NCBI GenBank assembly: GCA_017640665.1
Contig: JAEPQE010000003.1
Location: 62,001-126,000, forward strand
Length of the DNA stretch: 64,000 nt
Direction: 5' to 3'
DNA from: Balneolaceae bacterium
Lineage (GTDB): Bacteria; Bacteroidota; Rhodothermia; Balneolales; Balneolaceae
The notes beneath the pieces are model-generated. The model searched no databases, was not told the DNA's origin, and saw only the letters and a list, made by a program, of their open reading frames with translations. Positions 1 through 64,000 of the stretch are shown here, piece by piece (the stretch's first letter is position 1; each line of letters starts with the position of its first letter). The position numbers were made by a program, and so were the translations under genes.

Positions 1-2
1 CA

Positions 3-230
3 CAAACTGATACAATCCCGAACACAACAAACTTAACAACTGAAACCGTAGCCCCATGGGTAGATCGTAGTAATACGATTCATTTTGCAGGAACATCACT
101 TCAGCAAAACAATCCTCAGCCGCTTCAGTTGGAAAGGGATCAAAGTTTCTCCAGGCTCAAGCTCATAAACGCAGAGACTGGATTCGCTCCTCCAACAAGA
201 AAGATAGTGTTGACAAGTTCATCCCGATAA
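3..230 (+). CDS. C-terminal end of an unidentified protein (5' truncated by window edge)
   Basis: The frame is open from the window edge to a TAA at 228-230 and gives about 75 residues ending in VLTSSSR. It is polar and rich in Thr, Asn and Gln, with no recognisable motif. An intrinsic terminator follows seven bases later and separates it from parA, which supports it being the end of a real gene. I do not recognise the family, and function cannot be assigned from this fragment. Confidence 0.55.
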   Translation, partial: QTDTIPNTTNLTTETVAPWVDRSNTIHFAGTSLQQNNPQPLQLERDQSFSRLKLINAETGFAPPTRKIVLTSSSR

Positions 231-236
231 ATTAAA

Positions 237-260
237 GGCAACCAATAGGTTGCCTTTTTT
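237..260 (+). terminator. Intrinsic terminator
   Basis: A perfect 7-bp stem, ggcaacc/ggttgcc with loop aata, is followed by six T residues. It sits just after the stop codon of the truncated first gene. Confidence 0.85.
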
Positions 261-261
261 A

Positions 262-270
262 TGTGGATAA
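262..270 (-). promoter_or_regulatory. Perfect DnaA box upstream of parA
   Basis: TGTGGATAA is the exact reverse complement of the DnaA box TTATCCACA. It lies about 105 nt before the parA start, in the AT-rich gap between the terminator and parA. A single box does not make an origin, but it could bind DnaA at the parAB promoter. Confidence 0.5.
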
Positions 271-374
271 CTTTAAGCAAATGTGTTAATAAGTTTTTTT
301 GTAACCGAGATAGGCTCGCTTTATATTGAAATTTAGTCGAAAAACGTTCATTTCATAAAGCAGGATATTATTTA

Positions 375-1169
375 ATGGGTAAAGTTATTGCCATTGCCAA
401 TCAGAAGGGTGGAGTCGGAAAAACAACCACGGCAATTAACCTGGCAGCCAGCCTTGCAGCCATCGAACACCCAACTCTGGTTATCGATATTGATCCCCAA
501 AGTAATACTACAAGTGGTTTAGGAATCGATTCTAAAACGGTAACGAATTCTATTTATGAAGTGATGATAGGAAGCACGGATGTAAACGATGCCATCCGAC
601 AGACCGAGCTCGACTTTCTGGACTTAGTTCCGGCGCATATCAATCTTGTGGGGGCTGAAATCGAAATGATTGATCGTGAGGAGCGAGAGAGAATTTTGAA
701 GAAAGCTATTGCTGATCTGCGCGAACGGTATGATTTTATTGTGATTGATTGCCCCCCTTCTTTGGGACTTTTGACTATTAATGCGCTTACGGCATCGGAT
801 TCTATTGTGATACCTGTTCAGTGTGAATATTTTGCGCTGGAAGGATTAGGGCAGCTTTTAAATACCATTAAGATTGTGAGGCAGCATTTAAATCCGGAGC
901 TTGATATTGAAGGGGTTCTTCTAACAATGTACGATACACGAACAAGGCTTTCTAATCAGGTAGCAGAAGAGGTTAAACGTTATTTCGATGATCGGGTATT
1001 TAAATCGGTAATTGCACGAAATGTTCGTCTTGCTGAGGCGCCCAGTTTTGGAAAACCTGCATTGCTCTATGATTCAACCAGTGTGGGTTCGAAAAATTAT
1101 CTGGCGTTGGCAAGAGAAATCATAAAAAAGAACAGAAAGCTGTTTAAGAACAGCCCGGTACTTTCTTAA
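375..1169 (+). CDS. parA: ParA/Soj chromosome-partitioning ATPase
   Basis: This 264-residue protein starts with a deviant Walker A motif, KGGVGKTT (residues 11-18), typical of the ParA/MinD family. The switch motif DIDPQ (about 38-42) and the Walker B-like FIVIDCPPS (about 121-129) are present. Length matches chromosomal Soj. ParA binds DNA non-specifically and hydrolyses ATP when stimulated by ParB-parS complexes, which moves replication origins apart. It sits 10 nt before parB, so the two are probably co-transcribed. The ATG at 375 places the P-loop at the usual distance from the N-terminus. Confidence 0.97.
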
Positions 1170-1179
1170 GTAAAGAATT

Positions 1180-2112
1180 ATGGCGACTAAAAAAGTACTT
1201 GGAAGAGGTTTAGGGGCGTTTTTCCCGGAATATGAATCGGAAGTAGCTTCTTCATCTGAAGAAAAAAAGAAATCAGAGAAAAGAGAGGGAATTGAAAAAA
1301 ATATCATTGCCCCGGAAGAACGCGTAAATGTAGTTCTGAATGTCCCGGTCGAGCATATTCGTGCAAACCCTCATCAACCCAGAAAAGAGTTTGATGAGGA
1401 ACGCTTAGAAGAACTCGCTGATTCTCTAAAAAAGCATGGACTTATCCAGCCGATTACAGTTCGCTACATCGGGGAAAAGAGATTCGAGCTTATAAGTGGA
1501 GAACGGCGTTTGAGAGCTGCTAAGTTGGGGGGGATGGATGAAATTCCTGCTTACATTCGTGAAGCTGACGATGAACAAAGTATGGCTTTTGCGCTGATTG
1601 AGAATATTCAGAGAGAGGAACTAAACCCCCTTGAAGTTGCCATGGGGTACAAGCGGTTACTGGAGGAATTTGACTATACTCAAGCTGAAGTAGCGAGCCG
1701 GGTAGGCAAGAACAGAACTACAGTCACGAATATGCTTCGTTTGTTAAACCTCCCTGATTTTATTCAGGCAGCTTTAGTTTCTGGTAAGATTACGACTGGT
1801 CACGCAAGATCTTTAATCACTATCGAAGACCAGACAGTTCAGCAAAAACTGTTGAACAAAATCATCAAGTTAGGCTGGTCAGTTAGACAGGTTGAGGATG
1901 TGGTACGTGAGTTAGGAAATTCAACTTCGAAAAAGAAACCATCTAAAACTACATCGAAGGATCCATTTTATGATGAAATTTCTACCCGTTTAAGACGTAC
2001 TTTCAGCACTAAGGTAAACATCAAACCAAAAGCTAAAGGCGGTGAAATCAAGATCGAATATTATTCGGAAGAAGACCTTGAACGAATTTTGGCCATTTTT
2101 GACTCTATTTAA
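1180..2112 (+). CDS. parB: ParB/Spo0J chromosome-partitioning protein
   Basis: 310 residues with the ParB layout. A basic N-terminal tail opens with a VLGRGLGAF-type motif. The ParB/sulfiredoxin domain follows (about 52-145) with NPHQPRKEF (63-71), the CTP-binding GERRLRAA box (107-114) and ENIQRE (141-146). A helix-turn-helix (about 166-190) should recognise parS, and a C-terminal dimerisation region ends the protein. It is a CTP-dependent clamp that loads at parS and works with ParA encoded just upstream. I saw no parS-like 16-mer in this window. Its last 71 nt overlap the longest frame of the next gene. Confidence 0.97.
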   Translation: MATKKVLGRGLGAFFPEYESEVASSSEEKKKSEKREGIEKNIIAPEERVNVVLNVPVEHIRANPHQPRKEFDEERLEELADSLKKHGLIQPITVRYIGEKRFELISGERRLRAAKLGGMDEIPAYIREADDEQSMAFALIENIQREELNPLEVAMGYKRLLEEFDYTQAEVASRVGKNRTTVTNMLRLLNLPDFIQAALVSGKITTGHARSLITIEDQTVQQKLLNKIIKLGWSVRQVEDVVRELGNSTSKKKPSKTTSKDPFYDEISTRLRRTFSTKVNIKPKAKGGEIKIEYYSEEDLERILAIFDSI

Positions 2113-2710
2113 AACAGTCCTGCTATTTGCTCTGCTTTTGATTTCTGGCAGTACATATGCTCAGAATTTTTCTTCTAAACCCTCATTTCTATCTCCCTCA
2201 ATTTCGATAAAAACTGAAGCAGAGAATCAGGTATATCCTGATCCAAAAATGGTGTTAAGACGATCACTTATAATTCCGGGCTGGGGACAGGTTACGAATA
2301 AACAGGATTGGAAAGTCCCTTTAGTTTATGGATTACTTGGCGGTCTTACTTATTACAGTGTCTATTTAACTAAGCAATATCACGACTACAGGGCCGCCTA
2401 TTATAATTCATTCGAATCAAATACGGATTTCAGATTTGGTGCAACACCCTCTTACCTGGAAAATGCAGGCTCTGAGAGTTTACGGTCTAATCGGAACTTT
2501 TTGCGCAACCGAAGAGATTTTATATATGTAACAATTGGATTGGCTTATATATTGAATGCAGTTGACGCGTATGTATTTGCGCATTTACGATCTTTTGATG
2601 TATCAGATGATTTATCAATGAACACCCGGCTTAAACCAGAATTGATTACGACTTCAACATCTATACAGGCTCCTGTTGTCACTTTAACATTTTCCTTAAC
2701 TAAGAAATAA
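2042..2710 (+). CDS. DUF5683-type membrane/secreted protein
   Basis: Up to 222 residues. A hydrophobic segment ending in STYAQ looks like a signal peptide. Then comes RRSLIIPGWGQ, the hallmark of DUF5683 proteins of Bacteroidota-like genomes, and two further hydrophobic stretches (about 92-110 and 158-178). Function is unknown. The start is uncertain: the longest frame begins with GTG at 2042 inside parB, but TTG codons at 2078 or 2099 (near the parB stop) give a more usual signal peptide. Either way it is translationally linked to parB and is probably in the same transcript. Confidence 0.8.
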   Translation: MKSRSNIIRKKTLNEFWPFLTLFKTVLLFALLLISGSTYAQNFSSKPSFLSPSISIKTEAENQVYPDPKMVLRRSLIIPGWGQVTNKQDWKVPLVYGLLGGLTYYSVYLTKQYHDYRAAYYNSFESNTDFRFGATPSYLENAGSESLRSNRNFLRNRRDFIYVTIGLAYILNAVDAYVFAHLRSFDVSDDLSMNTRLKPELITTSTSIQAPVVTLTFSLTKK

Positions 2711-2712
2711 AT

Positions 2713-3420
2713 ATGGATAACCAACCGAATAACGGACTCCCAATCCCTGATAATTACAGAGGAGATGCATCAAGTGACTTGTGGAGTGTTTTTAAAATAA
2801 TGGGAGAGTTTGTGGAAGGCTATGATAAGCTTTTCAAAATTGGTCCATGCGTTACTATTTTTGGATCCGCCAGAACCAAACCGGATCAAAAGTATTATAA
2901 ATTAGCTTCGGAATTTGCTTCACAATTAACTCAAAAAGGATTTGGGGTGATTTCTGGAGGAGGCCCCGGCATTATGGAAGCGGCTAATAAAGGAGCGACA
3001 GAAAGTAATGGGAAATCGGTAGGGGTAGGCATTGAACTTCCCCATGAGCAAGGCATCAACGATTTTGTGGATCCGCGGTATGCAATCAACTTTAATTATT
3101 TCTTTGTCAGGAAAGTGATGTTCGTCAAATACTCTCAGGCTTTGGTAGTATTCCCGGGAGGTTTTGGAACATTAGATGAATTATTCGAGAGCCTTACACT
3201 TGTTCAAACCAGAAAAATCACTAAAATACCGATTGTCTTATTTGGAACAGAATACTGGAGCGGCTTAGTAGATTGGATAAATTCGACTATGAAAACCTGG
3301 GGAACAATCTCGGAGAATGATACTGATCTTTTTATAGTTACAGATAGTTGTGAAGATGGGGTAGAGCATATATGTGAGTTCTACCAGCAACAAGAACCTA
3401 TGCCAAATTTCCATTTTTAG
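2713..3420 (+). CDS. LOG-family (TIGR00730) nucleotide phosphoribohydrolase
   Basis: 235 residues with a Rossmann-type fold. The family motif PGGFGTLDE is at residues 148-156, with an upstream SGGGPGIMEAANKGA stretch (about 77-91). Characterised LOG proteins hydrolyse cytokinin-type or purine nucleoside 5'-monophosphates to free base and ribose 5-phosphate. Glu156 of the motif is the expected catalytic residue. The gene starts 2 nt after the DUF5683 gene, so it probably ends the parAB transcript. The exact substrate cannot be read from sequence. Confidence 0.9.
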   Translation: MDNQPNNGLPIPDNYRGDASSDLWSVFKIMGEFVEGYDKLFKIGPCVTIFGSARTKPDQKYYKLASEFASQLTQKGFGVISGGGPGIMEAANKGATESNGKSVGVGIELPHEQGINDFVDPRYAINFNYFFVRKVMFVKYSQALVVFPGGFGTLDELFESLTLVQTRKITKIPIVLFGTEYWSGLVDWINSTMKTWGTISENDTDLFIVTDSCEDGVEHICEFYQQQEPMPNFHF

Positions 3421-3555
3421 AATTGAAAGTACGTACATCGCATAAATTGACTAGAAAACAATAATTTTAAATTTAAATGAGTTTAAGGTTTTAAATAAAA
3501 GAGCATTTTTTATTAAATTGCTTACTTGTTCGAAACGAATTAAATAAATAAAGAT

Positions 3556-4572
3556 ATGAAGGATTTAAAGAGAATATTTTTAGTATTTGTATTTGCAATG
3601 GCTTCTGTAGCAGTTCAGGCACAGGATGGTACAGGTAATACTGATGCGATTAATGCTTATAACGAAGCATTAGAATTAGCCCAGTCAAAAGATTATGATG
3701 CAGCTATCAGTAAATACAGAGAAGCAATTACTATTGCTGAAGGACTTGGCGCTGAAGGAGAAGATATTAAAACACGTTCTGAGAACGCTATTCCTAAGAT
3801 GTATTTTTCCAAAGCTATTGACGCTTACAATGCATTTAAAAGTTCACCATCTATCCCGAATTTAGATACAGCAATTGCTCAGTTTGCTGAAGCAAGAACA
3901 GTTGGAGCTGACTCTGGGGATGATCAGGTACGCGACAGAGCACGAGGAGTATTAGCTCAGCTTTATTATCAGAAAGGTACGATGCTTTTCAAACGCGAGA
4001 ATTTTGCTCAAGCTGAAGAAGCTCTTAACAATGCAATTGAAGTCAATGCTAATTATGCTAAGGCATACTATCAAAAAGGGCTCGTACACAAGAAAAACAG
4101 CCCTAATGATTTAGAAGGAATTATGAATTGGTTCGACCGTGCCATCGCTGTTGGAGAACAAGTAAATGATGGGGCAGTTGTTCGTTCTGCTACTAATTCT
4201 GCTCATGCAGAGTTACTTTTCAGGGGGGCGAAATCAATTGAGCAGGGTCAGAATACTCGTGCAATTGAATTATTGCAAATGTCATTGGAGTATGATAATA
4301 CCTCTGCTGACTCTTACTATCGTTTAGCTGAGGCTTCTAATAAGCTGGGTAACAGAGATAATGCTATCAGATATGCGAACCAAGCCCTTAGTAATGAGTC
4401 TGGTGGTAATACCGATAAGGCAAAAATCTATTTCGAACTTGGATTAGCTCATCAGGCAAAAGGAAATAAAGGAAGCGCATGTGACGCTCTGAATAATGCA
4501 TCCTATGGTTCTTTCAAAGCTCCCGCTGAACACAAGATGGAGTTTGAACTTAAGTGCGAAAGCGCCAGATAA
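3556..4572 (+). CDS. Secreted tetratricopeptide-repeat protein
   Basis: 338 residues beginning with a Sec signal peptide that probably ends at VQAQ (about residue 22). The rest is helical with several TPR units, for example around residues 29-62, 130-165, 230-260 and 285-315, where alternating Ala, Tyr and Gly at canonical positions (YYQKG, YYRLAEA) can be seen. It should be a periplasmic protein-protein interaction scaffold. It stands alone: 135 nt separate it from the LOG gene and a strong terminator follows. Its specific partner is unknown. Confidence 0.85.
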   Translation: MKDLKRIFLVFVFAMASVAVQAQDGTGNTDAINAYNEALELAQSKDYDAAISKYREAITIAEGLGAEGEDIKTRSENAIPKMYFSKAIDAYNAFKSSPSIPNLDTAIAQFAEARTVGADSGDDQVRDRARGVLAQLYYQKGTMLFKRENFAQAEEALNNAIEVNANYAKAYYQKGLVHKKNSPNDLEGIMNWFDRAIAVGEQVNDGAVVRSATNSAHAELLFRGAKSIEQGQNTRAIELLQMSLEYDNTSADSYYRLAEASNKLGNRDNAIRYANQALSNESGGNTDKAKIYFELGLAHQAKGNKGSACDALNNASYGSFKAPAEHKMEFELKCESAR

Positions 4573-4590
4573 TATTTCAGGTCTTAACTT

Positions 4591-4622
4591 AAAGCCTTCA
4601 CTGTACAGTGAAGGCTTTTTTT
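4591..4622 (+). terminator. Intrinsic terminator after the TPR gene
   Basis: A perfect 13-bp inverted repeat (aagccttcactgt/acagtgaaggctt) leads into a run of T residues. It begins 18 nt after the stop codon. Confidence 0.93.
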
Positions 4623-4713
4623 ATGCGCTTTATTCTTATGAAAAATGAGAGATACTGCTTTTTAAAAATTACTATCTTTTTATACTAAAACTAACTTACA
4701 AGCAATCTTCCAA

Positions 4714-6705
4714 ATGACCTCATCTCAATTAGATCAACTTTGTGCGAACACAATCAGAACCCTTTCAATGGATGGGGTTCAAAAAGCGAACTCGGGGCAT
4801 CCAGGAATGCCAATGGGAATGGCTGACGTTGCTTATGTTTTGTGGACAAAGTATCTAAAGCATAACCCCAAAAATCCGAACTGGGCAGATCGTGACCGTT
4901 TTATTCTATCTGCAGGTCATGGTTCTATGTTGATTTATAGCCTGCTCCATTTAACTGGTTATGATGTAACTATGGAAGATCTCAAGAATTTCCGCCAAAC
5001 CGGAAGCAGAACTCCTGGCCACCCTGAATATGGAATGACTCGAGGAGTGGAAACCACAACCGGACCTTTGGGACAGGGATTTGCCACCGGTATTGGAATG
5101 GCGATGGCAGAAAGTCATCTTGCTGCAAAGTTCAACAAAGATGGGCACAATATTGTTGATCATTATACCTATGCAATTGTAAGTGATGGAGACTTGATGG
5201 AAGGAGTGTCGCACGAAGCTGCTTCTATGGCAGGACACATGAAACTTGGGAAACTAATCTACCTTTACGACTCGAATATGATTTCGATAGAAGGATCGAC
5301 CGAGCTTGCTTTTACAGAAGATGTTAAGAAGAGGTTCGAAGCTTATGGCTGGCACGTAACTGAAATCGACGGTCATAATTATTCAGAAATAGCTTCCGCG
5401 ATCGAAGAGTCAAAGGGCGTTAAAGACAAGCCTTCGTTAGTTATTTGTGATACTAAAATCGGATTTGGTTCGCCTAATAAGGAGGGAAAAGAATCCTCAC
5501 ACGGTTCTCCTTTAGGTGATGATGAAATTGTGTTAACAAAGAAAGTATATGGATTCGATCCTGAGAAGAAATTTTATATTCCTGAAGAAGCTATGGAAAT
5601 ATTCAGAGGAGAGGTTGCAAAAGGGGCTGCTTCAGAGGCCGAATGGAATGCGAAATTTGAAGAATATGCATCAAATTATGAGAAAGAGGCTTCATCTTTC
5701 ACAAAATGGATGAGCAGAGATATAAGTTCTGATCTTGAAGCGGCACTTCCAGAGTTTGAAGTAACAGAAAATGGGCCTGCTACAAGGGCCTCCTCTGGAA
5801 AAGTTATTAATGCAATTAAAGATATTGTTCCAAATTTATTTGGAGGATCTGCTGATCTTGGACCCAGTACAAAGACAGATATTAACGGAGAAGGAGAATA
5901 CGGGGCAGAAACACCGGAAGGAAGAACTGTACACTTTGGGGTTCGCGAATTTGGAATGGCTGCGGCTGTAAATGGGATGGCTTTACATAGAGGCATAATT
6001 CCATTTGGAGCCACCTTCTTTGTGTTCACAGATTATCTGCGTCCGGCGCTTCGTCTTGCTGCGTTAATGAAAGCCCCATCTATTTTTGTAATGACTCACG
6101 ATAGCATTGGGCTCGGTGAAGATGGGCCTACACACCAACCGGTTGAGCATCTTGCAAGTATTCGCGCGATGCCTAATGTCACAGTTATTAGGCCCGGAGA
6201 TGCAAACGAGGTTTCTTATGCATGGAAAGTTGCCATTGAAAATAAATCAAGTCCTACCGTTTTGGTTTTGACTCGTCAAGGGATACCTACGTATGAACGG
6301 ACTGAAGCAAATCCTGCATCTTTGGTAGAAAAAGGAGCATATATCTTTGCAGACTCAGATAAAGAGACACCGGATGCAATTTTGATCGGTACTGGCTCAG
6401 AACTACACCTTGCTGTAAATGCTAAGGCAGAATTAAAAGCTAAAGGAATTGATGCACGTGTAGTAAGTATGCCAAGTTGGGATCTATTTGAAAAGCAAAG
6501 TGCTGAATACAAAGAAAGCGTACTACCCAAAGCAGTAACAAATCGGGTATCTATCGAAGCAGGTTCTACTTTTGGATGGGAACGATATGTTGGTGCTGAA
6601 GGAGCCGCAATTGGACTTGATACTTTTGGGGAATCAGGGCCTGCAGATGAGCTCTACAAACATTTCGGGATCACCACAGATAAAATGGTTGAAGCCGTAA
6701 GCTAA
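4714..6705 (+). CDS. tkt: Transketolase
   Basis: 663 residues, full length for a bacterial transketolase. The thiamine-diphosphate domain contains the GDGDLMEG motif (159-166) with the metal-binding Asn near 188. SGHPGMPMG (about 27-35) is the substrate-side His region. The pyrimidine-binding domain has [12 protein letters not shown] (about 411-422), whose Glu activates the cofactor, and a C-terminal domain follows. It moves two-carbon units between sugar phosphates in the non-oxidative pentose phosphate pathway. It is monocistronic here, flanked by an upstream terminator and a separate sigma-factor operon. Confidence 0.98.
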
Positions 6706-6788
6706 TTTCAAACATTTTTTTTGATCTGTAATTCTGGTTCTTTTTTTACAACATACCTTTTGAAGGTTAACCCTCCTATTTAAATAGT

Positions 6789-7286
6789 TTGACGAAATCA
6801 TCTCTTGAAAAAGAGTTCTTAGCAAGGCTAAACGACTCACAGGGAATCGTGCATAAAGTATGCAGGATGTACTGTGATGAGGAGGAGGAGCGTAAAGATC
6901 TCTTTCAGGAGATATTGATTCACCTTTGGAAATCTTACCCCACGTTCAAAGGAGACGCGAAATTTTCAACCTGGATGTACCGGGTAGCTTTTAATGTAGC
7001 TATTCAACGCCTAAGGAAAGAAAAGAAAAAAAAGGAAGACGCGGTACTACCGGAACGGCTAGATCAGTTTTCACATGAATCTGAAGGGGAGGAGTTAGGT
7101 GAAGAAAAAAGGATGCTAAGGCTTGCAATCAGGCAGTTAAATGAAATTGAAAAAGCTATTGTGATGCTTTACCTCGAGGAACGAGATGCTGAAGATATTG
7201 CTGAAATCATCGGGATATCACAAAACAATGTGCGTGTTAAAATGACTCGTATTCGAAACAAGCTAAAAGATTTGGTGGAGGCATAA
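6789..7286 (+). CDS. ECF-type sigma-70 family RNA polymerase sigma factor
   Basis: 165 residues with only the two ECF domains. Sigma2 (about 18-85) carries the LFQEILIHLWKSYPTFKG and FSTWMYRVAFNVAI core-binding and -10 recognition elements. Sigma4 (about 110-160) carries an HTH for -35 recognition. The start is TTG, since no ATG occurs before residue 28 and the upstream region has stops. One nucleotide separates it from the membrane protein gene that follows, the usual position of an anti-sigma factor. Confidence 0.93.
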   Translation: MTKSSLEKEFLARLNDSQGIVHKVCRMYCDEEEERKDLFQEILIHLWKSYPTFKGDAKFSTWMYRVAFNVAIQRLRKEKKKKEDAVLPERLDQFSHESEGEELGEEKRMLRLAIRQLNEIEKAIVMLYLEERDAEDIAEIIGISQNNVRVKMTRIRNKLKDLVEA

Positions 7287-7287
7287 T

Positions 7288-7932
7288 ATGGATCTTGACC
7301 AATTAAAAAATGTGTGGCAGAAAACCTCCGGAGAAATGGGTGAAGGCTATTTTATTAGTGAGCAAAATATGCATGAGCTTATTCAGAAAAAATCCAACAC
7401 AACTATTGCAAAAGTTAAAAGGCAGATGAAGCAAAAAGTGTTGTATGCAGGTACAGTTTCAATTTTGATGATTATGTTTTCAAGTTTTGGCTTTCTTAGA
7501 GAAGAACCTCTCTTCGATAAGATTTCGAATATCGAAGCTGGAATTTTCTACCTGATTTTCGGATTAGTAATCGCATTTATTTCCATCTTCAATGCATTCA
7601 GCTATCATAAAGTGAAGCAGATAGAGCAGTATGAATCTGACTTGAAATCTTCAATTACAAGTGTAGTTAAAGTGCTTAAAAGTGCTATGAACGCTAAGAT
7701 TTTTTCAGATACTTTTGTGATGCCTTTCACAGTAATTGTGTTAGCTATTGTAGCCTATATACGCGGAATTGGGGCTTTTACGAATCCAACACTTATTTTT
7801 TATTCTTTATTAGTCTCTATTGGATTAGGAATTCTCTCTTATTTCATTTCAAAGAAAGGTCAATGTAGCAGGTATGAGCAACAAATGATTTCGCTGGAAG
7901 AGTCTCTCAGAGAATTAGAAGAGGAAAAATGA
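7288..7932 (+). CDS. Membrane protein, candidate anti-sigma partner of the ECF factor
   Basis: 214 residues. The first ~50 are a soluble, charged segment with MDLDQLKNVWQ, a start often seen in proteins encoded after ECF sigma genes in Bacteroidota-like genomes. Four transmembrane helices follow (about 52-70, 83-106, 143-161, 166-187) and then a charged coiled-coil tail. The N-terminal segment could hold the sigma factor at the membrane, but I see no classical zinc-binding anti-sigma motif. The anti-sigma role rests on gene order and topology. Confidence 0.7.
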   Translation: MDLDQLKNVWQKTSGEMGEGYFISEQNMHELIQKKSNTTIAKVKRQMKQKVLYAGTVSILMIMFSSFGFLREEPLFDKISNIEAGIFYLIFGLVIAFISIFNAFSYHKVKQIEQYESDLKSSITSVVKVLKSAMNAKIFSDTFVMPFTVIVLAIVAYIRGIGAFTNPTLIFYSLLVSIGLGILSYFISKKGQCSRYEQQMISLEESLRELEEEK

Positions 7933-8432
7933 TGGGCAATGTACCAGCAATACCAGGTTCCTTTAGCAAGCGCTTTAGAATAAAATATCGATATAGTAAA
8001 CCCATTGTATATACTTACTTTATTGTTTTTTTAAGCTTTCCAGTTGTAAAAGGAATACTCAGGCCATGGGCAATCTCAACTATACCGGATAGTTTTTTTA
8101 CAACCGTACTTTTCTCGTATCCCAACTTTGCAGAGGCTGTAATTGGCTTGTCTTCAGTAAGTGTTATGTTATTTATATTCAGAAACTGGTGTAGAGAACG
8201 ATTTAATATATACTTGATTCAGGACACCTCTTTGTATTTGATAAGTGCATCTCTTTCAGCCGTATTTGTAATCACTCAGGAAATGAAAATCCATGATTTG
8301 GGTGGGGAGAACATCTACGACATAAATGATATTTATGCCTCATGTATTGGATTGATATTTACTCTTGGCTTGTTATTGAAGTTTGGAGTTTTCTCTAAAA
8401 GAAAAGTCAAAAAAGAAATCAGTTCTCTTTAA
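7929..8432 (+). CDS. Small polytopic membrane protein of unknown function
   Basis: 167 residues with about four predicted membrane helices (about 29-47, 66-90, 101-120, 137-158) and a lysine-rich C-terminus. It overlaps the preceding gene by an ATGA junction, so it belongs to the ECF operon. The last helix region (DINDIYASCIGLIF) faintly recalls VanZ-like proteins, but not enough to assign the family. It ends 14 nt inside the convergent phosphatase gene. Confidence 0.65.
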   Translation: MMGNVPAIPGSFSKRFRIKYRYSKPIVYTYFIVFLSFPVVKGILRPWAISTIPDSFFTTVLFSYPNFAEAVIGLSSVSVMLFIFRNWCRERFNIYLIQDTSLYLISASLSAVFVITQEMKIHDLGGENIYDINDIYASCIGLIFTLGLLLKFGVFSKRKVKKEISSL

Positions 8433-9609
8433 CTACTTTTGCTTCTGCAATCTGTTTTGTGGCGCTCGCTGATTCCGGTCGATGGATACATGTAAAGGTA
8501 ACATCATCTGCAGGTTCTACCGTACCAATGAAGGCTTCTAAAGAAGACTGAATTTTCTGGACCACCGTTTTAGCGTGAAGTGAGCCATAAATTTCCATCA
8601 ACGATTCAATACGCTCTTCTCCATACTCTTCACCCCTTTCGTTACGAGCTTCACTTAGACCATCTGTATAAAGAAGTACCGAATCACCAGGTTTAAAGTG
8701 AAAACGCTTCACTTCCAAATGTTGATCAAGCATAGCTGTTGAAGTCATTCCAAGAGCAAAACCATTAGCTTTTAAATTGAAGGTAGCGTCTCTCTCGCGA
8801 CTGTAATAAATAGGTATATTATGTCCGGCACGGACATATTCAAACTCTTCTTTATCGTTCGGGAAGTAAGCCACACAACCCGTTACAAAAGTTTTATCCC
8901 TGCTATTACTTTTCACAAAATCGTTGAGCTGAAGGAATAAGTCTTTCGGTGAGGGTTGTTCTTTATGAATAAGTAAATTTACTAAAGCCTGCATCCTAAC
9001 CATGTATAAAGCCGCGCTTAATCCCTTTCCGGATACATCTGCAATTACTACATACGTACCTTTTTCAGTATCTATCACATCCAAGTAATCGCCACCTACT
9101 TCCTTTGCTGTATGGGCAAAAGAATAGACTTCCAGATTATCTTTATTTAGAGAAGTACCGGGGAGCAGGCTTAACTGGATATCCCGCGCTAAATCAATCT
9201 CTTTTTGCACATCTGATTTTTCCAGCAGCTCTACGAGGAGTAAAAGAAACATGGAAGAAAAAGCTACCGGCAGCATCAAACCTGAGAAAAACAAAAACTC
9301 TGATAACCCAAAGAAGTTGAGCAAATAGTGCCCCACAAAACTCACCGAACCTACTCCAAATGCCAGGCGACGTGTAGGATTCAGCCGCTGAGTCAGATCA
9401 GAAAACAAGCGCATGAATTTAACATGTCCAGGTAACTGTTGTCCCTGCTGGCGTTCAATATCAGCTACGGCTTCTTTGTAAAGGAGTTTAAGTCGGTCGG
9501 TATCAGCGGTAAGCTCCTTGGAAATTCGCTCGCGGCTCATCCCAGAGACATACTCCTGATAAAATTTCTTGGTTCCGTAACCCGATTGCGCTTCGTTTTT
9601 TAAACTCAA
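8419..9609 (-). CDS. SpoIIE/RsbU-type PP2C serine phosphatase, membrane-anchored
   Basis: 396 residues. A cytosolic N-terminus precedes two hydrophobic helices (about 82-100 and 105-126). Then comes a linker containing the LARDIQLSLLPG element that usually precedes SpoIIE domains, and a PPM/SpoIIE catalytic domain (about 165-378) with metal-binding motifs GGDYLD, IADVSGKG, GHN and YTDGLSEARN. Such enzymes dephosphorylate anti-anti-sigma (STAS) proteins in partner-switching pathways, though no STAS or kinase gene lies here. The start is taken as TTG at 9609; ATG codon 24 (9540) is the alternative. Confidence 0.9.
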   Translation of the reverse strand: MSLKNEAQSGYGTKKFYQEYVSGMSRERISKELTADTDRLKLLYKEAVADIERQQGQQLPGHVKFMRLFSDLTQRLNPTRRLAFGVGSVSFVGHYLLNFFGLSEFLFFSGLMLPVAFSSMFLLLLVELLEKSDVQKEIDLARDIQLSLLPGTSLNKDNLEVYSFAHTAKEVGGDYLDVIDTEKGTYVVIADVSGKGLSAALYMVRMQALVNLLIHKEQPSPKDLFLQLNDFVKSNSRDKTFVTGCVAYFPNDKEEFEYVRAGHNIPIYYSRERDATFNLKANGFALGMTSTAMLDQHLEVKRFHFKPGDSVLLYTDGLSEARNERGEEYGEERIESLMEIYGSLHAKTVVQKIQSSLEAFIGTVEPADDVTFTCIHRPESASATKQIAEAKVVKEN

Positions 9610-9684
9610 AAGTGTACTGACTCAGTTTATTGATTGGGGACAGTGTTCGTAATAATAGGCAAAAAGTTTTGTTTTTAGAATTAG

Positions 9685-9745
9685 TTGTGAGTTTGGAGTT
9701 TTGAGTAATGAGTTAAACTCAAAACTCTTGATTCAAAACTCACAA
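9685..9745. repeat. AT-rich two-step inverted repeat between divergent genes
   Basis: Inner arms gagttttgagt (9696-9706) and actcaaaactc (9717-9727) are perfect 11-bp complements. Outer arms ttgtgagttt (9685-9694) and aaactcacaa (9736-9745) add ten more pairs. It lies in the 193-nt gap between the divergent phosphatase and polA genes, so it is not in a normal terminator position. Confidence 0.75.
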
Positions 9746-9802
9746 TTCTGGTAAAAATCCGTTAGTTTCCGATTCAAGTCAAAAGCTCTCAAATCAGAAT
9801 TC

Positions 9803-12556
9803 ATGTCCAAGAAACTTCTTTTTCTTCTTGATGGAATGGCACTTGCATACCGTGCTCATTTCGCTTTTATAAAAGCAAATCTAACGAATAGTAAAGGGAT
9901 TCCCACCGGGCCTGTTTTAGGATTTGCGAATACACTTGAGAAGATGTTGGAAGAAGAAAAACCAACTCATATTGCAGTAGCCTGGGATACTCATGCTCCT
10001 ACGTTCAGACATGATAAGGATGAAACATACAAAGCGCAGCGTCCACCTCAACCGGAAGAGCTAACTATAGGAATTCCATTGATCAAAGAAATGCTGGACG
10101 CATGGGGTATTAAGAATATTGAGCAGGATGGGTATGAAGCGGATGACATTATAGGAACCATTGCTTCTGGAGCCAATGCCGATGATGTAGATGTGTTGCT
10201 GGTTACGCCCGACAAAGATTTTATGCAGCTGGTGCACGACCATATCAAAATGATGAAGCCGAATAACAAAGATGGAGGGTTTGATATTATCGATAGGGAA
10301 GGTGTGATGGATTACTTTGGAGTTTATCCTGAGAAAGTAATTGATGTACTTGCCATACTGGGTGACACCGCTGATAACATTCCGGGAGTTCCGGGAATAG
10401 GAAAGAAAGGTGCTCCTAAATTAATTGATGAGTTTGGGTCATTGGAAGAATGTATTGCTCAGGCTGAAACGATTTCAGCAAAACGGCAACGGGAGAATCT
10501 TCAGGAATTCGCCGACCAAGCCATGCACGCTAAGTTTATGGTAACCATCAAAACGGATGTGCCTGACACTGCCGAATGGGAAGAACTGGAATGGGGAGGT
10601 TTTGATCGAAAAGATCTGGGGCTCTTTTTCAAGAAAATGGAATTCCGAACGCTCACCAAAAAGTATTTAGAGCAGGATGGTCCTGTTGCAGAAAAGTCCG
10701 GCGATCAGGTTGATTTATTCGGGTCGATTGAGGAGCCTGAACAACTGAAAAAGCTGGATGAAAAAAATAATGAGTATGAGTTAGTACAGTCGCTGGATAG
10801 GGTAAAGGAATTGGCTTCCGAACTGGTAAAAGCAGAGATTCTTTGTTTTGATACGGAAACGGATGCTCCGGATCCAATATCTGCCAATCTTGTCGGACTT
10901 TCGTTCTGTACCAAGCCCGGGACAGGATGCTATATCCCGGTAAATGTGGAAGGCGGTCTTGATGAAAAACAGGTTTTAGAGATTTTTAAGCCGGTTTTTG
11001 GGAACAAGGACTCCATCAAAGTAGCGCATAATTATAAGTTTGATTATACCATGTTATTCCGACATGGTATCAAAATAAAGGGAACATCTTTTGATACGAT
11101 GGTGGCAGCTTACCTGGTGGATGCGAGTCAGAAGATTAAAATGGATGAGCTCTCGAAGAAATACCTTGGTTATGAACCTGTTCCAATTCAGGCGCTGATT
11201 GGAAAAGGAAAAGCTCAGAAATCGATGGCAGATTTAACTCCGGAGGAAGTTTATCTCTACGCGTGTGAAGACGCCGATGTGACGCTTCAATTATATCAAA
11301 TCCTGAGCAAGAAACTCAAAGAAGACGAGCTTGAAGAAATCGCAAACACCGTTGATTTTCCGTTGATGGAGGTGCTCGGCGATATCGAGTACTACGGTAT
11401 TAAGCTGGATGTAGAAATGTTGGAAGGTTTTTCCAAAGACCTGGAAACCGATATCAAAGCATTGGAGAAAGAGATTTATGAAAAAGCAGGAGAGGAGTTT
11501 AATATCAACTCGCCGTCTCAACTCGGTGATATCCTGTTTGATAAACTCGGCCTGCCCGCCGGGAAGAAAACTAAAACGGGTAAATATTCCACCAATGAAG
11601 CGGTACTCACTAAACTGGCTGTGAAATATGAGATTCCAAGCTTGATCTTGGAATATCGGTCATTGGCAAAGCTAAAATCTACCTATGTGGATGCATTGCC
11701 CTCCATGATTAATCCTGATACTGCACGTGTACACACCGATTTCAATCAAAGTGTAGCGGCTACAGGGCGATTGGCTTCCTCGAACCCAAACCTTCAGAAT
11801 ATTCCGATTCGAACTAAACGCGGACGTGAAATCCGAAAGGCGTTTATTGCTGAGGAAGGGTTTAAGATTATGTCGGCGGATTATTCGCAGGTAGAACTTC
11901 GGGTGATCGCCCACATTGCCAAAGATGAAGCTATGATTGAAGCCTTCAAAAACGGGGAAGATATCCATGCCAGAACCGCAAAGGAGATTTTTCATCTGGA
12001 TTCACTGGATGAAGTGACCCAGGATCATCGTCGCAAAGCCAAAGAAGTAAATTTCGGGATTCCGTATGGACTAAGTGCCTACGGACTCGCTACCAATCTT
12101 GGAATAGAAAACAGCGAAGGGAAGGAGATGATTGAGGAGTACTTCAATCGTTTTCCCAACATTCAAGAGTACATTGATAAAACCACCGCCTTTGCAAAAG
12201 AAAATGGTTACGTAAAAACGTTGCTAGGTCGAAGGCGTTACATTCCGGATATCAATTCCGGTAACTGGAATGCACGTGGCTTTGCCGAGCGTGTGGCGAT
12301 TAACATGCCCATTCAGGGTACGGCAGCTGATATCATCAAACTTGCAATGATCAATATCCATGATTGCCTCGAAAACAACGAGCTAAAAAGCCGGATGCTG
12401 CTACAGGTACATGATGAGTTGATTTTCGAAATCCACGAAAGCGAACTGGATACCGTTCCGGCTAAAATCACCGAACTGATGGAAAGCGCTATGGAAATGG
12501 AAGTCCCGCTAAGTGTGGAAGCGGGAATTGCAGATAATTGGTTAGAGGCGCACTGA
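9803..12556 (+). CDS. polA: DNA polymerase I
   Basis: 917 residues with all three domains. The N-terminal 5'-3' exonuclease/flap nuclease domain (about 1-290) has DGMALAYR and the GDTADNIPGVPGIGKK helix-hairpin-helix. The 3'-5' proofreading domain (about 330-510) has an intact DTETDA motif (Asp350, Glu352) and YACEDADVTLQL. The family A polymerase domain has motif A DYSQVELR (Asp693 onward), the O-helix RRKAKEVNFGIPYG and motif C VHDEL (Asp871). It works in Okazaki-fragment processing and excision repair. Proofreading residues are kept, unlike in some family A enzymes. The stop codon is only 2 nt from the end of the convergent accessory operon. Confidence 0.98.
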   Translation: MSKKLLFLLDGMALAYRAHFAFIKANLTNSKGIPTGPVLGFANTLEKMLEEEKPTHIAVAWDTHAPTFRHDKDETYKAQRPPQPEELTIGIPLIKEMLDAWGIKNIEQDGYEADDIIGTIASGANADDVDVLLVTPDKDFMQLVHDHIKMMKPNNKDGGFDIIDREGVMDYFGVYPEKVIDVLAILGDTADNIPGVPGIGKKGAPKLIDEFGSLEECIAQAETISAKRQRENLQEFADQAMHAKFMVTIKTDVPDTAEWEELEWGGFDRKDLGLFFKKMEFRTLTKKYLEQDGPVAEKSGDQVDLFGSIEEPEQLKKLDEKNNEYELVQSLDRVKELASELVKAEILCFDTETDAPDPISANLVGLSFCTKPGTGCYIPVNVEGGLDEKQVLEIFKPVFGNKDSIKVAHNYKFDYTMLFRHGIKIKGTSFDTMVAAYLVDASQKIKMDELSKKYLGYEPVPIQALIGKGKAQKSMADLTPEEVYLYACEDADVTLQLYQILSKKLKEDELEEIANTVDFPLMEVLGDIEYYGIKLDVEMLEGFSKDLETDIKALEKEIYEKAGEEFNINSPSQLGDILFDKLGLPAGKKTKTGKYSTNEAVLTKLAVKYEIPSLILEYRSLAKLKSTYVDALPSMINPDTARVHTDFNQSVAATGRLASSNPNLQNIPIRTKRGREIRKAFIAEEGFKIMSADYSQVELRVIAHIAKDEAMIEAFKNGEDIHARTAKEIFHLDSLDEVTQDHRRKAKEVNFGIPYGLSAYGLATNLGIENSEGKEMIEEYFNRFPNIQEYIDKTTAFAKENGYVKTLLGRRRYIPDINSGNWNARGFAERVAINMPIQGTAADIIKLAMINIHDCLENNELKSRMLLQVHDELIFEIHESELDTVPAKITELMESAMEMEVPLSVEAGIADNWLEAH

Positions 12557-12558
12557 TC

Positions 12559-12834
12559 TTAATTGTAACCCAAATCTATGTTTCCATCTTCCAATTCATT
12601 GAGAAGGTTTTGAGCAATTTTTAAACTTTCTTCTTTAGACAACTTAGTTACTAATAGTCCTCCAATGGAAACTTGATAGTATAGAGTATTGTCTTCAATA
12701 ATAGGATTGATGTTTAATAATAACCCAATATCAGATTCAGAGCCATACTGCACTGCTTCATATTCAAGACCGTTTAATTGACCTTTTGAGGACCACCTTT
12801 TTTTAAGTTGTTTAATACTTTCGGGGAAATTCAT
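12559..12834 (-). CDS. Small hypothetical protein, second gene of the TIR-like operon
   Basis: 91 residues, acidic at the C-terminus, with a predicted beta-rich middle (LYYQVSIGGLLVTKL) and helical ends. No signal peptide, membrane helix or known motif is visible. It starts 9 nt after the stop of the TIR-like gene, so the two are very probably co-transcribed and may act together, for example as effector and immunity or activator protein. That role is inferred from position only. Codon use is AT-rich, like its partner and unlike polA. Confidence 0.65.
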   Translation of the reverse strand: MNFPESIKQLKKRWSSKGQLNGLEYEAVQYGSESDIGLLLNINPIIEDNTLYYQVSIGGLLVTKLSKEESLKIAQNLLNELEDGNIDLGYN

Positions 12835-12843
12835 AATTACTTA

Positions 12844-13944
12844 CTAGGTTGACACTTTTACAATACCAAAGCCAATGAGTTCTTTAAGAATGTCCATTGC
12901 TTTTGCTTCCAATTGATTCGATTCAAATGAAATATATCCGATATCTCTAAAATTAGTTGGGAAAGAAACATTAGCTTCTTTCATTATTACGATTCTATTA
13001 TCATACAAATAACCAGAAGCACCTAGTTCAAAGACTACATTTTCACTAGGTCTCCAAAGTTCATTTCCATCTTTGTCTTTAAACTCTTCGTCTGCAGAAA
13101 ATATTAAAATAGCACAATTACAGCTCTCCATTATTTCTCTGACTTTTGAACTAATTGGTCTGCCCAGATTAGGTTCATCAATAGCTACTTTATAAGGAAT
13201 TTTAAATTGATCTAAAATTTTCTTTAGCTGTTCAAGTGGTTTTTTACTCTTACCGTGAGCAATAAAAATACCTTGTCCTAGCTTAGTTTCTCTATTATTG
13301 AAGTTTTCTTCAAGACTATCTTCCTCAATTGATTTTTCTAATCCTTGTACACCTTCAGAAGGTTCGGGTTGATTTATGCTGGAAATATCTTTGATTGATT
13401 CAGATTCATTCTTTGGTGCATTAATTTCAGACTGAATAAATTTTTTAAGTTCATCAGTATTAAAACTAATCCTTGTTTCATTTCCTTTTCTTCCAGCAAT
13501 TAGGTTTCCTATTTCTGAACCTACAATTATGTGAAAAAAACAAACTGCTTGATCTTTTAAAACTTTATCTGATTCACTTGCTTCAGATTTGAAATGGTCA
13601 AACCAATGTACAGCTACATCTGTAGTAGTAAATGAATCTTCATTTCTATGTGCAGCTCGTTCAACAATAGAATTATATGCAGGTATTTTAGAAATTATTC
13701 TTCTGCAACCCTCAGAAATCTTATTTCTATTTGTAAAGTACTCTCTTCCAAAAGGTGTCAATTTTAAATTTTCTGAGTCTTCGATAACACCCCAGTATTT
13801 GAAGGCTGTTAGTTTTCTTCCATCTAGGCGTTTACTTTCGAGAACAGTTTTAGCTTCTGAAACCGAAGCACCCGTAGGTTTAGTCTTTAAATAGTTAGAG
13901 ATAATTTCTACGTCTTCTAATGTTGTTCTAATAGGTAAACTCAT
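12844..13944 (-). CDS. TIR-like (CAP12/PF10137-type) protein with N-terminal winged-helix region
   Basis: 366 residues in three parts. Residues 1-170 resemble two tandem winged-helix units (a GASVSEAKTVL...LTPFGREYF pattern, then TTTDVAVHWFDHFK). Residues 170-222 are an acidic, polar linker. Residues 225-340 match the TIR-like fold formerly called predicted nucleotide-binding: GIFIAHGKSKKPLEQLKKIL, DEPNLGRPISSKV, NCAILIFSADE, and ENVVFELGASG, whose Glu306 is the likely catalytic residue. Related domains are NAD-degrading effectors in CBASS/Pycsar immunity, but no cyclase is encoded nearby. Base composition is clearly AT-richer than polA and pepF, suggesting transfer. The family call is by motif recognition. 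Confidence 0.75.
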   Translation of the reverse strand: MSLPIRTTLEDVEIISNYLKTKPTGASVSEAKTVLESKRLDGRKLTAFKYWGVIEDSENLKLTPFGREYFTNRNKISEGCRRIISKIPAYNSIVERAAHRNEDSFTTTDVAVHWFDHFKSEASESDKVLKDQAVCFFHIIVGSEIGNLIAGRKGNETRISFNTDELKKFIQSEINAPKNESESIKDISSINQPEPSEGVQGLEKSIEEDSLEENFNNRETKLGQGIFIAHGKSKKPLEQLKKILDQFKIPYKVAIDEPNLGRPISSKVREIMESCNCAILIFSADEEFKDKDGNELWRPSENVVFELGASGYLYDNRIVIMKEANVSFPTNFRDIGYISFESNQLEAKAMDILKELIGFGIVKVST

Positions 13945-14059
13945 CGAAACTGTACTAAGTAATGTGAACTAATATAATTGCTATTAATATACTTAAGAAT
14001 AAGTAGAATATTTATTTAAAATTTTGTTTGAAATGAAGTTTTAGTAATCATTAAATCCC

Positions 14060-14223
14060 ATTCTCCCTCTGAGTTCAAACAGGTTTGAACTCGGTCTCCC
14101 CCCGAGGGGAGACAGTTGAGGTGCTGATCTGAAATTTGAATAGTTAAGAAATTAAAGGCTACACGTGTCCCTCCTCGGGGAGGCACAGATTCATTCGCTT
14201 GCGAATGGGTCAGGGAGAGGAAG
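14060..14223. repeat. Multi-hairpin repeat, copy A (left of the DUF559 gene)
   Basis: Four palindromes in a row: gagttcaaac/gtttgaactc (14071-14092), gtctcccc/ggggagac (14094-14113), cctcc/ggagg (14170-14183) and cattcgc/gcgaatg (14192-14207). The ends ttctccctct and agggagaggaa are approximately inverted copies of each other. Copy B at 14671-14820 has the same order of hairpins in the same orientation. The AT-rich middle of A is longer than that of B. This also fills most of the gene-free stretch 13945-14286. Confidence 0.85.
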
Positions 14224-14286
14224 ATTTGGGAAAAAACTTTGTAAGGAACCCCATTCACTCCGGTCTAACTTCGAAAAGACCAACCT

Positions 14287-14685
14287 ATGGAAGTAGACAA
14301 AACCAACAACTTTGGCTAAAACACCAATCTTAAAGAGCTAGCCGCGATCAACAGAAAGAAAGCTACCAAAGCAGAAGCCTGTTTATGGAAATATGCACTC
14401 TCCAAAAAGCAAACGGGTCACACCTTCAAAAGACAAAGACCAGTTCTACGTTATATCGCTGATTTTATGTGTCAGGAGTTAAAACTGATTATCGAGGTGG
14501 ATGGAAGTTCGCATAATCAGTTAGATGTAAGAATCAAAGACCTGAAAAGACAGATGGAATTGGAAGACGTTGGATTTACTGTGTTAAGATTCACGGATGA
14601 AGAGGTATTGGAGAATATGGATGATGTTAAGCGGGTAATTTCGGATACCCTAGTTGATTTGGTAACCCGTGAATCCTCTCTCTGA
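14287..14685 (+). pseudogene. DUF559 (Vsr/MutH-like fold) endonuclease gene with an in-frame stop
   Basis: Read straight through, this frame gives a complete ~132-residue DUF559 protein. Codon 11 is TAA (14317-14319). It follows NNFG, at a place where I expect Tyr (NNFGY), so TAC/TAT to TAA by one substitution is the likely event. After the stop come LKELAAINRKKATKAEACLW, KKQTGHTFKRQRPV, the nuclease motif ADFMCQELKLIIEVDGSSH and VLRFTDEEVL. The later ATG at 14467 would lose the N-terminal half of the fold, so I call it a pseudogene. Related enzymes are PD-(D/E)XK-like nucleases of unclear role. Confidence 0.8.
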
Positions 14686-14820
14686 AATCAAACAAGTTTG
14701 ATTTCTGTCTCTCCCCAAGGAGAGACAGTGGGAGGCTTTGAGTTTATGTGGGGTTAAAAATGTCCCTCTTGGGGGAGGGGTAGATTCATTCGCTTGCAAA
14801 TGGATCAGGTAGAGGAATCT
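14671..14820. repeat. Multi-hairpin repeat, copy B (right of the DUF559 gene)
   Basis: Same hairpin order as copy A: gaaatcaaac/gtttgatttc (14684-14705), tgtctctcc/ggagagaca (14706-14727), ccctc/gaggg (14764-14779) and cattcgc/gcaaatg (14787-14802, one mismatch). In the first two stems the bases differ from copy A on both arms, so pairing is kept by paired changes. Ends gaatcctctctctg and caggtagaggaatc are near-inverted copies. Confidence 0.85.
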
Positions 14821-14907
14821 TTTGGTCAATTAATCCATTTCTCCGCTTTAAATCGCTTGGTACTTCCTGTATATTCCAAGTCAAAATTAACGCTTTAGAA
14901 ACAGTAC

Positions 14908-16731
14908 ATGAGCGACGACAAACGGTTGACAGGAGCTGAGGAAATTAATTGGGATCTCAGCGATCTATATTCATCAAGTAACGATCCACAATTAGCAAAA
15001 GACAAAGAATCTCTCTTAAAAGAAGCCGATGCCTTTGCCGGGAAGTACAAAGGTAGAATTGGAAGTCTTTCAGTTTCTGAATTCAAGGAAATGCTTCAGG
15101 AATATGAGGCTTTACAGGATAAAGGAGGCAAGATAGGTTCTTTCGCTTATCTGCAATGGAGCACCGACACCGGTAATTCCGAGTATGGAAAGTTAGTTCA
15201 GGAATCCAATGAATTAGGATCTGAACTAAGCCAGAAATTGGTGTTTCTGGATGTGGAATGGTTGAAAGTTCCGGATGAAGAAGCCCAAAAGATTATTGAC
15301 GCTCCGAAGTTGGAGTTCTACAAGCACTATTTAGAGTCATCGCGTAGATATAAAGATCATGTACTCAAAGAAGAGCAGGAGCAGATTTTATCAGCGAAGT
15401 CGGTAACGGGACGAAGTGCATGGGTTCGCTTTTTTGATGAGACGTTGGGTCAGGCTAAGTTTGAGTTGGATGGCGAAGAATATTCGGAGCAGGAAGTACT
15501 TAGTAAACTTCATGATTCTGACCGCGAGTTAAGAATCAGGGCACATGCTTCATTAACAAAGAAATTTAAAGAGCTCTCGCATCCGCTCACGTTTGTGTTC
15601 AATACGTTGCTGGCAGACAAGTTCACGAATGACAAACTACGGAAATACCCGAGCTGGATTACTTCCCGGAACCTATCCAACGAAACCGACGACGAGACGG
15701 TAGAAGCTCTGGTTAATTCAGTGACTTCGAAATATGAGCTTGTTCAGCGCTATTATAAGTTGAAAGCGCAGTTACTTGGACTGGATGAGATGCTGGATTA
15801 TGATCGGTATGCGCCGATAGCCAAAAACGAAGCAACCATCACCTGGAAAGAAGCCGAAGAAATGGTGATGGATTCATATACCAACTTCCATCCCGAAATG
15901 GGAGAAATTACCAGCTATTTCTTTGATAAGAATTGGATTGATGCTGCCATCAAACCGGGGAAAAGAGGGGGGGCGTATTCGGCAAGTACTGTTCCTTCAG
16001 TTCATCCCTATGTGTTCATGAATTTTGATGGGAAAATCAGAGATGTTCAGACACTCGCTCATGAACTGGGACATGGAGTACATCAGTATTTATCACGACA
16101 GCAAGGTCCTTTACAAGCTGGAACTCCGCTAACAACCGCTGAAACTGCATCGGTTTTTGGAGAGATGCTGGTGTTTCAAAAACTGCTCAAAGAATTAGAT
16201 GATCCAAAAGAGAAACTGGCTCTGATTGTTGGGAAAATTGATGATACCATTGCGACCGTGTTTCGTCAGATTTCGATGAATCGGTTTGAGAACGCTATGC
16301 ATACTGCTCGTAGAGAAGAAGGAGAATTAACGGCAGAAAGATTCTCAGAGTTATGGATGGAGCAACAGAAAGCTTTGTACGGGGATTCGGTTAAACTTAC
16401 CGATGAGTACGGAATTTGGTGGAGTTATATTCCTCATTTTCTTCATACACCCGGTTACGTATATGCGTATGCATTTGGGGAATTATTGGTGTTGGCTTTG
16501 TATGAAGAATATACAAGAAAGTCGGAGGGCTTCGCAGATAAGTATTTGGAATTATTAGGAGCGGGCGGTTCAGAATGGCCACATGATCTGGTAGCAAAAA
16601 TGGGGCTGGACATCCGGGATCCGGAATTCTGGAATAAAGGACTGGCATCGTTTGAACGAATGGTGGAAGAGGCTGAACAGCTGGCGGGAGAAATCTCCCA
16701 AAAAGATGCTTTTAGCACAAATAACAAATAA
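14908..16731 (+). CDS. pepF: Oligoendopeptidase F (M3 family zinc metallopeptidase)
   Basis: 607 residues, typical for M3B peptidases. The zinc site HELGHGVH starts at residue 385, with the third ligand expected about 25-30 residues later in ETASVFGEM (TTAETASVFGE). The N-terminal PepF domain covers about 20-200. The C-terminal YIPHFLHTPGYVYAYAFGELL stretch is the substrate-binding Tyr/His region of the family. It cleaves short oligopeptides in the cytoplasm; no signal peptide is present. It begins 87 nt after repeat copy B and marks the right edge of the accessory islet. Confidence 0.96.
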   Translation: MSDDKRLTGAEEINWDLSDLYSSSNDPQLAKDKESLLKEADAFAGKYKGRIGSLSVSEFKEMLQEYEALQDKGGKIGSFAYLQWSTDTGNSEYGKLVQESNELGSELSQKLVFLDVEWLKVPDEEAQKIIDAPKLEFYKHYLESSRRYKDHVLKEEQEQILSAKSVTGRSAWVRFFDETLGQAKFELDGEEYSEQEVLSKLHDSDRELRIRAHASLTKKFKELSHPLTFVFNTLLADKFTNDKLRKYPSWITSRNLSNETDDETVEALVNSVTSKYELVQRYYKLKAQLLGLDEMLDYDRYAPIAKNEATITWKEAEEMVMDSYTNFHPEMGEITSYFFDKNWIDAAIKPGKRGGAYSASTVPSVHPYVFMNFDGKIRDVQTLAHELGHGVHQYLSRQQGPLQAGTPLTTAETASVFGEMLVFQKLLKELDDPKEKLALIVGKIDDTIATVFRQISMNRFENAMHTARREEGELTAERFSELWMEQQKALYGDSVKLTDEYGIWWSYIPHFLHTPGYVYAYAFGELLVLALYEEYTRKSEGFADKYLELLGAGGSEWPHDLVAKMGLDIRDPEFWNKGLASFERMVEEAEQLAGEISQKDAFSTNNK

Positions 16732-16747
16732 CAAAACTCAAACAAGC

Positions 16748-16823
16748 TTCAAATACAAAATCCCAATGTCGGATATGTTTAGTACATTCCTGCTTATTAA
16801 TTGATTTTTGTTTGGTATTTGAA
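16748..16823. repeat. Imperfect AT-rich inverted repeat
   Basis: Arms ttcaaatacaaa (16748-16759) and tttggtatttgaa (16811-16823) pair with one bulge. Similar short words (caaa, atttgaaa, attgaaaatt) continue outward. It fills most of the 121-nt gap after pepF and resembles in style the repeat at 9685-9745. Confidence 0.45.
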
Positions 16824-16852
16824 ATTTGAACATTGAAAATTACATCTGAAAG

Positions 16853-18316
16853 ATGTCTCTTGATCGACAAGAAAAAGCTTTACGGGAATTTAAACAGATC
16901 ATGGCCGATCTGGTTCATTTGCTAAGAACCTCAACGAGGGTAGAGTTAGCATACATGTGTTGGGTGAATCATCAGCGGGAGCAGTTTGTATGGGAATCGA
17001 ACAGCACTAATTTGCCTAATGTCATGTTCCAGGATCGGGTAGCTTTTGAACAGCATTTCCTAAACGATTATAAAGACATCACTGAAATTACCCAGCTAAA
17101 AATTGGGGAGGATATCCCCAAAGGAAAGCTAGCTCACTATTTTGATTTTGTTAACGCCAAGAATATGTTGCTAATCCCTTTCATAAACAAAGGGGAGACT
17201 GTTGCCATTACGGTGCTGGAGACAGAAAAAGAAGTTGAGCTTCGTACCATCAACGATCAGATTCACGCCTACAATAATGCTTTAGTAAACGTACTGGACA
17301 CCTATCTGGAAATTGTAGACTTGCACGAGCAGCAAAAGGAATGGGAAGAGTACGAGGAATCGCTGGATGCACTGGATTATCGGCTTCATCGTGTCGATTT
17401 GATTTCAAAAATGTTGGAAGAGATGCAATTGTTTCTACCGAATGGTGGAGCCTGTTTAGTTTGCCCAGGTATGGAAAGCTGGAACCTGGTGATGTCTTCG
17501 AAATTTGCTAAAAATCCACCTCTTACCGGATTACAGATGGAAGAGAAGAGTGTGGCTTATGAAGCAGTGGAAAAAGGGAGTCCGGTTTTCAGCATCCACT
17601 TCAATAATAGCCCAAGGTTGATTTCCAGCAGAGAGCGAAGAACTGAAGGTGCCAGTTTCGCAATTCCGATTATGATTCACGACCGACGGCAGGCAGTGAT
17701 TGTAACCTACGATAATGATCCCCTTACGTACAAAGAATCGACCAAGCATAAGCTTTCAAATTTGGCACGGATTGCTTCACTTTCCATCCAGTCTGTTGTA
17801 AAGAAAGCAGGGATGGCCCAGGAGTTGTTGACCCAGAATTTTGGTGCCTACATGACAGAGTTGTGGGAAACTTCTTTAAATAACGAACTCCACAGAATCC
17901 GATCCGGAAAAGGAACCCACACGTGGTTTGGTCTTGCCTCTCCACATGATCTATCAGCACTAAGGACTAAATACCGTCTCGAAGAACTTCAGAAAATTCA
18001 AAAAGATTTCGTGACTTTTTTAAATCCGTCTGCACATGGAATACCTGGCTTTATAGGGTATAACTCAGATTATGTGTACGGTTTTATCATTCAAAGTGAT
18101 TCTGAAGACGCGGTAAATGAGTGGATGGATAGCATTAAAACCAAACTCGCACATGGACTTAGACTTTCGAATGGCGAGACTCTGGATATTTCATTCAAAG
18201 CTGGATTCACTAAGCTTTCTAAAGAAGAAGCCAATTCTTATCAGGTACTAACCAAAGCGAAACAGGCATTGAGTGAAGTAGTACGTAACGAAGAGCTTGA
18301 ACTATTTGAAGCCTGA
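16853..18316 (+). CDS. GAF-domain protein with a degenerate GGDEF-like C-terminus
   Basis: 487 residues, cytosolic, with no signal peptide or membrane helix. Two GAF-like regions can be proposed (about 15-150 and 185-320, the second with AIPIMIHDRRQAVIVTYDN). A helical linker leads to a C-terminal domain (about 345-480) whose layout, including GYNSDYVYGFIIQ and ISFKAGFTKLSKEEA, resembles a nucleotidyl-cyclase palm but has no GGDEF/GGEEF catalytic sequence. It may bind a ligand and signal by contact rather than make c-di-GMP. Its stop overlaps the deoB start by one base. Confidence 0.7.
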   Translation: MSLDRQEKALREFKQIMADLVHLLRTSTRVELAYMCWVNHQREQFVWESNSTNLPNVMFQDRVAFEQHFLNDYKDITEITQLKIGEDIPKGKLAHYFDFVNAKNMLLIPFINKGETVAITVLETEKEVELRTINDQIHAYNNALVNVLDTYLEIVDLHEQQKEWEEYEESLDALDYRLHRVDLISKMLEEMQLFLPNGGACLVCPGMESWNLVMSSKFAKNPPLTGLQMEEKSVAYEAVEKGSPVFSIHFNNSPRLISSRERRTEGASFAIPIMIHDRRQAVIVTYDNDPLTYKESTKHKLSNLARIASLSIQSVVKKAGMAQELLTQNFGAYMTELWETSLNNELHRIRSGKGTHTWFGLASPHDLSALRTKYRLEELQKIQKDFVTFLNPSAHGIPGFIGYNSDYVYGFIIQSDSEDAVNEWMDSIKTKLAHGLRLSNGETLDISFKAGFTKLSKEEANSYQVLTKAKQALSEVVRNEELELFEA

Positions 18317-19473
18317 TGGGTAACTGTTACCTCATAATTATTGATGGGCTTGGAGTTGGCGCCCAGGAAGATGCAGATCTTTATGGGGATACTGGGATGA
18401 ATACTCTGGGGCATGTCTCAGAAAAAACCAGAGTTGAGCTTCCAAATCTTGCTAAAATGGGGATTGGGAATATCATCCCGCTCGTATCTATTCCAGAAGA
18501 ACAAAATCCTATAGCTGCATTTGGGAAAATGAGAGAGGTTTCCGGAGGAAAAGACTCAACGACCGGTCATTGGGAAATTGCAGGTATTCAACTTGAGAAG
18601 CCTTTTCCTACCTATCCAAATGGGTTTCCAAAAGAAGTTATTAACACCTTTTGTGAAGGAATCGGAGTTGATGGAGTGCTTTGTAATCTTCCTTATTCGG
18701 GGACCGATGTAATCAGGGATTATGGGAAAGAACATCTTAAAACAGGAAAACCTATTGTATATACATCGGCAGACAGTGTATTCCAGCTTGCCACCCATGA
18801 TGATTTAACTTCTGTTGAACAGCTTTACGAGTGGTGTGAATTTGCAAGAAAAAAGGTATGTATTGGGGAACATGAGGTCGGTCGGGTAATTGCCCGACCA
18901 TTTACAGGAGTTCATCCATTTGATCGGATTTCAGATAAACGGCATGATTTTTCAGCCATCCCTCCCAAAAATAATGTCGTTCAACAACTGTATGATGCTG
19001 GAATACCAACTTATTCCATTGGTAAAATCATAGATCTTTTCGCTGAAAAGGGATTTTCGAAGTTTGAGCGCACTAAAAACAATGCAGAAGGAATACAGAC
19101 TTTACTTAGCGTGATGGATGAAGTAAAAGAGACTTTTGTATTCGTAAATCTGATTGATACCGATCAGTTGTTTGGCCACCGGCTTGACCCGGAAGGCTTT
19201 GCGGGAAGTCTGAAAGAGTTTGACGGAGCTTTACCGCAAATCTTATCAAAAGTAAAAGAAGACGATTTACTGATTATAACCGGGGATCATGGAAATGACC
19301 CATGTTCAGAATCAACTGATCATTCCAGAGAGTTTGTGCCATTACTAGTATATCCCAAAGTAAGAGCAGTTTCTGAAGACTTAGGGACCAGAGGAACCTT
19401 TGCAGATGTGGCGGCTTCAATAGCCAGTTTTTTTCATCAGGTAAATCACTCCAAAGCCCAGTCATTTCTATAA
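18316..19473 (+). CDS. deoB: Phosphopentomutase
   Basis: 385 residues, close to the usual length of this alkaline-phosphatase-superfamily enzyme. The metal site is visible as LIIIDGLGVG (Asp10) near the start and as LIDTDQLFGHR and ITGDHGNDP towards the C-terminus. GKDSTTGHWEIAG contains the threonine that becomes phosphorylated. It interconverts ribose or deoxyribose 1-phosphate and 5-phosphate in nucleoside salvage. It is translationally coupled to the GAF protein gene (ATG overlaps TGA), an unusual pairing that does not by itself indicate a shared function. Confidence 0.97.
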   Translation: MGNCYLIIIDGLGVGAQEDADLYGDTGMNTLGHVSEKTRVELPNLAKMGIGNIIPLVSIPEEQNPIAAFGKMREVSGGKDSTTGHWEIAGIQLEKPFPTYPNGFPKEVINTFCEGIGVDGVLCNLPYSGTDVIRDYGKEHLKTGKPIVYTSADSVFQLATHDDLTSVEQLYEWCEFARKKVCIGEHEVGRVIARPFTGVHPFDRISDKRHDFSAIPPKNNVVQQLYDAGIPTYSIGKIIDLFAEKGFSKFERTKNNAEGIQTLLSVMDEVKETFVFVNLIDTDQLFGHRLDPEGFAGSLKEFDGALPQILSKVKEDDLLIITGDHGNDPCSESTDHSREFVPLLVYPKVRAVSEDLGTRGTFADVAASIASFFHQVNHSKAQSFL

Positions 19474-19662
19474 AAGATTTAACTTTCCATTCCAGGAAAT
19501 TTAAAATATTGAATCTATAAATTCGTATATTAATCGCTTGTTGATTCGTTAGAGTGTAGATGTGAAAAGAAGCTTCGAATACAGGTTGCAACCGTTCAGC
19601 TTACCAAATTAATTACCTACACTCCGGAATACTGCACATAATTTTCACTTAATAACTTAATT

Positions 19663-20517
19663 GTGGCAAAAAGTTCAGGAATATCGACTCGTGAGTCGGA
19701 ATCGTTAGATCGTTATCTACATGAAATTGGGAAAGAGAAATTAATTACACCGGATGATGAAGTTCGTCTGGCCAAAGAGATACAGAAAGGAAGTCAGCGC
19801 GCACTCGAAGACCTAACCAAAGCGAATCTGCGGTTTGTGGTTTCTGTTGCTAAGCAGTACCAAAATCAAGGGCTTTCACTAGGTGATTTGATTAATGAAG
19901 GGAACCTGGGATTGATCAAAGCAGCTAAGCGTTTTGATGAAACCCGTGGATTTAAGTTTATCTCTTATGCGGTTTGGTGGATTCGACAGTCTATCCTTCA
20001 GGCTCTGGCTGAGCAAAGTCGAATAGTACGTCTTCCATTAAACAGGGTTGGTGCTCTTAACAAAATTGGCAAAGAGCTTTCCAAGCTTGAACAGGAATAC
20101 GAGCGACTTCCATCTGCACACGAATTGGCAGAAAGTCTTGAAATGACGGTTGGTGAGGTTGCTGATACATTAAAGATTTCTGGTCGTCACCTTTCTATGG
20201 ACGCTCCATTTGCTCAGGGAGAAGATAACCGTCTGCTTGATGTGTTGGAAAATGAGGAGATTCCAAATCCCGATTTCGAACTAATGGGTGAATCTCTGAA
20301 AGTAGAAATCGAAAGAGCACTTTCAAAGCTAACAAAAAGAGAAGCAGAAGTAATTCGGCTTTATTTTGGAATCGGACGCGAGCATTCTCTTACTCTGGAA
20401 GAAATTGGCGAACGATTTGATCTTACCCGTGAGCGTGTTCGTCAGATTAAAGAAAAAGCACTTAGAAAACTACGTCACCATAACCGTAGTGCTGCTTTAA
20501 GGGTATATCTCGGATAA
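19663..20517 (+). CDS. rpoD: Primary-type sigma-70 factor RpoD/SigA (short form)
   Basis: 284 residues starting at GTG. Region 1.1 is absent, as is usual for Bacteroidota-like primary sigma factors. Region 1.2 is [14 protein letters not shown] (15-28). Region 2 has [34 protein letters not shown] and the promoter-melting and -10 recognition segment [13 protein letters not shown]. Region 3 follows, and region 4 ends with [21 protein letters not shown], the -35 HTH. It directs RNA polymerase to housekeeping promoters. It has its own transcription unit, with a 189-nt leader region and a strong terminator. An alternative group 2 sigma is possible. Confidence 0.93.
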
Positions 20518-20540
20518 GAGATTACTTTAATGAAATTGAA

Positions 20541-20575
20541 AAGCCTTGCCCATTAAATTGTGCAAGGCTTTTTTT
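20541..20575 (+). terminator. Intrinsic terminator after rpoD
   Basis: A 9-bp stem aagccttgc/gcaaggctt with a 12-nt loop leads into seven T residues, 23 nt after the stop codon. Confidence 0.92.
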
Positions 20576-20699
20576 GATATATATCTAAGCTATCCATCAT
20601 AGTGAAAAGAGGAAGGTGTTTTTCGTGTTAACGTGAAGGCTCAGACAACATATCTGCTACATTATTGTAGATTGTTCACGGTCATAAAAATTATATCAA

Positions 20700-21875
20700 A
20701 TGCCTCTTTCAATCGATTTTCATTCTTTGGTTTTTATAATTGCGGCTGTGCAAGGTATTATCTTATCCGTCTTCCTGTTTTTTAGAAGTGATAAAAATCA
20801 GGTGGCGAATCAAGTGCTGTCGCTGCTGGTTGGTCTGTTCTCCGTAAATCTCTTAATAAGAGAATTGACTCGGAACTTTCACGAAACATTACCTCACCTG
20901 ATTGCAAGTTCCGATCCTTTTTTATTCCTGTATGGGCCTTTCATTTTTTTCTATACAAAATTGATAATCAGAGAGAAACGATCGTTTTCAAAACCAGACA
21001 TGTTCCATCTTATTCCATTTCTGGTTTGTATTTTGTTGTTCCTTCCCTTTTATATAAAAAGCGGTGAAGCAAAGCTCGATGTAATTTCTGAAGCTCTTCC
21101 CGGGCTTTTCTTTTATGTATGGATATCGGCTTGTATTCACATAGCTGCCTATGTTTTCCTTGCAATAGGTTCGATTAACGAGTATCGGTATAAAATCAAG
21201 CAACGATTTTCCAGCATTGGGAAGTTAGACTTCAAATGGCTTCAATATATCCTGGTTGTGAATTTAATTATCTGGTTGTTTGATGCCTTTGTAATTACGA
21301 GTCATTTACTTGGGATCGAGCTGGAAGCCTTTGTGAAGATAGATCAATTTATGGGGTATATATTATCGGGGTTTATTTATTTTTTGGGGTATAGAGCTTT
21401 GGTTAAACACGAACATAGCATAAAGCAGAAAACGGGTTCAGAGTTGCAATTGATAAAAAGTTCGGGTGCTAAGAAGTATGAAAGGTCCGGATTAACCCTG
21501 TTGAAAGCAGAAGAGTACAAAAAAGAGCTGTTGGATTATATGGAAAATGAGAACCCGCATCTAAACCCAGAAATAACACTGTCAGATCTTTCAGAAGCAT
21601 TATCAATTCCCAACAATCACTTGTCCCAGGTGATCAATCAAAAATTTGACAAGAATTTCTTTGATTTCGTGAACGGATATCGGATCGAAGAAGCTAAAGA
21701 ATGGCTCTCTGACTCCGAAAGGAGCAAAGAAACTATGTTGATGATTGCATTCGAATCTGGTTTTAAATCTAAATCGACTTTCAATAACGCCTTTAAAAAG
21801 CACGAGGGTATTACTCCAAGCCAGTACAAGAAGGAGCATTCTATCTCACCAAGTTCGAGCCGTTCTGGTTCTTAA
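20700..21875 (+). CDS. Membrane-bound AraC-family transcriptional regulator
   Basis: 391 residues. The first ~240 hold about seven hydrophobic helices (about 7-28, 35-55, 72-90, 100-117, 130-155, 183-205, 215-236), forming a membrane sensor module. The C-terminal ~100 residues are an AraC/XylS DNA-binding domain with two HTHs: LSDLSEALSIPNNHLSQVIN and MIAFESGFKSKSTFNNAFKK, then ITPSQYKKEH. Such 7TM-AraC proteins are common in Bacteroidota-like genomes. Ligand and targets are unknown; the two downstream envelope genes are natural candidates. Confidence 0.9.
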   Translation: MPLSIDFHSLVFIIAAVQGIILSVFLFFRSDKNQVANQVLSLLVGLFSVNLLIRELTRNFHETLPHLIASSDPFLFLYGPFIFFYTKLIIREKRSFSKPDMFHLIPFLVCILLFLPFYIKSGEAKLDVISEALPGLFFYVWISACIHIAAYVFLAIGSINEYRYKIKQRFSSIGKLDFKWLQYILVVNLIIWLFDAFVITSHLLGIELEAFVKIDQFMGYILSGFIYFLGYRALVKHEHSIKQKTGSELQLIKSSGAKKYERSGLTLLKAEEYKKELLDYMENENPHLNPEITLSDLSEALSIPNNHLSQVINQKFDKNFFDFVNGYRIEEAKEWLSDSERSKETMLMIAFESGFKSKSTFNNAFKKHEGITPSQYKKEHSISPSSSRSGS

Positions 21876-21925
21876 TGTTGACGCAGCCTGCACGTTAAGG
21901 CGAATTTTTATGGTAAGTCCGAGTA

Positions 21926-21958
21926 ATTGATAACAACTTTTAAAAAATAGTTATCAAT
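21926..21958 (+). promoter_or_regulatory. Inverted repeat just before the start of the next gene
   Basis: attgataac and gttatcaat are perfect 9-bp complements separated by 15 nt, and end three bases before the ATG at 21962. It could be an operator or an mRNA hairpin over the ribosome-binding region. No T-run follows, so it is not a standard terminator. Confidence 0.5.
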
Positions 21959-21961
21959 CTT

Positions 21962-22537
21962 ATGATTCAAAAATTATCCATACTGGTTATACCAACACTC
22001 TTTATTCTTATCAATACTATTCAGGCTCAGGAGAATAAGCCGGGTGAAGAGGCCGCTCCAAAAGAAATATTTCTTAAACAGATGGCTTATTTAATGGCAG
22101 ATGGTGGGGTTTGGGAAGCAGAAAATCCGGGCTATAAAAAGGATGAGCAATATTCGGCAAAGACTTACAAATACGAAATGAGTAAAGGTGTTCATAGTGA
22201 ACAATTCCTTATGAAAATCTTATCAGATATAAATAGCGTTGGTTGGTGGACAAGTTGGGATAGCTATTTCTTATGGCATCCTGTGAAGCAACAAGGGGTG
22301 TATCATGGCTTAGGAAGTAATGGCTGGATTGCCGAAGGCAGACTTTATGCTGCAAATGAAGAAGAGTTCGTTAATATTTTTGAGGTGTTTTCTTACGAGG
22401 GAGTTCGGTCGGTACACAAAGATACCTTCATAAGAGTTGGAGAAAACGAGATGAAGTCAAACGCTTATAAGCTTAATGAAAAAGGAGAGTGGGAGTTCAA
22501 TGAGAAACTGATCTGGAAAAGAGTAAAACCTAATTAA
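21962..22537 (+). CDS. Secreted hypothetical protein
   Basis: 191 residues with a signal peptide probably ending at IQAQ (about 22). The mature part is rich in aromatic residues and predicted beta strands (SVGWWTSWDSYFLWHP, GVYHGLGSNGWIAEGRLY), which suggests a small lipocalin-like or beta-barrel fold, but I do not recognise the family. It lies 86 nt after the AraC-type regulator and 5 nt before the DUF6090 gene, so it probably shares a transcript with the latter. Confidence 0.7.
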   Translation: MIQKLSILVIPTLFILINTIQAQENKPGEEAAPKEIFLKQMAYLMADGGVWEAENPGYKKDEQYSAKTYKYEMSKGVHSEQFLMKILSDINSVGWWTSWDSYFLWHPVKQQGVYHGLGSNGWIAEGRLYAANEEEFVNIFEVFSYEGVRSVHKDTFIRVGENEMKSNAYKLNEKGEWEFNEKLIWKRVKPN

Positions 22538-22542
22538 GAAGC

Positions 22543-23283
22543 GTGAATAATTTTTTCAGAAAAATAAGATTTACCAACGCATCAGAAAAAGGAATGAGAA
22601 ACTATATTCTCTACTCCATTCTTGAAATTGGACTGGTAGTGATTGGGATTCTCTTGGCGCTCTACATAAATGACTGGAATGAAGAAAAAAAAGACAGAAG
22701 AGAGGAGTACGAGTTATTGGTTGGTATAAAAAACAACCTGGTCAATGATGTTCAAGTCTTGGAAGGCTTTATTGAAAGGGCTCAGGAGCTTCAGGGTTTC
22801 GCTGATTCATTACTAAAAGTGATGAGTAATCCGGATGAGTATACTAATGAAGAGTTTTTCTATTACTTCAATCCACTACAGGATAATTTATACTTTACTA
22901 CCAATAGCGGCTATTTCGATGAAGCTATATCAACTGGAAAAGTTGGTTTTATAAAAAACGACTCCATCAGAGAAAAGCTCTTTGATTATTACAGAGTAAC
23001 AAAAAGGAATTATAACGACGAAGAAACGAGGTTTCACTACAGAGATAAGTTCGCTCCTGATGTTCTATTTGAACTTATTACCACAAAAGAGATAGCAGGA
23101 ATACTTGGATATACTGCGAATTTCCCTTCATTAGATGTAAAGAAACTTGTAGCAAGTAAGCCTTTTAACTCAGCTTTGCTTCAAAAGGTATTTTCATTCA
23201 GGCCACAACTTAGTTCCTGGAGATATTATCTCTCAAAAGCCGAAGAGCTTCTTGCAGAAATAGAGGAAGAATTGAACCATTAA
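22543..23283 (+). CDS. DUF6090-family membrane-anchored protein
   Basis: 246 residues from a GTG start. One membrane helix near the N-terminus (about 25-43, ILYSILEIGLVVIGILLALYI) is followed by NDWNEEKKDRREE, a signature of DUF6090 proteins, and a long helical domain facing one side of the membrane. Function is unknown. Only 5 nt separate it from the preceding secreted protein gene. No enzymatic motif is apparent. Confidence 0.8.
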   Translation: MNNFFRKIRFTNASEKGMRNYILYSILEIGLVVIGILLALYINDWNEEKKDRREEYELLVGIKNNLVNDVQVLEGFIERAQELQGFADSLLKVMSNPDEYTNEEFFYYFNPLQDNLYFTTNSGYFDEAISTGKVGFIKNDSIREKLFDYYRVTKRNYNDEETRFHYRDKFAPDVLFELITTKEIAGILGYTANFPSLDVKKLVASKPFNSALLQKVFSFRPQLSSWRYYLSKAEELLAEIEEELNH

Positions 23284-23321
23284 TAAGCAGATCACCGGTT
23301 ACATTTTATTGTAGAAAAAGA

Positions 23322-23350
23322 TTGACATATATCAGACAGAAGTTTAAATT
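23322..23350 (+). promoter_or_regulatory. Candidate promoter with an FNR/CRP-like box before the Rrf2 gene
   Basis: TTGACA (23322-23327), a 17-nt spacer and TAAATT (23345-23350) resemble -35/-10 elements. TTGACATATATCAG (23322-23335) also fits the FNR/CRP-type pattern TTGAT-N4-ATCAA at eight of ten positions. The downstream dyad at 23347-23370 would cover the transcription start. Confidence 0.45.
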
Positions 23351-23370
23351 AAGACAAAAGACTCTTAATT
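23347..23370 (+). promoter_or_regulatory. Candidate Rrf2 operator 1 (autoregulatory)
   Basis: aattaaga (23347-23354) and tcttaatt (23363-23370) form a perfect 8-bp dyad with an 8-nt spacer, ending at the base before the Rrf2 start codon. The 20 nt before ATG match those before the cytochrome c gene (23841-23860) at 17 positions. Confidence 0.55.
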
Positions 23371-23823
23371 ATGTTATTATCAAAATCTTGTGTTTATGGA
23401 CTTAGAGCTTCGCTCTTTCTAGCTGCTGATAATTCGGGTGAATATGTTTCGATAAAAGGTATGAGCGAGAAACTTGGGATTTCTTTTCATTTCCTAACAA
23501 AAATTCTGCAGCAACTTACTGCAGATGGAATCATGGAGTCTTATAAAGGTCCTAAAGGAGGGGTGAGGCTTTCTAAGCCAGCAAAGGATATCACCTTTTT
23601 AGAAATTGTAGTATCAATTGATGGTGAAGATTTACTTAGAGAATGTGTATTAGGCTTACCTGGTTGTGGTTCAGATAAACCTTGTCCTTTACATGATAGC
23701 TGGTTTGAAACACGTACTAAAATCAAAGAGATGTTTGAGAGTACAACTCTGGAATATCTTGCTATTGAAGGTAAAAACAATAATTTGAGAATTTCTGAAG
23801 ACGGGAAATTCGACTGGATATAA
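23371..23823 (+). CDS. Rrf2-family iron-sulfur-type transcriptional regulator
   Basis: 150 residues. An N-terminal winged helix (about 1-65) carries the family pattern LLSKSCVYGLRA...MSEKLGISFHFLTKILQQL and GPKGGVRLSK. Three cysteines, Cys92, Cys99 and Cys105 (C-X6-C-X5-C), sit where NsrR/IscR-type proteins bind a [2Fe-2S] or [4Fe-4S] cluster. It probably senses NO, oxygen or cluster status and controls the downstream nos genes. The shared dyad before its own start and before the cytochrome gene supports autoregulation and control of the next unit. Whether it is an NsrR or IscR orthologue is undecided. Confidence 0.9.
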   Translation: MLLSKSCVYGLRASLFLAADNSGEYVSIKGMSEKLGISFHFLTKILQQLTADGIMESYKGPKGGVRLSKPAKDITFLEIVVSIDGEDLLRECVLGLPGCGSDKPCPLHDSWFETRTKIKEMFESTTLEYLAIEGKNNNLRISEDGKFDWI

Positions 23824-23840
23824 AAAATTTCGAATAATAA

Positions 23841-23860
23841 AAGATAAAATACTCTTAAAT
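23841..23860 (+). promoter_or_regulatory. Candidate Rrf2 operator 2 before the cytochrome c gene
   Basis: aagataaaatactcttaaat directly precedes ATG and differs from the matching 20 nt at 23351-23370 at three positions. The AAGA-N8-TCTT dyad is kept in both. The identical distance to ATG could alternatively mean a shared translational leader. Confidence 0.5.
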
Positions 23861-24325
23861 ATGAAATATAATAAACTAAATATATCACTTACTGTACTGG
23901 CTCTGTTCTTTTTGATTTCAGCTTGTGGGGATAAAACCGAACCTGAATCAACCGGTGAAAACAAATCAGAAGAAGTTTCTGCAAATAGCGGAGCTGAATC
24001 GATTGGTGTTGGTCCAATAACGAGTCTTGATCTACCTGCTGAAATAAATCAGGAGTTAGCTACTGTGGGCCAGGAAATCTTCACTGCTAAATGCTCGGCA
24101 TGTCATAAAACCGACAAGCGCTATATAGGTCCAAATCCAACTGGAATACTGGAAAGAAGAACACCCGAATGGGTTATGAATATGATTCTAAATCCGGATG
24201 GTATGGTAAAAGAAGATGAAGAGGCAAAGAAATTGCTTATGGAATACAACGGTACTCCAATGGCAAACCAGAACCTAACCGAAGAAGAGGCTAGAGCTGT
24301 ACTGGAATATTTCCGAACACTATAA
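23861..24325 (+). CDS. Monohaem cytochrome c lipoprotein of the nos locus
   Basis: 154 residues. A lipobox ending at Cys22 (LISAC) indicates a lipid-anchored periplasmic protein. Class I cytochrome c domain: haem-binding CSACH at 78-82 and a probable axial Met in GTPMANQNL (about 134). It is a plausible electron donor to NosZ, taking electrons from the quinol pool through a membrane complex not encoded here. It is 37 nt after the Rrf2 gene with its own copy of the dyad, and 10 nt before the fasciclin gene. Confidence 0.92.
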   Translation: MKYNKLNISLTVLALFFLISACGDKTEPESTGENKSEEVSANSGAESIGVGPITSLDLPAEINQELATVGQEIFTAKCSACHKTDKRYIGPNPTGILERRTPEWVMNMILNPDGMVKEDEEAKKLLMEYNGTPMANQNLTEEEARAVLEYFRTL

Positions 24326-24335
24326 ATACATTATT

Positions 24336-24890
24336 ATGGAAAATCTTATAAGAAAAATAACACTTGGACTGGGAGTCTTGCTTTTATGCTTTTGCACAAA
24401 AGTTGAGCAGCAAGACTCGGCATCACTGGAGAATAACACTCCACTAGGGCAAGCATCGGTAGTTGATGAAGACTCTGAACCAAATATTCTACAAATAGCA
24501 ATTCGTTCTGAGGATCACAGCACATTAGTAGCAGCAGTACAAGCAGCAGAGATAGAGCATATTTTAGTTAATGCAGGGCCTTTAACCGTATTTGCTCCTG
24601 TAAATTCTGCCTTTGAAGCTTTACCAGAAGGAGCGGTAGAAGATTTGCTGAAGCCTGAAAACAAAGCCAAACTAACCGGAGTGCTTACAAAACACGCTGC
24701 TCCAGGGTCGTACGATCTGGCAGGTTTAAAAAAGGAAGCAGATCGGGGCCGGAGATTATATATGGCCGATGGCTCTTACTTAACTATCACAGTAGAAGGC
24801 GATGATATATTCGTAGAAGGAGCCAAGGTAATAGCCAGTGTTCAGACATCGAACGGCATCGTGAACGTCGTGGATAAAGTGATTCTGTAA
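24336..24890 (+). CDS. Fasciclin (FAS1) domain lipoprotein
   Basis: 184 residues with a hydrophobic N-terminus and a lipobox-like LLLCFC near residue 20. One FAS1 domain (about 50-184) is recognisable from TVFAPVNSAFEALPEGAVEDLL and the terminal SNGIVNVVDKVIL. FAS1 domains mediate adhesion or protein contacts. Position between cytochrome c and nosZ suggests an accessory or docking role in N2O respiration, but that is inference. It is 31 nt from nosZ and in the same direction. Confidence 0.9.
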   Translation: MENLIRKITLGLGVLLLCFCTKVEQQDSASLENNTPLGQASVVDEDSEPNILQIAIRSEDHSTLVAAVQAAEIEHILVNAGPLTVFAPVNSAFEALPEGAVEDLLKPENKAKLTGVLTKHAAPGSYDLAGLKKEADRGRRLYMADGSYLTITVEGDDIFVEGAKVIASVQTSNGIVNVVDKVIL

Positions 24891-24921
24891 TTCAACAATT
24901 CAACTACAAACAAGTAATACA

Positions 24922-26877
24922 ATGAAACTAACAAACTATTTAACCCTGTTCGCTGTACTTTTTGCGATAGTGGGTTCTGCATGTACGCAGTCGAACAATA
25001 ATAATGGTGCTCTTGGCGGCAGTGCTGCTGAAAAGGTGTACGTAGCTCCGGGCGAACAGGATGAATTTTACGCATTCCTGTCCGGTGGTTACAGCGGTAA
25101 CTTAACCGTATATGGACTTCCATCAGGAAGATTGCTTAAAGAGATACCAGTTTTCTCTCAGTTTCCAACATCAGGTTATGGATATTCTGAGGAAACTCAG
25201 CCTTTATTAAATACATCTCATGGCTTCATTCCCTGGGATGATCTTCACCACCCTGATATTTCCCAAACTAATGGAGAACTTGATGGGAGATGGATTTTTG
25301 CTAATGGGAACAACACACCCCGTATAGCGCGAATCAGTTTAGAAACCTTTGAGACCCAAGAAATAATCGAAATCCCGAATAGTGCGGGGAATCACAGTTC
25401 TTCATTCATTACTGAAAATACAGAGTATGTAGTAGCGGGTACACGCTTTTCAGTTCCGGTTCCACAAAGGGATATGTCTATAGACGAATACAAAAGTAAC
25501 TTTAAAGGTGCTGTAAGCTTCGTAGAAGTGAATGAAGAAACCGGGCACATGGATCTTTCTTTTCAGATAATGATGCCAGGTTTCAATTATGATCTAGGAC
25601 ACCCCGGTCGTGGCGAATCTCATGGATGGTTTTTCTTTACCACCTACAACACTGAGGAAGCGAACACTCTTCTTGAAGTAAACGCATCTCAAAACGATAA
25701 GGATTTTATTGCGGCGATTAACTGGAAGAAAGCTGAAGAGTATATTGCTCAGGGTAAATTCACCACTATGAAAACCGAGTATGCACATAACGTGTATGAT
25801 GAATCAACACATACGGGTACTTCTACCATGAAAAAAGAAGTACGTGTGCTTGATCCTACTGAACTGCCTGGATTGGTTTACTTTTTACCAACACCAAAAT
25901 CACCGCACGGTGTAGACGTGGATCCTTCAGGGGAATACATTGTAGGTGCAGGAAAATTATCTGCATCCCTTACGGTTCATTCATTCTCTAATATGATGGA
26001 AGCCATTGAAACTGAGAACTTTGAAGGCGAAGCTTATGGAATACCCATCCTTAACTATGAAAACATAGTTGCAGGTGTTGTTGAGTCAGCAGGTCTTGGG
26101 CCACTACATACAGAGTTTGATGGCAGAGGAAACGCCTATACCACGTTCTTTATCTCTTCTGAAGTTGTGAAATGGGAACTAGGCAGCTGGGAAGTAATAG
26201 ACAGAAAACCAACCTATTATTCAGTAGGTCACTTGATGATTCCAGGTGGTAACTCAAGAAAACCATTCGGTAAATACGTAGTTGCCATGAATAAGATTAC
26301 TAAAGATCGTTATTTACCAACCGGACCAGAGATGGAACACTCTGCTCAGCTCTATGATATATCTGGCGAAAAGATGGAATTGCTGTTAGATTTCCCAACT
26401 CATGGGGAACCTCATTACGCGGCTGGTGCACCGGCAGAGTTGATCGCACCAAGATCTAAGAAGTTCTATGAATTGGAAGAGAACAATCATCCTTACGCGG
26501 TTAAAAGTGAATCTGAAACTCGTGTAGAGCGGGATGGTAAAACCGTACACGTGTATATGACAACCATCAGAAGCCACTTTGCACCTGATAATATTGAAGG
26601 CATAAAAGTGGGGGATGTGGTGTACTTCCATATCACCAACCTGGAACAGGATTTTGATGTTCCGCATGGTGTGGCTATGATTGGCGCAAATACTTCAGAA
26701 CTACTGATTATGCCGGGTCAAACTAAAACATTCAGGTGGGATCCGGATAGAGTGGGTGTATGGCCATTCTATTGTACCGATTTCTGTTCCGCACTTCATC
26801 AGGAAATGCAAGGATATGTTCGTGTTTCTCCGGCTAACTCAAATATTGGATTAAGCTGGTCACTCGACGGTGAATAA
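24922..26877 (+). CDS. nosZ: Nitrous oxide reductase, clade II (Sec-type)
   Basis: 651 residues. The N-terminus is a Sec/lipoprotein-type signal (VGSAC, Cys near 21) with no twin-arginine motif, which is the clade II pattern. A seven-bladed propeller domain holds the CuZ-site histidines (for example DDLHHPD, HSSSF, GHPGRGESHGW, SPHGVDV, HTEF, GEPHY). The C-terminal cupredoxin domain holds CuA: His582, then CTDFCSALHQEM with Cys618, Cys622, His626 and Met629. It reduces N2O to N2 in the periplasm. The accessory genes that follow support a functional enzyme. Confidence 0.98.
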   Translation: MKLTNYLTLFAVLFAIVGSACTQSNNNNGALGGSAAEKVYVAPGEQDEFYAFLSGGYSGNLTVYGLPSGRLLKEIPVFSQFPTSGYGYSEETQPLLNTSHGFIPWDDLHHPDISQTNGELDGRWIFANGNNTPRIARISLETFETQEIIEIPNSAGNHSSSFITENTEYVVAGTRFSVPVPQRDMSIDEYKSNFKGAVSFVEVNEETGHMDLSFQIMMPGFNYDLGHPGRGESHGWFFFTTYNTEEANTLLEVNASQNDKDFIAAINWKKAEEYIAQGKFTTMKTEYAHNVYDESTHTGTSTMKKEVRVLDPTELPGLVYFLPTPKSPHGVDVDPSGEYIVGAGKLSASLTVHSFSNMMEAIETENFEGEAYGIPILNYENIVAGVVESAGLGPLHTEFDGRGNAYTTFFISSEVVKWELGSWEVIDRKPTYYSVGHLMIPGGNSRKPFGKYVVAMNKITKDRYLPTGPEMEHSAQLYDISGEKMELLLDFPTHGEPHYAAGAPAELIAPRSKKFYELEENNHPYAVKSESETRVERDGKTVHVYMTTIRSHFAPDNIEGIKVGDVVYFHITNLEQDFDVPHGVAMIGANTSELLIMPGQTKTFRWDPDRVGVWPFYCTDFCSALHQEMQGYVRVSPANSNIGLSWSLDGE

Positions 26878-26893
26878 ACTCTAAACCAACAAA

Positions 26894-26918
26894 ACCCCTT
26901 CTACCCTGAAGGGGTCTT
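26894..26918 (+). terminator. Hairpin after nosZ, weak terminator or processing site
   Basis: A 7-bp stem acccctt/aaggggt with an 8-nt loop lies 17 nt after the nosZ stop. Only a short, interrupted T-stretch follows (cttta), so partial termination that lowers expression of the downstream assembly genes is more likely than a full stop. Confidence 0.55.
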
Positions 26919-26940
26919 TAATTCTGATCGAAGGTTAGTC

Positions 26941-27522
26941 ATGAAAAAATCAAGGCTTTTAATGATTGCAAGTTCATTATTGATTTTAGGGCTGTTCATT
27001 TTTCCAATGTGGAATATTTTATTGAAAGCCCCACAATATCCAGATGGAATTGGAATGGATATATGGATTAATAAAATAGTGGGTACCAATCCGAATGATA
27101 TTCAAAATATAAACTTAATGAATCATTACGTTGGGATGGACCCAATACCAACTGAAATGGCAGAGTTTGTAGTGTTTCCTTGGGTTATTGGAATAATGAG
27201 TGCAATTGGATTAGGTATTGGCTTAATCCGTAAACGAAAATTGTTTTTAGTATGGTTTGTTATAATGTCTGTTCTTGGTGGAATCGGTCTTTATGATTTC
27301 TATTCCTGGGAATATAAATATGGGCATAATTTAAATCCAAGAGCACCTATTAAAGTTCCAGGACAATCTTACCAACCACCTGTTTTCGGGTATAAGAAAA
27401 TCCTCAATTTTGAAGCCTATTCTTATCCTTCAACCGGGGCATACTTTCTATTTACAGGAATGTTTGGTTCTGTCGTAGCATATTTTGTTGACAAAAAAGA
27501 AGAGGAAGATGATGAAGCTTAA
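26941..27522 (+). CDS. Membrane protein of the nos cluster, unknown role
   Basis: 193 residues with hydrophobic helices at about 5-24, 78-95, 100-120 and 162-182. A periplasmic loop contains NHYVGMDPIP, and a second loop contains PGQSYQPPVFGYK. Conserved-looking His, Met and Trp residues in the loops could bind copper or haem, but no standard motif is present. It lies between nosZ and nosL and overlaps the nosL start, so a role in NosZ maturation or electron supply is likely by context. Confidence 0.75.
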   Translation: MKKSRLLMIASSLLILGLFIFPMWNILLKAPQYPDGIGMDIWINKIVGTNPNDIQNINLMNHYVGMDPIPTEMAEFVVFPWVIGIMSAIGLGIGLIRKRKLFLVWFVIMSVLGGIGLYDFYSWEYKYGHNLNPRAPIKVPGQSYQPPVFGYKKILNFEAYSYPSTGAYFLFTGMFGSVVAYFVDKKEEEDDEA

Positions 27523-27937
27523 AGTATTATTAGTACTTACTGCATTTGTTTTTTCAGGTTGTGCTATTGAAATCGAGGAAATTGAATATGGGCATGATAC
27601 CTGTTCGTATTGCACAATGATGATTATGGATAAAAAACATCCTTCTCAAATTGTAACCAATAAAGGAAAAGTATTTAAGTACGATTCCATTGAATGTATG
27701 ATCAGAGATAAAAGAACCATGGATGAAGAATCTATTGCTTTACAAAAAGTGATGGACTTCAAAACCGGGGAATTTGTCGATGCTCATTCAGCCTCTTTTT
27801 TGATAAGTCTGAATCTGCCTAGTCCGATGGGAGCAAATCTTTCTGCATTTGGCTCCAAAAGTGATGCAGAACAAGTGAGATCAGAAAAGAAAGGCGAGAT
27901 GTTTACCTGGGAATCAATTCAGAAAAGTATTAATTAA
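27509..27937 (+). CDS. nosL: NosL copper-delivery lipoprotein
   Basis: 142 residues from ATG 27509. The frame can be extended to 27485, but the later start leaves a normal lipoprotein signal (LTAFVFSGC, Cys18) and an AGAGGA just upstream. The NosL core has CSYCTMMIMD (32-41), matching the family's Cu(I)-binding Cys-Met region, and FKYDSIECMIRD. It supplies copper for the CuZ cluster of NosZ at the outer side of the membrane. It overlaps the preceding gene by 14 nt and lies 5 nt from nosD. Confidence 0.95.
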   Translation: MMKLKVLLVLTAFVFSGCAIEIEEIEYGHDTCSYCTMMIMDKKHPSQIVTNKGKVFKYDSIECMIRDKRTMDEESIALQKVMDFKTGEFVDAHSASFLISLNLPSPMGANLSAFGSKSDAEQVRSEKKGEMFTWESIQKSIN

Positions 27938-27942
27938 AAATT

Positions 27943-29187
27943 ATGTACCGCCGTTTACCGGTTACACTACTCTTCATTTATCTCGGGGTTCTGGTACAGG
28001 TCTCCGCTCAGCAAACACAAGTTTGTCCGAATTGCGACTACTCTTCGTTAAGCGCTGCTGTTTTAGATGCCAAACCTTATGATACCATAATGGTTGAAAA
28101 AGGAGTGTATAACGAGCATGAAATTATAATTGATAAAGCTCTGACCATTATTGGAAATGGATATCCAGAAATAAACGGCGAGAATATTGGGAGCACAATT
28201 CGTATTCAGGCAGATGATGTATCTATTGAAGGCTTTTCTATAAAGCATGTTGGATTTAGCCATACTGAAGAATTCGCTGGTATTCATGTACAAAAAAGCA
28301 ATGGTTTTCGAATCGAGAATAACCGTTTTGAGAATGTATTCTTCGGGATCTTAATTGAAGCGTCCAAAAAAGGAGTGATTAGGCAAAACAAAGTATATGG
28401 CGAAAGAAAGCAGGAATTTTATTCAGGGAATGGCATTCATGGCTGGAAGAGCAAAGCCCTTTTGATAGAAGATAACGAGCTTATGAGATTGAGAGATGGG
28501 ATTTATCTTGAGTTTGTAGACGACACTAAGGTGCTGAGAAACCAAAGCTATGAGAACATCCGGTATGGTTTACACTTTATGTTTTCGAATGATAACGACT
28601 ATGAGCACAATGTCTTTACAAATAATGGAGCGGGCGTAGCGGTTATGTTTTCCAAAAGAATTAATATGAAGCATAATATTTTCCAAAAAAACTGGGGTAC
28701 ATCATCTTTTGGGTTGCTTCTAAAAGAGATTTACGATGCCGAAATCACGAATAATGATTTTGAAGAAAATACAACCGGAATCCAGGTTGAAGGATCAAGC
28801 AGGATAAATTATCTGAATAATAATTTCAGAAATAATGGCTGGGCAGTTAAAATCTCAGGAGGATGTTTTACTAATATATTTGAGAGCAACAACTTCCTCT
28901 ATAATTCTTTTGATTTGTCCTACAATGCGAAAGTAAATGATAATCACTTTACAGGAAACTACTGGAGCTCGTATACAGGATACGATTTAGATCGAGACGG
29001 AGTAGGGGATGTCGCTTATCGTCCGGTAAAATTATTCTCATACATAGTAAACAAAAACCCTGAGTCTATTACGCTAATGAGAAGCTTATTTGTTGATATC
29101 ATTAATTTCTCAGAAAAAGTTTCCCCTATTTTTACTCCTGATAATCTGGTAGATAAAACCCCTAAAATGAAAATTATAAATGATTGA
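27943..29187 (+). CDS. nosD: NosD periplasmic beta-helix copper-site assembly protein
   Basis: 414 residues with a signal peptide ending near VSAQ (about 23). Most of the protein is a right-handed parallel beta-helix, seen as regular repeats of N-x-(F/I) turns (IENNRFENVFFGI, NNDFEENTTGIQV, LNNNFRNNGWAV) of the NosD/CASH type. It works with the NosFY ABC complex and NosL in building the CuZ cluster. Its end overlaps the nosF start by 8 nt, which supports co-translation. Confidence 0.96.
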   Translation: MYRRLPVTLLFIYLGVLVQVSAQQTQVCPNCDYSSLSAAVLDAKPYDTIMVEKGVYNEHEIIIDKALTIIGNGYPEINGENIGSTIRIQADDVSIEGFSIKHVGFSHTEEFAGIHVQKSNGFRIENNRFENVFFGILIEASKKGVIRQNKVYGERKQEFYSGNGIHGWKSKALLIEDNELMRLRDGIYLEFVDDTKVLRNQSYENIRYGLHFMFSNDNDYEHNVFTNNGAGVAVMFSKRINMKHNIFQKNWGTSSFGLLLKEIYDAEITNNDFEENTTGIQVEGSSRINYLNNNFRNNGWAVKISGGCFTNIFESNNFLYNSFDLSYNAKVNDNHFTGNYWSSYTGYDLDRDGVGDVAYRPVKLFSYIVNKNPESITLMRSLFVDIINFSEKVSPIFTPDNLVDKTPKMKIIND

Positions 29188-29887
29188 GTTAATCAATATC
29201 CACAAGAGTTTCGGAGCTTTAGACGTGTTGAAAGGAGTGAGTTTCTGGAGTGAAGAATTCGGGGTTACTACTGTTCTTGGGCCTAACGGATCTGGGAAAA
29301 CAACACTAATCAAAATTTTACTGGGAATGGTTATTCCTGATGATGGAGAGGTTCGATTCAACGAATCTACAATTAATGGAAAATGGCATTATCGAAACCA
29401 ACTGGACTACCTGCCACAGATCGCGAAATTCCCGGACAATTTGAAGGTTTCAGAGTTGATCAAAATGATCAAAAAATTCAGAGACAAAACAACCAGAGAA
29501 CAAGAGCTGATTGAGATGTTTGATCTGAAACCTCATTTAGAGAAGAAACTGGGTACGCTCTCGGGAGGAACCCGCCAAAAAGTGAACATTATACTCGCAT
29601 TCATGTTCGATAGCCCTGTTATTATTCTCGACGAACCCACTAGTGGCCTCGACCCTGTATCGATGGTGAGATTAAAAGAACTGATACGAGGCGAGAAAAA
29701 GAAAGGAAAACTGATCCTTATTACGACTCATATTTTGAGTTTTGTAGAAGAAATGTCTGATCAGATTGTGTTTCTACTGGAAGGAAACATCTATTTCAAA
29801 GGAAGCATTGAAGATCTTAAAATCTCAACCAAACAGGAAAACCTGGAATTATCAATCGCTTCAATATTAGAGGAGCAGGATGCTTAA
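29180..29887 (+). CDS. nosF: NosF ABC-transporter ATPase
   Basis: 235 residues. Walker A GPNGSGKTT (34-42), the Q-loop near LPQ, signature LSGGTRQK (about 128-135) and Walker B VIILDEPTSGLDP are all intact, and a His switch follows in TTHILSF. It powers the NosY permease in the NosDFY complex required for CuZ assembly. It overlaps nosD upstream and nosY downstream by 8 nt each. Confidence 0.96.
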   Translation: MIELINIHKSFGALDVLKGVSFWSEEFGVTTVLGPNGSGKTTLIKILLGMVIPDDGEVRFNESTINGKWHYRNQLDYLPQIAKFPDNLKVSELIKMIKKFRDKTTREQELIEMFDLKPHLEKKLGTLSGGTRQKVNIILAFMFDSPVIILDEPTSGLDPVSMVRLKELIRGEKKKGKLILITTHILSFVEEMSDQIVFLLEGNIYFKGSIEDLKISTKQENLELSIASILEEQDA

Positions 29888-30662
29888 AATTCTTCAGTAC
29901 ATAGTTTTCGATCTCACCAGAAGTCGATGGTCATATTTTTATTTTTTCTTTTATTTATTGCTGGGTTTCGGGCTGCTTTTTTTGAACACAGATCTTTCAA
30001 AAGCAGTAATTACGTTAATGAACATCATTATCGTTTTAACCCCGTTGATAGGCACCATTTTTGGTGTGATGTACTTCTACAATTCCAAAGAATTTGTGGA
30101 ATTGCTACTGGCCCAGCCTATAAAAAGAAGTTCCATATTTCTGGGGCAGTACTTAGGGGTTGCTATATCACTTTCGGCAAGTCTTGTTTTGGGGATCGGT
30201 ATTCCGTTTTTACTATATGGAATTTTCCTTTCACAGGACATCTTCAATTTCCTTTTTCTGTTGTTAGATGGGATGCTGTTAACGTTTATTTTTGTTGGAA
30301 TTTCGTTTTATATCTCTCTTTGTAATAATGATAAAATCAAAGGCTTTGGATACTCAATAGCCCTATGGCTTTTTTTTGCAGTTATTTACGACGGCTTGTT
30401 TTTGGTGTCTTTGATTATGTTCGAAGATTACCCTCTCGACAAATTTTCTCTGATTGCCACTATTCTTAATCCCATTGATCTTTCCAGAATATTGGTTCTT
30501 CTGAAACTGGATATTTCAGCATTATTAGGCTATACAGGAGCATTGTTTCAAAAGTTCTTTGGAACCAATCTCGGCCTGGTAATCTCACTAACCATGTTAT
30601 TTACATGGGTGCTCGGACCACTGTACTTTTTTATCCGCCACTCAAAGAAAAAAGACTTCTAG
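29880..30662 (+). CDS. nosY: NosY membrane permease of the NosDFY complex
   Basis: 260 residues with about six transmembrane helices (about 15-35, 41-62, 92-118, 123-145, 155-180, 228-250) in the ABC-2 type arrangement. NSKEFVELLLAQPIKRSSIFLGQYLG is the cytoplasmic coupling segment of NosY-like permeases (NSKEFVELLLAQP being the clearest part). It is the last gene of the nos operon; the next gene is convergent, 7 nt away, with no clear terminator between them. Confidence 0.94.
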   Translation: MLKILQYIVFDLTRSRWSYFYFFFYLLLGFGLLFLNTDLSKAVITLMNIIIVLTPLIGTIFGVMYFYNSKEFVELLLAQPIKRSSIFLGQYLGVAISLSASLVLGIGIPFLLYGIFLSQDIFNFLFLLLDGMLLTFIFVGISFYISLCNNDKIKGFGYSIALWLFFAVIYDGLFLVSLIMFEDYPLDKFSLIATILNPIDLSRILVLLKLDISALLGYTGALFQKFFGTNLGLVISLTMLFTWVLGPLYFFIRHSKKKDF

Positions 30663-30669
30663 TAGTTAA

Positions 30670-31776
30670 CTATAATTCAATCCAAGCTCCATCTTCCCTT
30701 GAAGATTCCATGATTGCCTGAACTATTCGAATATCTTTCAAACCTTCTTCGCCAGGAACCACAGGAGCTTTTCCTTCTTTGAGTGCAAGTGCATCATTAT
30801 CCATTTGTCGAGCTTGTTGATGATTAGGATTAGCTGGAAGCTTGATTCCATTGCTGGCTTCTCCTCGTACACTAGAGTAAGTCTGGAAGGGTCTAAGCCT
30901 GTACCAACCTTTAGTTGCAGTTACATTCAGGTAGTTACTGGATTTCCCAAAAGCCGTTTCACCTTTAGCAATTGTATCATTAGCAAATTCCATTTCAAAT
31001 TCTGAAAATTCATCCACTTCATTATACATTTCATTTCGCTCTGACCATTGACGTCCCCGAACTCTGAAAGGCTCCATTTGGGTGGCATAACGAGCCGCGT
31101 TTATAGGGTATACGCCCATATCATATAAAGCCCCACCACCAAGTTCAGCACTTCTCCGCCAATTCCCTTCCCGATGCCCGCCGTTATAACCTGCTCCGGT
31201 TTTCACTTCCTGAATTTCTCCATAAGTTTTATTTCTGGTGAAACCCATTACTTTTTGGTTATTAGGCTCGTGCTGAAGCCGGTAACCAATAGTTAGCTGT
31301 ATCTTATTCTTATTAGCAGCATTAATAACTTTCTGACAATCTTCAACTGTTTTGGCCATTGGTTTTTCACACCAAACGTTTTTACCTGCATCTGCTCCAA
31401 TAATGGCATATCTAGCATGAAGACCAGTTGGGAGCACTATATAAACCACATCAATTTCGTCATTATTGGCTATCTGATGCATGTTTTCGTAATTATATAT
31501 ATTTGCATCAGGAATCTGATACCGTTCTTGCCACACCGGGATTTTACTCGGTGTTCCGGTTACAATACCTCGTAATTCACAATGTTCGGTAAGTTGAAGT
31601 CCGGGGGCTAAGCGAGTATTACTATAACTTCCAAGACCTACCAATGCTACCCCGATTTTATCTTTCCTTTTAGGTATAATGATGTTTGGAAATTCTAATG
31701 AAGCTAAGGCTGGGAATCCGGCTAGAGCTAGAGCCGATTTCCGCAAAAAATCTTTCCTGGAAAGATTGTTTTTCAT
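30670..31776 (-). CDS. Gfo/Idh/MocA-family oxidoreductase, exported
   Basis: 368 residues. The N-terminus SRKDFLRKSALALAGFPAL resembles a twin-arginine signal with RK in place of RR, so Tat export is likely. The NAD(P)-binding Rossmann domain follows (KIGVALVGLGSYS, about 40-52), with the EKP motif WCEKPMAKT (about 135) carrying the catalytic Lys. The C-terminal domain has GGGALYDMGVYPINAARY. Such enzymes oxidise or epimerise sugars or inositols; the substrate is not predictable. It stands alone between the nos locus and the GNAT-like gene. Confidence 0.9.
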   Translation of the reverse strand: MKNNLSRKDFLRKSALALAGFPALASLEFPNIIIPKRKDKIGVALVGLGSYSNTRLAPGLQLTEHCELRGIVTGTPSKIPVWQERYQIPDANIYNYENMHQIANNDEIDVVYIVLPTGLHARYAIIGADAGKNVWCEKPMAKTVEDCQKVINAANKNKIQLTIGYRLQHEPNNQKVMGFTRNKTYGEIQEVKTGAGYNGGHREGNWRRSAELGGGALYDMGVYPINAARYATQMEPFRVRGRQWSERNEMYNEVDEFSEFEMEFANDTIAKGETAFGKSSNYLNVTATKGWYRLRPFQTYSSVRGEASNGIKLPANPNHQQARQMDNDALALKEGKAPVVPGEEGLKDIRIVQAIMESSREDGAWIEL

Positions 31777-31855
31777 AAGGAAAAAGCGAGGTTAAAAGTC
31801 ATTTTAATCTGAATATGCATATCAGAACTAAAACATTTTGCAAAAAGTTGAAATC

Positions 31856-32968
31856 TCAAGTCATATCCAAAGCAGACACAAAAACAGGTTTTTGCAAAAG
31901 CTCTTTTTGCTCGTTGTTATCCATGTTGATAAAGCGTTGCATCACCTCGGCAGTAACTTCTCCATTTAGCTTATAGAGAAATCCCAGCTGCCCCGATTTT
32001 TTTAATTCAGATATAAGAGTTGATTCAAGATCTCCCCAGAACATCCCCAGGTTTATTTCTGATTCGGAACAACAATGCTCCATCAAATTCAAAACAGCTT
32101 GCGTCTTACCCCAAGCATAATCAAAAGCAAGGAAAACGAGGTTATTCGGGTTAAATAAGCGGTTAGTAAATGGCAGATAGGGTAGCACTTTTTGCATAAG
32201 GAACCCACTTAAACCCGGGACTTCGACAATTTCCCAGTTTACAGGTTTACAGCGGATTCCCGCTACAACTTCACCTTTATGTTTGGCTATGTAGTAGGAG
32301 CCAACTTCGAACAGTCGGTCTTCAAAATAGTAAGAGTGGGTTTTATAAAATGAACTGAGTTGTTTGAGTATTCGCTGTTCTTCCTGATGTTCAGCAATAC
32401 TTACTTTAGGGGACTTTTTTGGTGAAAAACGACTGAATAAAACCGTAGATATTTTTCGGGTAGGATAAAAACCCAGGTTGATACAAAGTTCTTTTGAATT
32501 ATAATTCTCAGACTCAACGAAAGCATAAAAGGAAGCTTTGCTCCCATTATCGTAAACAGGTTGTTCAAAATGGTTGGTAATTTGATCTCCAATCATTTTT
32601 TTGAGGTGATTGTTCGCCCGACTTTTTTTTCTGTTAAGTTTAGAACCTCGTTTTTTTTCTTTTTTTCTGAATGGATTATTTACTGAAAGGTATCGTACAT
32701 AGAAGCTCCTCAAACCATCACCAAGTCCCGAAGTTTGTCTTGTAGCAACACCCGTAGTTCCCAATACCCGGTTTCGTTTCAGAATCTGGATGAATTCTAA
32801 ATTCCGTTGAGATTTCATGCCTTCGGCTATATGCTTCTGGCGATATCTTACTTTTCCTTTTGTGCCAAAAACAGTTTGTTTGAGAAGGGAAATAATCTCC
32901 GGGGAAGTACCTGAGCGGGTCAAAACCTTAAGGTCGTTTTCGCTCATATCCTTATTTTCTATATGCAT
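31856..32968 (-). CDS. GNAT-like acyltransferase-fold protein
   Basis: 370 residues without signal peptide or membrane helix. The central part (FYAFVESENYNSKELCINLGFYPTR in two stretches, and SYYIAKHKGEVVAGIRC) looks like a GNAT core with the usual helix after an acetyl-CoA-binding strand. A basic Lys/Arg-rich segment (about 100-125) is unusual and might contact nucleic acid or membranes. The substrate is unknown. It is divergent from the propeller histidine kinase gene, sharing a 91-nt gap. Confidence 0.55.
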   Translation of the reverse strand: MHIENKDMSENDLKVLTRSGTSPEIISLLKQTVFGTKGKVRYRQKHIAEGMKSQRNLEFIQILKRNRVLGTTGVATRQTSGLGDGLRSFYVRYLSVNNPFRKKEKKRGSKLNRKKSRANNHLKKMIGDQITNHFEQPVYDNGSKASFYAFVESENYNSKELCINLGFYPTRKISTVLFSRFSPKKSPKVSIAEHQEEQRILKQLSSFYKTHSYYFEDRLFEVGSYYIAKHKGEVVAGIRCKPVNWEIVEVPGLSGFLMQKVLPYLPFTNRLFNPNNLVFLAFDYAWGKTQAVLNLMEHCCSESEINLGMFWGDLESTLISELKKSGQLGFLYKLNGEVTAEVMQRFINMDNNEQKELLQKPVFVSALDMT

Positions 32969-33059
32969 TCAACTTATTTGGGTACATAAAATCAGCTAGA
33001 AATATAAAGCTTAACTCTGATTCCTACTATTCTCAGAGATTTTCCGTTACATTTCCATC

Positions 33060-35933
33060 ATGAAGAAATTATTAGTGCTTTTGGTAGCTGCCTTTTTAGG
33101 CTTCATTTCAGGTGTGAAAGCTCAAACGTATCCCTTTAGGACCTATTCTATCCAGGATGGATTAAGTGAGTCGGTAGTAAACGATTTGATTCAGGATGAT
33201 GAGGGCTATATTTGGTTTGCCACAGGATATGGACTAAATCGTTTTGACGGAATTAACTTTGAGAACTTCTTTGAGGAAAGCGGGCTCAATCACAGTAAGG
33301 TGTTATCTCTTTATCAATCCAGAGATGGCAAAATGTGGATTGGTACCGGTAAGGGAGTAAACTATATGGAAGGGGACAGCATTTATTCATCGTCTTCACT
33401 GGTGGCTCTCGAGAATAGCGAAGTGATAAGTATTTTTGAGGATAAAGAGGGGCATCTTTGGTTTGGGACCGATGGAGATGGAGTGTGGCATTACATAAAT
33501 GAGGAAGAACTTGTCTTGTACTCAACGTCTCAGGGGCTTTTGAGTAATCAAGTAAGGGGAATTGCGGAATCCGAAAACGGTGACCTTTGGTTTGCAACCA
33601 GAGGAGGGCTTACAAGCTTATCTAATGGGAACCTTAGAACATATACAACTGAGCATGGTCTGCCTGAAAACAGATTAAGAGACATACAAATCGGTTACCA
33701 AGGTATTATTTGGATAGCTACCCGAAACGGGATTTCAAGATTTGATGGAGTAAATTTCGAGAATTTTGGAAGTGAGTACGGAATCAGGGATCCCAGAGTG
33801 CAAACTATATCCATTGCATCAGACGGATCAATTTGGGCGGGCACAGAAGAAGGTGTGTCTCATTTTACTCAGGGAAGGTTCAAAAATTACACCGTAGATC
33901 AGGGGCTTTCAAACAATATTGTTTATTCTTCAATTATTGATGTGGAAGACAATGTTTGGTTTGGTACGTTCGGTGGAGGCGTAAGTCTTTTTCTTGGGGA
34001 TTATTTTGAGAATTTTAATACAGAATCTGGCCTTTCGAATGATTTAGTAACATCCATAGCAGAAGATGGAAATGGACAGCTTTGGATAGCGACCTATGGT
34101 GGAGGAATGATGGCCAGAAAAGAAACCGGATTTGATCATCTGAATACAAGTGACGGATTGCTGGATGACAGAATCTATCATATCAGCAAAGATTCAAGAG
34201 ACCGGTTATGGGTAGGCATGAGAGATGGATTGGCATACATCAAAGATGGAAACATAAAAACATTCACTGAAGATGAATTTCCATTTCGTAAAATAAGGCA
34301 TGTTTTGGAAGCCAATAATGGCGTTTTTTGGATAAGCACTGAGGATGAAGGACTATTACGTTTTGATGAATCAGGTTACGAACATTTTACTCAGGCTCAG
34401 GGCCTGGCAAGTAATAGCACTCGTAGAAGTGTAGAAGATAATGAAGGTAATATTTGGGTGGCAACCTATGGTGGAGTGTCCAAAATAGAAGAGGATGGAA
34501 TCACTAATTTCTCTCTTCAGGAAGGTGTTCCGAATAATGGGGTAATGTCTATCATGAAAGATCAAAGCGGAACGATATGGATTTCGACATTTGGAGGGAT
34601 TGCATGGTTTGATGGATTTAGGTTCGTTGATATTACCGATGAAGATGGTTTGCCCGGCCGGGTGTGTTATTTTATTTCACAGGACAGGAACGGATACTTA
34701 TGGATTGGTACTAATGCTGGTATTGCGCGGTTGGATGTACAACTATTTTACAGTGATGATCCTGATGATAAGGAGCGGGCAGTTCAGATACTGGCCAGAG
34801 AACAAGGGCTGATTTCAGATGAAACAAACCTTGGAGCTGTTTATGAGGATAAAGACGGACATTTTTGGTTTGGTACGGTTGAGGGTGTAAGTCACTTTAA
34901 TCCTGAAGTTTACTTTGGGAATCAAGTTCCTCCAAGAGTTCATATTCTGGATTTTATAGCTTCAGGAAATCGTTATGAAGAAAGTGGATTTGAGCTTTCC
35001 CATAATCAGAATTTCGTTGAGATTAATTTTGCTGGATTAAATTTTACAGCACCCAACCAAGTGATTTTTGAATACCGAATGAACGGAGGGATTGATCCGG
35101 GCAGACAAAGAACAACCTCAAGAAGTGCCAGATATCCATCTTTACCACCAGGTGATTATACGTTCAGAGTTCAGGCTCGTAATTCTAATGGAATATGGAG
35201 CGAAGAAATCGCCGAAATTAGCTTTACAGTAAACCCGCCTTTCTGGATGAACTGGTGGTTTTTAGCCGTAATTGCACTTGCTGTATTAGGGGTAATTTAC
35301 TTGTTTTATCGAAACTATAAAATCTCTAAAATGGTAGATATAGAGCGCATGAGAGTTCGTATTGCCAGCGACTTGCACGACGATGTAGGGGCTAGTTTAA
35401 CAGAGATAGCCCTGCAATCAGACTTTCTGCAAGCTAGTCATGCCGAACCGGAATTCAAACAATCCTTGAATCAGATTGGAAAACAGTGTCGACATGTGGT
35501 TACGAGCCTGGATGACATTGTATGGTCTATCGATGCCAGAAATGACACATTGGGTGATTTAACGGATAGAATGCAGGATTATATCATAAATGTACTTGAA
35601 CCGAAGAATTTTAAGGTGACTTATGATTTTGAGGAGCTTAGAATGGAAAACAAGCTTCCGGTTCCTGTAAAGGAAAATCTGTATCTAATTTTTAAAGAGG
35701 CAGTAAACAATATCGCGAAGTATTCCAATGGAGATGAAGTGCTCGTCAGCATGGAAACAAATAATGGAGAGTATGAGTTTAAAATTTACGATAATGGAGA
35801 TACTGGAAGAGGAACTAAAAAAACCGGACATGGCTTGCGTAACATGGAAATGCGAGCACAAAGAATCGGTGGAATGTTCAACTTTGAAGACGAAAACGGA
35901 TTTACGGTTAGCTTAAAAGGCAAACTGAATTAA
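33060..35933 (+). CDS. Two-component propeller sensor histidine kinase
   Basis: 957 residues. A signal peptide (to about VKAQ, 22) leads into about 13-14 regulator-propeller repeats (for example DGYIWFATGYGLNRFDG-type, about 25-610) forming a periplasmic sensor. A Y_Y_Y domain follows (about 640-725), then one membrane helix (about 731-750). The cytoplasmic kinase has HisKA_3 motif DLHDDVGASL with phospho-acceptor His773, then an ATPase domain (NNIAKYSNG, GHGLRNM). Unlike classical HTCS proteins, receiver and DNA-binding domains are on the next gene. Ligand is unknown; related sensors often see glycans. Confidence 0.95.
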   Translation: MKKLLVLLVAAFLGFISGVKAQTYPFRTYSIQDGLSESVVNDLIQDDEGYIWFATGYGLNRFDGINFENFFEESGLNHSKVLSLYQSRDGKMWIGTGKGVNYMEGDSIYSSSSLVALENSEVISIFEDKEGHLWFGTDGDGVWHYINEEELVLYSTSQGLLSNQVRGIAESENGDLWFATRGGLTSLSNGNLRTYTTEHGLPENRLRDIQIGYQGIIWIATRNGISRFDGVNFENFGSEYGIRDPRVQTISIASDGSIWAGTEEGVSHFTQGRFKNYTVDQGLSNNIVYSSIIDVEDNVWFGTFGGGVSLFLGDYFENFNTESGLSNDLVTSIAEDGNGQLWIATYGGGMMARKETGFDHLNTSDGLLDDRIYHISKDSRDRLWVGMRDGLAYIKDGNIKTFTEDEFPFRKIRHVLEANNGVFWISTEDEGLLRFDESGYEHFTQAQGLASNSTRRSVEDNEGNIWVATYGGVSKIEEDGITNFSLQEGVPNNGVMSIMKDQSGTIWISTFGGIAWFDGFRFVDITDEDGLPGRVCYFISQDRNGYLWIGTNAGIARLDVQLFYSDDPDDKERAVQILAREQGLISDETNLGAVYEDKDGHFWFGTVEGVSHFNPEVYFGNQVPPRVHILDFIASGNRYEESGFELSHNQNFVEINFAGLNFTAPNQVIFEYRMNGGIDPGRQRTTSRSARYPSLPPGDYTFRVQARNSNGIWSEEIAEISFTVNPPFWMNWWFLAVIALAVLGVIYLFYRNYKISKMVDIERMRVRIASDLHDDVGASLTEIALQSDFLQASHAEPEFKQSLNQIGKQCRHVVTSLDDIVWSIDARNDTLGDLTDRMQDYIINVLEPKNFKVTYDFEELRMENKLPVPVKENLYLIFKEAVNNIAKYSNGDEVLVSMETNNGEYEFKIYDNGDTGRGTKKTGHGLRNMEMRAQRIGGMFNFEDENGFTVSLKGKLN

Positions 35934-35947
35934 AAGCGGAGACCAAA

Positions 35948-36580
35948 ATGGCAGTAATAGGGATTGTAGAAGACAACAAAAAAATAAGGGATTTAATACA
36001 ACGCTATTTAGATATGCAGGAAGGGATGGATTGTCCCGTTGCTACAGATACTGTTGAAGAAATGCTTGAGTTCCTGGAAGATCATCAGAATCCGGATGTA
36101 CTATTGATGGATATACAACTACCAGGTATGTCAGGTATTAAAGGAATGGAGATTATTAAGTCCAAATACCCGGATATTGATATTATCATGCTTACGGTAT
36201 ATCACGATTCTCATAAGATATTTGATTCATTAAAAGCTGGTGCATCGGGTTATTTACTAAAACACACTTCGCTCCCGGAAATTAAAGAATCTATTGAAAT
36301 GTTGTTGAAAGGAGGCGCTCCAATGTCGCCTCAGATAGCGCGAAAAGTAATCACTCATTTCAACGACCAGGCTCCAAAAAAGAATGAAGACAGTATGCTT
36401 ACAAACCGAGAACAGGATATAGTTAATGGTCTGGTTGATGGACTGAGCTACAAAATGATTGCAGATCGATTTGATATTTCTATCGATACAGTCCGTGCTC
36501 ACATCAGAAATATCTATAAAAAATTGCATGTGAATTCGAAAGCAGAAGTAATAGCAAAATCGCTGAGAGGTGAGATTTAA
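35948..36580 (+). CDS. LuxR/NarL-family response regulator
   Basis: 210 residues. Receiver domain (1-120) with acidic pocket EDN (8-10), phospho-acceptor Asp55 in LLMDIQLPG, and conserved Thr and Lys (MLTVY, LLKHTS). The LuxR-type HTH (about 148-208) reads LTNREQDIVNGLVDGLSYKM and IDTVRAHIRNIYKKLHV. It lies 14 nt after the kinase gene with HisKA_3, the normal partner class for NarL-type regulators, so they should form one phosphorelay pair. Likely targets include the two envelope genes just downstream. Confidence 0.96.
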   Translation: MAVIGIVEDNKKIRDLIQRYLDMQEGMDCPVATDTVEEMLEFLEDHQNPDVLLMDIQLPGMSGIKGMEIIKSKYPDIDIIMLTVYHDSHKIFDSLKAGASGYLLKHTSLPEIKESIEMLLKGGAPMSPQIARKVITHFNDQAPKKNEDSMLTNREQDIVNGLVDGLSYKMIADRFDISIDTVRAHIRNIYKKLHVNSKAEVIAKSLRGEI

Positions 36581-36670
36581 CATGATTCTAACATTAACAT
36601 GTTATATATATTACGGGCGTAATAGTTGATGTTTAAGCTATAACCTTTACTAATTTGCTCAGGAGCAATT

Positions 36671-38047
36671 ATGAAAGCCTCAAAAAATATTCTTAGCCTT
36701 ACCATCGCATCCTTATCATTATTCTTATCCGGATGCTATACTCAACTTCAAACTACGGATGGATTTAGCAGAACCAGCCCAAATTCTTCGAGCACATACT
36801 ATTCCTGGGGAGATGATAATGAAAATGCCGACGCAGGATATAACTGGAGCGATGAAGAACAAACAGCTAAACCATACACTGTAACTGAAACCGAGCCGGT
36901 TTACGAAGAAGAATATTACGAGGAAGATCCGGTCTATTCTGAAGATATAGAAGAAGCTGGTTTATATTACAAAGACTATGAAACGGAGGGATGGTATAAA
37001 GATAATTACGCAGATCGATTATACTGGGAAGGCTACGAAGATGGCTATGAAGAAGGTTATTGGGATGGAAGATTTGATTATTCTTGGTCTGGATATGGAT
37101 ATCACCACAGACCTTATTACTCCAGAATTGGATGGGGGTTTCGTTTCGGACGAATGGGTTGGTATAGCAATTGGTACGGATATAATTCTTATTACGCATG
37201 GGGTGGATACAGGTATCCTCATTATTGGGACTATTACGATCATTATTATGGATGGGGCGGATGGAATTATTATCACCCAACGGTAATTGTGTACAACGAT
37301 TATCATAGAAATAATGGAAGAAATACCCGACCACGCAGCACAGGTATCTACAGTAAAGGAAATGGAAATAGTGCGATTACCGACGGCACAAGAACGCGGT
37401 CAGGAAGTGGAAATTCAGGGAATTCTGCAATAACCCGTACCGGTAGGAATGGTGGCTCAGTAATCACTAAAAGATCTAACACTGGAAACTCAACAGGTTC
37501 CCGATATACAGGAAGAACAAGTGGTTCAAATACTGGTCGCTCAACAGGAAGTACGGTAAGAAGAACTCGTTCAGGTACTAACAACGGATCAGGAACGGTC
37601 AGAACTACCGGAAGAACCCGAACATCAGGAAACAGTGGCTCAACAGTAGGCAGAACCAGATCAAATACTAATAGATCAGGTGTAGTTCGAAGTACTCGTG
37701 GAAGCAGCAGCAATACATCCGGAGTAACGAGAGGACGTTCTTCTGTTCGAACTAATAACTCCGGTAGAAGTGCTGTTGGAAACAGGGGAACTACAATAAG
37801 AGTACCAAGAAGTACTTCAGGAAGATCTAATACACGTGTTGGTACCCGATCAAATAATTCCGGTTCAAGAAGTACTACTGTCAGAAGAGGTTCATCAAGC
37901 AGGAGTTCCTCATCACGTGCAGTTCGTAGTGGCAGTTCCTCAGGATCTTCTACAAAATCCGTGAAAAGCAGATCATCATCAAGATCATCTTCAGGTACGC
38001 GATCGTCAAGTTCTCGTAGCAAGTCTAAGCGCGGTAAGAAAAACTAA
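36671..38047 (+). CDS. Lipoprotein with aromatic core and Arg/Ser/Gly/Thr-rich tail
   Basis: 458 residues. A lipobox LFLSGC (Cys about 22) gives membrane anchoring. Residues 35-200 are packed with Tyr, Trp, Glu, Asp and Gly (YEEEYYEEDPVYSED, GYHHRPYYSRIGWGFRFG). From about 205 to the end the protein is low-complexity and strongly basic, built from irregular GSTVRRTRSG/GRTRTSGNSG-like units and ending SKSKRGKKN. This suggests a disordered surface or matrix protein that binds acidic polymers such as DNA or polysaccharide. I do not recognise the family. It lies 90 nt after the response regulator. Confidence 0.8.
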   Translation: MKASKNILSLTIASLSLFLSGCYTQLQTTDGFSRTSPNSSSTYYSWGDDNENADAGYNWSDEEQTAKPYTVTETEPVYEEEYYEEDPVYSEDIEEAGLYYKDYETEGWYKDNYADRLYWEGYEDGYEEGYWDGRFDYSWSGYGYHHRPYYSRIGWGFRFGRMGWYSNWYGYNSYYAWGGYRYPHYWDYYDHYYGWGGWNYYHPTVIVYNDYHRNNGRNTRPRSTGIYSKGNGNSAITDGTRTRSGSGNSGNSAITRTGRNGGSVITKRSNTGNSTGSRYTGRTSGSNTGRSTGSTVRRTRSGTNNGSGTVRTTGRTRTSGNSGSTVGRTRSNTNRSGVVRSTRGSSSNTSGVTRGRSSVRTNNSGRSAVGNRGTTIRVPRSTSGRSNTRVGTRSNNSGSRSTTVRRGSSSRSSSSRAVRSGSSSGSSTKSVKSRSSSRSSSGTRSSSSRSKSKRGKKN

Positions 38048-38074
38048 AACGTAATACATAACCTGAAAACACCA

Positions 38075-39613
38075 ATGAAGAGGCTATTTTTCATTCTCTT
38101 AGTGGCAGGATTATTTCTTCCCGCTGCCACTTTTGGCCAGGACGGACAAAACCCAATTCGGTATTCAACACTGGCACAACAGTTTACCGGCATAAATACT
38201 AATGGCGATCCAAATGCCAGTGTACTTCCATCTGTTGCAATTCAAAATGGTTTTGGAAGTTTTCTTGATAACCCAGCAAGTATGGGACTCATAAATATGA
38301 GCTATTTTAATACCGGGCTTCTCTCAAATTACGCTGAGCAAAGTAACTCTTACCTGGGGAATAGTATTTCATTTGATAACTCTCGTACTCAGTTCGGAAA
38401 TATAGGTCTCATTTACACAGTGCCAACAGAAAGGGGAAGCTTAGTAGTCGGAGGCGGGTATACATTAAATACTCAAATTAACAGAACTAATGTTCTAAGC
38501 GGGTATAATGATGTAAATACTATCACTGATGTCTTTAAAAATGGAGCAAGTGATTATAATGACATCGCTTTTGAAGCTTATGCAATTGATTACGCTGATG
38601 TGGAACAAACAACACTGGAGTCCATTTTCAGAATCGGGTTTGCACCGGGGGAATTCCTGGGTATACAGCAAAACGCAGAAATTAAACAAAGAGGTTCTAT
38701 TGGTGAATACTCCATTTTCATGGCTACGGAACTTCAAAGGAATCTATTTATAGGCGCGTCACTTGGGGTTACCTATGGTAATTACTCCTATGACAGGTAT
38801 TTCTTAGAGAAAGATGAAAACAATCTTTACGATGGTGATTTCATAGATACTGATGAAAACGGAGATGGAGGGACTGATATAGCCGATGTATTGCTACAAG
38901 ATGAATTTGATTCTGAAATAGTAGGAGCAAATGTAAGGGCTGGACTTCTTTATAAAGTTCTTCCAAATTTGAATGTAGGAGCCAGTATACTTTTACCAAC
39001 AAGATTTATCGTAACCGAACAATATTATTCAGAAATTACTACCAATTTAGATGATGGAAGAACTCCATTTGGAGATAGTTTCTCAGGAGATTTTAGCTAT
39101 TCGGTTCGCCGCCCGGGGCAATTAAACCTAGGGGTGGCGCTGGAAGATTTAAATGGATTTACTTTTTCAACTTCTGTAGAGTTGATCGATTATCGTAATA
39201 CTGATTTAAACCTGACCAGAGACGCTGAACTTGAGTTCAGAGATATTGCTTTGTTAAGAGAGCAAGAAGCTATTTTTGATAGCTTAATCAGTGCCGATTA
39301 CAACTTGGTAACGAACTTTAAAGCAGGTATGAAATATAAGTCTGCAACTGGCTTTGAAATAAGAGGAGGTTTCGGGCTTCTTCCCGGAAAAAGTTCAAGC
39401 TATTCAGCCGACAAAATTGTCCTTTCCGGAGGTTTGGGGATTCCTTTAACAAGGGAACTTTACCTGGATATTACCACACAATATACCGGGTGGAACGATC
39501 GTTCAATTCTATACGAATACTTCGATTCTCAGTCTGGTCAAGAGAGAACTGAGAGTATCGACGAAACCATAAGTCAGATAAATCTTATGGTGGGATTCAA
39601 GTATAGGTTTTAG
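38075..39613 (+). CDS. FadL/OmpP1-like outer-membrane beta-barrel protein
   Basis: 512 residues with a signal peptide ending at TFGQ (about 22). The mature N-terminus has GFGSFLDNPASMGLINM, similar to the NPA-type segment of FadL/OmpP1 transporters, followed by alternating amphipathic strands throughout and a C-terminal aromatic residue (MVGFKYRF), the usual barrel-assembly signal. FadL-like barrels move hydrophobic compounds inwards. It starts 27 nt after the basic lipoprotein gene, so both are probably on one transcript. Confidence 0.85.
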   Translation: MKRLFFILLVAGLFLPAATFGQDGQNPIRYSTLAQQFTGINTNGDPNASVLPSVAIQNGFGSFLDNPASMGLINMSYFNTGLLSNYAEQSNSYLGNSISFDNSRTQFGNIGLIYTVPTERGSLVVGGGYTLNTQINRTNVLSGYNDVNTITDVFKNGASDYNDIAFEAYAIDYADVEQTTLESIFRIGFAPGEFLGIQQNAEIKQRGSIGEYSIFMATELQRNLFIGASLGVTYGNYSYDRYFLEKDENNLYDGDFIDTDENGDGGTDIADVLLQDEFDSEIVGANVRAGLLYKVLPNLNVGASILLPTRFIVTEQYYSEITTNLDDGRTPFGDSFSGDFSYSVRRPGQLNLGVALEDLNGFTFSTSVELIDYRNTDLNLTRDAELEFRDIALLREQEAIFDSLISADYNLVTNFKAGMKYKSATGFEIRGGFGLLPGKSSSYSADKIVLSGGLGIPLTRELYLDITTQYTGWNDRSILYEYFDSQSGQERTESIDETISQINLMVGFKYRF

Positions 39614-39651
39614 AAAGATTGATAATCCCCAAAACCTCCGTAGTTAGTTTT

Positions 39652-39688
39652 AAGAGAAAGTCTTTTGAAAGAGGCTTTCTCTTTTTTA
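39652..39688. terminator. Terminator between convergent genes
   Basis: aagagaaag (39652-39660) pairs with ctttctctt (39675-39683) and is followed by T residues on the plus strand. On the minus strand the hairpin overlaps the last codons of corA, so the sharper function is for the barrel gene. Confidence 0.75.
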
Positions 39689-40771
39689 TAGCCACTTCTT
39701 CTTACGGAAATAGAAGATCATTCCAATAGTTACCAAAATCATTAAGACCCACACGATTGGGTAGCTCCATTTCCAACTCAGTTCCGGCATATAGCTAAAA
39801 TTCATTCCGTAAATACCTGCAATAAAAGTAAGTGGGATAAAAATGGTAGCTATAATAGTAAGCACCTTCATCACTTCATTCATTTTATTACTGATGTTGG
39901 TCATATACATATCGTGCAGTCCTGCTACTATTTCCCTGTTATTATCCAAGTTATCTATGATTTGAATAACATGATCATAGGCATCCCTTATGAAGAGTTT
40001 AGTCTCATCAGCCACCAATGGAGATTGATCGCGAAGTAAAGAGTTTAAACTGTCACGCAAAGGCCAGACACTTTTTCTGAATTGGATGAGCAATCTTCGG
40101 GATTTGTGAATGTCAGCAAGAGCATCTTCATCCGCATTAGACCATAGCACATCCTCAATTGATTCAATTGTGGTATTTAGTTCATCAAGGGCATTGAAGT
40201 AATAATCAATAATTACATCCATCAATGCATAAGCCATATAATCGGGCCCGCTTTTTCTCATCCTAGTATGTTCTGCCTTTAGCCGTTCTCTGATTGGAAT
40301 AAAGAGTCTTTTCTCTGACTCCTGAAACGAGAAAATAAATTTATCAGAAAAAACAAGACTGACCTGTTCTTGAAGTAATTGACCATCTTCGATATAAATC
40401 ATCTTCAGAACAACAAAGATCTGATCCTGATAATCTTCAATTTTAGGACGTTGATTTGTATTTAGAATATCCTCTTGAATAAGCGGATGAAAGTGAAACT
40501 CATCCCAAAGCTCTTTCAATTTTTCGATATCGTGAAGTCCTTTAACTTGTACCCAGGTAGGATTAGAAGTATCTACATAGGGACGACATTCTTTTACTGA
40601 CTCAATCAGTTTTTCTTCCAGATGATCAACTCCGTAATCATGTACTTCAATAGTAACTTTCTCGGTTTTCTTTAGTCCGATGTGAGTTAATGTACCCGGG
40701 GCACTCCCGACCTTTTTATTGAAAAAAACAGATTGAATTCTATTGGGAATAATTCTTTTTCTAATGCTCAT
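39686..40771 (-). CDS. corA: CorA-type magnesium/cobalt transporter
   Basis: 361 residues. A long cytosolic domain with coiled helices (to about 300) is followed by two membrane helices near the C-terminus. The family signature YGMNFSYMPEL begins at Tyr321, with GMN at 322-324 at the end of the first helix forming the selectivity ring. The lysine-rich end FRKKKWL is typical. CorA is a homopentameric Mg2+ uptake channel that may also pass Co2+ or Ni2+. It is 86 nt downstream of the OmpA-type gene and separated from it by a terminator. Confidence 0.96.
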   Translation of the reverse strand: MSIRKRIIPNRIQSVFFNKKVGSAPGTLTHIGLKKTEKVTIEVHDYGVDHLEEKLIESVKECRPYVDTSNPTWVQVKGLHDIEKLKELWDEFHFHPLIQEDILNTNQRPKIEDYQDQIFVVLKMIYIEDGQLLQEQVSLVFSDKFIFSFQESEKRLFIPIRERLKAEHTRMRKSGPDYMAYALMDVIIDYYFNALDELNTTIESIEDVLWSNADEDALADIHKSRRLLIQFRKSVWPLRDSLNSLLRDQSPLVADETKLFIRDAYDHVIQIIDNLDNNREIVAGLHDMYMTNISNKMNEVMKVLTIIATIFIPLTFIAGIYGMNFSYMPELSWKWSYPIVWVLMILVTIGMIFYFRKKKWL

Positions 40772-40798
40772 ACGTCCAAATTAATTTGCCGAAAGTAC

Positions 40799-40836
40799 AC
40801 AAAAAAAATCCCCGTACATAACAATGAACGAGGATT
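40799..40836 (-). terminator. Intrinsic terminator of the OmpA-type gene
   Basis: On the minus strand aatcctcgt pairs with acggggatt (one G-T pair) and is followed by eight T residues. It lies 22 nt after the OmpA-type stop codon. Confidence 0.85.
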
Positions 40837-40857
40837 AGAAAAATGAATTTAGACTAT

Positions 40858-41532
40858 TTATTCAATTTCGCCTTTTTCAGCTGCCTCTTTAAGCTTATCG
40901 TTAGCCCATATAGCAACCTCTACACGACGATTCTCGGCTCTGCCTTCTACCGTTGAGTTATCGGCAACGGGGTTTTCTTCTCCATAACCTGTAATGGTCA
41001 TTCTGGTAGGCTCAACACCTGTGAAGGCAGCATATTCAGCAACTGATTTTGCTCGTTCTTCAGAAAGTTCGAGGTTGTACTCCTCTCTTCCTGTATTGTC
41101 AGTATGTCCAGCAAACATAATGTTTGTATCTTCATACTTCTTCAGAATCTCAGAAAGCTTTGCAATTTCCTCTTTCGAAGCTTCACTTAACTCATAAGAG
41201 TTTATTTCAAAAAGAATTCCGGAATCAAACGTCACTTTAATCCCTTCGCCTACACGTTCTACTTTAGCACCTTCAAGATCTTCTTCTATCTCTCTGGACT
41301 GGCGATCCATATAATTTCCAATTGCAGCACCTGTGGCTCCACCTACTGCTGCTCCTGCTATAGCCCCGGTGGTTGTGTTTCCGGCAGCTTTACCAATTAT
41401 TGCACCCGCCAAAGCACCTGCTGAAGCACCAATTGCAGTTCCTTTTGCGGTTTTACTGATCGAGTCGCAAGCTGATATCGTTAATCCAGCAGCTAATATT
41501 AATGTGAATAGTTTAATTGAAATCGATTTCAT
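40858..41532 (-). CDS. OmpA-family lipoprotein with glycine-zipper segment
   Basis: 224 residues. A lipobox LTISAC (Cys22) marks a lipoprotein. A glycine-zipper stretch (about 30-75, GAIAGAAVGGATGAAIG) could insert in a membrane or oligomerise. The OmpA C-terminal domain (about 100-210) has peptidoglycan-binding residues in AGHTDNTG, NLELSEERAKSV and NRRVEV. It should tether the outer membrane to the cell wall. It has its own transcription unit with two inverted repeats upstream. Confidence 0.94.
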   Translation of the reverse strand: MKSISIKLFTLILAAGLTISACDSISKTAKGTAIGASAGALAGAIIGKAAGNTTTGAIAGAAVGGATGAAIGNYMDRQSREIEEDLEGAKVERVGEGIKVTFDSGILFEINSYELSEASKEEIAKLSEILKKYEDTNIMFAGHTDNTGREEYNLELSEERAKSVAEYAAFTGVEPTRMTITGYGEENPVADNSTVEGRAENRRVEVAIWANDKLKEAAEKGEIE

Positions 41533-41541
41533 AATAAATGG

Positions 41542-41602
41542 TTAGTTAGTATTTATAATGTTTATGAATCCAACTAACTAATGTTCCAGATATTAATGGA
41601 AC
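41542..41602 (-). promoter_or_regulatory. Two inverted repeats upstream of the OmpA-type gene
   Basis: ttagttagt/actaactaa (41542-41550 and 41573-41581) is a perfect 9-bp dyad. gttcc-N10-ggaac (41583-41602) is a second, 5-bp dyad. Both lie within 70 nt of the start codon of the minus-strand gene and could be operators or leader hairpins. Confidence 0.4.
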
Positions 41603-41623
41603 GTATTCAGAATATTTATCTGG

Positions 41624-44158
41624 CTATCCGCCCTCTGCGCGTAACACTTCCAGGGGTGGTTTTGCTTGTATACCTCTTGTGTTTATCAATCCAATAGCCA
41701 GGACCAGAAGTACTAAAATCACGACTTCAGTCCCAAGAATTACAAAGTTAGGAACGAACTCGATGTCAAAGTAAAAGTAGCCAAGGAGTGCACTTGCTCC
41801 AACAGAAAGTATGAGCCCAATTAAGGCAGCCATAATTCCTAGTATCGCATATTCGATAATTTGGATTTTAACCACCTGCTTTTGTTTTGCCCCCAGCGTT
41901 CGTAGTAATACTGCTTCACGAATTCGCTGGAACCGACTGGTAGCCGCTGATCCTGCAAGCACAATCAACCCGGTAATGATGCTAAACAATCCGATGAACT
42001 GGATTACAAAAGTTACCTGATCCAGAAATTCACGGATTGTACCAATTATCTGTCCTACATCAATCGCAGAAACATTAGGGTAGGCTCGCACAATTTCTTG
42101 TTGAAGAGCTACCGACGCTTCCCGATCAGGGGTTTTGATGGTTGTGGCGAAAAACTGTGGAGCAGGTTCGAGTACGCCGGTTGGAAACACCACAAAAAAA
42201 TTAGGTTGAGGAGTCTGCCAATTTACGGTACGGGTACTGGCAATATAGCTTTCGATAGGGATTCCCTGAACGTCCCAAACTATTGTATCTCCCAGCGCAA
42301 CGTCTAAATCTTCCATCAAGCCGGATTCTACTGAGATTGGAACAAGGTCATTCAGATTTGGAACAGATCCGATAAATTTTCCGGAATCCAGTTTTTCTGT
42401 TGAGGTTAACGAATCTCTGTATGTAGAGCGGTACTCTCTGGTAAGCGCCCACCGACGCGCATTACGGCTGGTATCGGAAAGAATTTCATCTACAGGTCGA
42501 TTCTGTATGGACTGAAGACGCATCGTTACAATTGGGACATTCTGGACGATTTCGAGTCCATTTTCTTCAATGATGGCGTTAACTCCAGGATTCTGATCAT
42601 ATTGAATATCAAATAGTGCGAGGTTTGGAAGTTCGTCCTGACCTTCAAAATTGATTGTTCCCAACAGCATATCCTGAGTTAAATACAATGAGCTTATTAG
42701 GGTAACTCCCAATCCAAATGTGAGTAGCAGGGTACTGGTTTGATTATTGGGGCGATACAAGTTCGAAAGTCCCTGACGCCACTCGTAGCTCCACCCTGAG
42801 GGCATAAATTTACGTGAAGCTTTCATCACTAAAACTGCAAAACCTGCAAGAAGAAGCAAACAGAAAGCAAATCCAAGGGTAAAGAAAATGGCTGCATCAA
42901 GTTCTCCAAGCATTAACCATGCATAACCTGTAATAGAGAGACCTATTACCATAAAGAGAATAATTCTGGTAACTAATCCCAATAATTTAGAAAGGTTAAC
43001 TTCTGCTGAACGCAAAGTGAATAGGGGGGATATTTTACGAACAGCTAGTAATGGAAAGAGGGCGAATACTACTGAGATAGTAACACCAGTAACCAATCCC
43101 ATGATTACAGAACTCCATGATATAAAGAGATCAATGTCCACGGGAATAAAATCGCCAACTAACACCGGGAGGTATAATTGAACGATGGTTCCCAGGAATG
43201 CCCCGATTGCCGCACCCACGAAACCCATAGCAGTAGCCTGAATAAGATAAATAGCCATAGTTTGGTTGGATGAAGCACCAACACAACGCAGCACAGCCAC
43301 AGTGTTTATTTTTTGCCGGACGTATACAAAAATAGAACTGGCGATTCCAATCCCTCCCAAAAGAAGGGCGATAAATCCTATCATATTCAGGAAACTGGAA
43401 AGTCCGGAAATAGCTTCACCAACTTCTTCCTGACGCTCAGCAATATCATCATATCGGAAATCGAGCGTGTCATTCATTGCGTCCAGTTGATTATCAACTA
43501 CAATGGGTTCTACCCAATCCCTGTACTTTAGATAGGCTTTGTGTTCCAGCCTGCTACCGCGTTCCAGTAAGCCGGTATTCTCAACACCTTCGAGAGGAAT
43601 TAGGATTCTTGGCCCAAGGAAAGAAGTAGCCATCGACTGTCCCGGAATCTCCTCAATTCCACCAATAATTTCATAAGTCAAAAACCCAACTTTCACAGAA
43701 TCTCCCGGTTCAAGCTGGAATTGGGTTAGAATGGCTTGATCAACAAGGGCGCCATATTCATCCAGAAAACGAGTTGCAGCTTCTGGGGGATTCGTTTCAA
43801 TGATTCCGTAGTAGGGGAATCCATCCTCCATAGCAGAAATTTGAGACAGCCGGGTCGCTCCTGTTTCAGGAAAGAGAGCCATTGAAGTGAAAGCGAGCAT
43901 CTTAGATTGACTCTCACTAATAGAATCAAGGTAGGCTTGTAGTTCGGGCTGAAATTCTGCATTTCGTTCTACTTCCAGATCAGCACCAAGTAGTTCCTTA
44001 GCCTGCTCATCAATACTCGAGTTCAGATTTACCCGGAAAGAGGTAATCGCGACCTGAGCAGCCACACCAACAATGATAGCAGCCATGTAGAGAAATAATT
44101 TTCTCCGGTTTGAGCGGGAATCCCGCCACGCCATTTTAAATACCCACGACCAGCTCAT
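41624..44158 (-). CDS. FtsX-type ABC transporter permease (YbbP-like)
   Basis: 844 residues. An N-terminal membrane helix precedes a large periplasmic domain, then three helices (about 255-420), a pair of central helices, a second periplasmic domain and three C-terminal helices (about 715-830). This duplicated FtsX layout with about ten helices is that of YbbP-like permeases. These work by mechanotransmission rather than classical transport, often on lipids or lipoproteins. The start overlaps the ATPase stop by 4 nt, so both genes form one complex. Confidence 0.92.
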   Translation of the reverse strand: MSWSWVFKMAWRDSRSNRRKLFLYMAAIIVGVAAQVAITSFRVNLNSSIDEQAKELLGADLEVERNAEFQPELQAYLDSISESQSKMLAFTSMALFPETGATRLSQISAMEDGFPYYGIIETNPPEAATRFLDEYGALVDQAILTQFQLEPGDSVKVGFLTYEIIGGIEEIPGQSMATSFLGPRILIPLEGVENTGLLERGSRLEHKAYLKYRDWVEPIVVDNQLDAMNDTLDFRYDDIAERQEEVGEAISGLSSFLNMIGFIALLLGGIGIASSIFVYVRQKINTVAVLRCVGASSNQTMAIYLIQATAMGFVGAAIGAFLGTIVQLYLPVLVGDFIPVDIDLFISWSSVIMGLVTGVTISVVFALFPLLAVRKISPLFTLRSAEVNLSKLLGLVTRIILFMVIGLSITGYAWLMLGELDAAIFFTLGFAFCLLLLAGFAVLVMKASRKFMPSGWSYEWRQGLSNLYRPNNQTSTLLLTFGLGVTLISSLYLTQDMLLGTINFEGQDELPNLALFDIQYDQNPGVNAIIEENGLEIVQNVPIVTMRLQSIQNRPVDEILSDTSRNARRWALTREYRSTYRDSLTSTEKLDSGKFIGSVPNLNDLVPISVESGLMEDLDVALGDTIVWDVQGIPIESYIASTRTVNWQTPQPNFFVVFPTGVLEPAPQFFATTIKTPDREASVALQQEIVRAYPNVSAIDVGQIIGTIREFLDQVTFVIQFIGLFSIITGLIVLAGSAATSRFQRIREAVLLRTLGAKQKQVVKIQIIEYAILGIMAALIGLILSVGASALLGYFYFDIEFVPNFVILGTEVVILVLLVLAIGLINTRGIQAKPPLEVLRAEGG

Positions 44159-44865
44159 GAGGATACTACCTCTGTCTCTGAAGTAAGAATATCGGCATCT
44201 ACTTTTCCATTTTTAATTTTGATAATGCGACCACATTTATTGGCCAGCTCAAGATCGTGAGTTACAAGTACAAGGGTAGTTTGCTGTTTCTCATTCAGAT
44301 CAAAAATCAATTTCTCAATATATTCTCCGGTTTCGGTATCCAGATTTCCTGTGGGTTCATCCGCAAAAAGAATTTTTGGCTCATTTATAAAAGCCCTGGC
44401 TATGGCAACACGTTGCTGTTCTCCACCTGAAAGTTGAGTTGGGTAGTGATGCGTTCGGTCACCCAAACCAACTTCTTCTAATAGCTCTTTTGCCCGTTGC
44501 CGAACTTCTTTAGTTGCTTCTCCCCGGAGTTCGAGCGGAACCATTACATTTTCGATAGCCGTTAACGTGGGCACCAACTGGAAGGTTTGAAATACAAAAC
44601 CAACATGTTTGTTGCGTACAGAAGCACGCTCATCTTCACTCAAAGGATTAAGATTTTCTCCTTTAAGAATCACCTCTCCGGAGGTTGGCCGATCAAGCCC
44701 GGCGCACAATCCAAGTAACGTTGTTTTTCCGCTCCCTGACGGACCAACGATCGCACACGTAGTACCTTCATCAATTTCGAAATTGATGTCATTTACGACA
44801 GTTAAGATTTTGGAGCCACTTTTAAATTCTCTGGTTAAGCTTTTAGTTTGAAGTATATTCGACAT
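44155..44865 (-). CDS. ABC transporter ATPase (YbbA/LolD-type)
   Basis: 236 residues. Walker [10 protein letters not shown] (41-49), signature LSGGEQQR (about 144-151), Walker [13 protein letters not shown] and switch THD are intact, and the sequence is of the LolD/MacB/YbbA subgroup. It is the partner of the FtsX-type permease encoded directly downstream with a 4-nt overlap. In E. coli the equivalent pair neighbours tesA; here a TesA-like esterase lies on the far side of a histidine kinase gene. Confidence 0.95.
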
Positions 44866-45052
44866 TAAAATTAGTATAGATTAAATAAATAAAACCTTTC
44901 AATATATGAGAACCGTTCCAGATGAAGTAATTTATGTTAAGGTTTTTGTTTTTGTCTGGCTCTTATAAACAAGCATGGAACTTTTCCAAACCATTATTAA
45001 TTACAACTCGTAGATATATATAGGGATATAATAAAGCAAATTAGGGTATTTT

Positions 45053-47455
45053 ATGAAGAAAGAAGAACATGAGACTGAAAGAGTTGAAGAGCTTCTAAGT
45101 TACAAAATCTTAGATACTCCTGAAGAAGATTCGTTTGATAATTTGGTTAAAGTTTCCGCATTTATTTGCAATACAGAATTCGCGCAAATTAACTTTATAG
45201 ATGCCCACCGCCAATGGACGAAAGCCTGGCATAATGTAGATATTAAAGAAATTCCTCGAGAATACGGGTTCTGTAACCATACGATCAAGAACAAAGAAAA
45301 AATGATTGTAACAGACACCCTTAAAGATGATCGTTTTGCTGAAAAAGAATTTGTTACAGAAGAACCAAAAATACGGTTTTATGCAGGTGTTAATATAAAA
45401 TCCAAGAAAGGGTATAACATCGGCACTATTTGTGTGATGGGAACTGAGCCAAAAGATTTGAATAAACATCAACAGGAAACACTTGCAAGAGAGGTAGAAG
45501 CCAGAATAGAATTAAAAAAGAGTAACCAGCAGCTAGAAAAAAAAGCAATATATCTAAAAAACTCCACAGACTTAATGTTGCTGGTAGATTCAAAAAATTT
45601 GATCATTCTTGAGGTAAATGAAGAAGTAGAGAAGTTTTTTGATTTTGATACTGATCATTTAATTGATAGATCAATAACATCACTTAACATTTCAGAATTT
45701 CATATAAAGAATCTGCAAAACTGGATTGAAAATAATAACTCTGAGGAGTTTTCAGAAGTGATAAATGTACCGGGAAAGGATTCGGAGTTATATTTTCAGG
45801 TTAATATTTCAAAAAAAGATGATCATTTATTTATTACTGCCAGAGATATTACTGAAGATCAGCGCAACCTTGAGCAACTAAATAAGAATTTTAAATACCA
45901 GGCAACTATTTCGGAAGTATCACTGGTTTTTAACTCATCGATAGCCTTTAAAGAAAAAGTAAATAAAGTGTTAGAAATTATAGGGTCAGTATCAAAGGTA
46001 TGCCGCTCCTATATTTTTATAGACTTTAATGATGGACAAAACTGTAGAAATGAATTTGAGTGGTGCGGAGAGGGAGTGTCTGAGCAAATTCATGAACTAC
46101 AGAATATATCTTACAAAGAAGACGTCCCTCAGTGGAAAGAGACCTTAATAAGAGATAAGGAAATAATAAGCAGTGACGTAACAGAACTCTCAAAACCGTT
46201 ACAGGATATTTTAGCTCCACAAAGTATAAAATCAATCATTGTACTTCCAATTTATAAAGATGAAGTTTTTATGGGTTTCATTGGATTTGATGATACTAAA
46301 ACTAATCGAGTGTGGAGTGATGCTGAAATTTTTCTCCTCAGAACTACAGCCGGATTGATTTCAAATGCCTATTCAAAAAACGAAACATTCCAGATGTTAC
46401 AGAATAGTGAAAGAAGGTTAATGAATTTTATTAAGCAATCTCCGGTGTCAATTGCTATGCTAGATAAACAGTTGAAATTTATTGAAACCAGTAATAAGTG
46501 GCTTTCTGACTATGGGAATGGCAAAAGGAATTTAGCTGGAGTAGATTATACCCATAATGAAAAAGACTACAAAAAAACCGGAGACTGGGAAGATATTTTT
46601 AAAGCGGTTCTTGCAGGTAATACGTATTTCTTAGAAAATCAAAGATTAGAAAAGAAGGACGGGAGTGAACTTTGGCTTACTTCAAAGATAATTCCCTGGT
46701 ATACCGAAAATGAAGAAGTGGGAGGTGTGATCATATTTGTTGATGATGTTACTAAATTAATTAAGAATAACTTGGCAATAAAAAAATCTCTAAAGGAAAA
46801 AGAAGTATTAATCACAGAAATCCATCACCGAGTCAAAAATAATTTAGCTACAGTTTCTGCTTTTTTAGAGCTTGAACAGTTAATGTTGGAAAATGAAAAA
46901 GCATCAAAAATTATTCAGAAAAGCCTTGGGCGAATTCAAGTAATGGCAAACATTCATGAATTACTTTATGAAAGTGAAAGCTTTGCAGATATAAGCCTAT
47001 CCAAAATGTGCAAAAAGTTATTTGAGAGGATCGAATCAGGTTTAGGAGTAAACAGCAGAATCTTTTTTAAAATAGATATTATTGATATTTTTCTTACAAT
47101 TAATGATGCGATTCCAGTAGCGCTTATGCTAAATGAAATGGTGGCTAATTCCCTTGAATATATACGTCATTCAAATTTGAGTGCTAAGTTTACAATTAAG
47201 GTCACAGAGGGAAAGAACCAAAGAATTAATGTTAGTGTTAGCCACAATCAGAGTTCTTTAGCTAGATCAAATCCTTTGGATTCTGATTCATCTTTGGATA
47301 TTACTATTTTGAAGGTATTAGCAGAACAGGTGGATGGAGAGCTTTCTTACGGTGATGAAAAAACAATAGGGTGGAAATTAAATTTTAAAAAAAATAAATC
47401 AAGAGGATCAAGTAGTAACATTTCAAAGAAAAAGATGAAAGAGTTGACTTCTTGA
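45053..47455 (+). CDS. Soluble GAF/PAS sensor histidine kinase (HisKA_2 type)
   Basis: 800 residues with no membrane helices. Domains in order: GAF (about 15-155, with DTPEEDSFDNLVKVSAFIC, a form common in such kinases), PAS (about 165-280), GAF (about 295-445), PAS (about 455-575) and a HisKA_2 kinase with EIHHRVKNNLATVSAFLELE (phospho-acceptor His591). The C-terminal ATPase domain has NEMVANSLEYIRHS as N-box. No response regulator is adjacent, so it is an orphan kinase sensing a cytosolic signal. It is divergent from the YbbA-like gene. Confidence 0.92.
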   Translation: MKKEEHETERVEELLSYKILDTPEEDSFDNLVKVSAFICNTEFAQINFIDAHRQWTKAWHNVDIKEIPREYGFCNHTIKNKEKMIVTDTLKDDRFAEKEFVTEEPKIRFYAGVNIKSKKGYNIGTICVMGTEPKDLNKHQQETLAREVEARIELKKSNQQLEKKAIYLKNSTDLMLLVDSKNLIILEVNEEVEKFFDFDTDHLIDRSITSLNISEFHIKNLQNWIENNNSEEFSEVINVPGKDSELYFQVNISKKDDHLFITARDITEDQRNLEQLNKNFKYQATISEVSLVFNSSIAFKEKVNKVLEIIGSVSKVCRSYIFIDFNDGQNCRNEFEWCGEGVSEQIHELQNISYKEDVPQWKETLIRDKEIISSDVTELSKPLQDILAPQSIKSIIVLPIYKDEVFMGFIGFDDTKTNRVWSDAEIFLLRTTAGLISNAYSKNETFQMLQNSERRLMNFIKQSPVSIAMLDKQLKFIETSNKWLSDYGNGKRNLAGVDYTHNEKDYKKTGDWEDIFKAVLAGNTYFLENQRLEKKDGSELWLTSKIIPWYTENEEVGGVIIFVDDVTKLIKNNLAIKKSLKEKEVLITEIHHRVKNNLATVSAFLELEQLMLENEKASKIIQKSLGRIQVMANIHELLYESESFADISLSKMCKKLFERIESGLGVNSRIFFKIDIIDIFLTINDAIPVALMLNEMVANSLEYIRHSNLSAKFTIKVTEGKNQRINVSVSHNQSSLARSNPLDSDSSLDITILKVLAEQVDGELSYGDEKTIGWKLNFKKNKSRGSSSNISKKKMKELTS

Positions 47456-47491
47456 ATTTTTTATAAGCAGATTTATCTTGAAATTGACAGT

Positions 47492-48115
47492 ATGAAAAAG
47501 ATATATATACTTTTTTTGGGATTGATTTTGATTCAGTTAACAAACCAGATTCATGCCCAGGAAAAGAAAACGATTCTAATCTTCGGGGATAGTATTGCTG
47601 CGGGTCTTGGAGTGGATCCGAGTCAGGCGTTCCCGGCAGTTATTCAGGATAAAATTGATTCTCTTGGTTTAGACTACGAAGTAATTAACGGAGGATTGAG
47701 TGGGGAGACCTCTGCAGGAGGGCTTCGCCGTATAAACTGGGTCCTGCAGCGCCAGGTGGATATCATGATTCTCGAACTTGGAGGAAATGACGGTCTTCGT
47801 GGAATCGATTTGTCATCTACAAAAGAAAACCTTCAACAAATTATAGACCGTGCGTTAGCAAATAACCCGGATATGGAAATTCTGATCGCAGGGATGCAGG
47901 TCCCACCCAACCTGGGAATTGAATACACCCGGGAGTTTCAGAATTTATACCCTGATCTTGCGGAATCAAACAATCTGAAGCTAATCCCTCTACTTTTGGA
48001 TAAAGTAGGAGGGCGGGATGAGTATATGCAACCGGATCAGATTCATCCAAATGCTGCAGGACATAAGGTAGTTGCCGAAACGGTTTGGGAGACATTATAC
48101 CCTACATTGAAATAA
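47492..48115 (+). CDS. TesA-like SGNH esterase, secreted
   Basis: 207 residues with a signal peptide to about IHAQ (23). SGNH blocks: GDSIAAGLG with nucleophile Ser34, the Gly block NGGLSGETSAGG, the Asn block GGNDGLRG, and DQIHPNAAGH with the Asp/His pair of the triad. Length and spacing match TesA/arylesterase (multifunctional acyl-CoA thioesterase, protease and lysophospholipase). It hydrolyses acyl esters in the periplasm. It lies 36 nt after the kinase gene and 15 nt before the deacetylase gene. Confidence 0.93.
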   Translation: MKKIYILFLGLILIQLTNQIHAQEKKTILIFGDSIAAGLGVDPSQAFPAVIQDKIDSLGLDYEVINGGLSGETSAGGLRRINWVLQRQVDIMILELGGNDGLRGIDLSSTKENLQQIIDRALANNPDMEILIAGMQVPPNLGIEYTREFQNLYPDLAESNNLKLIPLLLDKVGGRDEYMQPDQIHPNAAGHKVVAETVWETLYPTLK

Positions 48116-48130
48116 GAACTATTGTATTAA

Positions 48131-49009
48131 ATGAAAAAGCTATTATTAATTTTTCTCGTCATTTGTTCGACTAAAGCTCTTTCCCAGGAGCTCGACTACC
48201 AACCAAAGGTTTTATTGGTAACTGCACATCCCGACGATGATGCTTTATTTTCTGTAACTGTTTGGAAAACAACTAATCTTTTGCGTGGCACAGTAGACCT
48301 TGCCCTGATGACGAATGGAGAAGGAGGATATAAATATTCTACCCTGGGTAATTATGTGTACGGTAAAGAATTAGATAATGAAGAAGTTGGTCGTGATTAT
48401 TTGCCGGGAATAAGAAAAAAAGAGCTGATGGCCGGTGGGGATGTTGTTGGTATAAGAAATTACTTTTTCTTTGATCAGCAGGACTTTTACTACACACAAG
48501 ATATTGAAGAGACTCTGGAAAAATGGGATACACCACCTATCATTGAAAGATTGAAATCAATTATTCAAAAGGAAAACTATGATTTCGTGTTTATGATGTT
48601 GCCTTTTGATGGAAATCATGGTCATCATAAAGCGGCAACCTTACTGGCTTTAAAAGCGATAGAATTAATGGATGAGAAAGATAGACCGATTGCATTACTT
48701 TCATTTGTCAGGAGTCCGGAGGAAGAGGGAATGAGCTTTGTGATGATGGAAGGATACCCAATTACTAAAGTTAAACCAGACACTATTTTTGAATTTGACA
48801 GAAACCAAAAGTTCGGTTTTGATGATAGGCTGGATTATAACATTATAGCAAACTGGGTTATAGCAGAGCATAAAAGCCAGGGAACTATGCAATTACTAAT
48901 GCAGGGCGGAAGAGTGGAGCAATACTGGTATTCGGAAATAAATGAAACTGACGGATTAGAAAAAACCCGTCAGTTTTTTGAAGCGATTAATGCTGTACAA
49001 CCAGATTGA
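48131..49009 (+). CDS. PIG-L/LmbE-family deacetylase, secreted
   Basis: 292 residues, signal peptide to about LSQE (20). The zinc-binding motif AHPDDDALF (about 34-42) and the second His motif GNHGHHKAA (about 160-168) define the family, which removes N-acetyl groups from GlcNAc-linked lipids or small glycosides. It is encoded 15 nt after the TesA-like gene, so the two probably act on related extracytoplasmic substrates. An intrinsic-terminator-like hairpin lies inside the last 65 nt of this gene. Confidence 0.92.
   Translation: MKKLLLIFLVICSTKALSQELDYQPKVLLVTAHPDDDALFSVTVWKTTNLLRGTVDLALMTNGEGGYKYSTLGNYVYGKELDNEEVGRDYLPGIRKKELMAGGDVVGIRNYFFFDQQDFYYTQDIEETLEKWDTPPIIERLKSIIQKENYDFVFMMLPFDGNHGHHKAATLLALKAIELMDEKDRPIALLSFVRSPEEEGMSFVMMEGYPITKVKPDTIFEFDRNQKFGFDDRLDYNIIANWVIAEHKSQGTMQLLMQGGRVEQYWYSEINETDGLEKTRQFFEAINAVQPD
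48945..48979 (+). terminator. Terminator-like hairpin inside the PIG-L coding region
   Basis: A perfect 10-bp stem aaactgacgg/ccgtcagttt with a 12-nt loop ends in six T residues, 28 nt before the stop codon. By sequence it is a standard intrinsic terminator, but it is within translated DNA, where ribosomes would normally block folding. Confidence 0.6.
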
Positions 49010-49084
49010 AGGTTCTTCTGGTTAAGTGTGTGGCATGAAAGAGCAGCTCATAAACTATCCTCATGTATTGGAAGTTTTGCTGGG

Positions 49085-49774
49085 TTACTCGATAGAAAAC
49101 TCTATAGAGATATTGGCAGTCACATTTATCACTTGATCAAAGTCCATCATTGAAGACGAAGCATCCATTGCCATCATTTCGTTTCGACCAAAACTACGAG
49201 ATGGAGTTACTGTATAATCTGAGTAGGATATATTTATTATACCCCCCAATTCCACTCCTGAAGCTTCAGTAATTAATGTCGCTTTTTCTTTAGCCGATTG
49301 AATTGCCGCAACCAAAGCTTTGTCTTTTCCCTCAGCTATTTTGGTGCTCGAAAAATTACCACTAAAACTATCGAAGTTGTTTTCGATAAGAGTGAGTTGA
49401 ATTCGCTCATAAATATCAAAATCATTAAACGTAACAGAAACCTGTTGGTTTGTGACGGTTATCTGAGAATTCCGATCATTGGTATATCTTTTATTCATTC
49501 GAACTGGTTGAAAGTTAATATTTTCGTCCTCGATATCGAATTCTTTGAGCAGGCTCGCTAAAAGTTCTTCCCGTTGTTGGTGCAGCCCAAAAACTGCTTG
49601 CGGGCTCTTAGCTTCTGCATTTATATTAATATTGAAAATGATCAAATCGGCCTCAACTGCTTCCGTAGCAGTCATACTTATTGAGATTTTTTCTTGTCCG
49701 GTGGTTAGCTGTCTGGCTTGTGTAGCGCATCCCATCCCAAAAACAAGAAGTGTAATAATGAATAGTTGTTTCAT
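49085..49774 (-). CDS. SIMPL-domain periplasmic protein
   Basis: 229 residues from ATG 49774. A longer frame to 49918 exists but would run into the next gene and hide the signal sequence. The N-terminus MKQLFIITLLVFGMGCATQ is a lipoprotein-type signal (Cys15). The SIMPL/DUF541 domain covers the rest (ISMTATEAVEADLIIFNINI, QSAKEKATLITEASGVELGG). Such proteins are secreted, oligomeric and poorly understood; some respond to oxidative or membrane stress. It lies 52 nt after the SGNH gene on the same strand. Confidence 0.9.
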   Translation of the reverse strand: MKQLFIITLLVFGMGCATQARQLTTGQEKISISMTATEAVEADLIIFNININAEAKSPQAVFGLHQQREELLASLLKEFDIEDENINFQPVRMNKRYTNDRNSQITVTNQQVSVTFNDFDIYERIQLTLIENNFDSFSGNFSSTKIAEGKDKALVAAIQSAKEKATLITEASGVELGGIINISYSDYTVTPSRSFGRNEMMAMDASSSMMDFDQVINVTANISIEFSIE

Positions 49775-49826
49775 GTTGCTCTCCATAAATGTTAATAAAC
49801 AGTTCATAAACTTGGTTTTTCTGATT

Positions 49827-50543
49827 CTATTGTTCAATTCTTGAAAGAACAACCGGTAGCATTTCACTAACCCAATGTGAATACATTTTACCTGACGGGT
49901 GGAGCTCATCATCAGCAATAAGGGACATATCTATTTTTGCGTTTTCAGAAATTGGTGTAATATTTACAAAAGGAATGTTGTATTCAGAAGCAATCTCCTT
50001 CGCGATGGAATCGTACTCAAGAAGTTCTTTTCTGATTCTGACCTCACCTCGCGTTTGTCCAAAAGGGGTTACTCCATAATTTGGGATGGAAACAACGAAT
50101 ACATTTGAGGAATCTCCTCCTGCAAACATAATCGCTTGCTCCAGTAGTTCTCGAAACTCAGCCCGGTAGATTTCGATATCATACCCCCGATACTGATTAT
50201 TAACACCAATCAACAAGGAAACTAAATTATAGGGAGGATTCAGTTCTGCTTCAGAAATTCCTTGTTGGAGTTCTGCTGTAGTCCAGCCTGTGGTAGCTAT
50301 AATTTTGAGATCAGTAACCTCTATACCTTCAATTTTAAGTGAATCAGCCAGTTGAACCGGCCATCGTTTGTCTGCTGGAACCGACTCTCCAATTGTATAT
50401 GAGTCACCCAAAGCAAGAAAAGATATGGATTCAGAAATATTTTGATTCACCTCATCTACAGAATTTCTTTCAGGTGAAGAAGCACAAACACTTAAAAAAA
50501 GAATGTATAAGGTTAGAAGTGGAGTAATTCTTAGTGATGTCAC
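49827..50543 (-). CDS. SGNH/GDSL hydrolase lipoprotein
   Basis: 238 residues from a GTG start. A lipobox-like LFLSVC (Cys20) ends the signal. SGNH motifs: LALGDSYTIGE with Ser48, the Asn block LIGVNNQYRG and DDELHPSGKMY with the catalytic Asp/His. It should hydrolyse ester or acetyl groups at the cell envelope, possibly on glycans. It differs from the TesA-like enzyme at 47492 and from the large lipoprotein at 53676, so it is not a recent duplicate. Confidence 0.9.
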   Translation of the reverse strand: MTSLRITPLLTLYILFLSVCASSPERNSVDEVNQNISESISFLALGDSYTIGESVPADKRWPVQLADSLKIEGIEVTDLKIIATTGWTTAELQQGISEAELNPPYNLVSLLIGVNNQYRGYDIEIYRAEFRELLEQAIMFAGGDSSNVFVVSIPNYGVTPFGQTRGEVRIRKELLEYDSIAKEIASEYNIPFVNITPISENAKIDMSLIADDELHPSGKMYSHWVSEMLPVVLSRIEQ

Positions 50544-50652
50544 AGTTTAATGTTTTAAAATATTAACAGGATAGATACACGATTTTTTTTTGAAAATAAA
50601 ATTCATTCAAAAGACTGAATTTCTTTAAGTTTTGGAGTTAGAAAAAAATCTA

Positions 50653-50666
50653 TGGAAGCGCTTGCA
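50653..50666 (+). promoter_or_regulatory. LacI/GalR-type operator palindrome before the TonB receptor
   Basis: TGGAAGCGCTTGCA is symmetric except at the third and twelfth bases and matches the LacI-family pattern TGNAAGCGCTTNCA. It lies 129 nt before the receptor start, in the 251-nt gap 50544-50794. A second 7-bp dyad, catatct/agatatg, is at 50705-50729. No LacI-type gene is in the window. Confidence 0.6.
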
Positions 50667-50794
50667 TTATCCCCGAAACAAACTTTTCTTAGAAAGGATT
50701 AAATCATATCTGATAGCGATTTAGATATGGTTAAAGAGGTTAATTCAATAGCAAGTTTATAATAAAAATAATATCAATCAAAAAGGATTAGACC

Positions 50795-53659
50795 ATGAGT
50801 AAACAGATACGGCGGCTTTTCTTCTGCCTGCTTCTATTAACAGGAGTTGGAACAACGCTCGAAGCTCATCCCGAAATTAACAACGATGTGACTGAGGTTG
50901 CAGGTAGAGTTGTTGACTCTAGTGGGGAACCATTAGCCGGGGTTAATATTCGAGTAAAAGATAAACTAATTGGTACCACCACAAATCCGGATGGTACCTT
51001 TTCATTACGGGTATCTCAGGACCCACCTTTAACTCTTGTTTTTTCAATTGTAGGTTTTCAATCTGTGGAAGTTGATGTGAATACAAGCACAGATATGAAT
51101 ATAGATGTTGTTATGGAAGAGCAAACCGTTTTTGGAGACGATATTGTAGTTTCAGCGTCAAGGGTTGAGCAAAGTATCCTCAAGTCTCCGGTATCGATTG
51201 AGAAGATGGATGTTTTGGATATCCAAACTGCCGCTTCTGCTGATTTTTATGCTTCAATAAACAATTTGAAAGGGGTGGACTTTAGTACACAGAGTTTAAC
51301 CTTCAAATCAATTAATACCCGTGGTTTTGGATCAAACGGAAACACCCGTTTTGTACAGTTAATTGACGGAATCGATAACCAGGCTCCTGGACTTAACTTC
51401 GCCGTTGGTAATATTGTAGGGATATCAGAGCTTGATTTAGAGAGTGCGGAAATGATCCCTGGTGCTGCTTCCGCTCTATATGGGCCTAATGCGTTAAACG
51501 GAATACTGCTTATGAAGAGTAAAAGTCCGTTCGATTATCAGGGTTTATCCGTTAACATTAAGCAAGGAGTAAACCATATCGACAGCAATGTTGAAGATCC
51601 TTCGCACTACCAGTCTTATGACGCGCGATATGCGAAAGCCTTTAATAACAAATTCGCATTCAAAATTACTGCCTCCTATTTAAATGCTCAGGATTTTGTA
51701 GCTCAGGATACTAGAGATCAAAGTTTCTTAACCGCGGGAGCCGTTGAGCGAGGTGTTACAGAAAGAGGAGATGCACGTGTTTACAATGGTGTTAACATCT
51801 ACGGCGATGACGTATTTACTTTAGGTGCTCTTGCCGATGCAACTATTGCAGGCGGTGGAGCAACCGGAGCTCAGGTTGCAGCCTTACGAAGTTTAGTTCC
51901 GGATGGGCAGGAGGGCGCGTTTTCTGCTCCGGGTTTTGCTGAAGCATCTTTTGTAGATAATACGACTGAGAGTTTAAAATTGGGAGCAGCTTTGCATTAT
52001 CGAGTTTCAGATAATCTGGAAGCACTTGTTCAGTATAATACCGGATTTGGTAGTACAGTTTATACGGCAAACGATAGGTTCGTACTGGACGATTTTAATA
52101 TCTGGACTGCAAAATTTGAACTAAGAAACCCTAATTTCTTTATCAGAGCATATACAACTCAGGAAGATGCCGGAGATTCTTATGCAGCTAATACCGTAGC
52201 AACCAGAATCAATCAGCAAGTTTATTTAACTCCCTATTTCCAAACCTTCTTAGGAGCCAGAACTCAGGGAGCTAGTGTAGAGCAGGCACATGTTGCCGCC
52301 GAAGCCGCTGCATCAGCTAATCAAGCCGATTATCTTCCCGGCTCAGATAATTTCAAACAACTTGAAGCACAACTCAGAGCAACATCTATTGCTGATGGAG
52401 GAGCCAGATTCGTAGAGAAATCTGACATGTACCATGTGGAGGGACTTTATAATTTCTCAAATATCATAGACCCGGAAACTGTTGAGTTAATAGCGGGAGC
52501 CAATTTTCGGCAGTATGCTTTAAACTCTGAAGCAACCTTGTTCGCTCTTACAGATGATGGAGAGGAATATGATATCAATGAATGGGGTGCTTACTTCCAA
52601 GCAACGAAAAATCTTCTTGATGGTGATCTCTCTTTATCAGCATCCGCCCGTTATGATAAAAACGAGTATTTTGAAGGTCAGTTCTCACCAAGAGTTTCTG
52701 CGCTTTACACTGTAGCTGAAGATCACAATTTCAGAGTTTCCTATCAGAATGGATTCCGAATGCCCACTACACAAGATCAGTTCATTCAGCTGGATGTTGT
52801 AACCAGATTACTTATTGGTAGTAATCAAGACTTAGTAGATCGTTATCGATTTGAGTCCAATACTGTGTATCAGGCACAAAGTGTTGCAGCTGCACGAGCT
52901 ACTCTCAATGGTGGAGGAACTGAAGCACAAGCGAGGGCTCAACTTGTTGCCATAGAGTTTGAAGAGTTCAAAACTGAAAAGATCAGCACCTATGAAGTAG
53001 GCTATAAAGGTTTTATAACTGATAACCTTCTTTTAGATGCATACTACTACTACAGTGAGTACACAGACTTTATCGCAGAAATCCAATTTGTACAAGGTGT
53101 TCCGAATGGCCTTACTAACGATCCAGGGGCATTTGATGCAGATAGTGATGCCGGAAAAGACCAGATTATTAACGGCGGTGTTCTAACTCAGGAATACGGT
53201 TTCGATATTAATGCTGATGGGAAAGTAAAGTCACAAGGTTTTGGTGTAAGCCTGGACTACTCTCTAACTGGCGGCTATAAAGTGGGTGGTAACGTAGCTT
53301 ACAACGAACTTATCAGTGCTGATGATCTGGAAAGACAAGGTTTCCGGTCAAGCTATAATACTCCGAAGTGGAGATATAATGTGAAGCTTGAAAACCGTAA
53401 AGTGGTAGATAACATTGGGTTCAATATGGTGTACCGCTGGCAGGATGCTTACTTCTGGGATTCATCTTTTGGAGATGGAGTGGTACCTGCTTATGGGACA
53501 CTGGACGCACAAGTAAGCTATAAATTACCAGATTATAACACTGTACTTAAGATCGGTGGAAGTAATATTCTAAATGAAAGATATACCACCTCTTTTGGTA
53601 ACCCACTTCTTGGGGCAATCTATTACTTCTCAATAACCTTCGATCAATTCTTGAACTAA
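50795..53659 (+). CDS. TonB-dependent outer-membrane receptor
   Basis: 954 residues with a signal peptide (to about LEAH, 25). A carboxypeptidase-regulatory-like domain (about 33-110, VAGRVVDSSGEPLAGVNIRV) comes first, then a TonB-box-like DDIVVSASR (about 114-122), a plug domain (about 125-240, with FVQLIDGIDNQAPG and GAASALYGPNALNG) and a 22-strand-type barrel ending IYYFSITFDQF. Extracellular loops hold Ala/Gln-rich helical inserts (for example EAQARAQLV) unlike typical receptors. It is co-directional with the large SGNH lipoprotein, 16 nt away, suggesting a receptor-lipoprotein uptake pair. Confidence 0.95.
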   Translation: MSKQIRRLFFCLLLLTGVGTTLEAHPEINNDVTEVAGRVVDSSGEPLAGVNIRVKDKLIGTTTNPDGTFSLRVSQDPPLTLVFSIVGFQSVEVDVNTSTDMNIDVVMEEQTVFGDDIVVSASRVEQSILKSPVSIEKMDVLDIQTAASADFYASINNLKGVDFSTQSLTFKSINTRGFGSNGNTRFVQLIDGIDNQAPGLNFAVGNIVGISELDLESAEMIPGAASALYGPNALNGILLMKSKSPFDYQGLSVNIKQGVNHIDSNVEDPSHYQSYDARYAKAFNNKFAFKITASYLNAQDFVAQDTRDQSFLTAGAVERGVTERGDARVYNGVNIYGDDVFTLGALADATIAGGGATGAQVAALRSLVPDGQEGAFSAPGFAEASFVDNTTESLKLGAALHYRVSDNLEALVQYNTGFGSTVYTANDRFVLDDFNIWTAKFELRNPNFFIRAYTTQEDAGDSYAANTVATRINQQVYLTPYFQTFLGARTQGASVEQAHVAAEAAASANQADYLPGSDNFKQLEAQLRATSIADGGARFVEKSDMYHVEGLYNFSNIIDPETVELIAGANFRQYALNSEATLFALTDDGEEYDINEWGAYFQATKNLLDGDLSLSASARYDKNEYFEGQFSPRVSALYTVAEDHNFRVSYQNGFRMPTTQDQFIQLDVVTRLLIGSNQDLVDRYRFESNTVYQAQSVAAARATLNGGGTEAQARAQLVAIEFEEFKTEKISTYEVGYKGFITDNLLLDAYYYYSEYTDFIAEIQFVQGVPNGLTNDPGAFDADSDAGKDQIINGGVLTQEYGFDINADGKVKSQGFGVSLDYSLTGGYKVGGNVAYNELISADDLERQGFRSSYNTPKWRYNVKLENRKVVDNIGFNMVYRWQDAYFWDSSFGDGVVPAYGTLDAQVSYKLPDYNTVLKIGGSNILNERYTTSFGNPLLGAIYYFSITFDQFLN

Positions 53660-53675
53660 GAAAAAAGGAAAGACA

Positions 53676-55322
53676 ATGAACAAATTTCATAAATATATAC
53701 TCTTATTATTTGTTGCAGGGGCTATCACTTTTTCTTGTGATGGAATAGAAGACTCCCTTGTAAGTACTGAACTGGAAGAAAACCCACTTCCTCCAACACC
53801 AGAGTACTCCTCAGGAAGTGCCGATTTTTCTAAATATGTAGCGGTTGGGAACTCGTTAACTGCCGGCTTTATGGACGGAGCTTTATACACTGCCGGACAG
53901 AATAACTCAATCCCGGCCATTCTTTCAGCTCAATTTCAAGCAGCAGGTGGTGTAGCTATTAATCAGCCAGACGTTAATTCTGCTAATGGATTTAACTCCA
54001 GTTTATCAGATGTTGGAAATGGATTGATTTTTGGAAGAACTGAATTGGATACTGATATTCCTGGACCGGTACCAACAACCGGGGAGTTCCCAATACCTGA
54101 TTTTACTGGTTCCAGATCCGAGATCACGAATTTTGGTGTGCCAGGAATTCGAGTAGCAGACTTATTCTCTACAGATTTAGCCGGTAATGCGGCTCTTGGT
54201 TTATATTATTCAAGATTTGCATCTAGCCCGGGATCTTCAACAATTATAGCGGACGCGGCAGCAGCATCACCAACATTTTTCTCGCTTTGGATTGGTAATA
54301 ATGATGTATTACAATACGCTTTAAGTGGGGGAATTAGTGAGGCATTAATTACCAGTCAGGGTGATTTTCAAAATGATTTTGGGAATGCCTTAGGTGCGCT
54401 TGTACAAACCGGAGCGAAAGGGGTAGTTGTTAATATACCTCCAATTGTAGTACTCCCTTTCTTCAGAGCAGTTCCCTGGAATGTAATTGCTCTTGATGAA
54501 GCAACAGCTGGACAACTTAATGCAGGGCTTTCTTCTGTAAATGATGCGATAAATGCATGTGCATCTCCCTTGGTAGGTTTGATTGATGAAGAAGATGCCG
54601 CTCGGAGAAATATCAACTACTCTGTTGGTCCAAATCCAATTCTGGCGATTGATGAAGAATTAACAGACTTAGGGCCTTGTTTCGATGCACTTCAGGGAGC
54701 AGGTCAAATAGATGCCCAGGCAAGAGCCCAGCTTGTTCCTTATGAGCAATCAAGACCAATGGCAGCCGGTGAATTGGTATTGCTTACTGCTGGTGCAGTC
54801 CTGAATACTCCTTTTGGGGATGATCCGGCAAAACCTATAGGGGTTGTAATACCATTAGGGTTTAATGCAGATGGTAGCCTAGAAGGAGATAAGTTCTACT
54901 TAACTCAGGCAGAACAGGCAAATATTGTTACAGCCAGAGCTACATTTAATGCCGTAATTGATGGCGTTATTGCGGCTACTAATGATAACATAGGAGCAAC
55001 CAATGTAGTACTTGCTGATCTTCATCCTACACTAGCTGACTTATTCGGTTTAGATGTAGCCACCGCTACCCAACTAGCGTTATCAACTGATTCACGAGAT
55101 GCTATGTTTGCAGATGGGGAACTTGGGTTGTCAGTTAGTGGAGTTACTCTGATGCCAACGTTTGGTCCGGATGGTGTATTCTCTACAGATGCTGTACATC
55201 CGAATCCCAGAGGATATGCTTTAATTTCAAACGAAATTATTACCACTATTGAAACTGCTTTTGGTGCAAGTTTACCTCGCGCAACGGTACTTAATTACCC
55301 AAGTGTAGTTATTGCTCAATAA
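53676..55322 (+). CDS. Large SGNH-type lipoprotein partner of the TonB receptor
   Basis: 548 residues. Lipobox AITFSC (Cys21). VAVGNSLTAGF (Ser60) replaces GDSL with GNSL but keeps the nucleophile. WIGNNDVLQYA is the Asn block, and DAVHPNPRGYA at the C-terminus supplies Asp/His. It is much longer than simple GDSL enzymes because of large inserts (about 270-420), one of which contains DAQARAQLV, matching a stretch of the receptor. It should sit on the outer membrane and hydrolyse or hold the ligand for import. Exact substrate unknown. Confidence 0.88.
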   Translation: MNKFHKYILLLFVAGAITFSCDGIEDSLVSTELEENPLPPTPEYSSGSADFSKYVAVGNSLTAGFMDGALYTAGQNNSIPAILSAQFQAAGGVAINQPDVNSANGFNSSLSDVGNGLIFGRTELDTDIPGPVPTTGEFPIPDFTGSRSEITNFGVPGIRVADLFSTDLAGNAALGLYYSRFASSPGSSTIIADAAAASPTFFSLWIGNNDVLQYALSGGISEALITSQGDFQNDFGNALGALVQTGAKGVVVNIPPIVVLPFFRAVPWNVIALDEATAGQLNAGLSSVNDAINACASPLVGLIDEEDAARRNINYSVGPNPILAIDEELTDLGPCFDALQGAGQIDAQARAQLVPYEQSRPMAAGELVLLTAGAVLNTPFGDDPAKPIGVVIPLGFNADGSLEGDKFYLTQAEQANIVTARATFNAVIDGVIAATNDNIGATNVVLADLHPTLADLFGLDVATATQLALSTDSRDAMFADGELGLSVSGVTLMPTFGPDGVFSTDAVHPNPRGYALISNEIITTIETAFGASLPRATVLNYPSVVIAQ

Positions 55323-55345
55323 AGCAGCTGAATTAGAGCTTAATA

Positions 55346-55380
55346 AAAAGCCCTGTGCAAATTTGTACAGGGCTTTTTTT
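55346..55380 (+). terminator. Intrinsic terminator of the receptor operon
   Basis: aaaagccctgt pairs with acagggctttt across a 10-nt loop and a T run follows, 24 nt after the stop codon. Confidence 0.93.
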
Positions 55381-55492
55381 ATGGTAAGCTGTTAAGAAAA
55401 GGGTAACTTTGTCATTCTGAGTTTTAAGGGAATAAATGGCATTATATTTGCTTTGTTTCCATCAAAAAGGAATTTAAAAATTATTCAAAAAG

Positions 55493-56089
55493 ATGAGCGC
55501 TGATAACATCAAAGAAGCAGAAGAAAAAGAGCAAGAACTTTCACTTGAAGAAGAAAAAGATAAAACTATGGATGAAGCGGTAGCAGAAGAAACTGCTTCA
55601 GAAGAAAGTCAGGAACCTGAAAAGGATGAAAACGAGCTATTGATTGAAAAACTGGAACAGGAACTGGCGGACGCTAAAGATTCTTTGTTAAGAAAAGCCG
55701 CAGAACTTGAAAACGTAAGGAAACGGGTACAGAGAGAACGGGTTACTCTTTTCGAAGAGGCTAAAGTAGCAGCATTGCAGGATTTCCTCCCAATTTCTGA
55801 GGATATGAAGCGCGCACTAGGTGCTTCAGAGGGTAATGAAATAGAAGGCAGTTTTTTGGAAGGGATGAAACTTGTATCCAATAAGTTCGAAGAGGTGCTT
55901 TCGAAATATGGAGTTGAGGCTATTGATGAAACCGGAGTTCCGTTCGATGTGAATTTACATGATGCGATGCTTCGACAACCTGCTCCTGATAAAAAAACGA
56001 AAAGTGATACTGTAATACAGGTGCTCGAGAGCGGGTACAAAATTGGAAATAAAGTAATTAAGCACGCAAAAGTAATTGTAAGCGAATAA
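55493..56089 (+). CDS. grpE: GrpE nucleotide-exchange factor
   Basis: 198 residues. A Glu-rich, disordered N-terminus (about 1-45) is followed by a long coiled coil (about 48-90, LLRKAAELENVRKRVQRER) and the C-terminal beta domain with GVEAIDETGVPFDVNLHDAM and the VLESGYKIGNKVIKHAKVIV ending of the family. It releases ADP from DnaK. It lies 9 nt before dnaJ; dnaK and hrcA are not in the window. A TATATTTG element at 55443-55450 fits the Bacteroidota -7 pattern TAnnTTTG but lacks a clear upstream element. Confidence 0.97.
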   Translation: MSADNIKEAEEKEQELSLEEEKDKTMDEAVAEETASEESQEPEKDENELLIEKLEQELADAKDSLLRKAAELENVRKRVQRERVTLFEEAKVAALQDFLPISEDMKRALGASEGNEIEGSFLEGMKLVSNKFEEVLSKYGVEAIDETGVPFDVNLHDAMLRQPAPDKKTKSDTVIQVLESGYKIGNKVIKHAKVIVSE

Positions 56090-56098
56090 GGCTGATTA

Positions 56099-57268
56099 AT
56101 GAGTAAAAGAGATTATTACGACATACTGGGAGTAGACAAAGGGGTAAGCGAGGCTGAATTAAAAAAGGCATATCGTAAGCAGGCGATGAAATATCACCCC
56201 GACAGGAATAAAGGGGATGCTGATGCTGAGAAGAAGTTTAAAGAAGCAGCTGAGGCGTACGAAGTGCTTCGCGATCCTCAGAAAAAAGCCAGGTACGATC
56301 AATTTGGCCACGCAGGAGTAAATAACCAAGGCGGTTATGGTGGTGGCGGTGTTGAGTTTGATATGGAGGATATTTTTAGCCGATTCGGAGATATTTTCGG
56401 CGGCGGATTTTTCGGAGATGATATTTTCGGAGGTGGAGGAAGAGGTCGTTCGAGAGCAAGACGTCAACCCGGAACACCCGGTTCTGATATGAAAATCAGG
56501 ATGCCACTTACTCTTGAAGAAATTGCCTTTGGTGTAGAGAAGAAGCTTAAAGTTAAAAAACAGATTATTTGTGACACCTGTACGGGAACCGGCGCTGCAA
56601 CCGATTCAGATTTTGAAACTTGTGGTACTTGTAATGGAATGGGAGCTGTTCGTCAGGTAACCCGAACGATGCTTGGCCAAATGGTGAGCGAACAACCTTG
56701 CCCGACCTGCCAGGGTGATGGAAGAATTATTAAGAACAAATGTAAGACCTGTTCCGGTGAAGGCCGAATGAAAGGGGAAGAGACTATTAAGGTGAATATC
56801 CCTTCTGGTGTTACAAATGGTAATTATATTACGCTCAGAGGACAAGGAAATGCCGGGCGAAGAGGAGGGCAGGCTGGCGATCTGATTGTATTGATTGAAG
56901 AGAAAGAGCATGAACACTTTATTCGCGAGGGTAATAACATTTATTATGACCTTACCCTTAGCATTCCAGATGCCGTGTTAGGTACCGAGGTTCAGGTTCC
57001 TACACTGAAAGGAAAAGCCAAACTTAGAATTGAAGCCGGAACTCAACCCGGAAAATTACTTCGTATGCGAGGGAAAGGAATCATCGGACTCAATAACTCT
57101 GGAGAAGGTGATCAATATGTACGAGTGAATGTGTATATCCCCAGAGAACTTGCCGAAAAAGAGAAGAAAGCCATTGAAGGATTAAGAGGTGCTGAGAATT
57201 TTGACGCGTCTAATCAAACCAAAGAAGAGAAAGGTTTCTTTTCAAAAATGAAAGATGTTTTCGGCTAA
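56099..57268 (+). CDS. dnaJ: Chaperone protein DnaJ
   Basis: 389 residues, class A Hsp40. The J domain (1-70) has the HPD motif at about 33-35 (KYHPDRNKG). A Gly/Phe-rich linker (about 75-125) follows. The zinc region has four repeats, [24 protein letters not shown] and CKTCSGEG, and substrate-binding C-terminal domains complete it. It delivers unfolded proteins to DnaK and stimulates its ATPase. It is in an operon with grpE. Confidence 0.98.
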
Positions 57269-57313
57269 AGAACATTGGTTAATTTAAGTTCTGAGTTCCT
57301 TGTTAAATGTAAC

Positions 57314-57595
57314 TCAGGTAACATCTGAAAATTCTTCTTTATTTCTACGGAATACAACACGGGCATAAGGACAAAGAGGTAGAACTTTAAGATTATGTTC
57401 ACGGGCATATTCAACACCACGAAACACTAAAGCTTTTCCAAAACCTTCACCTTTATGGGCTTCCGAGACTTCAGTATGATCTATTATTATTCGGTAGTCT
57501 CCATTTTTACTATATGTCATCTCAGCAATCCTTGCTCCATCTTTTTCGATAAAGAAAGCGCCTTTGGTATTTGATTCTTCGTGTTGAATCTCCAT
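57314..57595 (-). CDS. Small GNAT-like N-acetyltransferase (YidJ type)
   Basis: 93 residues, the length of the minimal GNAT family (DUF4110-like/YjdJ type). The acetyl-CoA loop is visible as VSEAHKGEGFGKALV (about 44-58), and LPLCPYARVVF near the C-terminus is the family's conserved Cys/Tyr segment. Substrate unknown. It is convergent to dnaJ; a weak 7-bp hairpin (57291-57317) lies between the two stops. Confidence 0.88.
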   Translation of the reverse strand: MEIQHEESNTKGAFFIEKDGARIAEMTYSKNGDYRIIIDHTEVSEAHKGEGFGKALVFRGVEYAREHNLKVLPLCPYARVVFRRNKEEFSDVT

Positions 57596-57635
57596 TTTAT
57601 CCTCATAATATTTGATTATCTAACCTTACAACATT

Positions 57636-58517
57636 TTGAAAATAATCGTTTGGCTAATACTGTTAATTTTATACTCCGGACTGGGAGTTAATGCGCAATC
57701 CTCAGATATAACAGTAAAAAAACTTGAAGCATATAAACGCATCGACCAACCTGCCAGAGATGAAGTATCAGGAATAGTTAAAAGTAGAAAACACGAAGAT
57801 ACCTATTGGGTGCACGGCGATTCCGGAACTAAGGATCATATTTATGCCATCAATAGTAAAGGAGAGATTAAGTCTATTAAGAAAAAGTACGAGGGGGCAG
57901 AAATCAAAGGAGCGAAAAATAAAGATTGGGAAGACATAGCTCTCGGTGAAGATGGTACATTGATTCTTGCTGATTTTGGAAATAACTGTCATTGTCGTGA
58001 TGATCTAAAGATTCTGATTATAGAGGAGCCCGAGCCGGATGATGATGAAACCGATGTACTAGCTGAGTATAGAATTAAATACCCGGAAAGAGAGGGCGTG
58101 CTAAGCCTTTTTATTCAGGATAATCACAACGCGGAAGCAGTGTTCATGAGGGCTGGGAATATTTATATCATAACAAAAAATGAAAGCGGGGGAGAGGCAA
58201 AACTATTTCGGCTTGATAATCCTGTAGAAGATGAAGTCAATATTCCTACTGAAGTCTCAGCATTCAAATTCAGAGGACAGGTAACGGCAGCAGATATTTC
58301 ACCTGATGAATCAAAACTTGCTGTATTAACTTACAGAAGCATCTGGTTATTCGATCTGGTAGAAGGAATTCCTTTTTTTGATGGAAAAAAATACTGGCAA
58401 CCCATTCAGGGAGTTGAGCAGGTAGAATCTATTGCTTTTTCAGGCGATGATTTAATTATTGCTGAAGAAAATGGTGATTTATACCGAACTAAATGGGCTG
58501 AGATTCCGGAATACTAA
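57636..58517 (+). CDS. Secreted beta-propeller-like hypothetical protein
   Basis: 293 residues from a TTG start, signal peptide to about VNAQ (21). The mature part shows propeller-style strands with phrases such as YWVHGDSGTKDHIYAIN, DWEDIALGEDGTLILADFGNN and AADISPDESKLAVLTYRSIW, similar to SdiA-regulated or esterase-like propeller proteins. Acidic clusters (EPEPDDDETD) may bind calcium. Function unknown. Its stop overlaps the stop of the convergent membrane protein gene by two to four bases. Confidence 0.75.
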   Translation: MKIIVWLILLILYSGLGVNAQSSDITVKKLEAYKRIDQPARDEVSGIVKSRKHEDTYWVHGDSGTKDHIYAINSKGEIKSIKKKYEGAEIKGAKNKDWEDIALGEDGTLILADFGNNCHCRDDLKILIIEEPEPDDDETDVLAEYRIKYPEREGVLSLFIQDNHNAEAVFMRAGNIYIITKNESGGEAKLFRLDNPVEDEVNIPTEVSAFKFRGQVTAADISPDESKLAVLTYRSIWLFDLVEGIPFFDGKKYWQPIQGVEQVESIAFSGDDLIIAEENGDLYRTKWAEIPEY

Positions 58518-59026
58518 GCAGTTAATTTTCCGGACAAATCTTTCTTAGTAACTATTTGGTCAGTTCCTGAATCAATCCTTGCAATTTCGGTAGGAGAAAA
58601 ATCGAATACTTTTTTAAGTTTTTTAGGTGATGGTTTAAGGACAAAAAGAACAGCAAAAAGCAGAGCTGAAATGATCAAAGCGATTTCAAAAGAAGTTATA
58701 GCGTAAGTTGCCGCACTTAGTAATGCAATACCTTCAATTAAAGCGGACCGTATTAAAAAAGCATGTTGATAAGCTGCTAATTTCTGCCCGATTGAGCTTT
58801 CTTTAGTAATTTTTGAGGTTATCACTTTAAAAATCAGAAACCCAATAACTACTGTTGAACTACCAATCAAAACCAGGACAATTGAAAGTATCAGAGCAGT
58901 TGACCCATCCAGTTCCAACATCAATAAATCGTTATAGAATGTAGCAATTCCCAGAATTGGAATTATGCTTGTAAGGAAAACGAAATAGATTAAGCGAAGT
59001 TTTTTGAAGTACTCTTTTGATGTCAT
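58514..59026 (-). CDS. Small membrane protein at the end of the men operon
   Basis: 170 residues with four hydrophobic helices (about 10-28, 40-66, 90-112, 116-132) and a soluble C-terminal tail. It lies 10 nt after menB on the same strand and so is probably co-transcribed with the menaquinone genes, but no motif links it to that pathway. MenA, the expected membrane enzyme, is much larger, so it is not that. Function unknown. Confidence 0.7.
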   Translation of the reverse strand: MTSKEYFKKLRLIYFVFLTSIIPILGIATFYNDLLMLELDGSTALILSIVLVLIGSSTVVIGFLIFKVITSKITKESSIGQKLAAYQHAFLIRSALIEGIALLSAATYAITSFEIALIISALLFAVLFVLKPSPKKLKKVFDFSPTEIARIDSGTDQIVTKKDLSGKLTA

Positions 59027-59036
59027 AATCTTCTAA

Positions 59037-59873
59037 TTACGAAGGCGACCGCCCGAACTTACTCCAGTTAGGTTTTCTTTTCTCCAAAAAAGCATTTTTA
59101 CCTTCTTCCGCTTCTTCGGTCATGTAGGCAAGTCGTGTTGCTTCTCCGGCAAATACCTGTTGGCCCACCAAACCGTCATCAATCAAATTAAATGCATATT
59201 TTATCATTTTTATAGCAGTGGGGCTCTTTTCCAGAATCTCTTTAGCCCATTGAAGGGCAGTTTCCTCCAGTTCATCGTGTGGGATTACAGCATTCACCAT
59301 TCCCATTTCAAAAGCTTCTTGTGCAGAGTAGTTTCTTCCCAAAAAGAAAATCTCACGAGCTCTTTTTTGCCCGGTTTGGCGGGCAAGTAAAGCGGAGCCA
59401 AATCCACCATCAAAACTGGCTACATCAGCATCAGTCTGTTTGAAGATGGCGTGTTCTTTGCTGGCTAAGGTTAAATCGCAGGTTACGTGAAGACTGTGTC
59501 CACCTCCAACAGCCCATCCGGGGACTACTGCAATTACCACTTTAGGCATGAAACGAATTAAGCGCTGCACTTCAAGGATATTTAACCGGGGAATTCCATC
59601 GTCTGCTTTATAGCCGGTTTTACTTCGAACATTTTGATCTCCACCAGAACAAAAAGCCCATTTTCCATCTTTTGAAGAAGGGCCTTCCCCGGAAATTAAC
59701 ACCACACCGATATCATTATCCTCTTTCGCATCCAAAAGAGCTTCGTAAAGTTCGAATACCGTTTTAGGACGGAATGCATTCCTTACTTCAGGTCGATTGA
59801 AGGCTATTCGGGCAATGCCTTCTGCTTTCTTATAAGTGATATCCTGGTATTTTTTAGCGATTGTCCAGTTCAT
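59037..59873 (-). CDS. menB: 1,4-dihydroxy-2-naphthoyl-CoA synthase
   Basis: 278 residues of the crotonase superfamily. The oxyanion-hole segments are seen in GKWAFCSGGDQNVRSK and in VPGWAVGGGHSLHV; DADVASFDGGFGSALLAR holds the active-site Asp/Gly region specific to MenB; the C-terminal EKRKPNWSKFGR is characteristic. It closes the second ring of naphthoquinone from o-succinylbenzoyl-CoA. It overlaps menH by 4 nt. Confidence 0.97.
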   Translation of the reverse strand: MNWTIAKKYQDITYKKAEGIARIAFNRPEVRNAFRPKTVFELYEALLDAKEDNDIGVVLISGEGPSSKDGKWAFCSGGDQNVRSKTGYKADDGIPRLNILEVQRLIRFMPKVVIAVVPGWAVGGGHSLHVTCDLTLASKEHAIFKQTDADVASFDGGFGSALLARQTGQKRAREIFFLGRNYSAQEAFEMGMVNAVIPHDELEETALQWAKEILEKSPTAIKMIKYAFNLIDDGLVGQQVFAGEATRLAYMTEEAEEGKNAFLEKRKPNWSKFGRSPS

Positions 59874-60688
59874 AGTAAGTTGTGATTAGTGATAAAAAAT
59901 TTAATGATTTTAGCACACTCTTCAGGCTGATCTGAATGTACACGATGGTTTGCTCCTTCGACAATAGAAAGTGTTGAATCCGGGATTTCTTTATTCATAG
60001 TTTGATTGATTCGAATGAACTTGGAATCCTGTTCTCCAACAATAAGTTGAACAGGAGATACTAGATTCTTTAACTCCTCTCGTACGCAAGGCATTGTGCC
60101 CGTTCCAAACCCCAAAAGAGCATTCGCCATCCAAATGTTATTCTGCTTTTTTTGAATCATTGAAACCTTGTCCAATTCGCTGATGCTGGCAGAACTTTGA
60201 AAGAGTGGTTTAGTTGCCCAATCATCCAAAAAGCCATCAAAATTACCTATAATCTGATCAGCTCTTGAAGCATCCAGTGCTTGACGGGCTTGTTGTTCTG
60301 TTTCTCCTTCGATTCCAAAAGTTCCGCTTTCTAAAATCAGTCCCTGAACTAAATCAAGTCTATGTAAAGCTAGCTGAAGAGCCAGTCTTGCACCCATGCT
60401 ATACCCGTATAAAAAAACTGGTTTTGAAATCTGCTCTGCAATTAATTTAGACAGATCAGCTACTTGTTCTTTCGAAGAAAATCGGTAATGAAGCTCAGCA
60501 CCTTCAGTTTTTCCGTGCCCAAGAAGGTCAATCGTTATGGGATTAGAAAAGGATAAAAGTGAATCAATCAGCTCTTGAAAAAGCTCTCCTGAACCCATGA
60601 ATCCATGCAATAAAACCAATTCTGGCAGAGCTGGCTTTTCCTGATGTCTTTTAATGAAGTATGATATGCCTCGGACACGGATATTCAT
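59870..60688 (-). CDS. menH: MenH-type alpha/beta hydrolase (SHCHC synthase)
   Basis: 272 residues, alpha/beta hydrolase fold. The oxyanion segment LLHGFMGSGELF (about 26-37), the nucleophile elbow GYSMGARLAL (Ser about 96) and the catalytic His in EGANHRVHSDQPEECAK (His about 250) are present. Position between menD and menB, overlapping both by 4 nt, supports 2-succinyl-6-hydroxy-2,4-cyclohexadiene-1-carboxylate synthase. Sequence alone could fit other hydrolases, so the assignment leans on context. Confidence 0.9.
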   Translation of the reverse strand: MNIRVRGISYFIKRHQEKPALPELVLLHGFMGSGELFQELIDSLLSFSNPITIDLLGHGKTEGAELHYRFSSKEQVADLSKLIAEQISKPVFLYGYSMGARLALQLALHRLDLVQGLILESGTFGIEGETEQQARQALDASRADQIIGNFDGFLDDWATKPLFQSSASISELDKVSMIQKKQNNIWMANALLGFGTGTMPCVREELKNLVSPVQLIVGEQDSKFIRINQTMNKEIPDSTLSIVEGANHRVHSDQPEECAKIIKFFITNHNLL

Positions 60689-62397
60689 GTGTGTTTCGGC
60701 TCGTAATTCCAGAGAACCTGACGTTGAGCCATGGAATCATCGGCATCTGTGATACACTCTAATATATGAACTCCGGATTTTTCGAGTTTTTTTTCAAAAA
60801 GGGTAACCAGCTGTTCAGGGCGTGAAATCAAGTCATGACCAATTTTATGTGCCCTGCATAACGCAGCAATCGAAGTAGATTGAGGAGTTTCAAAATATTC
60901 CTGATATTTCTTTCCAAATTTGTTGATAGGGAGCATTCTGAAAATGGTGCCACCACCATTATTCAGAATCACAATGAGTAGAGATTCCGGTAGATCGAAA
61001 GCGTTTAAAAGTGCATTTGAGTCATGCAAAAAAGCAATATCTCCAATAAACAAAACCCCGGCTTTCTTTAAAGACTTACTTAATCCAATAGCGGTGGAAG
61101 TAATTCCATCAATTCCTGCTGCGCCTCGATTTACATAAATCTCCTTTCCATCAAAGTTTCCAAACAGGGATAAATCCCGAACTGGAAATGAATTCGAAAG
61201 CATAGTGAAGGATTTCTTAGGGATCAAAGGGCTTAGCGTGTGAAAAATATAACCATCAGTTAAAGGAGAAGATGGATGGAGCTGATCATCTCTGAATGAG
61301 ATAAAATCTTTTTGAAGTTTTCTCCAGTCCTTAAGCCAGCTTTTAGAAACTGAACCCGCTATCTCGGGAATATGTAGAACTCCGGACAAGTTTATGCTTT
61401 TTGTTGCAGAAAGTGACTCATCGTCAAGTAAAGAGCCATGCAAAAAACGGATTTGAGTACATTCTGTGTTTTCTGAAATATACGTACTGAGTCCTTTGCT
61501 TACCGGTTCTTCACCAAAGCGAAGGATTAAATCAGGTTTAAATCGCTCTTTAACTTCATCACATCTCAGAAAACCATCGAAACCAGAAATGGTGTATTTT
61601 GATGAAGGCATATTTGAGCCCGGTTCAGCAAGAACAGGTGCATTCAAAGTTTTTGCAAGATTGCTTACCGTGTCCAGATGCTCGGATGAAGCTCCGGGTC
61701 CTACTACTAAAACAGATTTTTCTGAAGATACCAACTCAGACCAAAACTGCTCACTTATCTCTGTTGATGCTATAGTAGTTTTAAACTGATGAAACGTTTG
61801 TTTGGCATGCTTTTCGTTCTCATCCTCAATCTTTGCCAGAAATTCTTTAGTTGGCTCAAATGGCTTGGAGAAAGGAAAGTTGATATGCGCTACTCCACCT
61901 CGTTCAATCGCTATTTGTGTAGCTTGTTGAGCCACACGCTCGAGTCGTAACACACTTTTGTTGCTCTCTTTAGCCTCACCGGTTTCATGGAAAAAAACCG
62001 GGTAATCGCCAAAAATCTTTAGCTGATCAATCGTTTGAGAAGCCCCGATATTTCGCTGATGCGGAGGACGGTCTGCACTGGTAATAATTACAGGGACACC
62101 CGATTGAGTAGCTTCAATCACTGCAGGGTAATAATTAGCAACGGCTGTACCTGAGGTACACACTAAACATGCAGGAATACCAGATCCTTTTCCAATCCCC
62201 AATGCGGTAAACGCAGCAGAGCGCTCATCAATTATAATATGTTTTTCGAAACCGGGGTGAGCTGCAAAAGCGAGAGTGAGGGGGGTAGATCTTGATCCCG
62301 GAGAAATAACAGCATGTCGGACTCCCTGTTCGTACAACGCCCGGACAAACTGCGTACTCCAGTAAAAGTTTAGATTTTGGGGATCACGTTCCGGCAT
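60685..62397 (-). CDS. menD: SEPHCHC synthase (menaquinone)
   Basis: 570 residues, thiamine-diphosphate-dependent. The N-terminal pyrimidine-binding domain has AVISPGSRSTPLTLAFA, SAAFTALGIGKGSG (with the catalytic Glu before it in IDERSA) and ICTSGTAVANYYPAV-like text. The C-terminal domain binds the cofactor (FIGDIAFLHDSNALL, then NNGGGTIFRMLP). It joins isochorismate and 2-oxoglutarate with loss of CO2. It starts 14 nt inside menF and overlaps menH by 4 nt. Confidence 0.97.
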   Translation of the reverse strand: MPERDPQNLNFYWSTQFVRALYEQGVRHAVISPGSRSTPLTLAFAAHPGFEKHIIIDERSAAFTALGIGKGSGIPACLVCTSGTAVANYYPAVIEATQSGVPVIITSADRPPHQRNIGASQTIDQLKIFGDYPVFFHETGEAKESNKSVLRLERVAQQATQIAIERGGVAHINFPFSKPFEPTKEFLAKIEDENEKHAKQTFHQFKTTIASTEISEQFWSELVSSEKSVLVVGPGASSEHLDTVSNLAKTLNAPVLAEPGSNMPSSKYTISGFDGFLRCDEVKERFKPDLILRFGEEPVSKGLSTYISENTECTQIRFLHGSLLDDESLSATKSINLSGVLHIPEIAGSVSKSWLKDWRKLQKDFISFRDDQLHPSSPLTDGYIFHTLSPLIPKKSFTMLSNSFPVRDLSLFGNFDGKEIYVNRGAAGIDGITSTAIGLSKSLKKAGVLFIGDIAFLHDSNALLNAFDLPESLLIVILNNGGGTIFRMLPINKFGKKYQEYFETPQSTSIAALCRAHKIGHDLISRPEQLVTLFEKKLEKSGVHILECITDADDSMAQRQVLWNYEPKHT

Positions 62398-63853
62398 ATT
62401 CCAGGGCAGTAAGCATGGGTATAAATTTTAGATTAGTCTCTTCCCATTCCTTTTCAGGATCGGAGTCCTGCACTATACCACATCCGGCGAAGAAACGCAC
62501 TTCATTATGTTTGATTAAGCCACTTCTGATGGCTACAATAAATTCTCCATTGCCATGTGCGTTTATCCAGCCAATGGGTGAGGCATACCAGCCACGATTA
62601 AAATCTTCGTGCTCTTTAATGAATTCTACTGCTTTATCTTTTGGAAACCCACCTACTGCAGGAGTTGGGTGCAATGTCTTTAATACTTCGGTTCTGGAAA
62701 CACCTTCTTTAATCTTCGCAGTGATGGGAGTAAATAAATGTTGGACGTTAGACAGTTTTTTTATTTGAGGTGATTTAGGATGCTGAACTTCATCTGAATA
62801 ATGCTCCAGATTTTCTTCAATAGCATCTAACACAATTTCATGCTCATGGAGATCTTTACTGCTATGTAGCAGATTGTATTCAAGTACGGCATCTTCAGAG
62901 GCTGTTTTTCCACGGGACGTACTTCCTGCAAGTCCTTCTGTTAGCACATATTTTGAGTTGAAAGAAGCGAGTCGTTCAGGAGTACATCCTATAAAACTGG
63001 ATTCTCCATCCTGACGAATTAAAAACGAGTAACAATCCGGGTATTGAAATCGAAGTCGGTTAAGAATGTGAGTATCCTTGATTTTTTGATCAAGTTTGAT
63101 GCGAAGCTGCCGTGCAAATACAACTTTTTCGAATCGACCTTCCTTAATGGCATCCTTAGCGCGTTTAATGTTTTCGATCCACTGAAAATATTCTTTAGAA
63201 TCATTATCAGGTGGGTTAATCGAGAAACCCTGATCCAATACCGGGTTTAAAGAATATTGATCTGCGTTGGTGATGTGATCTAACTCAGCAAGTTTATTCG
63301 AGATTTCAGACTCAATTTCTGATATGGATGATGCTTGATCGTAATTAATGAGAAAAGTGAGAATACAGCATTTCCCTTCTCTGATTATCATCCATTCGGG
63401 TAGAGTGAAGGAGGAAGAATCAAACGAAGACCAGGAATCGGAATTGTTCTCATCAAAAAAAGAAAAACCCCCAAACAAATGAACCACCGCATTTTGATGC
63501 TTAATTCCTTTAAGGTGATGGATTCGGCTCAGTACTTCTTTCCCTTTCTTAGAAGAATCTCTGAAGCGAGATTCTCCGTGCGCGGTTAAACGTTCCATTT
63601 CTCCAGAGGCTGCCATAGCGAAGTCGTCAACAGGTTTTTCCCAGTAATATTGAAAACTGTTTTTAAGATGATCTTGCTCAACCACAGCAAGTAAATCCAC
63701 CGGGGAAAGCGAAATAGAAAAAGCCAGGTAATTGGGTGCGGAACCTGAATTTATGTTTTCAATGCCGGATAGAAATTGGTCTAGCTCCGAACGGCTTATC
63801 TGCTGTTGAAAGGAGGTAAAAAGCGCCGACTCTGAAGTAGTTTTATTGGGCAT
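62384..63853 (-). CDS. menF: Isochorismate synthase
   Basis: 489 residues from ATG 63853 (a TTG one codon upstream is also possible). The chorismate-binding domain fills the C-terminal half: KVVFARQLRI, SFLIRQDGESSFIGCTPERLAS, LTEGLAGSTSRG, HEHEIVLDAI, HPTPAVGGFPKDKAVEFI and GWINAHGNGEFIVAIRSG. GCTPERL and the HPTPAVGG stretch are typical of MenF/EntC. It converts chorismate to isochorismate, the first step of menaquinone synthesis. It heads the menF-menD-menH-menB operon; menC, menE and menA are not in the window. Confidence 0.96.
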   Translation of the reverse strand: MPNKTTSESALFTSFQQQISRSELDQFLSGIENINSGSAPNYLAFSISLSPVDLLAVVEQDHLKNSFQYYWEKPVDDFAMAASGEMERLTAHGESRFRDSSKKGKEVLSRIHHLKGIKHQNAVVHLFGGFSFFDENNSDSWSSFDSSSFTLPEWMIIREGKCCILTFLINYDQASSISEIESEISNKLAELDHITNADQYSLNPVLDQGFSINPPDNDSKEYFQWIENIKRAKDAIKEGRFEKVVFARQLRIKLDQKIKDTHILNRLRFQYPDCYSFLIRQDGESSFIGCTPERLASFNSKYVLTEGLAGSTSRGKTASEDAVLEYNLLHSSKDLHEHEIVLDAIEENLEHYSDEVQHPKSPQIKKLSNVQHLFTPITAKIKEGVSRTEVLKTLHPTPAVGGFPKDKAVEFIKEHEDFNRGWYASPIGWINAHGNGEFIVAIRSGLIKHNEVRFFAGCGIVQDSDPEKEWEETNLKFIPMLTALEYAGT

Positions 63854-63940
63854 CAATTATTCCTGAATTTCTAACTTTCAATATAAATTGAAAATTGGCA
63901 AGAATAAAGTTTTTTGAGGGCTTTTTACAGGATTTGAAGA

Positions 63941-64000
63941 CTACTTGGCGTCGTCTTGTTGTCCGGTTTTGAAAGGATTGTGAATACCCAGAGCGTCAAG
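63941..64000 (-). CDS. C-terminal end of an unidentified protein (5' truncated by window edge)
   Basis: On the minus strand the frame is open from the window edge to TAG at 63941-63943 and reads LDALGIHNPFKTGQQDDAK. It lies 87 nt upstream of menF in the same direction, so it could be part of the same operon. Too short to identify. Confidence 0.45.
   Translation of the reverse strand, partial: LDALGIHNPFKTGQQDDAK

Follow-up and report, generated by a model that had tools for sequence, protein, structure and literature searches.

A DUF559 nuclease gene bracketed by whalefall-1 palindromic repeats in a Balneolaceae bacterium suggests a REPtron-like cassette

Within the 64,000-nucleotide stretch of DNA from a marine Balneolaceae bacterium analysed here (the window), we propose, with a probability of roughly 0.7, that one locus represents a REPtron-like cassette in which a DUF559 gene is located between two direct copies of its partner palindromic repeat, with a Vsr-type, non-HUH nuclease as the enzyme. 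REPtrons are tnpA-REP (RAYT) genes flanked by REP/BIME/REPIN palindromes (PMC6006769, PMC3733652). Both repeat copies at the locus are inverted pairs of units that an Rfam scan assigns to RF01762, whalefall-1 (Table 1), and all four units exceed the gathering score of 37 bits (39.6-73.4). The initial annotation of the window had described direct copies at 14060-14223 and 14671-14820 with four hairpins in the same order and paired changes in the stems; copies and hairpins were found just as described. When segments of identical geometry were moved across the 64 kb, the locus obtained the highest direct-repeat score of the 417 placements (75; 39 for the runner-up at a separate place), and the observation of a DUF559 gene between repeats is therefore real and beyond chance.

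The DUF559 frame was said to receive its stop codon from copy B, and the TGA at 14683-14685 indeed falls within this copy. The same layout is found in G002, a congener of the window genome (G000), as well as in G018 and G028, where the DUF559 frame also terminates with ...CCCTYTGA within the repeat tail. The PF04480 match of the window gene compares with a Pfam gathering score of 20.6, and in the DUF559 alignment the D, E and D columns of the conserved D...E-x-D core are invariant. An in-frame TAA at 14317-14319, codon 11 from the ATG at 14287, indicates that the gene in the window is probably broken or has an unusual start.

Table 1. Features of the DUF559 locus, with positions counted along the window
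Feature	Position	Strand	Evidence
whalefall-1 unit, alpha type (copy A, left; H1, H2, tail leftward)	14060..14115	-	RF01762 66.4 bits and unit alignment
whalefall-1 unit, beta type (copy A, right; H1, H2, tail rightward)	14165..14222	+	RF01762 51 bits
promoter-like motif TTTGTAAGGA-N15-GTCTAAC	14238..14269	+	pattern search: 11 genome sites, 0 reversed controls
DUF559 (PF04480) frame; domain 14329-14646	14287..14685	+	translation, Pfam 102 bits
whalefall-1 unit, alpha type (copy B, left; overlaps DUF559 frame end)	14673..14728	-	RF01762 73.4 bits
whalefall-1 unit, beta type (copy B, right)	14760..14817	+	RF01762 39.6 bits

The whalefall-1 unit consists of a hairpin H1 (GTCTCCC-loop-GGGAGAC or GTCCCTC-loop-GAGGGAC), a hairpin H2 with a highly variable stem and a purine-rich tail, which reads AGAGGGAGGAC in alpha and AGGGAGAGGAC in beta units. 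The window genome contains 42 matches, 34 of them over the gathering score, and its congener G002 contains 60 units; only two units, both weak, occur in G001. Most units in the window genome form solo elements of about 140 bp in the order alpha(+), about 30 bp, beta(-), with the tails inward. These elements end CTGTC...GACAG and are scattered in intergenic DNA, and a few elements are of the tail-outward type that is seen beside the DUF559 gene. Three solo elements within one 9.5-kb stretch are missing at the orthologous intergenic sites of G002, and the one site of the three that is cleanly readable in G001 is likewise empty. Empty sites in relatives, which the initial annotation had named as a check, thus exist, and solo elements are present or absent between species. 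No target-site duplication was readable at these empty sites, where the intergenic DNA of the congener is too diverged.

Rfam files RF01762 as an sRNA known from whale-fall metagenomes only, and Weinberg et al. (2010) scored whalefall-1 as very likely RNA (PMC2864571). The units described here have the same sequence and structure, but they belong to a dispersed inverted-pair repeat of Balneolaceae that is linked to DUF559. The repeat might still be a functional small RNA, or a terminator or processing element of transcripts, and the neighbouring DUF559 gene incidental. The Rfam listing and the scoring by Weinberg et al. speak for this explanation and paired changes are compatible with RNA; however, 42-60 dispersed inverted-pair copies together with presence and absence between congeners are repeat-like and atypical for an sRNA gene, the link to DUF559 recurs far over chance, and hairpin repeats unrelated to whalefall-1 surround other DUF559 genes (see below). 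We therefore regard this explanation as very improbable. At the level of sequence, the number of copies and their arrangement in inverted pairs point to a DNA repeat rather than an sRNA, and the whalefall-1 "RNA" is probably the repeat of the DUF559 system.

The proposal that the fold is under selection agrees with the many compensatory changes that appear when 24 solo elements are aligned. Counted on a hand-written five-helix structure, which was derived from the consensus and from single folds, pairing cells amounted to 89.3% in these elements versus 78.8% in shuffles, and changes on both sides were present in 22 of 48 pairs. Double-change cells numbered 133, compared with 49.9 ± 6.5 in shuffled alignments and 6-43 in slid controls. 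The covariation score was 0.320 (0.128 when shuffled), and single-strand folding yielded z-scores of -5.7 to -10.4. Template switching between the arms could contribute to this covariation. That the covariation is mainly mutational in this way and not selected, with hairpin-rich repeats merely piling up in intergenic DNA, appears extremely improbable to us. Template switching would also yield H2 stems that are varied yet paired (22 distinct H2-alpha stems exist among the 24 solo elements), but the tails, the loops and the order of the hairpins have been conserved while the stems changed, and DUF559 brackets recur in many phyla, with few hairpins at control genes.

The repeats cluster next to DUF559 genes, as the initial annotation had led us to look for. 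Among 59 genomes in which RF01762 and PF04480 were listed, a DUF559 gene lies within 500 bp of a whalefall-1 unit in 9 genomes, where random placement predicts 0.33 (P ~6e-15, with shared ancestry ignored). This adjacency is present in 9 of the 10 genomes in which a DUF559 gene coexists with two or more units; G030 is the sole genome with two units and DUF559 genes that lacks it. When only strong matches were considered and loci were collapsed by location, three independent loci were counted (P ~3e-5), a statistic that omits weak whalefall-1 hits at DUF559 genes of other clades (G021, G001 and G032). These weak hits accompany other DUF559 clades and are probably related palindromes rather than members of the same family. 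One clade (97/90) unites the five DUF559 proteins whose genes are strongly flanked and that are little diverged, and the G005 protein is placed nearby. Whalefall-1 does not occur genome-wide without a link to DUF559. Although solo copies prevail, as they do in REP families, a DUF559 gene lies among the copies in almost all genomes that contain several. In the literature searched, we found no earlier report of a connection between DUF559 and palindromic repeats, although one may exist as a preprint or in a subscription journal.

Among solved structures, 3hrl (E 8.7e-30) and the I-Bth0305I catalytic domain (4.9e-7) are closest to the DUF559 protein by sequence. The G018 protein, modelled with AlphaFold (pLDDT 90), matches 3hrl, I-Bth0305I and, more weakly, Vsr, and DUF559 shares both the predicted fold and distant sequence similarity with I-Bth0305I (PDB 3r3p) and Vsr (1vsr). 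I-Bth0305I is an intron-encoded homing endonuclease and Vsr is a mismatch-repair nickase. To our knowledge, neither of them is bracketed by palindromic repeats. Judged by its predicted fold, DUF559 belongs with the Vsr-group nucleases rather than with the HUH enzymes, which places the system outside the RAYT family, though its layout is that of a REPtron (PMC6006769). No viral contigs with close relatives of the DUF559 nuclease were confirmed. A Y1 transposase as a neighbour of whalefall-1 was considered and rejected: the window genome has two Y1_Tnp genes and both are away from the units.

The cassette is located between polA and a pepF-like gene in both the window genome and G002; in G001, these two genes are on separate contigs. 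Since the position is the same in the two former genomes, cassettes are not highly mobile within the genus. Between polA and the cassette, the window contains a gene for a CAP12/Pycsar-effector TIR-domain protein (12844-13944, minus strand) that is close to the PADLOC candidate PDC-S35. In G002, polA is separated from the cassette by only ~0.2 kb, and the interval with the TIR protein has therefore been gained or lost. At another site, syntenic between two congeners and with ~90% identity on both sides, G018 carries repeat-DUF559-repeat and G028 a single repeat. The whole cassette is thus present or absent at one site, which fits the mobile or retained unit that had been postulated. The alignments of the two genomes overlap by 180 bp of G028, corresponding to the repeat length, and the net difference consists of the DUF559 gene and one repeat. 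The direct repeats thus delimit a unit that comes or goes in one piece. The unit may have entered a solo repeat in G018, or a cassette may have collapsed through recombination in G028; with two genomes, either direction fits.

A single repeat at the site in G028 is also what a gene-free allele of a homing cassette would look like. DUF559 would then be a free-standing homing endonuclease that targets the repeat and cuts incoming or resident copies without the gene, the break being repaired from the cassette copy; solo repeats would be targets or recombination-collapsed cassettes that are not mobilised by DUF559. The nearest characterised relative by sequence and predicted fold, I-Bth0305I, is indeed a homing enzyme. 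However, in classical homing the target is interrupted by the gene, but here an intact repeat is found on either side, and the many solo copies with their conserved, covarying structure would be left unexplained. We consider homing to be unlikely.

Other small DUF559 genes in the window genome are bracketed by different direct repeats, and different DUF559 clades pair with different repeats. The similarity of upstream and downstream DNA was evaluated against a cross-pair null for 67 small DUF559 genes from 21 genomes of the family, of which 41 were over the 95% point and 35 over the 99% point. A scan of 84,980 species with one genome each provided a cross-phyla set of 80 loci. Of the 73 testable loci, 29 surpassed the cross-pair null at its 99% point, and 24 of these were also over a stricter 99% point obtained from other places in the same loci. 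Bracketed loci of this set include Bacteroidota, a cyanobacterium, Chlorobiota, Gracilibacteria, Calditrichaeota, Neomarinimicrobiota and Pelosinus. At this sensitivity, a clear bracket is absent in about half of the DUF559 genes tested. Hairpins per 200 bp reach 0.87 directly upstream and 1.11 directly downstream of DUF559 in the family (0.80 and 0.69, respectively, across phyla), and the density falls to ~0.03-0.16 beyond 400-600 bp; the flanks of control genes contain 0.17 and 0.23.

Copy numbers of the bracketing repeats differ between loci. The repeat that brackets locus L091 has ~24 copies in G018 and ~25 in G028; a multi-copy repeat for every DUF559 gene was dismissed, as the bracket repeat of locus L067 is represented by two good copies only. 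At one place in G028 (L255, C33:414857-415614), two copies of a DUF559-type repeat flank an unrelated, membrane-protein-like frame of 145 residues and no DUF559 gene, which is either a counterexample or the outcome of two separate insertions.

The initial comparison with the logic of RAYT/REP systems, combined with an unrelated enzyme, holds in both parts: the layout matches, and the enzyme is of the Vsr type by sequence and predicted fold. As in REPtrons, a single enzyme gene is flanked by its own repeat, dispersed solo repeats occur in inverted pairs, several repeat families exist per genome, each with its own gene, and the repeats are patchy across species. Unlike REPtrons with their HUH Y1 transposase, the DUF559 system uses a Vsr-type nuclease, no GTAG-type tag was found, and the repeat unit comprises two hairpins and a purine-rich tail. 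CGTC-tagged REPs have been reported without a dedicated transposase (PMC3733652). They are likewise dispersed inverted-pair palindromes, and reversed whalefall-1 units often start with CGTCC. Canonical CGTC REPs, however, are composed of CGTCAT and a stem of 8-9 bp, whereas whalefall-1 has two hairpins and a long tail. As a general partner of DUF559, CGTC-tagged REPs were rejected, with 3 near hits in 147 loci and no clear enrichment.

In the REPtron-like cassette that we favour, the DUF559 nuclease would recognise the hairpins that its own repeat forms in single-stranded DNA and would nick or cut near the hairpin foot. Host replication, repair or recombination could then copy the repeat elsewhere or put the gene into a solo repeat, and recombination between the direct copies could collapse the cassette to a solo repeat. 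DUF559, a widespread Pfam family of unknown function, would gain a genomic partner and a testable substrate, and an Rfam 'RNA', whalefall-1, would be reinterpreted as part of a dispersed repeat. The findings also suggest that REP-like repeat systems have multiple origins with different nucleases.

The promoter-like motif upstream of the DUF559 frame has the general form TTTGTAAGGA-N13-18-GTCTWAC in Balneolaceae. Its core is located upstream of 17 of the 67 small DUF559 genes, compared with 0.16 expected. The exact pattern has 11, 8 and 7 sites in G000, G001 and G002, with no reversed-control hits, and is present in 11 of 34 genomes searched. Genes downstream of the motif include comM (YifB), comEC, radC, ssb, DUF559 and genes for GIY-YIG nucleases, GxxExxY and four-helix-bundle proteins. 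In G018, several Y1-family transposases are also found downstream of the motif, for which membership in either RAYT or IS200 would fit. RAYTs belong to the Y1-family transposases. Repeat brackets are absent at motif-bearing genes that encode neither nucleases nor transposases (comM, radC, ssb and the four-helix genes), and the bracket is therefore not a by-product of the motif. From the identity of these genes, they probably represent a competence-type regulon that includes mobile-type nucleases, and the motif suggests expression of DUF559 during DNA uptake. DUF559 would be made along with the competence machinery, while imported DNA is single-stranded. At title level, no link of REP or RAYT proteins with competence was evident in the literature searched.

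A broader reading is that DUF559, Y1-family transposases, GIY-YIG nucleases and perhaps GxxExxY belong to one natural-competence regulon and that palindromic repeats spread because they are processed as folded single strands during uptake. We put this forward tentatively and consider it rather doubtful at present. If it were true, REP-like elements would be parasites or partners of natural transformation, and DUF559 would constitute a second, independently evolved class of repeat-partner enzymes in many phyla. With a motif common to DUF559, Y1-family transposases and competence genes, when and how the repeats spread is now directly testable. Two further arrangements of the motif were observed. 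A tandem pair of DUF559 genes within the same genome (L070, 2420-3331) has a TTTGTAAGGA-type motif or a variant of it upstream, and the second gene of the pair is diverged. In G001, the motif occurs twice in identical form, 253 bp apart, 5' of a GxxExxY gene (L274 and L277, C3:321716-322000).
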